Below, in pieces: positions 1-33,107 of a stretch of 33,107 nt of DNA; the stretch's first letter is position 1; each line of letters opens with the position of its first letter. The position numbers and the translations under genes are program-made. The DNA is from an uncultured Clostridia bacterium (GTDB taxonomy: Bacteria > Bacillota > Clostridia > Christensenellales > Aristaeellaceae). Below the pieces are notes generated by a model. It saw nothing but the letters and a program-made list of their open reading frames with translations, made no database searches and was not told where the DNA came from. The stretch spans positions 1 to 33,107 of the forward strand of contig CANRLC010000026.1 in the NCBI GenBank assembly GCA_947631405.1. The letters are read 5' to 3'.

Positions 1-13
1 CGGGTTTGCTCTT

Positions 14-42
14 ATTATACCTTTTCCTGTTTCTGATTTCTA
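14..42 (-). promoter_or_regulatory. Possible promoter reading out of the window to the left
   Basis: On the minus strand there is a perfect -10 box (TATAAT, 14-19) with a 17-base spacer to a weaker -35 match (TAGAAA, 37-42). It lies in a short AT-rich patch and would drive a gene beyond the left edge. The downstream gene is not visible, so this rests on the motif alone. Confidence 0.35.
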
Positions 43-371
43 CCCCTTCTTTGTCCAGTTTTAGTTTACCACTTCAAGCGGAGCGCCGTACCCTGCCGCC
101 AGTGGCGGCAGACGTCCCCCGAGCCGCAGGCGAGGGCGTAGCCCCCGTAACCCCAGCCCCGCGCCTACCCGTAAAGAAAAAGAACCCGAGCATAAGCGCA
201 TCAGGCTCTCCTTCTCTAAACAATGTTTCCACTATCCCCCGCCCGGTCTCGCAGACGCTTCGCATCCGCTCCCGGGCTGCTTTTCCTTTAGGGGTACGCT
301 GGGGCGTCGCCCCAGACCCCACTGGGGATTTCATCCCCAGACCCCATCCTTTTGTTCCGTGCGTTTTGCGC
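43..371. repeat. Gene-free hairpin region with a copy of the composite intergenic module (copy A)
   Basis: No convincing gene lies here; open frames are side effects of high GC. The stretch holds several near-perfect inverted repeats: 93-111 (CTGCCGCCA around one G), 299-315 (CTGGGGC, loop GTC), 322-340 (CTGGGGAT, loop TTC), and a degenerate outer stem GCCCGG/CCGGGC at 241-246 and 272-277. The pair at 299-340 matches modules found at 20185-20230, 23490-23532, 27168-27212 and 27776-27819. Read on the minus strand it begins about 30 bases after the stop of the guaA-like gene. It could act as a 3' end or terminator element, but no long U tract follows. Confidence 0.7.
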
Positions 372-1817
372 TCACGCGAAGCGCTCATTGCCCACCGCGG
401 TCGGCGTCTCGTCATAAAGCACGCGCTCGATCAGCGGCGCTTCCCGCAGAATGCGCCCAACCGTCCGCTCGATCACATCGTGCGGCAGCCTCGCCGGCAT
501 CAGCATGCCGCCGGACAGCGTCACCGCGCGCAGAATCATCATCTCGCTGCCCATCGCCAAATCTCCGCCCGCGAGAATCGGGAAGAACTTGTACAGCCTG
601 CGCTCCATGCCCGCCTCGGTCAGCTCCTCGCGGAAGATCGCCTCGGCGATGCGCAGCGCGTGCAGGCGCTCGCCCGTCACCTCGCCGGGGATGCGCGCCG
701 CGAGGCCCAGCATCGGGAACGGCTTCCTCCGCACGACGTCCTCGCCGAGCTGCAAGTGCTCCGCGAGCAGGCGCACCTCGTCCTTGAACAGGTCGCCCAG
801 CGGCTCGCAGACGCCCATGCCGCTCGCCTGCCACGCGGCCGCGTGGCTGCCGCCGTAGTGGAGCAGGTCGCTGTATGTGGTGCCCAGCGCGATCGTGTGC
901 GCGTCGCGCACCGACGCCGCCTGGCGCAAAACCTCCTCGCGCAACAGATCGACGACGACCTCCCGCTTCTCGTTCGGGCCGCGCTTGCCGCGCAACGCCT
1001 CGAGCACGTCGCCGGAGCGGTCGGCGCGCAGGAGCGGGATGTCCAGCCTCTGGCAGAGGGCCTGTACCTGCGCAGGCTCGTCCTGCCGCATGAGGCCGGT
1101 ATCGACGAACACGGCGAGCATCCTCTCGCCGAACGCGCGCCTTGCGAGCGCCGCCGTCACCACCGAATCGACGCCGCCGCTGAGCGAGACGACCGCGCCG
1201 CCGCCCTGCGCGGCAAGCTCGTCGAGACCGCGCTGGGCCTCGGCGAGGATGGCCTCGGCGCTCCACCACGGCTCGCAGCCGCAGATGTCGCGCGCGAAAT
1301 TCTTGAGCAGCGTGGAGCCGTCCGGGTCGTTGCGCTCCAGCTCGAACTGAACGCCGTAGAGCTTTCTCTGCGCGTCCTCGAAGGCGATGGTGCAGCCGGA
1401 GGCGCGCGCGGTCTCCTCCACGTCCGCCGGGAGCATCAGCGTGAGCGTCTCGCGCAGGTAGCGCTCGCCGCCGGTTACGTCGCGGAAGAGGGGGCTTTCG
1501 TCGTACTCGATGGCGGCCTTCTTTTCCTTGATCGCCGTTCCCGCGCACGCGCCGCCCAATGCGGCGATCATCATGTGCGAAGCATGACCGAGCGCCAGCA
1601 CGGGGATGCCCAGCGCCAGCACGCCGGCGTCGAGCACGCCCTGCGCGGCGAACGGCTCCCCGCTGAGGATGATCCCCTTGGGCGCCGTCTCGCGAATCTG
1701 CTCAGACGACGTCGCGCCGCTGACGATCCGGCAATAGATCTGCTCCGCGCGCAGGCGCTTGGCGGTCTCCAAGGCGAAGGCGTCCGAAAAGTTGAGAATC
1801 AGGATGTGATCTTTCAT
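372..1817 (-). CDS. GMP synthase-like protein with an inactive glutaminase domain
   Basis: This 481-residue protein has the layout of GuaA: class I glutamine amidotransferase (about 1-180), ATP-pyrophosphatase (about 185-365) and C-terminal dimerisation domain. The PP-loop SGGVDS (213-218) and the FVDTGL, LFKDEVR and GEVT segments are well kept. The glutaminase is not: the GICYG nucleophile motif reads ALGHA, with Gly77 where the catalytic Cys should be, and the GVQFHPE motif reads GVQFELE, with Glu159 for the catalytic His. PFPGPGLA reads PFPMLGLA, and the protein ends TPTAVGNERFA without the usual KPPATIEWE tail that contacts XMP phosphate in true GMP synthases. It should be unable to use glutamine, and may use free ammonia, a partner subunit or a different substrate. 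The ATG at 1817 is chosen because GGGAGGAA lies just upstream; the frame is open a further 17 codons. It follows rplQ past a terminator. Confidence 0.85.
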   Translation of the reverse strand: MKDHILILNFSDAFALETAKRLRAEQIYCRIVSGATSSEQIRETAPKGIILSGEPFAAQGVLDAGVLALGIPVLALGHASHMMIAALGGACAGTAIKEKKAAIEYDESPLFRDVTGGERYLRETLTLMLPADVEETARASGCTIAFEDAQRKLYGVQFELERNDPDGSTLLKNFARDICGCEPWWSAEAILAEAQRGLDELAAQGGGAVVSLSGGVDSVVTAALARRAFGERMLAVFVDTGLMRQDEPAQVQALCQRLDIPLLRADRSGDVLEALRGKRGPNEKREVVVDLLREEVLRQAASVRDAHTIALGTTYSDLLHYGGSHAAAWQASGMGVCEPLGDLFKDEVRLLAEHLQLGEDVVRRKPFPMLGLAARIPGEVTGERLHALRIAEAIFREELTEAGMERRLYKFFPILAGGDLAMGSEMMILRAVTLSGGMLMPARLPHDVIERTVGRILREAPLIERVLYDETPTAVGNERFA

Positions 1818-1850
1818 GCGCGTTCCTCCCGTGCGGTGTCCGATCGCCTT

Positions 1851-1889
1851 AAAAAAGCTGCCTCGCACAGCTTTCTTGCGAAACAGCTT
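1851..1889 (-). terminator. Intrinsic terminator at the end of the ribosomal-protein operon
   Basis: Eighteen bases after the rplQ stop, the minus strand forms a stem of about 13 pairs (AAGCTG plus UUUCGCA against UGCGAGG plus CAGCUU, two G-U pairs) followed directly by a run of six T. This is a classic rho-independent terminator. It separates the ribosomal operon from the guaA-like gene, which must rely on read-through or an unseen promoter. Confidence 0.85.
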
Positions 1890-1907
1890 CTTTGGTGGCT
1901 TTTGGGG

Positions 1908-2420
1908 TTACACCAGCTCCAGAATGACCATCTCGGCAGCGTCGCCGCGGCGCGGGCCTTTCTTGAGGATGCGGGTGTAGCCGCCCGCGCAGTTCTTTTC
2001 CGCGTTGCGGGCCTTGTACTTCGGGCCGATCTCGCGGAAGAGCTTCTCGACGCAGGGATGCTTCACGTCCTTGGTGCGCTCGCGGTAGGCGCTCTTGTTC
2101 TCGTCGTCCTTCTTCGGCTCCTGCATGTCGTACAGGTAGGCCATGATCTGGCGGCGGGCGGCGAGCTTGCTGGGCGCGTCGTTCTGGACGGTGACCGTGA
2201 CGGTCTGGCCCTTATCGTTGTTGAAGGTCTTTTCAACCTCGACGTTGTTGTCGCACTCGCGGATGGCGAGCGTGATCAGGCGCTCGGCCTCTTTGCGCAC
2301 TTCCTTGGCGCGCGCGAGAGTCGTTTCGATGCGTCCGTACCAGATGAGATTCGTCACCTGATTGCGCAGCAGCGCTTTGCGCTGGGCGGCCGTGCGGCCA
2401 AGCTTGCGTTGGGTGGCCAT
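1908..2420 (-). CDS. rplQ: Ribosomal protein bL17, long form
   Basis: bL17 is a 50S protein near the peptide exit tunnel. The N-terminus ([19 protein letters not shown]) and the C-terminal [19 protein letters not shown] are textbook bL17. The protein is 170 residues against roughly 115-130 for most bacteria. The extra length comes from two insertions, about residues 55-85 (an acidic, threonine/valine-rich segment) and 98-122 (a charged segment), both in the middle of the fold. The start is the ATG at 2420, preceded by AAAGGAGG; the open frame extends 12 codons further without a good site. It is the last gene of the operon after rpoA. Confidence 0.96.
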
Positions 2421-2563
2421 GGGATATTCCTCCTTTTGTCGGCCCGCCTCCTGCAAATACGGTTCCTCACGCGCCCGGCCGCTTCCGGCCCCGACGCGCC
2501 CATATTTCCCTTAGGCGCGGCCTTGATCGCCCCGACGGGCGGATGTGTTAAACCTGCTTGCGG

Positions 2564-3502
2564 TCACTCGTCGTTTGCGCGCAGAGCCAGCCCAAGGGCT
2601 GCGAGCTTCTGCTCCACCTCTTCCAGAGACTTCTTGCCGAGGTTGCGCACCTTCATCATGTCTTCCTGATTGCGCTGGATCAGCTCCGCGACGGTGTTGA
2701 TGCCCGCGCGCTTGAGGCAGTTGTAAGCGCGCACGGAGAGATCCAGCTCCTCGATGGTCATCTCCAGCACCTTTTCGCGGTGGTCGTCCTCCTTCTCGTT
2801 GAAGCCGATGGTCACGACCTGGTCGGTCAGATCCATGAACAGCTTCAGGTGCCCGCCGAGGATCTTCGCCGCCGTGCTGATGGCCTCGTCCGGCTGGACG
2901 CTGCCGTCCGTCCACACCTCGAGCGTCAGGCGGTCGTAGTCGGTCGCCTGACCCACGCGGGTGTTGTCCACGGTGTAGTTGACCTTGCGGATCGGGGTGA
3001 AGATGGAGTCCGTCGGGATGACGCCGATCGGCGTGCTGGCGGTCTTGTTGTGCTCCGCGCTCACATAGCCGCGGCCCTTCTCGATCGTCAGGTGCATGAT
3101 CATATCGGCGTCCTCGTTGAGGGTGGCGATGTGCAGATCGCGGTTGATGACCTGAATCTGGTCGTCCACCTCCAGCGCGGCGGCCGTCAGCTCGCACGGA
3201 CCCTTGACGTTGATGGAGATCGTCTTGGGGCCGTCGCAGAACAGCTTGGCGGAAAGCTCTTTGAGGTTGAGGATGATCTCTGCGACGTCTTCCTTCACGC
3301 CGGGAACGGCGGAAAACTCATGTTGGATGCCCTCAATGCGGATGCTGGAAACGGCGACGCCCGGCAGAGAGCTGAGCAGCACGCGGCGAAGCGAGTTTCC
3401 GAGCGTCTGCCCGAACCCGTGTTCAAGCGGCTCGACGACAAACTTGCCATAGCTGTCGCTTGCCTCCACACGTTCGATGCGGGGCTTTTCGATTTCGATC
3501 AT
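2564..3502 (-). CDS. rpoA: RNA polymerase alpha subunit
   Basis: A 312-residue alpha subunit. The N-terminal domain (about 1-230) carries the dimerisation and assembly region, with the conserved segment [19 protein letters not shown] near residue 30. The C-terminal domain (about 245-305) has the DNA- and activator-binding segment [17 protein letters not shown] and the helix-hairpin-helix [13 protein letters not shown]. It sits between rpsD and rplQ as in the standard alpha operon. A 143-base gap separates its stop from the rplQ start; I see only GC hairpins there. Confidence 0.98.
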
Positions 3503-3549
3503 TGGGCAGATTCCTCCTCACACTGGCCGTGGGATTACGCGAGCGACGA

Positions 3550-4146
3550 TTAACGGGAGTACAGCTCGATGATGAGATGCTCCGAGACCGGGAAGTCCAC
3601 GTCCTCGCGGGTGGGCAGAGCCGCCACGGTGCCGGTGAGGTTGGGCGCATCGAAGGTGAGCCACTTGGGCGTCGCCACGCCGGTGCCCTCGCGCAGCGGC
3701 TTAAAGGCCGCCTGCTCGCGGGAGCGCTCGCGCAGGGTGATGACGTCGCCGACCTTCACGGTGTAGGAAGGGATGTCCACCTTCTTGCCGTTGACGCGGA
3801 TGTGCCCGTGAACGACGATCTGGCGGGCCATGCGGCGCGTCTTCGCCAGACCCAGACGGAAGACCACGTTGTCAAGGCGCGTCTCCAGCAGGCGCAGCAG
3901 GTTGTCGCCCGTGACGCCCTTCATGGCCGAGGCCTTGAGGTAATAGCGGTGGAACTGCTTCTCCAGCACGCCGTAGACGAACTTGACCTTCTGCTTCTCC
4001 TTGAGCTGCATGCCGTACTCGGAGACCTTCTTGCGCCGCATGCCGCCGGGATTGCGGGTCGATTTCTTATTGCCATAGCCCATGACGGCCGGGGAGATGT
4101 CGAGGCTCCGGCACTTCTTGGCGATCGGCTCTTTATTGTTGGCCAT
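3550..4146 (-). CDS. rpsD: Ribosomal protein uS4
   Basis: uS4 starts 30S assembly by binding the 5' domain of 16S rRNA, and in enterobacteria it represses the alpha operon. The protein is 198 residues, with the S4 RNA-binding domain at about 90-155 (LETRLDNVVFRLGLAKTRR, QIVVHGHIRVNGKKVDIPSY). The N-terminus keeps only one cysteine (Cys13) of the zinc-binding set, so this is the cysteine-poor, zinc-free paralogue type. It lies 24 bases after rpsK. Confidence 0.97.
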   Translation of the reverse strand: MANNKEPIAKKCRSLDISPAVMGYGNKKSTRNPGGMRRKKVSEYGMQLKEKQKVKFVYGVLEKQFHRYYLKASAMKGVTGDNLLRLLETRLDNVVFRLGLAKTRRMARQIVVHGHIRVNGKKVDIPSYTVKVGDVITLRERSREQAAFKPLREGTGVATPKWLTFDAPNLTGTVAALPTREDVDFPVSEHLIIELYSR

Positions 4147-4170
4147 TGTTTACTGTCCTCCTTACAAACC

Positions 4171-4572
4171 TTACACGCGACGGCGCTTGGGCGGACGGCA
4201 TCCGTTGTGCGGGATGGGCGTCACGTCCTTGATCATATTGACCTCCAGACCTGCGGCCTGCAGGGAGCGGATCGCGGCCTCGCGCCCGGATCCCGGCCCG
4301 CGGACGTACACCTCGACGGTCTTGAGGCCGTACTCCATGGCGGCCTTCGCGGCGGTCTCGGCGGCGGTCTGCGCGGCGAACGGCGTGGACTTCTTGCTTC
4401 CGCGGAAGCCCAGCCCGCCGGCGCTCGCCCAGCTCAGGGCGTTGCCCTGCGTGTCGGTCAGCGTGACGATGGTGTTGTTGAAGGAGGATTTGATGTGCGC
4501 CGCGCCGCGCTCCACGACCTTGCGCTCGCGGCGCTTGCGGACGGTCTTCTTCAGCTTCTGCTTGGGTGCCAT
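4171..4572 (-). CDS. rpsK: Ribosomal protein uS11
   Basis: uS11 is a 30S platform protein that helps hold the mRNA near the E site. The 133-residue product has the family core [37 protein letters not shown] and the C-terminal [16 protein letters not shown] chose the ATG at 4572 because AGGAG lies nine bases upstream. An in-frame TTG two codons earlier is only three bases from that site. Confidence 0.97.
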
Positions 4573-4587
4573 AATCAATCACTCCTC

Positions 4588-4965
4588 TTACTTCGTGGCC
4601 TTCTTCTTGCCGGCGATGGTCTTCTTGGGGCCTTTCCGGGTGCGGGCGTTCTGCTTGGTGTTCTGTCCGCGCACGGGCAGACCCTTGCGGTGACGCACGC
4701 CGCGGTAGCAGCCGATCTCCATCAGACGCTTGATGTCCAGCGACACATCGCGGCGAAGATCGCCCTCCACCTTGAGGTTGTGCTCGATGTATTCACGGAT
4801 CTTGTTGACGTCCTGCTCGGTGAGATCCTTGACGCGGGTGTCGGGATTGACGCCGGTCGCCGCCAAGATCTGCCGAGAGGTCGTGACGCCGATACCGAAG
4901 ATGTACGTCAATCCGATTTCGACCCGCTTCTCGCGAGGCAGGTCAACGCCAGAAATTCGTGCCAT
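4588..4965 (-). CDS. rpsM: Ribosomal protein uS13
   Basis: uS13 sits in the head of the 30S subunit and contacts the P-site tRNA and the 50S subunit. The 125-residue sequence begins [21 protein letters not shown], has the helix-hairpin-helix [11 protein letters not shown] and the basic tail [18 protein letters not shown] ending in a lysine-rich stretch. It is the first gene of the alpha section. Its start is preceded by a 191-base gap, the longest inside this otherwise tight operon, listed separately as a possible leader. Confidence 0.97.
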
Positions 4966-5156
4966 TGTTTTACCTCCGAACTGAATCCAATGAAGTTTTC
5001 TCGTCGCGGAAACACCCGGCCTCGGCTCGCGCCGCGCCGGGGCAGCCCCGACCCTTTGTCGGTGTCCTCACCGAACGGTTGTCTATGAAAAGCCGCATGG
5101 AACACAGGCGTTGCCTGCGCAGCCGCCCATGCGGTCCTTCCTTCGGTCGCGTGAAA
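4966..5156 (-). promoter_or_regulatory. Possible structured leader of the alpha section, before rpsM
   Basis: This 191-base gap between rpmJ and rpsM contains strong inverted repeats. A compound hairpin has outer arms CCGCATGG/CCATGCGG (5093-5100 and 5127-5134) around an inner stem CAGGC/GCCTG (5105-5117). Closer to rpsM, stems CCGAC/GTCGG (5048-5062) and CGGGG/CCCCG (5038-5050) overlap at 5048-5050 and cannot both form, as in a switch. In E. coli uS4 represses the alpha operon by binding RNA at this same place, before rpsM. The position and the folds are seen; a regulatory role is inference. I see no convincing promoter inside. Confidence 0.45.
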
Positions 5157-5270
5157 TCAGCCCTGCCTCTGCTTGTGCTTCGGATTCTCGCAGATGACCA
5201 TGATCTTGCCCTTGCGCTTGATGATCTTGCACTTTTCGCAGATCGGCTTGACAGACGGTCTTACCTTCAT
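5157..5270 (-). CDS. rpmJ: Ribosomal protein bL36
   Basis: The 37-residue product begins [15 protein letters not shown] and ends NPKHKQRQG. It carries the zinc-binding set Cys11, Cys14, Cys27 and His32, so it is the zinc-containing form of this small 50S protein. The order infA-rpmJ-rpsM is the usual one. The start is well supported by GTAGGAGGAACGGACAA upstream. Confidence 0.97.
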
Positions 5271-5341
5271 TTGTCCGTTCCTCCTACAAAAACTTGTTGG
5301 GATGCCGCCGCCGCGCTGTTGCCGGCCGGCGGCGCGTCGGA

Positions 5342-5563
5342 TCAGCCCTTGCTGCGCCAGGTGATGCGTCCCCTGGTCAGGTCGTAGGGTGAGATCTCGA
5401 CTTTGACCTTGTCGCCGGGATAGATGCGGATGAAGTTCATCCGGATCTTTCCGGAGATCTGTGCCATGATCTTATGCCCGCCGGCCACCTCGACGCGGAA
5501 ATTCGCGTTGGGCAGCGCTTCAACGACGACGCCTTCAACCTCGATATTGTCGCTCTTGGGCAA
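5342..5563 (-). CDS. infA: Translation initiation factor IF-1, TTG start
   Basis: IF-1 binds the 30S A site during initiation. The 73-residue OB-fold protein contains [39 protein letters not shown] and LTRGRITWR. No ATG is available at the expected N-terminus. The start is a TTG at 5563 (reading LPKSDN, translated with Met), eight bases after AGGAGG, and that site lies inside the last codons of the upstream KOW gene, whose stop is only three bases away. The rare start and the close spacing suggest translation coupled to the upstream gene. Confidence 0.95.
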
Positions 5564-5566
5564 CCT

Positions 5567-5869
5567 TTAACCCTCCTTACGCGGCAACAAAGCCTCTTGA
5601 TAGCCGATTGCATCTAGTTTATTTCGCACTTCAGAATCGAAAATCCTTTTTTTCGCAAAAATTTTCTCGCGTATCTCCTCAAGGATCTCCGGCTTGGCGA
5701 CCAGATGCTTGATCTTTTTGCGTTTGGGATGGTCTACCTTCCTCTGGCAGCCGTTGGCGATGGCGACGTGATCCTCGTCGAGCACCTGCACGATCACGAA
5801 GTAATGCCCTCGGTCGCGCCCGGCGCGGGAAAAGACCACGCGGCCCACCTCCATGGGAAATCCGCTCAT
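5567..5869 (-). CDS. KOW-domain RNA-binding protein (L14e/L6e/L27e-like)
   Basis: This 100-residue protein has an N-terminal KOW-like beta segment (about 6-40: VGRVVFSRAGRDRGHYFVIV, then DEDHVAIANGCQRKVDHPKRKKIKHL) and a charged helical tail. Small KOW proteins in this exact place, between map and infA, are common in Bacillota and are thought to bind ribosomal or other RNA; the exact function is not known. Its ATG overlaps the map stop (ATGA), and GGGGGA precedes it. An internal Met at residue 6 is an alternative start. Confidence 0.85.
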   Translation of the reverse strand: MSGFPMEVGRVVFSRAGRDRGHYFVIVQVLDEDHVAIANGCQRKVDHPKRKKIKHLVAKPEILEEIREKIFAKKRIFDSEVRNKLDAIGYQEALLPRKEG

Positions 5870-6639
5870 CGCTCTTCCCCCTTGCGGTAACCCGGCAGCG
5901 TGAGCAGCTCGGGTTCGCCTTCGGTGATGAGCACGGTGTGCTCGTAGTGCGCGGCGAGCTTCCCGTCGGAGGTGACCACCGTCCATCCGTCGGACAGCGT
6001 GCGGACGTGATAGTCGCCCGCGGCGATCATCGGCTCGATGCAGATGGTCATGCCGCGGCGCAGCCGCACGCCGTGACCCGGGACGCCGTAATTGGGCACG
6101 CTCGGATCCTCGTGCATCTCGCGGCCGATGCCGTGCCCGCACAGGGCGCGCACGGCGCTGTAGCCGCGCGCCTCCACATAGCGCTGCACAGTGTGCCCGA
6201 TGTCGCTGACGCGGTTGCCCTCCTTCGCGACCTCGAGGGCCGCGAAGAAGCTCTCGCGCGTGACGTCGATCAGCCGCTGCGCCTCCTCGGAGACCTTGCC
6301 GACGGGCACGGTCAGCGCGCTGTCGGCCTGCCAGCCGTCCAGCAGCAGGCAGCCGTCCAGCGAGATGATCTGCCCCTCGCGCAGCACCGTGTGCGGCGAC
6401 GGGATGCCATGCACCACTTGGCTGTCCACGCTCGTGCAGAGCGAGGCGGGGAAGCCCTCGTAGCCGAGGCAGGACGGGATCGCGCCGTGCGCGGTCGTCA
6501 GCTTCTGGAAGAGGTGATCCAGCTCCTTGGTCGTCACGCCCGGTTGCACATGCGCGGCGACCTGCGTGAGCACGTCGTGCAGCATCGCGCCGGCATCGCG
6601 CATCTTGGCGATCTGCGCAGAGTTTTTGACGGTGATCAT
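5866..6639 (-). CDS. map: Methionine aminopeptidase, type I
   Basis: This enzyme removes the initiator Met from nascent proteins. The 257-residue sequence has all five metal ligands in order: two Asp 11 residues apart in SLDGCLLLDGWQADSA, His in CGHGIGREMHEDP, Glu in ICIEPM and Glu in HYEHT, plus the catalytic His in VVHGIPS. One variation is Ala for Gly just before the second Asp. Both ends overlap neighbours by four bases (adk stop, KOW gene start), so translation is probably coupled. Confidence 0.98.
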   Translation of the reverse strand: MITVKNSAQIAKMRDAGAMLHDVLTQVAAHVQPGVTTKELDHLFQKLTTAHGAIPSCLGYEGFPASLCTSVDSQVVHGIPSPHTVLREGQIISLDGCLLLDGWQADSALTVPVGKVSEEAQRLIDVTRESFFAALEVAKEGNRVSDIGHTVQRYVEARGYSAVRALCGHGIGREMHEDPSVPNYGVPGHGVRLRRGMTICIEPMIAAGDYHVRTLSDGWTVVTSDGKLAAHYEHTVLITEGEPELLTLPGYRKGEER

Positions 6640-7262
6640 TCCGCCTCACCCAGCGCTTTCAGGATGGCCGCGAAGCAGTCGTCCATCGGGGCCGCGCCGT
6701 CCACCGTGCGCAAGAGGCCCTTCTCGCTGTAGAAATCGATCAGCGGCGCGGTCTGCGCGTGGTAAACCGCCAGACGGCTGAGCACCGTCTCCGCCTTGTC
6801 GTCGTCGCGCTGGATGAGCTTCGCGCCGCACTTTTCGCACGCGTCCCCGCTCAGGCGGCTGACGTGGTACGTCGCGCCGCAGGCCGGGCACACGCGGCGG
6901 CCGGACAGGCGCTGCGTGAGCGCCTCGTCGCTGACCTCGATGTCGATCACCGCGTCAATCGTCGCGAACTCTGCGAGGGCCTGCGCCTGCGGCACCGTGC
7001 GCGGGAAGCCGTCCAGGATGTAGCCCTTTTGGCAGTCCGGCTGCGCGAGCCGCTCGCGGACGATGTCGATCACGACCGAGTCCGGCACGAGATCGCCCCG
7101 GTCGATGTAGGCCTTGGCGGCCAGCCCGGTCGGGGTCTGTTCCTTGATGGCGCGGCGAAGGATGTCGCCCGTCGAGATCTGCGGGATGCCCAGCCGTTCG
7201 CACACGCGAACGGCTTGGGTTCCCTTGCCCGCGCCGGGCGGGCCGAGAAAAATCACATTCAT
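6636..7262 (-). CDS. adk: Adenylate kinase with zinc-binding lid
   Basis: Adenylate kinase interconverts ATP plus AMP and two ADP. The 208-residue protein has the P-loop GPPGAGKGT (7-15), the AMP-binding segment STGDILRRAI, the DGFPRT motif (84-89) and a long lid. The lid carries four cysteines (125, 128, 142, 145) in the zinc-finger pattern typical of Gram-positive bacteria. It lies 26 bases after secY, the usual arrangement. Confidence 0.98.
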   Translation of the reverse strand: MNVIFLGPPGAGKGTQAVRVCERLGIPQISTGDILRRAIKEQTPTGLAAKAYIDRGDLVPDSVVIDIVRERLAQPDCQKGYILDGFPRTVPQAQALAEFATIDAVIDIEVSDEALTQRLSGRRVCPACGATYHVSRLSGDACEKCGAKLIQRDDDKAETVLSRLAVYHAQTAPLIDFYSEKGLLRTVDGAAPMDDCFAAILKALGEAE

Positions 7263-7288
7263 GCTAGCACCTCACGCTTCGGGAGCGA

Positions 7289-8536
7289 TCAACCGAGGAA
7301 GCCTTTGTGGTGACGCATGACCATCTGCGCCTCGACCTGACGGATCGTCTCGATCGCGACGGACACCGCGATCAGCACCGAGCTGGCGCCGAACGGCGCG
7401 CTGATGCCGAACAGCCGGGTCAGCAGGGTCGGGATGGTCGCCAGCACCGCGAGGAACAGGGCGCTGAACAGGGTCAGGCGGTTCGACACCCGGGCGAGGA
7501 AATCGCTCGTCGCGCGGCCCTGCCGCACGCCGGGGATGATGCCGCCGTTCTGCTGCATGTTCTTGCTGATCTCCACGGGGTTGAACGTGATGCTCGTGTA
7601 GAAGTAGGTGAACGCGATGATGAGCACCGCCAGCACCAACTGATACCACACGCCGCTCTGGAACCTCTGCCACCAGAGGTTGATGCCGGAGGACGGGAAG
7701 AACGCGAAGATCGTCGCGGGGAACTGCAGGATGGCGAAGCCAAAGATCAGCGGCAGCACGCCGGTGGCGTTCAGCTTCATCGGGATGTGGGTGGATTGCC
7801 CGCCGTACATCTTGCGGCCCACCACGCGCTTGGCGTACTGCACCGGGATGCGGCGCTCGCCCATGTCCACATAGGTGATCGCGACGATCATCACCAGCAG
7901 CGCGGCGACGATCACGAGCACCGCCACAACGCTCACCGTTCCGGCGACCATGCCGCCGATGGCCTGCGTCGCCCAGGTGAACATGTTGGACACGATGCCC
8001 GCCATGATCAGCAGCGAGATGCCGTTGCCCAGCCCGTTCTCGGTGATGCGCTCGCCGATCCACATCGCCAGCGAGGTGCCGGCGGCCATGGACAGGCCGA
8101 TGACGACGTACCACAGCCAGCCGCCGCGGGCGTTCGCGCGCATCGCGAACACGAGGCCGACCGCCTGCACGAACGCGAGCACGACCGTGAGATAGCGGGT
8201 GTACTCGGTGATCTTCTTGCGGCCCTCCGGCCCTTCCTTGCTCAGCTTCTCCAGCGCCGGGATGGCGACCGTGAGCAGCTGCAGGATGATGCTGGAGTTG
8301 ATGTACGGGGTGATGCCCATCGCCATGATGGACATGTTCTGGAACGAACCGCCCGTCATCATGTTCATGAAGTCGAGGATGGAGTAGGTCGATACCGCGT
8401 CGCTCACCTGCTGAAGGTCAACGCCGGGAACCGGGATGACGCACAGCAGACGATAGACCAGCAGCATCAGCACCGTGTAGATGATCTTCTTGCGCAGCTC
8501 GGGGATGCGCCATGCGTTCTTCATCTTCTCCAGCAT
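7289..8536 (-). CDS. secY: Protein translocase subunit SecY
   Basis: SecY forms the membrane channel for protein export together with SecE and SecG. The 415-residue sequence has ten hydrophobic segments. It includes the plug-region pattern FMNMMTGGSFQNMSIMAMGITPYINSSI, the cytoplasmic loop ITYVDMGERRIPVQYAKR and the loop RQGRATSDFLARVSNRLTL. It starts one base after the rplO stop. Confidence 0.98.
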   Translation of the reverse strand: MLEKMKNAWRIPELRKKIIYTVLMLLVYRLLCVIPVPGVDLQQVSDAVSTYSILDFMNMMTGGSFQNMSIMAMGITPYINSSIILQLLTVAIPALEKLSKEGPEGRKKITEYTRYLTVVLAFVQAVGLVFAMRANARGGWLWYVVIGLSMAAGTSLAMWIGERITENGLGNGISLLIMAGIVSNMFTWATQAIGGMVAGTVSVVAVLVIVAALLVMIVAITYVDMGERRIPVQYAKRVVGRKMYGGQSTHIPMKLNATGVLPLIFGFAILQFPATIFAFFPSSGINLWWQRFQSGVWYQLVLAVLIIAFTYFYTSITFNPVEISKNMQQNGGIIPGVRQGRATSDFLARVSNRLTLFSALFLAVLATIPTLLTRLFGISAPFGASSVLIAVSVAIETIRQVEAQMVMRHHKGFLG

Positions 8537-8537
8537 G

Positions 8538-8978
8538 TCAGATCACCTCAGCCGTTCCGCCCGCCGCCTCGATCTTTTCCTTGGCCGAGGCGGTGAATTT
8601 GGCGGCCTTGACCGTCAGCTTGCGCTTCAGCTCGCCGTTGCCCAGCACCTTCAGGCCGCACAGCTCCTTGCGGATGATGCGCTTTTCCTTGAGCAGGGCC
8701 GCGGTGACCTCGGTGCCGTCCTCCAGCGCGTTGAGCGCGGAGAGGTTGACCGTGGCGTATTCCTTGGCGAAGATGTTCTTAAAGCCGCGCTTCGGGAGCT
8801 GGCGAACCAGCGGCATCTGGCCGCCCTCAAAGCCGGGGCGCTTGCCGCCGCCGCTGCGCGCCTTCGCGCCCTTGTGGCCCTTGCCGGACGTCTTGCCCAG
8901 CCCGGAGCCGACGCCGCGGCCGAGACGGCGCGGCGCAGTCGTGGAGCCTTCTGCAGGCTTCAACTCATTCAGCTTCAT
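8538..8978 (-). CDS. rplO: Ribosomal protein uL15
   Basis: uL15 is a late-assembling 50S protein. The 146-residue sequence has the glycine- and arginine-rich N-terminal extension ([20 protein letters not shown]), the [19 protein letters not shown] motif and the globular C-terminal domain ending GGTAEVI. It follows rpmD by 12 bases. Confidence 0.97.
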
Positions 8979-8990
8979 GGTGAACCCTCC

Positions 8991-9173
8991 TTAGTCGCTG
9001 ATTTCGACCACAGACACCAGATGCTTGACCTTGAAGATCATCCCGCGGATGGAGGGCGTGTCCTCAAACACCTTGGTGGAGCGGATCTTGTGCAGGCCCA
9101 GCGCCTTCACGATCTTGATGTGGTTGGGCTTGCTGGAGACAGGAGACTTCACAAGCGTGACCTGTAATTTCAT
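8991..9173 (-). CDS. rpmD: Ribosomal protein uL30
   Basis: The 60-residue product MKLQVTLVKSPVSSKPNHIK through LHKIRSTKVFEDTPSIRGM is a typical short bacterial uL30. The ATG at 9173 has AAAAGGAGGAAGGGACG directly upstream. The frame is open a further 29 codons, but those overlap rpsE and do not look like uL30. Confidence 0.96.
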   Translation of the reverse strand: MKLQVTLVKSPVSSKPNHIKIVKALGLHKIRSTKVFEDTPSIRGMIFKVKHLVSVVEISD

Positions 9174-9189
9174 CGTCCCTTCCTCCTTT

Positions 9190-9774
9190 TCAGCCGAGCA
9201 GCTCTTCGACGGTCTTGCCGCGCAGCTTCGCCACTTCCTCGGCGCTGCGCAGGGAGGCAAGCCCCTCGATGGTCGCCTTCACCATGTTGATCGGGTTGTT
9301 GGTTCCGTAGCTCTTGGTGCGGATGTCGTGAATGCCGCACAGCTCCAGCACCGCGCGGGCCGGGCCGCCGGCGATGATGCCGGTGCCTTCCGGGGCGGGG
9401 AGCAGCAGCACCTTGCCCGTGCCGAAGCGGCCCACGGTCTCGTGCGGGATCGTGGAGTCCTTCAGGCTCACATGGATCAGGTGCTTCTTCGCGTCCTCGG
9501 CGGCCTTGCGGGCGGCCTCGGGGATCTCGGTCGCCTTGCCGATGCCGCAGCCGACGCGGCCCTTGCCGTCGCCGATGACCACCAGCGCGGCGAAGCGCAT
9601 GTTGCGGCCGCCCTTCACGGTCTTGGACACGCGGTTGATGGAGACCATCTTCTCCTGGAACTCGCTCTCCTGACGGCGCTCACGGCGCGGGCCGCGATCC
9701 CGGCGATCCCGGCGATCCCGGCGCTCGCCGCGCTCCTCGCGCTCAGCGGGTTTCTTTTCCATATCCTGAGGCAT
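9190..9774 (-). CDS. rpsE: Ribosomal protein uS5 with an Arg/Asp-rich N-terminal extension
   Basis: uS5 lines the mRNA entry channel and affects decoding fidelity. The 194-residue protein has the S5 double-stranded RNA-binding domain ([20 protein letters not shown]) and the C-terminal domain (GFGTGKV-type region, [19 protein letters not shown]). Ahead of it is an unusual extension of about 30 residues almost wholly Arg, Asp, Glu and Lys ([19 protein letters not shown]). Part is encoded by three tandem copies of a 9-base unit GATCCCGGC on the plus strand (about 9695-9723). The start at 9774 is supported by GGGGAGG nine bases upstream; a longer frame would overlap rplR. Confidence 0.96.
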
Positions 9775-9793
9775 GTTTCGTATCCTCCCCTTA

Positions 9794-10162
9794 TCAGAAG
9801 TCGAGGCCCGCTTCACGGGCGCCTGCGGCGACCTCGGCCACGCGGCCGGTATAAACGTAGCCGCCGCGGTCGAAGACGACCTGCTTGATGCCGGCCTGCA
9901 ACGCGCGCTCGCCGATGGTCTTGCCCACCAGCTTGCTGGCGCCCTTCTTATCGAGGTCGCCGAGCTGGCCCTTGATGGCCGGATCCAGCGTGGAGCAGGA
10001 GACGAGGGTCTTCCCGGCGGTGTCGTCGATCACCTGCGCGTAGATATGGTTGAGGCTGCGATAGACGCTCAGACGCGGCATTTCGGGCGTGCCGCTGATC
10101 TTCTTACGCACACGCTCGTGACGGATCATGCGGATCTCGTTACGGTCACGCTTGGTAAACAT
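9794..10162 (-). CDS. rplR: Ribosomal protein uL18
   Basis: uL18 binds 5S rRNA with uL5 in the central protuberance. The 122-residue sequence has the basic N-terminus ([22 protein letters not shown]), [11 protein letters not shown] and the C-terminal [20 protein letters not shown] motif. It lies between rplF and rpsE, 18 bases after rplF. Confidence 0.97.
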
Positions 10163-10180
10163 TCGCGATCACTCCCTTTC

Positions 10181-10723
10181 TTACTTCTTACCGGTCTTGC
10201 CTTCCTTGCGGCGGATGACCTCGTCGGCATACTTGATGCCCTTGCCGAGGTACGGCTCCGGCTTGCGGATGGCGCGGATGTCGGCGGCGATGTTGCCGAC
10301 CTGCTGCTTATCGATGCCGCTGACCTCGATCGTGGTCTGGTTCGGCGTGGCGAAGGCGATGTTCGCCGGGGCCTCCAGCACGACCGGATGGGAGAAGCCG
10401 ATGTTGATGGTCAGGGTGCTGCCCTTGGCCTCGGCGCGGTAGCCGGTGCCGACGAGATTCAGCGTCTTCTTGAAGCCCTCGCTCACGCCGGTCACCATGT
10501 TGGCGATCAGCGCGCGGTAGAGGCCGTGCATGGCGCGGTTCTCCTTCTCGTCATTGGGGCGGGTCACAACGACGTGGCCGTTCTCCTGCGCCACGGCGAT
10601 GTTCTTGTTGACGCTCTGGCTGAGCGTCCCCTTGGGGCCTTTCACGGTGACGACGTTGTCCTCGCCGATGGTAACCGTGACGCCCGCAGGGATTGCGATC
10701 GGATGTCTGCCGATTCGAGACAT
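10181..10723 (-). CDS. rplF: Ribosomal protein uL6
   Basis: uL6 sits near the sarcin-ricin loop and helps bind translation factors. The 180-residue sequence shows the two repeated alpha/beta domains, beginning [17 protein letters not shown]. The C-terminal signature [29 protein letters not shown] is intact. It is 30 bases after rpsH. Confidence 0.97.
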
Positions 10724-10753
10724 GGCTGCTTACCTCCGTTTCAGCGTCCTAGA

Positions 10754-11152
10754 TTACCAGACGTAGGCGAGCACTTCGCCGCCGACGTTGTTCGCGCGCG
10801 CCTGCTTGTCGGTCATCACGCCCTTGGACGTGGACACGATGGCGATGCCGAGGCCGCCCAACACCTTGGGCAGCTCCTCGCACTGCGCGTAAACGCGCAG
10901 GCCGGGCTTGCTGATGCGCTTGAGGCCGACGATGACGCACTGCTTCTTGTCGGTGTACTTGAGGCCGATCTTGATCTGCCCGGCGAGGCCGTCGGAGATC
11001 AGATCGACGCTCTTGACATAGCCTTCGTCAAGCAGGATCTTCGCGATGCTCTTCTTCATATTGGAAGCGGGGATCATCACATAGTCATGCTTGGCGATTT
11101 GAGCATTGCGGATGCGGGTGAGCATATCTGCAATGGGATCGGTTATGAGCAT
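10754..11152 (-). CDS. rpsH: Ribosomal protein uS8
   Basis: uS8 binds the central domain of 16S rRNA; in E. coli it also represses the spc operon. The 132-residue sequence starts [18 protein letters not shown]. It has the C-terminal [24 protein letters not shown] region used for RNA binding. It follows rpsN by 12 bases. Confidence 0.97.
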
Positions 11153-11164
11153 TTCAGTCCCTCC

Positions 11165-11350
11165 TTACCAGCTTGCCTTGCGGACGCCGGGGATTTCTCC
11201 CTTATACGCCAGCTCGCGGAAACAGATGCGGCACACGCCGTACTTGCGCAGCACGGAATGGGGGCGGCCGCACAGGCGGCAGCGGGTATAAGCGCGAGTA
11301 GAGAACTTCGGCTCCTTCTGCTGCTTATTGATCATACTGGTCTTAGCCAT
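11165..11350 (-). CDS. rpsN: Ribosomal protein uS14, zinc-binding short form
   Basis: The 61-residue product is the short zinc-containing form of this 30S head protein. Four cysteines at 24, 27, 40 and 43 (CRLCGRPH, then GVCRICFRE) form the zinc site. The tail [11 protein letters not shown] is the standard one. It lies between rplE and rpsH. Confidence 0.97.
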
Positions 11351-11365
11351 GATTGTCCTCCTCCC

Positions 11366-11908
11366 TTATCTCGCGAACGGCATGCCCATCAGGCGAAGAA
11401 GCTCCTTGCACTCTTCGTCCGTGTGGGCGGTGGTGACGAAGATCATCTCCATGCCGCGGACCTTTTCCACCTTATCATAGTCGATCTCGGGGAAGAGGAG
11501 CTGCTCGCGGATGCCCAGCGCGTAGTTGCCGCGGCCGTCGAACGCCTTGTCGCTCACGCCGTGGAAGTCGCGCACGCGCGGGAGGGCGATGTTCATGAGC
11601 TTATCCATGAACTCGTACATGCGCTCGCCACGCAGGGTCACCTTGGCGCCGATGTTCATGCCCTCGCGCAGCTTGAAGTTCGCGATGGACTTCTTCGCCT
11701 TGGTGGTGATCGCCTTCTGACCGGCGATCGCCTGCAATTCGTTCACCGCGGCCTCAAGCGCCTTGGGATTGTCCTTGCAGTCGCCCAGACCCATGTTGAT
11801 GACGATCTTGTCGATCTTGGGGATCTGGTTGACGTTCTTGTAACCGAATTTCTGCTGCAGGGCAGGGACCACTTCGGTCGTGTACTTGTCGTAAAGACGC
11901 GCTTCCAT
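11366..11908 (-). CDS. rplE: Ribosomal protein uL5
   Basis: uL5 binds 5S rRNA and contacts the P-site tRNA. The 180-residue sequence carries [19 protein letters not shown], the [21 protein letters not shown] signature and the C-terminal [20 protein letters not shown] region. The ATG at 11908 follows GGGAGGAGATAGAC; the open frame runs further back over the rplX end and is not used. Confidence 0.97.
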
Positions 11909-11925
11909 GTCTATCTCCTCCCGCA

Positions 11926-12240
11926 TCAGTCTTCGATGGTCGCGCCGCACTTCTTGCACACGCGAACCTTGGTGCCGTCGGCCAGCACGTTGTGGCCCAC
12001 GCGCACGCCCTTCTTGCACTTGGGGCACACCAGCATCACGTTGCTGGCGTCGATGGCGGCTTCCTTCTTGATGATGCCGCCGGGCATGCCCTGCTGACGG
12101 GGCTTCTGATGCTTGGTGGCGATGGCCACGCCCTCGACGACGACCTTTCCGGTCTTCGGGTAGGCGACCAGCACCTTGCCTTCCTTGCCCTTATCCTTGC
12201 CGGTGATGACGACCACCGTATCCTTGGAACGGATCTGCAT
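11926..12240 (-). CDS. rplX: Ribosomal protein uL24 with a four-cysteine motif
   Basis: uL24 starts 50S assembly. The 104-residue protein has the KOW motif near the N-terminus ([18 protein letters not shown]) and a C-terminal zinc-ribbon-like pattern CPKC and CKKC about 20 residues apart. The start is the ATG at 12240, eleven bases after AGGAGG. A GTG four codons earlier (12252) overlaps the ribosome binding site and is rejected. Confidence 0.96.
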
Positions 12241-12256
12241 AAGTGAAGCCACCTCC

Positions 12257-12625
12257 TTACAGCACTTCGGGGGCCAGAGACACGATCTTCATGAAGTCGT
12301 GCTCGCGCAGCTCGCGGGCCACCGGCCCAAAGATGCGGGTGCCGCGGGGCTGCTTGTCGTTGCCGATGATGACGGCCGCGTTGTCGTCAAAGCGAATGTA
12401 GGAACCGTCGGGGCGGCGGTAGCCCTTGTGTACGCGGACGATGACGGCCTTGACCACGTCGCCCTTCTTCACAACGCCGCCGGGCGTTGCGCTCTTGACG
12501 CTGGCCATGATGATGTCGCCCACCGAAGCCGACTGGCGGAAGGAACCGCCCATGACGCGGAAGCACATAATCTCCTTAGCGCCGGTGTTGTCGGCCACCT
12601 TCAGGCGCGTTTGAGGCTGAATCAT
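12257..12625 (-). CDS. rplN: Ribosomal protein uL14
   Basis: uL14 forms part of an intersubunit bridge. The 122-residue sequence has the family signature region ([39 protein letters not shown]) and ends [12 protein letters not shown]. It follows rpsQ by 28 bases. Confidence 0.97.
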
Positions 12626-12653
12626 TGTGTTATTTCCTCCTTATCCGACGAGC

Positions 12654-12914
12654 TTACTTCGCCTTCTCGATGATCTCGACGAGGCGCCAGCGCTTGTCGT
12701 GGCTCAGCGGACGGGTCTCCATGATGCGCACCGTATCGCCGACGCCGCAGACGTTCTGCTCGTCGTGCGCCTTCATCTTGGCGGTGCGGTTCATGATCTT
12801 GCCATAGAGCGGATGGCGGACGCGGTTCTTCACCGCGACGACGATCGTCTTATCCATTTTGTCGCTCACGACGACGCCCACGCGGGTCTTGCGCGTTCCT
12901 CTTACTTCAGACAT
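12654..12914 (-). CDS. rpsQ: Ribosomal protein uS17
   Basis: uS17 binds the 5' domain of 16S rRNA. The 86-residue OB-fold sequence includes [39 protein letters not shown] and the signature [20 protein letters not shown]. It follows rpmC by 21 bases. Confidence 0.97.
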
Positions 12915-12935
12915 GCTTGCTGTCTCCTTTCCGGG

Positions 12936-13136
12936 TTAGGCCTGAGCCTTCAGCTCAAGGCTGCGCAGGGCGGTCTTGGCGCGGGCGATGTCGCGTTTGG
13001 TCTTCGAGATCGCCATCGTGTCCTGAAGCTGGCCGGTCGCCAGCTGGAAGCGCAGGTTGAACAGCTCTTTTTTCAGCTCGGCGACCTTATCGTTCAGCTC
13101 GGCGGCGGACAGATCGCTGTAATTGTTCTTTTTCAT
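12936..13136 (-). CDS. rpmC: Ribosomal protein uL29
   Basis: A 66-residue, two-helix protein located at the exit of the 50S tunnel. Family marks are the segment [20 protein letters not shown] and the following IARAKTALR. Its ATG shares a base with the rplP stop, so the two are probably translated together. Confidence 0.96.
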
Positions 13137-13573
13137 TACGCTTCACCACCTTCGCTGGTCTTGGGCGCCTCGCGCGCGATGATCTTGCTCTTGAGCGGGA
13201 GCTTGTGCTGCGCCAGACGCAGGGCCTCGCGGGCGTCGGCCTCGGGCACGCCCTTGATCTCAAAGAGGACGCGGCCGGGCTTCACCACGGCGACCCAGTA
13301 TTCCGGGGAACCCTTGCCGCTGCCCATGCGGGTCTCGGCGGGCTTTTCGGTGATCGGCTTATCGGGGAAGATCTTGATCCACACCTGACCGCCGCGCTTG
13401 GTGTAGCGGGTCAGGGCGACACGGGCGGCCTCGATCTGGCGGGCGGTCACCCAGGCCGGCTCGGTGGCGACGATGCCGTAGTCACCGTAGGCAAGGAAGT
13501 TGCCGCGCTGGGCCTTGCCCTTCATGCGGCCGCGGAAGACGCGGCGGCGCTTCACTCTCTTGGGCATCAACAT
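13136..13573 (-). CDS. rplP: Ribosomal protein uL16
   Basis: uL16 shapes the A-site tRNA binding region of the 50S subunit. The 145-residue sequence begins [19 protein letters not shown]. It has the signatures [40 protein letters not shown] and [18 protein letters not shown]. Two in-frame ATGs occur; the first (13573) is ten bases after AAGGAGG and is preferred over the second, two codons later. Confidence 0.97.
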
Positions 13574-13576
13574 GGT

Positions 13577-14302
13577 TTATTTGCCTCCTTCGGTCTTGGC
13601 CGGAGCCTTCTTCGCTGCGGGCAGCACCTGGCCCTTGTAGATCCAGACCTTCACGCCCAGACGGCCGTAGGCGGTCTTCGCCTCGGCGAAGCCGTAGTCG
13701 ATGTCGGCGCGCAGGGTCTGAAGCGGGATCGAGCCTTCGTGATAGCCCTCGCTGCGGGCGATGTCCGCGCCGCCGAGACGGCCGGCCACGGAGGTCTTGA
13801 TGCCCTTGGCGCCCGCGCGCATGCTGCTCTGCAGGCACTTCTTCATCGCGCGGCGGAAGGACACGCGGTTTTCAAGCTGGGCGGCGATGTTCTCGGCGAC
13901 GAGCTGCGCGTCCAGATCGGGGTTCTTGATCTCCTGCACGTTCAGGATGACCTGCGCATTCTTCGCGCCCAGCTCCTTGATGATCGCGGCCTTGATCTTC
14001 TCGATGTTCGCGCCGTTGGTGCCGATGACGATGCCCGGCTTGGCGACGAACAGCGTCACGGTGACGCGAACCTTGTCGTTGTCGAAGCGGCGCTCGATGT
14101 CGATGTGGGACACGCCCGCGTCGTACAGGCGCACGGGGCGCTTGCTCTTGTCGTCGGTGAATTCGAGTCCCTTGATCATCCGGCGGAGCTTGGCGTCGGA
14201 GACGAGGTTGTCCGCGAAGTTCTTCTTATCCGCATACCAGCGGGTGCTCCAATCCTTGATGACGCCAACGCGCGCGCCATGCGGATTTACTTTCTGGCCC
14301 AT
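13577..14302 (-). CDS. rpsC: Ribosomal protein uS3
   Basis: uS3 lines the mRNA entry channel. The 241-residue protein begins [18 protein letters not shown] and has an N-terminal KH domain (about 60-110, around [18 protein letters not shown]). The C-terminal domain has the signature [21 protein letters not shown] short Lys/Ala-rich tail ends the protein. Twelve bases separate it from rplV. Confidence 0.97.
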
Positions 14303-14314
14303 CCGAAAACCTCC

Positions 14315-14698
14315 TTATTTCTGGTCGAGCACGACGGTGATGTGGCTCGTGCGTTTGAGCATCGGGGAAGCGCTGCCGCGGCTGCGGGCAACGTAGCGCT
14401 TCAGCGTCGGGCCGGGGTTGGCGTAGACCTCCGCGACGTAGAGAGAGCCGCGATCCATGCTCAGGTTGTTTTCGGCGTTGGCGATTGCGGAAAGCAGCAG
14501 CTTCTCCACCACGGGAGCGGCCGCCTTCGGCGTGTACATCAGAATGGCGAGCGCCTCGTCGGCCTTCTTGCCGCGGATGAGGTCGATGACGATCTTCACC
14601 TTGCGGGAAGAGATGCGCACATAGCGGGCGGTCGCGCGGGGGCGCTTATCCGCGTTTTCCTTGCGGACCTTCGCCTTTTCACGGATTCTGGTAGCCAT
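14315..14698 (-). CDS. rplV: Ribosomal protein uL22
   Basis: uL22 extends a loop into the peptide exit tunnel. The 127-residue sequence has the helix [20 protein letters not shown], the AIANAENN segment and the C-terminal tunnel-loop region [20 protein letters not shown]. It follows rpsS by 14 bases. Confidence 0.97.
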
Positions 14699-14712
14699 GC
14701 GGTTTCACTCCT

Positions 14713-14988
14713 TTACTTGCGGGTGCTGCTGTCGCCCGCGTGCCCACGGAAGGTACGCGTCGGGGCGAATTCGCCCAGCTTGTGGCCCACCATCTCTTCG
14801 ACGATGTAGACCGGCACATGCTTGCGGCCGTCGTGGACGGCGATGGTGTGGCCCACCATCTGCGGGAAGATCGTGGACGCACGCGACCAGGTCTTCAGCA
14901 CGCTCTTCTTGCCGGATTCGTTCATGTCTTCGATCCTCTTGAGCAGCTTCGCCGCTACATAGGGACCCTTCTTGACCGATCTGCTCAT
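14713..14988 (-). CDS. rpsS: Ribosomal protein uS19
   Basis: uS19 sits in the 30S head beside uS13. The 91-residue sequence begins [20 protein letters not shown]. It contains [30 protein letters not shown] and the C-terminal [14 protein letters not shown], all typical. Fifteen bases separate it from rplB. Confidence 0.97.
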
Positions 14989-15003
14989 TGATGCGTCCTC
15001 CTC

Positions 15004-15837
15004 TTACTTCTTGCCCGCGCGCTTGATGATCTTCTTATCGGAATACTTCCTGTGCTTGCGGGTCTTCAGGCCGAGCGCCGGCTTGCCCCACGGGGTAACG
15101 GGCGCCGGCAGACCGACGGGGCTTTTGCCCTCGCCGCCGCCGTGCGGGTGATCGCAGGGGTTCATGACCACGCCGCGCACGGTCGGGCGGATGCCCATGT
15201 GACGGCTGCGGCCGGCCTTGCCGATGCGCACGTTGCTGTTGTCCGGGTTGGAGACGACGCCGATGGTCGCCTTGGCGTCGATGGACACCATGCGCACCTC
15301 GCCGGAGGGCAGACGCACCTGCGCGTAAGCGCCCTCCTTCGCCATGAGCTGGGCGGAGTTGCCCGCGCTGCGCACGAGCTGGCCGCCGCGCCCCGGGATG
15401 ATCTCGACGTTGTGGATGAGCGTGCCCAGCGGGATGTTGCGGATGGGCAGCGCGTTGCCGGGCTTGATGTCGGCGTTCTCGCCGGAGACGACGGTGTCGC
15501 CCACCTTCAGGTCGAGCGGCGCGAGGATGTAGCGCTTGTCGCCGTCGGCGTAGTGCAGCAGGGCGATGAACGCGGTGCGGTTGGGATCGTACTCGATGCC
15601 CGCGACCTTGGCCGGCACGCCGTCCTTGTTGCGCTTGAAGTCGATCACGCGGTACTTGACCTTGTTGCCGCCGCCCTGATGGCGAACGGTGATCTTGCCC
15701 TGCTTATTGCGGCCGGCCTTGTTCTTCTTGATCTGCAAGAGGGACTTTTCCGGCGTCTTCTTGGTGACCTCCTCGAAGGTGAGCACCGACATGAAGCGGC
15801 GCGCCGGGGAAGTCGGCTTGTACACTCTGATGGCCAT
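15004..15837 (-). CDS. rplB: Ribosomal protein uL2
   Basis: uL2 is needed for subunit joining and peptidyl-transferase activity. The 277-residue length is standard. Sequence marks are the start [19 protein letters not shown], the segment [17 protein letters not shown] and the conserved C-terminal [20 protein letters not shown], which includes the His residues near the active centre. Fifteen bases separate it from rplW. Confidence 0.98.
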
Positions 15838-15852
15838 TTGCTTGCTCCTCCC

Positions 15853-16149
15853 TTACTGCGCCATGCCCTCGAAGAACTCGATGCTCTTGGAGTCCTTCTT
15901 GAGGGTGACATACGCCTTCTTGATCTCGGGGGTGCGGCCGGAATAGCGGCCCTGCCGCTTGATCTTGCCAAGCGTGCGCAGGGTGTTGACGCTCTCCACC
16001 TTCACGCCGAAGACGGCCTCGACCGCCTGCTTGATCTCGATCTTGTTCGCGCCGATCGCCACTTCAAAGACGTAGCGCTTATCCGCCATGCCGTCGTAGG
16101 CCTTTTCGGTGAGCACCGGGCGGAGGATGATATCATGAGGATTTTTCAT
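15853..16149 (-). CDS. rplW: Ribosomal protein uL23
   Basis: uL23 is the docking site for trigger factor and SRP at the tunnel exit. The 98-residue sequence starts MKNPHDIILRPVLTEKAYDG. It has the family pattern NKIEIKQAVEAVFGVKVESVNT and ends with a short acidic segment. Its ATG shares a base with the rplD stop. Confidence 0.97.
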   Translation of the reverse strand: MKNPHDIILRPVLTEKAYDGMADKRYVFEVAIGANKIEIKQAVEAVFGVKVESVNTLRTLGKIKRQGRYSGRTPEIKKAYVTLKKDSKSIEFFEGMAQ

Positions 16150-16772
16150 TACGCGTAAACCTCCTCGACCAGCTTGACCGCTTCCTCGGTGATGATGAAC
16201 TTCTCATTGCCGAGGATGTCCAGCACGTTGATCGTGTTGACGTAGGCGGTCTTCAGGCCCGCGATGTTCGCGGACGCGCGGGTGACGGTGTCGTCCGGGG
16301 CGGGCAAAACCAGCAGCGCGGTCTTGCCGACGCCGAGGTTCTTGAGGATCGCGGCGACCTCGCGGGTCTTGGGCGCGGTCAGGGCGATCTTGTCCAGCAC
16401 GATCATCTCGCCGTCTGCAACCTTGCTGGAGAGCGCGCCGTGCAGCGCGAGGCGGCGAACCTTCTTGGGAACGTTGACGACGTAGTCGCGCGGCTTCGGC
16501 GCGAACACGACGCCGCCGTGGGTGAACTGCGGCGCGCGGTTGCCGTGATGGCGCGCGTTGCCGGTGCCCTTCTGGCGGTAGATCTTGCGTCCGCCGCCGC
16601 GAACCTCGCCGCGGGTCTTGGCGGACTGGGTGCCCTGCCGCTTGGCGGCCAGCTGGCTGCGCACGACGAGGTGAATAGCGCTCTCGTTGATGTCGGAAGC
16701 GAAGATCGCGTCGTTCAGCTCGATCTCGCCGACCTTCGCGCCTTGCTGATTCAGCATGTCGATCTTAGGCAT
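16149..16772 (-). CDS. rplD: Ribosomal protein uL4
   Basis: uL4 has a globular domain on the 50S surface and a loop reaching the exit tunnel; in E. coli it also represses the S10 operon. The 207-residue sequence contains the loop segment RGEVRGGGRKIYRQKGTGNA and the following FAPKPRDYVVNVPKK. A leader that uL4 could act on is described at 17760-17912. Confidence 0.97.
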   Translation of the reverse strand: MPKIDMLNQQGAKVGEIELNDAIFASDINESAIHLVVRSQLAAKRQGTQSAKTRGEVRGGGRKIYRQKGTGNARHHGNRAPQFTHGGVVFAPKPRDYVVNVPKKVRRLALHGALSSKVADGEMIVLDKIALTAPKTREVAAILKNLGVGKTALLVLPAPDDTVTRASANIAGLKTAYVNTINVLDILGNEKFIITEEAVKLVEEVYA

Positions 16773-16791
16773 TGTGTCGGTTCCTCCTTCA

Positions 16792-17433
16792 TCAGGCCTT
16801 GACGGAATCGCGGATGACGAGCGTTCCGCCGTTCGGGCCGGGCACCGCGCCCCGCACCAGCAGCAGGTTGCGCTCGGCGTCCACGCGCACCACGCTCAGG
16901 TTGAGGGTGGTCACGCGCTCCACGCCGTAGTGGCCGGGCATCTTCTTGTTCTTGAACACGCGGGACGGGTCGCTGTTCGCGCTCATGGAGCCGACGCCGC
17001 GGTGATACTTGGAGCCGTGCGCCATGGGGCCGGTGTGGTGGTTCCAGCGCTGGATGACGCCGCTGAAGCCGTGGCCCTTGCTGATGCCGGTGACGTCCAC
17101 GCGGTCGCCCGCGGCGAAGACATCCACCTTGACCTCGTCGCCCACGTTGTAGGCCGAGCAGTCCTCCAGACGCAGCTCGCGCAGGCGGCGGCAGGGCGCG
17201 ACGCCCGCCTTTTCAAAGTGGCCCTTGAGGGGCTTGTTGACGAGCTTCTCCACGCGGCCCGGCGCATAGGCGTCAAAGCCGACCTGAATGGCCTCGTAGC
17301 CGTCCTTTTCCACCGTCTTCTTCTGGACGACCGGGCAGGGGCCCGCCTGGATGACCGTGACCGGAAGCAGGCGGCCGTCCTCGGTAAAGACCTGCGTCAT
17401 GCCGATCTTCTTGCCGACGATACCTTTCTTCAT
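16792..17433 (-). CDS. rplC: Ribosomal protein uL3
   Basis: uL3 is an early assembly protein whose loop reaches the peptidyl-transferase centre. The 213-residue sequence begins [20 protein letters not shown]. It carries the central signature [23 protein letters not shown], ending in [17 protein letters not shown]. The ATG at 17433 follows GGAGGGTTAAGGAT; the frame runs seven codons further into the rpsJ end. Confidence 0.97.
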
Positions 17434-17450
17434 ATCCTTAACCCTCCTGA

Positions 17451-17759
17451 TCACAGTTTGATCTCGATCTCCACACCGGCGGGGAGGTCGAGCTTCTCCA
17501 TCGCGTCAAAGGTGGCGCGGGTGGGGTTCTGAACGTCGATCAGGCGCTTGTGGGTGCGCTGCTCGAACTGTTCGCGGGAATCCTTGTCCTTGTGGGGCGA
17601 GCGCAGGATCGTCACGACCTCCTTCTCGGTCGGGAGCGGGATCGGGCCGGACACCTTGGAACCGGTGCGGCGCGCGGTCTCGACGATGCGCTCGGCGGCT
17701 TGGTCCACGAGGCTGTGCTCGTAAGCCCAGAGCTTGATGCGGATTTTCTTGCTGGCCAT
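17451..17759 (-). CDS. rpsJ: Ribosomal protein uS10
   Basis: uS10 is a 30S head protein that also binds NusB in antitermination. The 102-residue sequence has the family signature [40 protein letters not shown]. It is the first gene of the operon. The start is preceded by AAGGAGGAAAAGCA, which lies just after the last hairpin of the leader. Confidence 0.98.
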
Positions 17760-17912
17760 TGCTTTTCCTCCTTGTTCGTACTCAAGTACGCTTGCTTGGC
17801 TGTTGCCCTGCCAGACGGTCTTGAGCCGTCGTCCGATCAGCGGACATGGTCCGCGACAGTTCCCCCACTTGGCCGGTGAGCAATCTGCCGCTTCATCCCG
17901 TTTGCAGACATC
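17760..17912 (-). promoter_or_regulatory. Structured 5' leader of the ribosomal-protein operon
   Basis: About 150 bases of untranslated leader lie between the promoter and rpsJ. In transcript order it holds three hairpins: GCGGAC/GTCCGC with a 3-base loop (17840-17854), GACGG/CCGTC (17814-17830), and CGTACT/AGTACG with a 2-base loop (17777-17790). The last ends a few bases before the AAGGAGG of rpsJ. No U tract follows any of them, so control, if any, would be at translation. In E. coli the S10 leader is the uL4 target; whether this one is bound by uL4 is unknown. Confidence 0.55.
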
Positions 17913-17918
17913 TTCAAC

Positions 17919-17947
17919 ATTATATTCCTCCTTTCAAATAATTTCAA
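17919..17947 (-). promoter_or_regulatory. Main promoter of the ribosomal-protein operon
   Basis: The minus strand reads TTGAAA (17942-17947), 17 bases, TATAAT (17919-17924): five of six and six of six to the housekeeping consensus. Upstream of the -35 box are A and T runs (about 17948-17985) that resemble an UP element, fitting a very strong promoter. The start of transcription should be near 17912. Confidence 0.8.
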
Positions 17948-17985
17948 CCCCTTTTTCGCAAATTTTTTTCACAATTTTTCGCCGC

Positions 17986-18377
17986 CCCGCCGCGGAAAGC
18001 CGCGCCGCGCCGCTTCAAAAAGTCAAGCGGATTTCCGCTTTTGTCGGCCCTCTCATGGCGCCGATTTTGTGCCGGTGTGTGTCCACGTTTCCGGGCGTAT
18101 CTTTGCGGGGTGTCGTGTCCACATCTCCGCGCGTGTCCTGCGCGCCGCGCGGCGGCGCAGGCGGCAAACGCGGGCGCTCCCGGGGAAAATTTCGTCAGGC
18201 GGCACAGCTTTTGCGGCGGATCTTTGTCCAATATGGCACTTTCCAAGGCGCGGCGCGGGCTTGGCCCTTCTTCCCTTCTCTTCCGCGTTCATTCTCTACT
18301 CGCGGGCCTGAGCAGAAAAAAATCTCTCTTCATTTTTTCCTTGCATCCGTTTCAGCTGTATCCTTTCCATTCTTCGT
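17986..18377. other. GC-rich spacer between divergent promoters, no gene seen
   Basis: About 390 bases separate the ribosomal promoter from the cyclase promoter. Open frames here have no ribosome binding site and no recognisable product. The only structure seen is a pair of imperfect 22-base direct repeats starting GTGTCCAC (18079-18100 and 18115-18136, 18 of 22 identical, 36 bases apart), which might be a binding site. The right end becomes pyrimidine-rich. Confidence 0.5.
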
Positions 18378-18406
18378 TTGCACTTACATCAAACCCGTGC
18401 TATAAT
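18378..18406 (+). promoter_or_regulatory. Promoter of the diguanylate cyclase gene
   Basis: The plus strand reads TTGCAC (18378-18383), 17 bases, TATAAT (18401-18406). Transcription should start near 18413. The leader of about 55 bases contains two small stems, CTCCC/GGGAG and CTCAC/GTGAG, before the start codon. The second stem includes the weak GTGAGG ribosome binding site, so it could limit translation. Confidence 0.75.
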
Positions 18407-18466
18407 AGAAAGCCTAAGCTCCCCCTTCGGGAGGCAATCTCACGCTGATAAAGTGAGGCCGCGCTA

Positions 18467-20137
18467 ATGCTAAATCGTTTTCAAAGGGCCGCCGTGATCC
18501 TCGCGGGCGCAACGATGCTCGCGATGCTCGCCGCCGCGTTCCTTCTTCATATTCCAAAGCCGCAGAGCGTCTTCCCCAGCGACGCCGTCCCCTGCGAGGA
18601 CGGCTGGCAAAACGAGGACGGCAGCGCCGCCGTCGTCACCGGCATCGAGCTGCCCAAGGGCAGCGCGGTGCGCTTCTTGCGCGCCGTGGACGGCGACGCG
18701 CTGGCGGGCCGCGATCTGTGCTTCCACAGCTACAACATCGCCTTTAAGGTCTACTTAAACGATCAGCTCGTCTACGACTTCGATCCCGTTTCCGGCGGCT
18801 ACTACGGCGAGTATTACGGCAACTACATCCACACCGTCTCCCTGCCCGCGTTCTCCGGCGACGCTGTGCTGCGCATCGACGGCACGATCCAGATCGGCGG
18901 AAGCTGGACGGGCTTCGGCGGCATGGTCTTCCAAGGCGGGGCGGATTTCCTTCGGGCGCTCGAGGAGCGCAGCGCGCCCGGCTTTCTCATGTGCTGCTTC
19001 GTCTTCCTCTTCGGCGCGCTGCTGACCCTGTTCGCGCTATTTGAGCTGGTGCAGCACGAGAACATGCTGGAGACCCTTTCTCTGGGCGTGCTGGTGATGC
19101 TCTTCAGCTTCTGGTGCGCCTCGCCCACGCGCATCCTCATCCTGTTCACCGGGAACTCCTCCGCGCTGCGCATCATCGACTACGTCGTGCTGTGCCTGCT
19201 GCCCGTGCCCGCGCTGCTCTTCGTCGCCGCGTTCACGAAGGAGACCCGAAACCCGGCGGTGTGTACCTGCGTGGCGCTGTCGATGGCCAGCTTCGCCGTG
19301 CAGATGATCGGCACGCCGCTGGGCCTTCTCGATTATGCCGACCTGCTGCCGTTTACCCATGTGATGGTCGTCGTCTCCATCGCGCTCATCGCCTACATGA
19401 TCGTCAAGGCGATCGTCCTTCGGCGGCTCACGCGCTCCCAGCGGCTCTACATCATCAGCTCGCTGCTGGCCATCGCGTCCGCGGGCGCGCTCGATCTCGT
19501 GCGCTACTACTCCGGCGATTCGACGGACGCGTCGCTCGCCTCGCGCGTCGGCCTCGTGATCTTCGTCATCATCCTCACGATCTACGAGATGCAGCAGATC
19601 GTCAACGTCCGCATGCGCATCCGCGAGGGCGAGGTGATGAAGCGGCTGGCGATGGAGGACGTGCTCACGGGGCTGCAAAACCGCACCGCGTTCGTCGCCT
19701 ATGAGAAGAAGCTGCTTGAGCGCGCCTCGGGCAAGTGCGTGTTCGTGCAGTGCGACCTCAACCACCTCAAGAAGGCGAACGACACCTACGGCCACGCTGA
19801 GGGCGACCGGCACATCATCGCGGCGGCGAAAGTGCTGCGCGAGAGCTTCGGCCCGACGGCGCACTGCTACCGCATCGGCGGCGACGAGTTCCTCATCGTG
19901 CTGGACGGGGAGGAGGCCACGGAGGATTACGCGCGCGGCGAGGCGCGGCTCAACAAGCTGCAAGCGCGCTACAACGACGAGGAGCGCCCGCCCATCCCGC
20001 TGGCGATCGCCTACGGCATGGCCGAGTACGACGTCTCCACCCACGACCCGGAGGTGGCGGAGCGGCTGGCAGACCAGCGCATGTACGAGCACAAGGCACG
20101 CCTCAAGGCCGAGGAGAATCAGGCGATTCAGGCGTAA
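18467..20137 (+). CDS. Membrane-bound diguanylate cyclase (GGDEF protein)
   Basis: This 556-residue protein should make cyclic di-GMP from two GTP. It has an N-terminal signal-anchor (about 8-28), an extracytoplasmic beta-rich domain (about 30-165; NIAFKVYLNDQLVYDF resembles the 7TMR-DISM sensor folds), about seven membrane helices (about 170-385), then a GGDEF domain. The catalytic domain starts at DVLTGLQNRTAF (398) and has the Mg-binding DLNHLKKANDTYGH segment and an intact GGDEF at 471-475. The usual RxxD inhibitory site just before GGDEF is absent (the stretch reads GPTAHCYRI), so product inhibition is probably lost. The ligand sensed is unknown. It is a single gene, divergent from the ribosomal operon. 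Confidence 0.92.
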   Translation: MLNRFQRAAVILAGATMLAMLAAAFLLHIPKPQSVFPSDAVPCEDGWQNEDGSAAVVTGIELPKGSAVRFLRAVDGDALAGRDLCFHSYNIAFKVYLNDQLVYDFDPVSGGYYGEYYGNYIHTVSLPAFSGDAVLRIDGTIQIGGSWTGFGGMVFQGGADFLRALEERSAPGFLMCCFVFLFGALLTLFALFELVQHENMLETLSLGVLVMLFSFWCASPTRILILFTGNSSALRIIDYVVLCLLPVPALLFVAAFTKETRNPAVCTCVALSMASFAVQMIGTPLGLLDYADLLPFTHVMVVVSIALIAYMIVKAIVLRRLTRSQRLYIISSLLAIASAGALDLVRYYSGDSTDASLASRVGLVIFVIILTIYEMQQIVNVRMRIREGEVMKRLAMEDVLTGLQNRTAFVAYEKKLLERASGKCVFVQCDLNHLKKANDTYGHAEGDRHIIAAAKVLRESFGPTAHCYRIGGDEFLIVLDGEEATEDYARGEARLNKLQARYNDEERPPIPLAIAYGMAEYDVSTHDPEVAERLADQRMYEHKARLKAEENQAIQA

Positions 20138-20165
20138 GGTTTTTCTCAGATAAAATTTTAATATG

Positions 20166-20289
20166 GTGCGAAGCACAGGATGGGGTCTGGGGACAATGTC
20201 CCCAGACAGGGTTTGGGGCGGTAGCCCCAACGTTCCCCGGCGCGTAGCGCCCACAGATAAGTAGCCCGGTAGCGAAGCGTTCCCGGGCG
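20166..20289 (+). repeat. Composite hairpin module after the cyclase gene (copy B)
   Basis: Twenty-eight bases after the stop codon comes a string of hairpins on the plus strand: GTGC/GCAC with loop GAA (20166-20176), GTCTGGGGA/TCCCCAGAC (20185-20207), TTGGGGC/GCCCCAA (20213-20230), GGCGC/GCGCC (20239-20251) and an outer stem GCCCGG/CCGGGC enclosing GCGAAGC (about 20263-20289). The order and orientation relative to the gene match copies A, C and E. No clear U tract follows the hairpins. Confidence 0.7.
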
Positions 20290-20401
20290 GGTTCATTATG
20301 AAAAGTTGTTCTATCCCGCCCTTGTTTGCTTAGTATAACTCATGGCAATGGTTCGATCATTTGGTTTGAGAATCATATAACTCCCGGGAAAACAGGACAA
20401 T

Positions 20402-20431
20402 GCCCGCCCCTCTCTCGCGAGAGGGGCGGGC
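20402..20431. repeat. 30-base palindrome, copy 1
   Basis: A perfect 13-base inverted repeat (GCCCGCCCCTCTC and its complement) with loop TCGC. An almost identical copy lies at 20563-20592 with loop TCAC. Between them is a third hairpin, TCCCCC/GGGGGA with loop GAA and matching outer arms (20449-20476). The three lie between the convergent cyclase and leuS genes and may act as a two-way transcription end, though flanking T runs are weak. Confidence 0.7.
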
Positions 20432-20562
20432 CCAGCTTGTCAAAGAAGTTCCTCTCCCCCGAAGGGGGAGGAGGAACACCCCGTATCGTTTCAAGGATTG
20501 CTCAGTTTTTTCTGCCACAAAAAACAGGATGCTAAAGAAAGCGGGTTTTTTTGACAGACTGT

Positions 20563-20592
20563 GCCCGCCCCTCTCTCACGAGAGGGGCGGGC
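20563..20592. repeat. 30-base palindrome, copy 2, next to the leuS 3' end
   Basis: The same 13-base arms as the copy at 20402-20431, with one loop base changed (TCAC). It begins 16 bases after the leuS stop on the minus strand. It probably serves as the leuS transcript end or as a stabilising 3' hairpin; no U run follows on the minus strand. Confidence 0.65.
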
Positions 20593-20608
20593 CGTTTGTA
20601 TGTTTTCA

Positions 20609-23020
20609 TCAGCACACGATGTTGAGCAGCCTGCCCGGCACGAAGATCAGCTTCTTCACCGGCTTGTCGCCGACGAGCTTCTTCACCGTCTCGTCCTCCA
20701 GCAGCTTTGCGCCGTCCTCCCGCCCAAGGCTCGTGGGCGCCATGATGCGCGCGCGCACCTTGCCGCAGATCTGCACGGCGATCTCGACCTCGTCGGCGAC
20801 GAGCTTGCCCTCGTCCCACGTCGGCCACTTCTGCTTGTAGATCGGCTCGCCAAAGCCGCACGCCTCCCACATCTCCTCGGTGATGTGCGGCGCGACCGGA
20901 TTGAGGCACAGCAGCAGCGCGCGCAGCTCGCCGCGCGAGACGCGGCTGTTTGCGTACAGCTCGTTGACGAAGGACATCATCGCGGCGATCGCGGTGTTGT
21001 ACTTCATGCGCTCGTAGTCCTCGGAGACCTTCTTGATCATCCCGTGGACGGACGCCTCCATCTCCGGCCGCACGCGCTCCTCGCCCGTGAGCATGTCCTG
21101 CAGGCGCCACACGCGCTCTAGGAAGCGGCGGCAGCCGCGCGCGCCCTCGGTAGACCACGGGATCGCCTGATCGAACGCGCCCATGAACATCTCGTAGAGG
21201 CGGAACGCGTCCGCGCCGATCTCGGCGATGGTGTCGTCGGGGTTGATGACGTTCCCGCGCGACTTGCTCATCTTTTCGCCGTTCGCGCCCAGGATCATGC
21301 CGTGGCTCGTGCGCTTCTGGTACGCCTCCTTGTTGGGGATGGCGCCGATGTCGTAGAGGAACAGGTTCCAGAAGCGGGAATAGAGCAGGTGCAGCGTCGT
21401 GTGCTCCATGCCGCCGTTGTACCAGTCCACGGGCATCCAGTATTTCAGCTCGTCGTAGCGGGCGAGCGCCGTGTCGCAGTGCGCGTCGGCGTAGCGCAGG
21501 AAGTACCACGACGATCCGGCCCACTGGGGCATGGTGTCCGTCTCGCGCTTGGCGGGGCCGCCGCAGTGCGGGCAGGTCGTATTCACCCAGCTCTCGATCT
21601 TGGAGAGCGGGCTTTCGCCGGAATCGGTCGGCTCGTAGTTATCGACCTCGGGCAGCAGCACGGGCAGCTGCTCCTCCGGCACGGGCACCCAGCCGCACTT
21701 CTCGCAATAGACCAGCGGGATCGGCTCGCCCCAATAGCGCTGGCGGGAGAAGACCCAGTCGCGCAGCTTGTAGTTGACCTTGCGCTCGCCGACCTTGTGC
21801 TCGACCAGCCAGTCGATGATGGTCTTCTTCGCCTCGGCGACGGACAGCCCGTCGAGGAAGCCGCTGTTGACCAGCACGCCGTCGGCGACGTCGGTATAGG
21901 CGGCCTTCTGCACGTCCTCGCCGCCCGCGACGACCTCGATGATCGGCAGGCCGAACTTCTTGGCGAATTCCCAGTCGCGCTCGTCGTGCGCGGGCACGGC
22001 CATGATCGCGCCGGTGCCGTAGGTGGCGAGCACATAGTCGGAGATGTACACGGGGATGCTCCGGCCGTTCACCGGGTCGATGGCGCGCACGCCCTTCAGC
22101 TCGACGCCGGTCTTGTCCTTGGCCAGCTCGGTGCGCTCAAAGTCGCTCTTGCGCGCGGCGGCCTCGCGGTAGGCGACGACCTCGTCCCAGTTCTGAATCC
22201 TTGCGCGGAGCCTGTCCACGACAGCGTGCTCCGGGGCGACGACCATGTACGTCGCGCCGAAGAGTGTGTCCGGACGGGTGGTGTACACGCGCAGCTTTTC
22301 GTCGGTGTCCTCCAGCGCGAAATCGACCTCCGCGCCCTCGCTGCGGCCGATCCAGTTGCGCTGCTGCACCTTCACCTTCTCGATGAAGTCCACGTCGTCG
22401 AGGCCGTCGAGCAGCTTCTGCGCGTAGTCGGTGATCTTGAGCATCCACTGGCTCTTGACGCGCCGGATGACCTCCGCGCCGCAGCGCTCGCACTTGCCCG
22501 CGACGACCTCCTCGTTGGCCAGACCGCACTTGCAGCTCGGGCACCAGTTGACGGGCATCTCGCTCTTGTAGGCGAGGCCCTTTTTATAGAGCTGCAGGAA
22601 GATCCACTGCGTCCACTTGAAGTAGGCGGGGTCTGTGGTATCGACCTCGCGCGACCAGTCGAACGAGAAGCCGATGCGCTTGAGTTGCTCGCGGAAGTGG
22701 TCGATGTTCTTCTTCGTCACACCCGCGGGATGGACGTGGTTCTTGATCGCGTAGTTTTCCGTCGGCAGGCCAAAGGCGTCCCAGCCGATCGGGAAGAGGA
22801 CGTTATAACCCTCCATGCGGCGCTTGCGCGCGATGATGTCCATCGCGGTATTGCTGCGCGGATGGCCGACGTGCAGCCCCGCGCCGGACGGGTACGGGAA
22901 CTCGATCAGCGCGTAGAACTTGGGCTTCTCGTGGCTCGCCTCGGCCTCGAAGCAATGCGCCTGTTCCCAGTTCTTCTGCCACTTCAGCTCGATTTTTTCG
23001 GGATTGTAGGGTTGGCTCAC
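20609..23020 (-). CDS. leuS: Leucyl-tRNA synthetase
   Basis: LeuRS charges tRNA-Leu with leucine. The product of about 803 residues has the HIGH-type motif HVGH (50-53), a zinc-type cluster CPSCKCGLAN...CERCG, the CP1 editing domain with TTRPDTLFGATYMVV, the catalytic-domain segment SRQRYWGEPIP and KMSKS (583-587), then the anticodon-binding and C-terminal domains. I place the start at the GTG at 23020 because AAGGAGG lies eight bases before it. The ATG at 23038 is six codons upstream and has a more distant AGAGGAAAG. Homologues start near the YNPEKIE segment, in line with the GTG. Expression is controlled by a T-box leader. Confidence 0.97.
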   Translation of the reverse strand: MSQPYNPEKIELKWQKNWEQAHCFEAEASHEKPKFYALIEFPYPSGAGLHVGHPRSNTAMDIIARKRRMEGYNVLFPIGWDAFGLPTENYAIKNHVHPAGVTKKNIDHFREQLKRIGFSFDWSREVDTTDPAYFKWTQWIFLQLYKKGLAYKSEMPVNWCPSCKCGLANEEVVAGKCERCGAEVIRRVKSQWMLKITDYAQKLLDGLDDVDFIEKVKVQQRNWIGRSEGAEVDFALEDTDEKLRVYTTRPDTLFGATYMVVAPEHAVVDRLRARIQNWDEVVAYREAAARKSDFERTELAKDKTGVELKGVRAIDPVNGRSIPVYISDYVLATYGTGAIMAVPAHDERDWEFAKKFGLPIIEVVAGGEDVQKAAYTDVADGVLVNSGFLDGLSVAEAKKTIIDWLVEHKVGERKVNYKLRDWVFSRQRYWGEPIPLVYCEKCGWVPVPEEQLPVLLPEVDNYEPTDSGESPLSKIESWVNTTCPHCGGPAKRETDTMPQWAGSSWYFLRYADAHCDTALARYDELKYWMPVDWYNGGMEHTTLHLLYSRFWNLFLYDIGAIPNKEAYQKRTSHGMILGANGEKMSKSRGNVINPDDTIAEIGADAFRLYEMFMGAFDQAIPWSTEGARGCRRFLERVWRLQDMLTGEERVRPEMEASVHGMIKKVSEDYERMKYNTAIAAMMSFVNELYANSRVSRGELRALLLCLNPVAPHITEEMWEACGFGEPIYKQKWPTWDEGKLVADEVEIAVQICGKVRARIMAPTSLGREDGAKLLEDETVKKLVGDKPVKKLIFVPGRLLNIVC

Positions 23021-23078
23021 GGTCTTTTCCTCCTTCATGAAGACGGGTCTTTCCTCTTTTGCGGCTCCCTTGCGGCGC

Positions 23079-23120
23079 AAAAAACGCCCCCGGCATGCGA
23101 AAACGCACGCGCAGGGGCGC
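23079..23120 (-). terminator. T-box terminator before leuS
   Basis: On the minus strand CGCCCC and GCGTGCG pair with CGCATGC and GGGGCG around loop TTTT, followed by a run of six T (plus-strand A at 23079-23084). It starts ten bases after the conserved T-box sequence, as expected for the terminator that competes with the antiterminator. Confidence 0.9.
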
Positions 23121-23345
23121 AGCATACGGCGCGGTACCACCCTGATTCGGCCGCGAACGCGGCCCTCACGGCTTCAAAAAGCACAGCCGATCACGGGGCC
23201 AGCCGTCGCGGGCTACTGCTTTCGCCCGCGCAACTCCGGGAGGAGCCGCGCGCGCCCGCCGCCCGCCGACTCGCAGCGACCGTCGGCTCTCTGCCTCGGC
23301 GTAAGGCGCGCCCTGTTCCCTTCATCGTCTTTCGATCTGGAATCG
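23121..23345 (-). promoter_or_regulatory. T-box leader of leuS
   Basis: The minus strand contains the T-box signature AGGGTGGTACCGCG (23130-23143), which base-pairs with uncharged tRNA acceptor ends through its NCCA-binding bulge. Upstream are elements of stem I, including AGAGAG followed by a GC-rich stem with GGTCGCTGCGAG. Linker features (GAAAGCAGTAGCC) follow. Uncharged tRNA-Leu should stabilise the antiterminator and raise leuS expression. A CTC triplet near 23235 is a candidate specifier codon, but I could not place it by folding. Confidence 0.93.
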
Positions 23346-23351
23346 GGTCTT

Positions 23352-23380
23352 ATTGTATCGGAGGGCGGCGAAAAAGTCAA
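23352..23380 (-). promoter_or_regulatory. leuS promoter
   Basis: The minus strand reads TTGACT (23375-23380), 17 bases, TACAAT (23352-23357), both five of six to consensus. The predicted start near 23345 gives a T-box leader of the usual length before leuS. Confidence 0.85.
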
Positions 23381-23409
23381 GCGGTTTGGCGCAAATTCAA
23401 AGGTTTGAT

Positions 23410-23552
23410 GCGGCTTCGCTTGTCCGGGAACGCAAACGCTTCGCGTTTGCTGCCGGACGCGGGGGTTGGCCTGCGGCTAGGGAACGGTTTTTGGGGCGCC
23501 GCCCCAAACCCCGCTGGGGATTTCATCCCCAGACCCCACCACCGCTTCGCGG
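23410..23552 (-). repeat. Composite hairpin module between the anti-sigma-like gene and leuS (copy C)
   Basis: On the plus strand: one full unit of the 65-bp repeat (23410-23467, with the stem GCAAACGC, loop TTC), then TTTGGGGC/GCCCCAAA (23490-23508), CTGGGGAT/ATCCCCAG with loop TTC (23514-23532) and CCGC/GCGG with loop TTC (23542-23552). Read on the minus strand it begins about 20 bases after the stop of the gene at 23575, in the same orientation as copies A and E. It shows that the 65-bp unit and the hairpin set belong to one composite element. Confidence 0.8.
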
Positions 23553-23574
23553 CGGATTTAAGGGTCGTCCTATA

Positions 23575-24513
23575 TCACAGCGCCGCTTCAAACGCCTCGA
23601 AGAACTCCGGGCAGCTCCAGCTGCCGCAGCCGCAGAGCGTATCGCCCGAGACGCCGAGCTGCAGCTGCAATCCCGAATCCAGCGTCGCCGTGAGCGTCTG
23701 CGCGCGCTGGGAGGCGTCGGCGGAGACGAGCGTCGCGCTGGAGAGCAGCACGTCGATCGCGCCCTGCGCGGCCTCGCCCGTGAGCGTGCCCACGCCGGAG
23801 AGCGTCAGCTCCTCGACGTGCCCGCGCACGGAGAACGTGTCCTCCAGCGTACACGCGCCGGGGCCTTTGCCCGCGTAGCTCACGCGCTGGAACAGGCGCA
23901 TCGCGCCGTGTACGCGCGCGGCGACGGCGGTGCGGCTATCCAGCCCCGCCACGGCGTAGATCGCGCTGCCCGCCTCCGCGACGTTGGACAGTCCGGCGTC
24001 AAGCGCTTCCTCGCCCGCGAGGGACGGCTCCTCGGTCACCTGCGCGACCTCGCCCACGGCCTCGCCGATCTGGCTTTGCTCCAGCGACGCGGGGCTTACG
24101 AGCATGCGATAGACGCCCTCGTCCGTGGAGACCAGCGGCATATCGCCCTCTCCGGCGGCGAAGAGCGTATGGCCCGGCGCGACGGCCGCGCGCACCTTTG
24201 CGCCCTCGCCGAGCGCGGCGTAGAGCTTCGCGTCGTCGATCACCGTCACCGCGGCGTTTCCGCCGCCCGCCGTGATCGTCGCGATGGGCACGACGCCCTG
24301 CTGCCGGCGTTGCAGGCCGAGCGCGCCCACGCATGCGACGGCGAGCGCGGCGCAGCACAGCGCCGGAACCAGCGCGCGGGCGGGCTTTCTCCTCGGCGCG
24401 CGCGCAAGCGCGGCCTCGCGGACGCGGCGGAATCCGTCGGGCGCGGCGTGCAGCCCGCCCAGCATCTCGTCGGCGATCGGCCTCAGTTCGTCGAGGCGGT
24501 CAATTTCCTTCAC
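23575..24513 (-). CDS. Putative membrane-anchored regulator of the adjacent ECF sigma factor
   Basis: I do not recognise a named family. The 312-residue protein has a short cytoplasmic region (1-46), one membrane helix (about 47-67) and a long extracytoplasmic Ala/Gly-rich part, ending with a cysteine cluster (CGCGSWSC) near the C-terminus. A gene of this layout directly after, and overlapping, an ECF sigma gene is usually an anti-sigma factor or a signal partner; that is inference from context. The start is placed at the GTG at 24513. The ATG three codons upstream (24522) abuts the AAAGGAGG site with no spacing, whereas the GTG sits nine bases after it. The overlap with the sigma gene suggests coupled translation. 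Confidence 0.7.
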   Translation of the reverse strand: MKEIDRLDELRPIADEMLGGLHAAPDGFRRVREAALARAPRRKPARALVPALCCAALAVACVGALGLQRRQQGVVPIATITAGGGNAAVTVIDDAKLYAALGEGAKVRAAVAPGHTLFAAGEGDMPLVSTDEGVYRMLVSPASLEQSQIGEAVGEVAQVTEEPSLAGEEALDAGLSNVAEAGSAIYAVAGLDSRTAVAARVHGAMRLFQRVSYAGKGPGACTLEDTFSVRGHVEELTLSGVGTLTGEAAQGAIDVLLSSATLVSADASQRAQTLTATLDSGLQLQLGVSGDTLCGCGSWSCPEFFEAFEAAL

Positions 24514-25033
24514 CGGACGCATCCTCCTTTAACAGCGCTTCGAGCTTTCTCCTCGCGCGCGAGAGGCGGCTGGAGACGGTGCCCTCCGGCAGCCCCAGCG
24601 CCTGTGCGATCTCCGAGATGCCCAGTCCCTGATAGTAGTGCAGCAAAATCGTCTCGCGGAACGGCGCGGGCAGCCGCTGCACGGCGCGCATCAGCTCGGC
24701 CTTTTCCTCGCGCTGCTCGACGGTGTCCTCCTGCGCGGGCACGATCTCGAGCGTCGGCGCGCCCAGCACCACGCGGCGCAGCCATGCGCCGCGCCACACG
24801 TCGCGGCAGCAGTTGACCGTCACGCGCAGCAGCCACGCCTTTTCCCGCCCCGGCTCGATGGCCTCGCCGTGGGTGTAGAGCTTGAGGAACACGTCCTGGC
24901 AGACGTCCTCCGCCTTATGGCGGTCGGCCAGATAGAAATACGCCATGCGCAGCACGTCGTCCGCGTACTGCGCGTAGAGGCGTTCAAACTGCTCCTCGAA
25001 GCTCGCCGCGCGCTCTGCTTCCACTCGCTTCAC
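24500..25033 (-). CDS. ECF-type RNA polymerase sigma factor
   Basis: The 177-residue protein has sigma region 2 (about 13-82: FERLYAQYADDVLRMAYFYL, then DRHKAEDVCQDVFLKLY) and region 4 (about 115-168: LPAPFRETILLHYYQGLGIS, EIAQALGLPEGTVSSRLSRAR). There is no region 1 or 3, as in ECF sigmas. The start codon is a GTG at 25033 after GGAAGCGGGAA, a weak site; a second GTG lies three codons on. The partner gene overlaps its end. The neighbouring envelope genes make a cell-surface stress role likely, but the target promoters are not visible. Confidence 0.93.
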   Translation of the reverse strand: MKRVEAERAASFEEQFERLYAQYADDVLRMAYFYLADRHKAEDVCQDVFLKLYTHGEAIEPGREKAWLLRVTVNCCRDVWRGAWLRRVVLGAPTLEIVPAQEDTVEQREEKAELMRAVQRLPAPFRETILLHYYQGLGISEIAQALGLPEGTVSSRLSRARRKLEALLKEDASGEGN

Positions 25034-25109
25034 TTCCCGCTTCCAATAAGTAGACGAATGAACCCAGCGGTTTCATCCGGGGTTTTTCAAAAAACTTTTG
25101 CGCACGTCC

Positions 25110-25138
25110 ATTATACCGCTTTCGCCCGCGCCGCGCAA
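25110..25138 (-). promoter_or_regulatory. Promoter of the sigma / anti-sigma pair
   Basis: The minus strand reads TTGCGC (25133-25138), 17 bases, TATAAT (25110-25115). It looks like a housekeeping promoter rather than an ECF-type autoregulated one. The leader of about 70 bases contains an A/T-rich stretch and no obvious hairpin. Confidence 0.65.
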
Positions 25139-25176
25139 GGGACGCGCCGCTGGCAACGCCTGCCAATGCGCGCGCG

Positions 25177-25205
25177 AAAGGGCGCGGAACCCCTCTTCCG
25201 CGCCC
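25177..25205 (-). terminator. Likely terminator after the TPM-domain gene
   Basis: A perfect ten-base stem GGGCGCGGAA/TTCCGCGCCC with a six-base loop begins seven bases after the TPM gene stop on the minus strand and is followed by TTTCG. The stem is strong but the T run is short. Confidence 0.6.
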
Positions 25206-25211
25206 CTGATT

Positions 25212-26237
25212 TTAGAATTTCCTTCCGCCGCCTCCGCCGCGGGAAGAGCCGCCGCCAAACCCGCGCGAGCCGCCGAAGCCGCCGCTGCGGGAAGAACCGC
25301 CGCCGAATCCGCGCGAGCCGCCCAGTCCGCCGCCGAAGCTGCGCCCGGCCCCGCCGCCGCGGGAGGAGCCGCCGCCAAAGCTGCGCGTGCCGTCGAAGCT
25401 GCCGCGCGTGTATGTGCGGGGCGGCGTGCGGGGCGCGCGCGGCGCGCCGAAGCTGCCGCCAAATCCTCCGCCCACGGGCGGCGTGGGCGGGGACGGCGGA
25501 CGCCTGCGGCCGTTTTGGTTTCCGCGCAGCAGCCAGCCGAGGAACAGGTATCTCATGCAGCCGTCGCCCTTCGGCATGAGCGCGTTGACGAGGATGCTGA
25601 TGACGAGATAGGCGAAGAGCAGCCCGATCAGGATATCGAAGAAGCCGGGGCCGCCGGAGGCGCGCGCCTCTCGCGGGGCGGTCTCTCGCGCGCTCGCATT
25701 GCTCGCGCCGCTCGTCTGCGCGGCGGGCGAGAGCGTCTTGCCCTCGGCGCGGGCGAGGTATTGGCAGACGTCCTCATACAGCTCGCGCATGCCGCGCGAA
25801 TACGCGCCGTCGGCGAAGGCGTCGATATTCTGGTCGATCAATTCGCCGCAGGCGGCGCCGGTCATCACGCGGTCTACGCCCCTGCCGGTGCCGATTTGAA
25901 TCTCGCGCTCGCCGCGCGCGAGCAGCACGACGACGCCGTCGTCCTCGTCCTCGGATCCGATGCCCCACGCGTTGATGAGGTCGGTCGCGTAGTCCGCGGC
26001 GTCCATGCCGTCCCAGAAATCGACGACGACGGCGACGGCCTGAATGCCCGTGGCGTCCTCGAGCGCCGCACCGGTCTCGCCGATGGCGTCGATGTCGCTC
26101 TGGGAGAGGACGCCGCCGCTGAAGTCATAGGCGTAGGCGAACGCGTCGGGCTTATCGGGCACGTCGGCGAGCGCCTGCGCGCAGGTCAGGCAGAGCAGCA
26201 GCGCGGCAAGCGCTGCCGCGATCCTTGCGCATTTCAT
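25212..26237 (-). CDS. TPM-domain membrane protein with a Gly/Ser-rich tail
   Basis: The 341-residue protein has a signal peptide (1-24), a TPM domain (about 36-165; GIQAVAVVVDFWDG, DDGVVVLLARGEREIQIGTG), a membrane helix (about 199-220) and a long low-complexity tail rich in Gly, Ser, Phe and Arg (GGSSRGGG-type repeats). This is the YgcG-like layout. TPM proteins have been linked to phosphatase activity and to membrane or photosystem maintenance, but the role in Bacillota is unclear. They are often encoded beside LemA proteins, which fits the possible LemA-like gene two genes upstream. Its ATG overlaps the previous stop (ATGA). Confidence 0.88.
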   Translation of the reverse strand: MKCARIAAALAALLLCLTCAQALADVPDKPDAFAYAYDFSGGVLSQSDIDAIGETGAALEDATGIQAVAVVVDFWDGMDAADYATDLINAWGIGSEDEDDGVVVLLARGEREIQIGTGRGVDRVMTGAACGELIDQNIDAFADGAYSRGMRELYEDVCQYLARAEGKTLSPAAQTSGASNASARETAPREARASGGPGFFDILIGLLFAYLVISILVNALMPKGDGCMRYLFLGWLLRGNQNGRRRPPSPPTPPVGGGFGGSFGAPRAPRTPPRTYTRGSFDGTRSFGGGSSRGGGAGRSFGGGLGGSRGFGGGSSRSGGFGGSRGFGGGSSRGGGGGRKF

Positions 26238-26518
26238 GGCGTCTTCTCCTCCTCCGGTGCGGCGCGGCCGGCCGCGCCTGCGTTCTTTTCTTCCTTTGCG
26301 GCCTGTTCGGCCTCCTCCTGCGCGGCGCGCTCGTCCTCCTCGCGCACGCGGGCGGCGAACGCGGCGATATGCCGCGCGCCGAGCACTGCGGCGAGCGCGA
26401 GGGCGAGCACCGCGACGGCGGCGATCACGGCGACGGCGGCGAGCGCCTCGGGCGAATCCTTGGCCGCGCGGGCGGCGATGCGCAGGTTTTCCGGGGACAG
26501 TCCGGAAAAGATGCTCAT
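26234..26518 (-). CDS. Small membrane protein of unknown function
   Basis: A 94-residue product with an N-terminal stretch (1-25), one membrane helix (about 26-48, Ala/Val/Leu-rich) and a highly charged Glu/Ala/Lys-rich C-terminal half that could form a coiled coil. I do not recognise a family. It is wedged between two neighbours (one base after the upstream stop, four-base overlap with the TPM start), which argues that it is real and works with them. Confidence 0.7.
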   Translation of the reverse strand: MSIFSGLSPENLRIAARAAKDSPEALAAVAVIAAVAVLALALAAVLGARHIAAFAARVREEDERAAQEEAEQAAKEEKNAGAAGRAAPEEEKTP

Positions 26519-26519
26519 A

Positions 26520-27128
26520 TCAGATGCCCTCGTAGACGTCCGGCTCAGCGAGCAGGAAGCGGGTAGGCAGGCGGTCGTAGAGCTTTTCGGCGCGCTCGGC
26601 GTCCTCGTTATAGGCGCGGGCCTCCTGCCTCAGGAAGCTGCCCTGCTCGGCGAAGAGGTCGGCGGCGCGCTCTAGCATGTTTGCATCGTCGCCCTTGAGG
26701 CCGTCGGATGCGGCTTCGATCAGCTCGCTCACGGCGGCGGTCAGCTTCTGATCGGCGCGGCTGATCTCGCGCGCGGTCTTGGCGCTTTCGAGCTGATCGG
26801 CGGCCTCCTCGACGGCGCTGCGCGCGGCCTCGATATCGCTCGCGCGCTCAGCGACGGTGACGGCGTTGCGCGCCTGTGCGGCGCGATCCTCGACGATGGA
26901 GGCGACGTCGCCTTGGCGCAAAAACGCCTTAGGGGTCGCGCGCTGCAATGCGCGCGCGTTGCCGACGAACAGCGCGCAAACGAGCAGCAGCGCGCACAGC
27001 GCGATGCCCGCGTTCTGCGGCAGCGCGGCGAGGCGCTGCAGTGCAGCGCTCTTTTGCGGTTGGTTTTGGGGCGCGCTCGGGGCGCTCTGTGCGGGCTTGG
27101 GGGCCTGCTGCGTGGCTGCGGCGGGCAT
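26520..27128 (-). CDS. Membrane-anchored helical protein, possibly a divergent LemA-like protein
   Basis: The 202-residue product has a Pro/Gln/Ala-rich cytoplasmic start (1-30), one membrane helix (about 38-57) and a long helical part. The C-terminal run RQEARAYNEDAERAEKLYDR followed by LPTRFLLAE resembles the end of LemA proteins, where a YNDAV-type helix is followed by a proline and a hydrophobic tail. The N-out, single-helix, coiled-coil layout and the nearby TPM gene fit, but similarity is weak and it could be an unrelated coiled-coil protein. The ATG at 27128 has AAAGGAG eight bases upstream; the open frame continues into repeats and is not used. Confidence 0.6.
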   Translation of the reverse strand: MPAAATQQAPKPAQSAPSAPQNQPQKSAALQRLAALPQNAGIALCALLLVCALFVGNARALQRATPKAFLRQGDVASIVEDRAAQARNAVTVAERASDIEAARSAVEEAADQLESAKTAREISRADQKLTAAVSELIEAASDGLKGDDANMLERAADLFAEQGSFLRQEARAYNEDAERAEKLYDRLPTRFLLAEPDVYEGI

Positions 27129-27167
27129 GAAGATCGCTCCTTTCGTGGGGAGGTGAGCGGGGGGTTG

Positions 27168-27245
27168 TCGGGGCTGCCGCCCCGAACCCCGCCCGAGGGA
27201 TGTCTCCCTCGGACTCCCTTCCCCATCCCCGCTCCGCGGGGATGG
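27168..27245 (-). repeat. Hairpin module before the LemA-like gene (copy D)
   Basis: Three perfect hairpins in a row: TCGGGGC/GCCCCGA (27168-27185), CCGAGGGA/TCCCTCGG (27193-27212) and a ten-base stem CCATCCCCGC/GCGGGGATGG with loop TCC (27223-27245). The order and spacing match copies C and E, but the second stem differs in sequence while still pairing perfectly, which supports selection for structure. It lies 40 bases before the LemA-like start. Confidence 0.75.
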
Positions 27246-27305
27246 ACGGTGATGATGGAGGGGTTTTTGAGGGTTTGATGGGGCGTGGCTTGGGGTATGG
27301 CTCTG

Positions 27306-27752
27306 AAGCGGCTTATCTTGTCCGGGGTCGCAAACGCTTCGCGTTTGCTGCCGGACGCGGGGGTTTTTATAAGCGGCTTGTCTTGTCCGGGAACGCAAAC
27401 GCTTCGCGTTTGCTGCCGGACGCGGGGGTTTTTATAAGCGGCTTGTCTTGTCCGGGAACGCAAACGCTTTGCGTTTGCTGCCGGACGCGAGGGGATTTCA
27501 TAAGCGGCTTATCTTGTCCGGGAACGCAAACGCTTTGCGTTTGCTGCCGGACGCGGGGGTTCTTATAAGCGGCTTGCCTTGTCCGGGGTCGCAAACGCTT
27601 CGCGTTTGCTGCCGGACGCGGGGGTTTTTATAAGCGGCTTATCTTGTCCGGGAACGCAAACGCTTTGCGTTTGCTGCCGGACGCGGGGGTTTTTATAAGC
27701 GGCTTGCCTTGTCCGGGAACGCAAACGCTTTGCGTTTGCTGCCGGACGCGAA
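27306..27752. repeat. Tandem array of seven 65-bp hairpin units
   Basis: Units start at 27306, 27371, 27436, 27502, 27567, 27632 and 27697 (spacing 65, except one 66). Each contains TCCGG, then GCAAACGC, a 3-base loop TTC or TTT, GCGTTTGC and CCGGA, so it folds into a long stem, then GCGGGGGTTTTTATAAG. Changes between units fall in the loop (TTC/TTT), the internal loop (AAC/GTC) and one linker, not in the stems. The period is not a multiple of three, so it is not a coding repeat. A single extra unit is at 23410-23467. It lies between TelA and the LemA-like gene. Confidence 0.95.
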
Positions 27753-27775
27753 GGGCGCCTCCGGCGGGGGTACGA

Positions 27776-27839
27776 TGGGGGCTGCCGCCCCACGCCCTGC
27801 TTGGGGCCATTGGCCCCAAACCCCATCACCGCTTCGCGG
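27776..27839 (-). repeat. Hairpin module just after the TelA gene (copy E)
   Basis: On the plus strand: GGGGC/GCCCC (27778-27791), TTGGGGCC/GGCCCCAA with loop ATT (27801-27819) and CCGC/GCGG with loop TTC (27829-27839). Read in the direction of the gene it begins about 11 bases after the TelA stop. The tandem array follows directly, as the single unit does in copy C. Confidence 0.75.
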
Positions 27840-27850
27840 GGAGATTGGGC

Positions 27851-28801
27851 TTAGGCTTTTCGTGCCTGCGTCTGCGCTTGCAGGGAGCGCTCGATCTCAT
27901 CCAGCTCCTTGAGCAGGGCGTCGGCGGTCTGCTCCGCCTGCTCCCGATCCGCCTCGCCCGCTTCCTTCACAAACGCGCGCGTCTGCGCTTTCATCTCGTT
28001 CGCGCCCGCGCGCACGCCCCTCGCGGCTTCCTCGCTCGCGCGGCGCTGCGCCGCCAGTGAATCCGTCGCGCGCGCGATGCCCAGCGCCGCCGCCATCTGG
28101 CTCTTCCACAGCGGGATGGTCACCTCGAGCGCCGCCTGCAATTTCGCGCACGTCAGCTCGTCGCTCTGCTGCACGGCGCGAATCTGCGCCGCCAGCTGCG
28201 TGGAGGCAACCTGCGTCACGCGCAAGTCCTGCACGCGGCGCTCCAGTCTCGCGATGGCCTGCGCGTCCTCGCCCCTCGCTTTGGCCTGCCGCAGCGCCTC
28301 GTCGCCCACGACGATGAGCGAGCACAGCTCGCGGTAGAGCGTCTCGTTGCGCTCGTAGAGGCGGTCGAGCAGCGCGCTGTCGCGCATGAGCGCCACGCGG
28401 CGGTCGGTCATATCGTTGGCGCAGGCGTTGATGCGCGGCTCAGCCTTTTCATACTGCGCGCGCACGTCGGAAAGCGACGCCGCGCCGCCCAGCATCCTGC
28501 GCAAGAGGCCGCGCGCCTGCGCACCGAACGAGCAGGCGCGGATTTGCTCGGCGAGGGTCTGCATCGTTCCCGCCAGCGGCGTCACGTCCTCGCGGAGCAT
28601 CTGCCGCAGGGCGATCTCGGAAAAGGCGTTCATTTCCTTTTGCGCCTTTGCGCCGAAGCCCATCACCGCGGCGTTATCTTGCAGGTCGAGCCTTGCGGCG
28701 AGCGCCTCGATCTGCGCGCGCATTTCATCCGGCAGCTGTTCCTTGGTCGGCGTGACGCCCTGCTCCGGCACGAGCGCGAAGCCCTCGAACGCGCTGCTCA
28801 T
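27851..28801 (-). CDS. TelA/YaaN-family protein (toxic anion resistance family)
   Basis: The 316-residue, almost entirely helical protein matches the TelA family (named for tellurite resistance; YaaN in B. subtilis). Family-like segments are YEKAEPRINACANDMTDRRV, RLYERNETLYRELCSLIVVG and LWKSQMAAALGI. It is shorter than many relatives (often above 350 residues). The name is historical; members are linked to envelope stress and antimicrobial tolerance, and a direct role in resistance is not shown. Its ATG overlaps the xpaC-like stop (ATGA), the same pairing as xpaC-yaaN in Bacillus. Confidence 0.85.
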   Translation of the reverse strand: MSSAFEGFALVPEQGVTPTKEQLPDEMRAQIEALAARLDLQDNAAVMGFGAKAQKEMNAFSEIALRQMLREDVTPLAGTMQTLAEQIRACSFGAQARGLLRRMLGGAASLSDVRAQYEKAEPRINACANDMTDRRVALMRDSALLDRLYERNETLYRELCSLIVVGDEALRQAKARGEDAQAIARLERRVQDLRVTQVASTQLAAQIRAVQQSDELTCAKLQAALEVTIPLWKSQMAAALGIARATDSLAAQRRASEEAARGVRAGANEMKAQTRAFVKEAGEADREQAEQTADALLKELDEIERSLQAQTQARKA

Positions 28802-29523
28802 CCCTGACTCCCCTTGGCGAAGAGCGAGGCGAAGGGGTCGTCCTCATCCTTCTGTTCTTTGTCTTGCGCGGCCGCCTTGCCGAGGTCGGGCAGCTCGTCC
28901 TGCACGCCGCCGAGCAGGCCGTCGCCCTTCAGCACGTCGGCGAGCACGTCCATCTCGCTCTCCAGATCGATGAAGCGGTATTCGGCGAGCGCGTCGAGCT
29001 GCTTATGCAGCGCGCTTTGCACCTGTCCCATCGCCTCGCCGATGCGGCCCGCGATGGCCTGCGCCTGTCCGGACGCGACCTCGCCCTCCAGCTTGGCGCG
29101 CTCGCCGAGCAGCTTTTGCGTGGCGGGCAGCGTATAGCGCAAAAACGTGCGCATGGAGGAGAGCATGTCGGGCTGCTCCTCCAGCCGGGAGAGCAGCGCG
29201 CGGCAGGTCGTCTCGATGTCGTCGATCTGCGCGGAGAGCGCGGGGTCGGCGATGGCGTCGTTGGCGCTGCGGATGGAGGCGAGCTGCTCGCGCGCCTCGG
29301 CGATCAGCGCGTCGACCTCGGCGCTGCCGGACTTGGGCGCGGCCTCGACGGTCACGGTTCTATCCGGGAACAGGCGGCGGCCGGCCGCGAACGCGAGCAG
29401 CGCCGCGGCGATGGCGATCAGGTAGTCGCTCACGGCTCCAAGGCCCAGCAGCAGCGCCACAATCAGCGCGCCCAGTCCCGCCGCCACAAACGGCGCGCCG
29501 GAGCGGATCGTCTTCGTTTGCAT
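28798..29523 (-). CDS. XpaC-family membrane protein
   Basis: The 241-residue product has two membrane helices close together near the N-terminus (about 11-30 and 32-47) and a cytoplasmic helical domain (about 65-241; AEVDALIAEAREQL, RTFLRYTLPATQKLL, YRFIDLESEMDVLADVLKGD) typical of XpaC. The family name comes from hydrolysis of an indolyl phosphate dye, and the true role is unknown. Translation is coupled to the following TelA gene, suggesting a membrane-bound pair. Confidence 0.82.
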   Translation of the reverse strand: MQTKTIRSGAPFVAAGLGALIVALLLGLGAVSDYLIAIAAALLAFAAGRRLFPDRTVTVEAAPKSGSAEVDALIAEAREQLASIRSANDAIADPALSAQIDDIETTCRALLSRLEEQPDMLSSMRTFLRYTLPATQKLLGERAKLEGEVASGQAQAIAGRIGEAMGQVQSALHKQLDALAEYRFIDLESEMDVLADVLKGDGLLGGVQDELPDLGKAAAQDKEQKDEDDPFASLFAKGSQG

Positions 29524-29554
29524 GGGGATTCCCCTTTCTGCGCCGCGCGGCGCG

Positions 29555-30253
29555 TCAGTCGGCGTCGTTGCGGAAGATCGCCTGCGCCCGCACGCTCGCG
29601 GGCGCCGCGCCGTAGCCCTCCCACTGCTCGACGAACGCCTCGTCCACGCGGAAGCGCACGAGCGTCGTTCCGCCCGCCGGGATGCCCACGTCCTGCAGGT
29701 TCACGCCGTCGGCGTAGATCATCGCGCCGCCCTCGGTGTACAGGCCGATGGCGACGGACGGGTCGTAAGCGTCGGTATCGGTGGGGTTTTGCACCTCGCA
29801 CACGACGGCGAGGCCGCTTCCCTCGCGCTCGATGCGCGCCGCGCAGGAGAGCTTCACCCCGGCGTACTGCGGCTCGACGATCATGTATTCGGGAAAGTAC
29901 TGGATGCCGGTGATCGTCGGCACGACGACGCCGTCCTCGTTCGGCTCAAAGGGCACGATGTCGAACAGGTAGCCGTCCTCTCCGGGCGAGAGGAAGTACG
30001 GCCAGAGCTGGGAGATCTCCTCGCTGGCGACGAGCTGATCGCCGTTTTGCAGCTCGAACATGCCGCGATCCAAACAGATGATCTGGTCGGACGCGTTGTG
30101 TACCTGCGCGTAGCAATACACCAGATAGTACTCGCCCGACTGCACGATGTTGCACGAGGACTGCACGATCGTGCCCTCGCCCTCCGCCGACGCGCCGCAG
30201 GCGAGCGCCGGCAGAAGCAGCGCGGCGGCGAGCGCTGCAAGCCGTTTGCGCAT
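29555..30253 (-). CDS. Exported protein of unknown function
   Basis: The 232-residue product starts with a signal peptide (about 1-23, MRKRLAALAAALLLPALACG). A signal peptidase I cut after ASA is likelier than lipid attachment, since ALAC is a poor lipobox. The rest looks like two beta-sandwich-type segments with repeated phrases such as YYLVYCYAQVHNASDQIICL and GLAVVCEVQNPTDTDAYDP, similar to domains that describe extracellular sugar- or protein-binding folds. I do not recognise a family. The ATG at 30253 follows AAGGAGG by five bases. It lies 35 bases after the next upstream gene, in the VanW operon. Confidence 0.75.
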   Translation of the reverse strand: MRKRLAALAAALLLPALACGASAEGEGTIVQSSCNIVQSGEYYLVYCYAQVHNASDQIICLDRGMFELQNGDQLVASEEISQLWPYFLSPGEDGYLFDIVPFEPNEDGVVVPTITGIQYFPEYMIVEPQYAGVKLSCAARIEREGSGLAVVCEVQNPTDTDAYDPSVAIGLYTEGGAMIYADGVNLQDVGIPAGGTTLVRFRVDEAFVEQWEGYGAAPASVRAQAIFRNDAD

Positions 30254-30288
30254 AGCTTCCTCCTTTTTGAACCCTTTCCGTCGCCGCG

Positions 30289-30843
30289 TCACAGCGCGAC
30301 GAGGCGGCGCACGCCGTCCTCGCTGACGACCGTCACGGGCGCGTCTTTGCCGCTCAGGCAGAGCTGTTCGCCGCGCGCGAGCGCAAGCCCGTCGCGCAGC
30401 GCTTGCAGATCGGACAGCTCGTAGATCGCCATCACGGCGTAATCGCTATCGCAGAGCAGGATCTCCGTGATGCCCACGCGCGCGAGCACGTCCATCGCGC
30501 CCTGATCGATCTGCAGCGTCGCGCCATCCTGCGCGTCCCTGACGCGCAGCGACAGCCGCAGCTCCTTGTTCTCGAGGCTCCGGCGGTCGAGATCCTCCTG
30601 AAAGCGGAGCGTTTCGCCGTCCGGGTCGTAGACGCGCAGCGCCAGCGGCAGCCCGCCGACGCGCGCCTGTTTGAGCCACTTGTCGCTGGCGCTCACGCCG
30701 AGGCACGAGCGCTCCGCGCCAAACGCGGGCAGCGTGTCGCCGACGGCGGCCTGCGCCGCCAGATCGGCCCGGGCGGCGCCTCCGGCGATCAGCGTCAGCA
30801 ATAGCGCCAGCAGCGCGGCGGTCAATCCTTTGCGTCTGAGCAT
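30289..30843 (-). CDS. Exported protein of unknown function
   Basis: The 184-residue product has a clear signal peptide (about 1-26, ending AARA) and a mature part with no family I recognise; it contains RVGGLPLALRVYDPDGETL and ends GVRRLVAL. The start at 30843 follows GAGAGGGACGAAAG. It is 23 bases after the VanW-family stop and 35 bases before the next gene, so it is translated within the same operon. It may act outside the membrane with the VanW protein, but nothing in the sequence shows how. Confidence 0.72.
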   Translation of the reverse strand: MLRRKGLTAALLALLLTLIAGGAARADLAAQAAVGDTLPAFGAERSCLGVSASDKWLKQARVGGLPLALRVYDPDGETLRFQEDLDRRSLENKELRLSLRVRDAQDGATLQIDQGAMDVLARVGITEILLCDSDYAVMAIYELSDLQALRDGLALARGEQLCLSGKDAPVTVVSEDGVRRLVAL

Positions 30844-30866
30844 CTTTCGTCCCTCTCTCTTGCGCC

Positions 30867-32708
30867 TCAGTCGATGCTGTACGGCGCAGGCGTCTCTCTG
30901 GGCGTCACGCCGACGTAGATGATCGGCGCGGTCGCCTTGTAGGTATCGGTGTGGTCGAGCTTGCGGTCGATCTGCAGGCCGCTCTTGTCCATCGTCACGA
31001 GGTACACGTCCACGACGTAGCCCATCTCGCCCTTGCTGCTCTGGTATTCCTCGTCGTCGTAGACGACGTAGGTGGCGTCGGTGTCCTGCCGGTAGACCGG
31101 CTCGGGGATGGGCAGCTCCTGCACGACCTGCGATTCGAGCTTGTAGCTGTAGCCGTTCGGGTCGGGCCGCCCGTAGATGATGAAGCGGCAATGCGGATAG
31201 TTGCCCTGCTTGTAATACTGCGCCTCGATGTAGATGTCCGCGCCCGTGTTGTTGCGGAAGACGAAGTCGAGGCGGTCGTCGGAGACGGTGGCGTCCAGTC
31301 CGCGCGGGACGTAGCTCGAGGCGAGCGAGTGCTGCGTGCGGGTGACGACCTCCAGCCCCGCGTTGACGACGGCGTTATACAGCGTCGAGGAGACTTGGCA
31401 GATGCCGCCGCCGATGCCCGTGACGTATTCGTTGTAGACGATCTCCAGCGCGTCGGTGTAGCCGTTGGCGTAGGTGCGCTTGCCCGCGACCTTGTTGAAG
31501 GACACGGTCTCGCCGGGCTTGATCGTCAGGTGATCGAACTTCTTGGTGCCGACCTCGATGTTGTTGAAGCGCTCCGGGTGCGTGAGGCCCGCGGTCGTAT
31601 CGTAGCTGGAGAGCTGCACGATCTGCCCCTCGAGGTAGTCGCGCGTCACGGCGGCCTGCACGGGCGTGGGCGTCAGCTCCACCACGCCGGATTCGAGCCT
31701 GTCGATCATCGCGCAGATGTGCTCGTTCATGCCGGTGATGTCCAGCTCCTGCCCGGGCACGTCGTCGGTGTAGGAGAAGGGCGGCCACTTGGTGTCGTCG
31801 TTTACGCGCGTGGCGTTGACGGCGGGCGTATCGACCTCCTCCTTGATCGTGGTGAGGATCTGCGTGACGCGCGTCAGGTCGTAGCTGAGCGTCGTGTAGC
31901 GCATGACGGGTTCCTTTTCCAGCGCCTTCACCTGCTCGTAGCGCGCGGACGACGCGCCCGCGTGCCCGATCGCCCAGAGCTGGTCGAGCTGATCGGCGAC
32001 GTCGTACTGCATGTTGATGTCGTCGCCGGTGATGTCCCACGACTGGCCGTCCTGCGTCTTGAGGGTGATCTTCCACGAGGAGATCAGCGAGACGACCTGC
32101 TGCGTGACGACGGACGCCGCCTCGTCGAGCGTCCTCCCCTCCAGCGGGATGCCGTTGACGAAGATGTTGGGATAGAACACGCCGTCACCCTTGTCGAGCG
32201 TCCGCTTGATGGCGATCAGCCGCCCGCCGCCAATGACCGCGCCCACGATCAGCGCCGCCATGAGCGAGAGCGCCAGTGCGCCGCCCGCCGCCCGGCGGAT
32301 GCGGCGGTTGCGCCGCTCGCGGCCCTTTTTGCTCAACTTGCCCGCCGGCTTTTTCGCCTTTGCGCGCGGCAGGGGCTTTGCGCGATCCTGCGCCACCGCG
32401 GTCATCCCGCTGATGGTGCCGGCGCTCTGCCGGGGTCTGTCCTCCTGCCGGAGTCTGTCGCCCTGCCGGGGTCTGTCCTCCTGCCGGGGCGCGGCGCCCT
32501 GCCGGGGTGCGGCGGCCGGGCGGGGGGCGTCGGCGGCCCTGCCCGTGCGGCGCGAGGCCGCGCCCGAGACCGCGTTGGCGGAGACCATCCAATCCGGCTG
32601 CTCCTCCTGCGCGGCGACGATGCGCAGCGGCTCCCGCTCTTCGATCTGCGGCGCGCTCTGTTCAAGCGCCTGCTTTCTTCTGCGGTGCGTCGGCCTTTCC
32701 TCAGACAC
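30867..32708 (-). CDS. VanW-family protein with peptidoglycan-binding-like domain
   Basis: The 613-residue protein has a long cytoplasmic tail (1-138), one membrane helix (about 141-164), a PG_binding_4-type region (about 185-360) and a VanW domain (about 365-510) with the core motif GGGICQVSSTLYNA (433-446). VanW proteins occur beside vancomycin-resistance genes but are widespread, and their function is not known. Residues 66-94 are built from a six-residue repeat (xxRPRQ), encoded by five 18-base units at 32427-32516. The start is set at the GTG at 32708, eight bases after GGGGAGG; a GTG three codons earlier overlaps that site. It leads an operon of five genes through TelA. Confidence 0.9.
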   Translation of the reverse strand: MSEERPTHRRRKQALEQSAPQIEEREPLRIVAAQEEQPDWMVSANAVSGAASRRTGRAADAPRPAAAPRQGAAPRQEDRPRQGDRLRQEDRPRQSAGTISGMTAVAQDRAKPLPRAKAKKPAGKLSKKGRERRNRRIRRAAGGALALSLMAALIVGAVIGGGRLIAIKRTLDKGDGVFYPNIFVNGIPLEGRTLDEAASVVTQQVVSLISSWKITLKTQDGQSWDITGDDINMQYDVADQLDQLWAIGHAGASSARYEQVKALEKEPVMRYTTLSYDLTRVTQILTTIKEEVDTPAVNATRVNDDTKWPPFSYTDDVPGQELDITGMNEHICAMIDRLESGVVELTPTPVQAAVTRDYLEGQIVQLSSYDTTAGLTHPERFNNIEVGTKKFDHLTIKPGETVSFNKVAGKRTYANGYTDALEIVYNEYVTGIGGGICQVSSTLYNAVVNAGLEVVTRTQHSLASSYVPRGLDATVSDDRLDFVFRNNTGADIYIEAQYYKQGNYPHCRFIIYGRPDPNGYSYKLESQVVQELPIPEPVYRQDTDATYVVYDDEEYQSSKGEMGYVVDVYLVTMDKSGLQIDRKLDHTDTYKATAPIIYVGVTPRETPAPYSID

Positions 32709-32775
32709 GCGCCTCACCTCCCCATGGCCCGCGGCCGGCGGATAATCCGTCCACGCGGCATACGTTACCGCTTAT

Positions 32776-32804
32776 ATCATACACCATTTCAATGCCTCTA
32801 GCAA
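32776..32804 (-). promoter_or_regulatory. Promoter of the VanW-XpaC-TelA operon
   Basis: The minus strand reads TTGCTA (32799-32804), 17 bases, TATGAT (32776-32781). Transcription should start near 32769, giving a leader of about 60 bases. An insertion sequence begins 79 bases upstream of the -35 box. Confidence 0.65.
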
Positions 32805-32919
32805 GGTTTTTTTGCGCGCGGCCGGCCCCGCGCCGCCGCCGCTCTTCCTTTATATGACGGAAAAACCCGCCCATTCCTTTCATGGACTGCCTTCAAAAAA
32901 ATAGACAGTGAAAAAAACA

Positions 32920-32964
32920 CCCTCCTGTTGTAGAATAAGGGAAAGCAAAACTACGACAGGAGGG
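32920..32964 (+). promoter_or_regulatory. Hairpin covering the ribosome binding site of the IS gene
   Basis: CCCTCCTGTTGTAG (32920-32933) pairs with CTACGACAGGAGGG (32951-32964) over all 14 positions, with one G-U pair, around a 17-base loop. The right arm contains the AGGAGGG ribosome binding site of the gene at 32972. The internal promoter would start transcripts inside the loop, leaving that site free, whereas read-through from outside would hide it. Confidence 0.7.
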
Positions 32965-32971
32965 ACTCTTT

Positions 32972-33107
32972 ATGGCAAGGGAATACACGCATGTACAGGA
33001 ATTGCTGCCCAGCATTTTGGCGATGAAGGGAAAGGGATACACATACCGTCAAATTGCAGATCAATGGGGGCTGAAGAAAGAGCAAGTTGAGGAGCTTTGC
33101 AAAAGAG
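32972..33107 (+). CDS. Transposase OrfA-like helix-turn-helix protein, partial
   Basis: The first 45 residues are visible (AREYTHVQELLPSILAMKGK, then GYTYRQIADQWGLKKEQVEE) and the frame is open to the window edge. The part TYRQIADQWGLKKEQVEELC is a helix-turn-helix as found in OrfA of IS3-family elements, which binds the element ends. The start has AGGAGGG seven bases upstream. The second reading frame (OrfB, DDE transposase) would lie to the right. Confidence 0.65.
   Translation, partial: MAREYTHVQELLPSILAMKGKGYTYRQIADQWGLKKEQVEELCKR

Follow-up and report, generated by a model that had tools for sequence, protein, structure and literature searches.

Candidate pseudo-GMP synthetases across one family of gut Clostridia: GuaA paralogues with altered glutaminase and XMP-binding sites

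Introduction

A gene near the start of a 33,107-nucleotide stretch of DNA from an uncultured bacterium of the Aristaeellaceae (Clostridia; contig CANRLC010000026.1 of assembly GCA_947631405.1; the whole stretch is hereafter the window) encodes a paralogue of GMP synthetase, GuaA, which, as judged from its aligned residues, lacks the Cys and His of glutaminase chemistry and has lost the lid and XMP sites while the ATP P-loop is present. GMP synthetase counts as a textbook example of a housekeeping enzyme. Our leading, though tentative, reading is that this paralogue has turned into a pseudo-GMP synthetase with a rebuilt pocket, which would act as a regulator or partner protein. More tentative still is a fuller scenario for the whole group. 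It would be a pseudoenzyme family that spans one family of gut Clostridia; its glutaminase pocket may first have been remade as a new site for ligand sensing or catalysis, with erosion of the synthetase to follow, giving a regulator of nucleotide metabolism that would work with a GNAT acetyltransferase.

One bacterial family carries up to three forms of GMP synthetase: complete, glutaminase-less and, apparently, dead. The likely steps from enzyme to pseudoenzyme can be read across living members, a transitional one included, and the change is directly testable. The genes are also a warning, as they should not be annotated GMP synthase; another job is probable, perhaps in regulating or assisting nucleotide enzymes, and related gut bacteria keep the gene. 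Among the matches listed, the open-licence PubMed Central literature held no description of a GMP synthetase look-alike family of this kind.

Residue changes in the paralogue

A preliminary description of the window, made from its letters alone, had reported an open reading frame at 372-1817. The frame is real and lies on the minus strand, which that description left out, and a GGAGG read in the DNA ahead of it resembles a ribosome binding site. The encoded protein is homologous to GuaA over its length (NCBIfam NF000848, E 3.4e-81; PDB 7sbc, E 7e-57), sharing with GuaA (NF000848; PDB 1gpm, 2ywb and 3uow) the three-domain homology, the P-loop and the dimerization-domain Arg and Asp. It does not exceed any of the curated GMP synthase family cut-offs tested, scoring 273.4 bits against 400 for NF000848, 184.7 against 338.75 for TIGR00884 and 79.6 against 172.15 for TIGR00888. 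The Pfam family PF02540 is matched above its cut-off (40.6 bits, cut-off 21); the scores for the class I glutaminase family PF00117 (21.9 bits against 22.8) and for PF00958 (20.1 bits against 27) fall below theirs. The gene carries the following features:

375..1817, minus strand: coding sequence of the GuaA-like candidate pseudo-GMP synthetase, 481 aa, with its stop codon at 372-374
1587..1589, minus strand: codon GGT of Gly77, which replaces the glutaminase nucleophile Cys (elbow alignment)
1461..1463, minus strand: Arg119, newly fixed in the clade (71/73 clade members against 7/90 canonical sequences)
1341..1343, minus strand: codon GAG of Glu159, which replaces the catalytic His (His retained in 1/73)
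1326..1337, minus strand: E161-R-N163-D164, with the triad Glu retained and N163 (66/73) and D164 (72/73) newly fixed
1164..1181, minus strand: P-loop SGGVDS, residues 213-218, intact by alignment
807..869, minus strand: lid-loop site, residues 317-337, where the canonical IK[ST]HHNVGG stretch is deleted
375..407, minus strand: C-terminal tail, residues 471-481, the canonical counterpart of which is the XMP-phosphate-binding KPPATIEWE

Gly77, Glu159 and Glu161 stand where GuaA has its Cys-His-Glu triad. The preliminary description had noticed the first two of these substitutions, which the elbow alignment confirmed, and was also right that the XMP-binding tail is replaced, TPTAVGNERFA standing here for KPPATIEWE. 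The lid deletion and the loss of the other XMP contacts were absent from it. The lid motif IK[ST]HHN is missing from the protein, and with it the lid His, an adenine contact. To follow the XMP site we made our own mapping from the contacts of T. thermophilus GuaA given in PMC11448925, taking the roles of the XMP-phosphate residues (tail Lys, loop Arg) from that paper and from PMC10526850. The contacts are mostly altered, with Pro-Gly-Pro becoming P368-M-L, the ribose Gln K410 and the phosphate Lys T473; the Arg that contacts the XMP base is retained as R285. On the ATP side S213, D217, S218, K345, R364 and G312 are all retained. The earlier impression that the PP-loop and pyrophosphatase domain look active therefore holds for the ATP side and fails for the lid motif and the XMP contacts, and because the lid motif and the XMP-phosphate contacts are gone ammonia-fed GMP synthesis by this protein appears unlikely. 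In sum, the protein and its clade differ from GuaA in lacking the Cys, the His and the lid motif, in the replaced XMP contacts and tail, and in scores under the family cut-offs.

A monophyletic clade

Relatives were sampled from whole genomes in sets of 60 genomes, 200 of the family and 396 of the order. We examined 75 clade sequences, 26 from the 60-genome set, 47 from the family set, and G346 and G391; the latter two belong, together with G057 (which is within the 73), to another family of the order. The 47 came from rows with high scores, with one or a few chosen per genus, and describe the character of the clade rather than its frequency. A hand count, which a recount confirmed, gave at least 134 of the 200 family genomes with a 1.25-1.49 kb match of better E-value than any canonical-length (~1.5 kb) match, a figure that misses lower-scoring true members such as G029 and that includes many not examined individually.

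In a 163-row alignment, from which the partial G019c, the truncated G040 and L151 (frame in two pieces) were left out, the 73 clade members were monophyletic with a FastTree support of 1.0. An IQ-TREE analysis of 67 of the 163 sequences, 37 of them from the clade, gave a UFBoot of 100; the family tree that had been proposed as a check of the gene thus yields a clade with the same two substitutions.

The changes in the window's protein are the rule within this clade. The nucleophile Cys has been replaced in 75/75 members (among 73, by Gly in 72 and by Ser in one) and is present in 90/90 canonical sequences, and the catalytic His is missing from 74/75, G060 being the one that retains it; the triad Glu161 is kept in 72/73. 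The lid Lys is retained in 1/75, the loop Arg (R450 in the numbering of canonical G041c) in 5/75 and the tail Lys (K503) in 9/75, counts that tell against the ammonia-fed or partner-fed GMP synthase of the preliminary description. Canonical GuaA proteins keep Cys, His, lid Lys, loop Arg and tail Lys in 90 or 91 of 91. In the dimerization domain Arg495 is found in 66/75 and Asp499 in 74/75 clade members, residues that are known to pair in GuaA.

The loss of several catalytic residues, and of the P-loop in some members, would suit a decaying pseudogene, an explanation which the remaining evidence largely refutes and which we give almost no weight. Clade members of many genera have long open frames and newly fixed residues, and dN/dS was 0.11-0.45 in 10 close clade pairs compared with 0.04-0.11 in four pairs of canonical GuaA, rough values from a counting method with pS up to 0.61. 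They indicate purifying selection on the clade that is weaker than on canonical GuaA. Since the same changes recur in 75 clade sequences the substitutions are not due to chance or decay, as the preliminary description had anticipated.

Beyond the order, 47/391 genomes of the class and 29/299 of the phylum passed the threshold, with the source genome counted in both sets and G086 of the family in the class set; the other rows were 1,485-1,509 nt long. No clade member from outside the order was found among 17 of 18 such loci (L283 was left out), all of which had canonical motifs, the threshold being one below which weak-scoring relatives would fall.

The P-loop (S/T-G-G-x-D-S/T) is intact in 63/73 clade members, as expected for a working ATP pyrophosphatase, and this counts against a regulatory role. 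The ATP-phosphate Lys is retained in 63/73, the ATP-phosphate Arg in 55/73 and the XMP-base Arg in 39/73, and the Lys that precedes the XMP-base Arg in 73/73. Together with a GNAT gene that often lies close downstream (see below), these residues argue for the main rival explanation, a PP-loop ATP pyrophosphatase acting on a new acceptor, which would adenylate a substrate other than XMP and aminate it with free ammonia or otherwise modify it, perhaps in two steps with the GNAT protein. The idea of a new substrate had already been raised in the preliminary description and keeps part of its case. Against it, the P-loop is broken in 10/73 members from seven genera (G006, G012, G029, G032, G034, G081, G105, G145, G214 and G218), and dN/dS was 0.14-0.35 in four pairs with both P-loops broken. 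No ATPPase residue is newly fixed by the thresholds given below, where a new site would be expected to leave such residues, and close relatives conserve the ATPPase less than either of the other domains, although this is not so over all 73. On balance we consider a new acceptor rather unlikely.

New constraint in the former glutaminase domain

We counted a position as newly fixed if its residue occurred in at least 85% of the clade and in at most 35% of canonical sequences. Ten positions were found, D3, L22, A75, G77, R119, L129, F146, N163, D164 and P165. The weakest of these, D3 and P165, also occur in 26/90 and 30/90 canonical sequences. Every one of the ten falls within the glutaminase domain (residues 3-165); the ATPPase and dimerization domains have none. 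A one-residue deletion relative to canonical V172 lies beside E161-N163-D164 in 73/73 clade members. When six members were compared residue by residue, G104 included, A75, G77, R119, E161 and D164 were present in all, and N163 in five, G057 having His.

Near-invariant charged and polar residues that, in sequence, lie within the old active-site motifs or close to them, and a clade-wide deletion beside them, could mean that the old glutaminase pocket is a new catalytic site with Cys-free chemistry through E161, N163, D164 and R119, the rest of the protein being a scaffold. The fixed residues fit ligand binding or an interface equally well, and we regard a catalytic pocket as improbable. A simple glutamine sensor was ruled out as the simplest reading: Gln93 of a class I glutaminase domain holds the substrate glutamine, according to PMC4673825, and this substrate-holding Gln, four residues after the Cys, is found in 0/73 clade members. 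As the Cys is likewise found in 0/73, the domain lacks both of the residues by which a class I glutaminase would be recognised.

Domain conservation was compared in ten genomes that hold both proteins (45 pairs). In the clade the glutaminase domain (0.643) is more conserved than the ATPPase (0.581) and in canonical GuaA it is less conserved (0.799 compared with 0.864), while the dimerization domain is the best conserved in both (0.681 in the clade, 0.910 in canonical GuaA). Over all 73 members the values are 0.366 for the glutaminase and 0.377 for the ATPPase (0.528 and 0.611, respectively, in 65 diverse canonical sequences), so the contrast is limited to close relatives. The clade's dimerization domain is also relaxed relative to the canonical one. 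Both the lack of the contrast over all 73 and this relaxation count against the regulator reading.

One transitional member, G104 (L202, 427-1944, minus strand), is without the Cys and His and has R119, N163 and D164. It retains the lid, KAHHNVGGLP, and the tail, KPPATIEWE. A protein that has the new glutaminase residues together with an intact lid and tail suggests that rebuilding of the glutaminase pocket probably preceded the loss of the XMP machinery and its chemistry. The likely order of events in the clade would be rebuilding of the glutaminase, loss of the lid and XMP site, and then loss of the P-loop in places.

Other GMP synthetases in the same genomes

Among the 24 genomes of the 60-genome set that carry this protein, 23 also have a canonical GuaA, a second paralogue that we call type S, or both, although the additional GuaA of G019 is fragmentary and lies where a contig ends. 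Two genomes assigned to the clade later agree, with a canonical GuaA in G057 and an ATPPase-only match in G029, the type S sequence of which (G029s) was left out of the sequences examined. The earlier description of the gene as a paralogue is therefore upheld, since relatives carry real GMP synthases beside it.

Type S is a GuaA paralogue without a complete glutaminase domain, found in the same bacterial family (L255-L269; G010, G003, G033, G077, G031 and others). It has a glutaminase remnant or none, a length of 325-435 aa in 18/20 sequences examined, and retains the ATPPase, the lid and the XMP tail, with the tested synthetase positions present in 20/20. From these residues type S is likely to be an ammonia-dependent GMP synthase in bacteria. 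In the ATPPase tree it groups with the clade with a FastTree support of 0.864, one canonical-type sequence, G033c, being included in the group. G077, the assembly of which consists of 3 contigs, has canonical GuaA, type S and the present paralogue together. We ruled out an obligate partnership of this paralogue with the glutaminase-less synthase, as a dead glutaminase is no source of ammonia and type S was not found in 8/24 genomes with the paralogue in the 60-genome set, the source genome included.

The preliminary description had suggested a search for a normal guaA in the rest of this genome. None was found on the contigs searched of the draft assembly, which is 94% complete and in 68 contigs. 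An IMP dehydrogenase gene is present, and the product of IMP dehydrogenase is XMP. These two observations would favour an ammonia-fed or partner-fed GMP synthase that is the sole one of this organism, and G104, with its lid and tail, may work in this way. Here, however, the lid motif and XMP-phosphate contacts are absent, nearly all genomes with this protein hold another GuaA as counted above, and an assembly gap is plausible; we consider a sole GMP synthase very improbable.

The argument for a gap comes from the neighbours of canonical guaA. A gene that we take from its sequence to be mnmE adjoins canonical guaA in G008 and G018 of this genus and is separated from it by one ORF in G077 (3/11 loci examined); it was not seen in the stretches examined for G027, also of this genus, and seven other genomes of the family. 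This assembly gives no full-length mnmE match, the best matches covering 98 residues at 43% and 201 residues at 31%. That mnmE is also missing makes a gap hiding guaA plausible, an argument of moderate weight given that the adjacency is not general. In five other genomes (G001, G013, G025, G027 and G028) canonical guaA lies ~0.1-0.4 kb from a contig start, which suggests that a repeat, or a stretch that is difficult to assemble, adjoins it.

In four near-closed genomes of genus g51 a full-length match to the paralogue was not found at E 1e-10. These genomes have canonical-length and ATPPase-only matches, two of them also short glutaminase-only matches. As they lack the paralogue and have the GNAT gene, the paralogue is dispensable there, which is a further point against the regulator reading, and the GNAT gene is independent of it.

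Proposed role and comparison with known systems

The regulator or partner reading draws on the monophyly of the clade, the residue losses, the ten new glutaminase positions, the better conservation of the glutaminase than of the ATPPase among close relatives, the dimer Arg and Asp, the dN/dS values and the neighbouring genes. The rebuilt glutaminase pocket would bind a ligand or a partner, and the protein may still dimerize and serve nucleotide metabolism as a subunit with a regulatory or scaffolding role. Possible partners would be canonical GuaA, in a prozyme-like manner, the glutaminase-less GMP synthase, or the neighbouring GNAT acetyltransferase of relatives, and in members with an intact P-loop ATP could be a bound signal.

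Three systems offer comparisons. Carbamoyl-phosphate synthetase I is an ammonia-using enzyme with a glutaminase domain that lacks the Cys. It resembles the present clade in keeping a class I glutaminase domain after loss of the nucleophile, and differs in that its synthetase stays active, whereas in the clade the acceptor site appears to be lost too. Ammonia use by carbamoyl-phosphate synthetases is the subject of PMC7657897. Type S, for which the archaeal two-subunit GMP synthetase serves as a comparison, shares its ancestry with the clade and shows the opposite pattern, the synthetase positions being kept and a complete glutaminase missing. Prozymes are dead paralogues that activate a live partner, as described for trypanosomatid AdoMet decarboxylase and deoxyhypusine synthase in PMC5201418 and PMC3663545. 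The likeness lies in a catalytically dead paralogue beside a live homologue, seen here as co-presence with live GuaA types; prozymes belong to another protein family, and the analogy is one of working only.

Genomic neighbourhood

The paralogue's gene sits at what we recognise by sequence as the rpoA-rplQ end of the ribosomal operon, with this upstream neighbour:

1908..2456, minus strand: rplQ (ribosomal protein L17), presumably, as recognised by sequence; 90 nt gap to the paralogue

The rplQ gene is directly upstream in 20/20 loci of this genus, and other genera have different neighbours. A general link to translation through rplQ, hinted at in the preliminary description, was ruled out because the neighbour is genus-specific. 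Elsewhere a MazG-like gene is found upstream in 16/72 loci, adjacent in 15 (PF12643 on both of two tested), and a CHAP/peptidoglycan-binding gene in 13/72 (Pfam checked on two).

A GNAT acetyltransferase gene of ~268 aa is near the paralogue in 35/72 loci, and in 29/72 it follows the paralogue on the same strand within 300 nt; by hand count the linkage is seen in 16 genera. It was not found nearby in 37/72 loci, some of them on short contigs, which counts against the regulator reading. One match to the GNAT gene is present in each of 193/200 family genomes, g51 included, so GNAT has its own role. In G081 the member (L237, 7998-9443, minus strand) has no P-loop, LDGTPES standing in its place, and the GNAT gene is still 45 nt downstream.

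In G008, G028 and G019 purE-purF-purM-purN lie between the paralogue and the GNAT gene (Pfam on the G008 proteins), and in G018 purE-purF follow the paralogue up to the contig end; all four genomes are of this genus. The GNAT gene of the source genome is at G000:C64:508-1317 (L270), its Pfam GNAT match covering the C-terminal half. Contig C64 starts with this gene, followed by an ORF that resembles the post-GNAT ORF of G008 and that we take to be purH, and then by dapA- and dapB-like genes. To see whether the window end joins C64, the window's first 2000 bases were compared with C64 by BLAST; the matches were only weak and short, the best with an E of 0.049, so that a junction of the two in this genome would be conjectural. 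Rfam gave no match at the gathering threshold in window positions 1-8000. One further site was noted near the end of the contig:

14..42, minus strand: promoter-like site TAGAAA-17-TATAAT, 10/12, a consensus match only, pointing off the contig end

This site is just downstream of the gene, the position taken in several relatives by purE or the GNAT gene.
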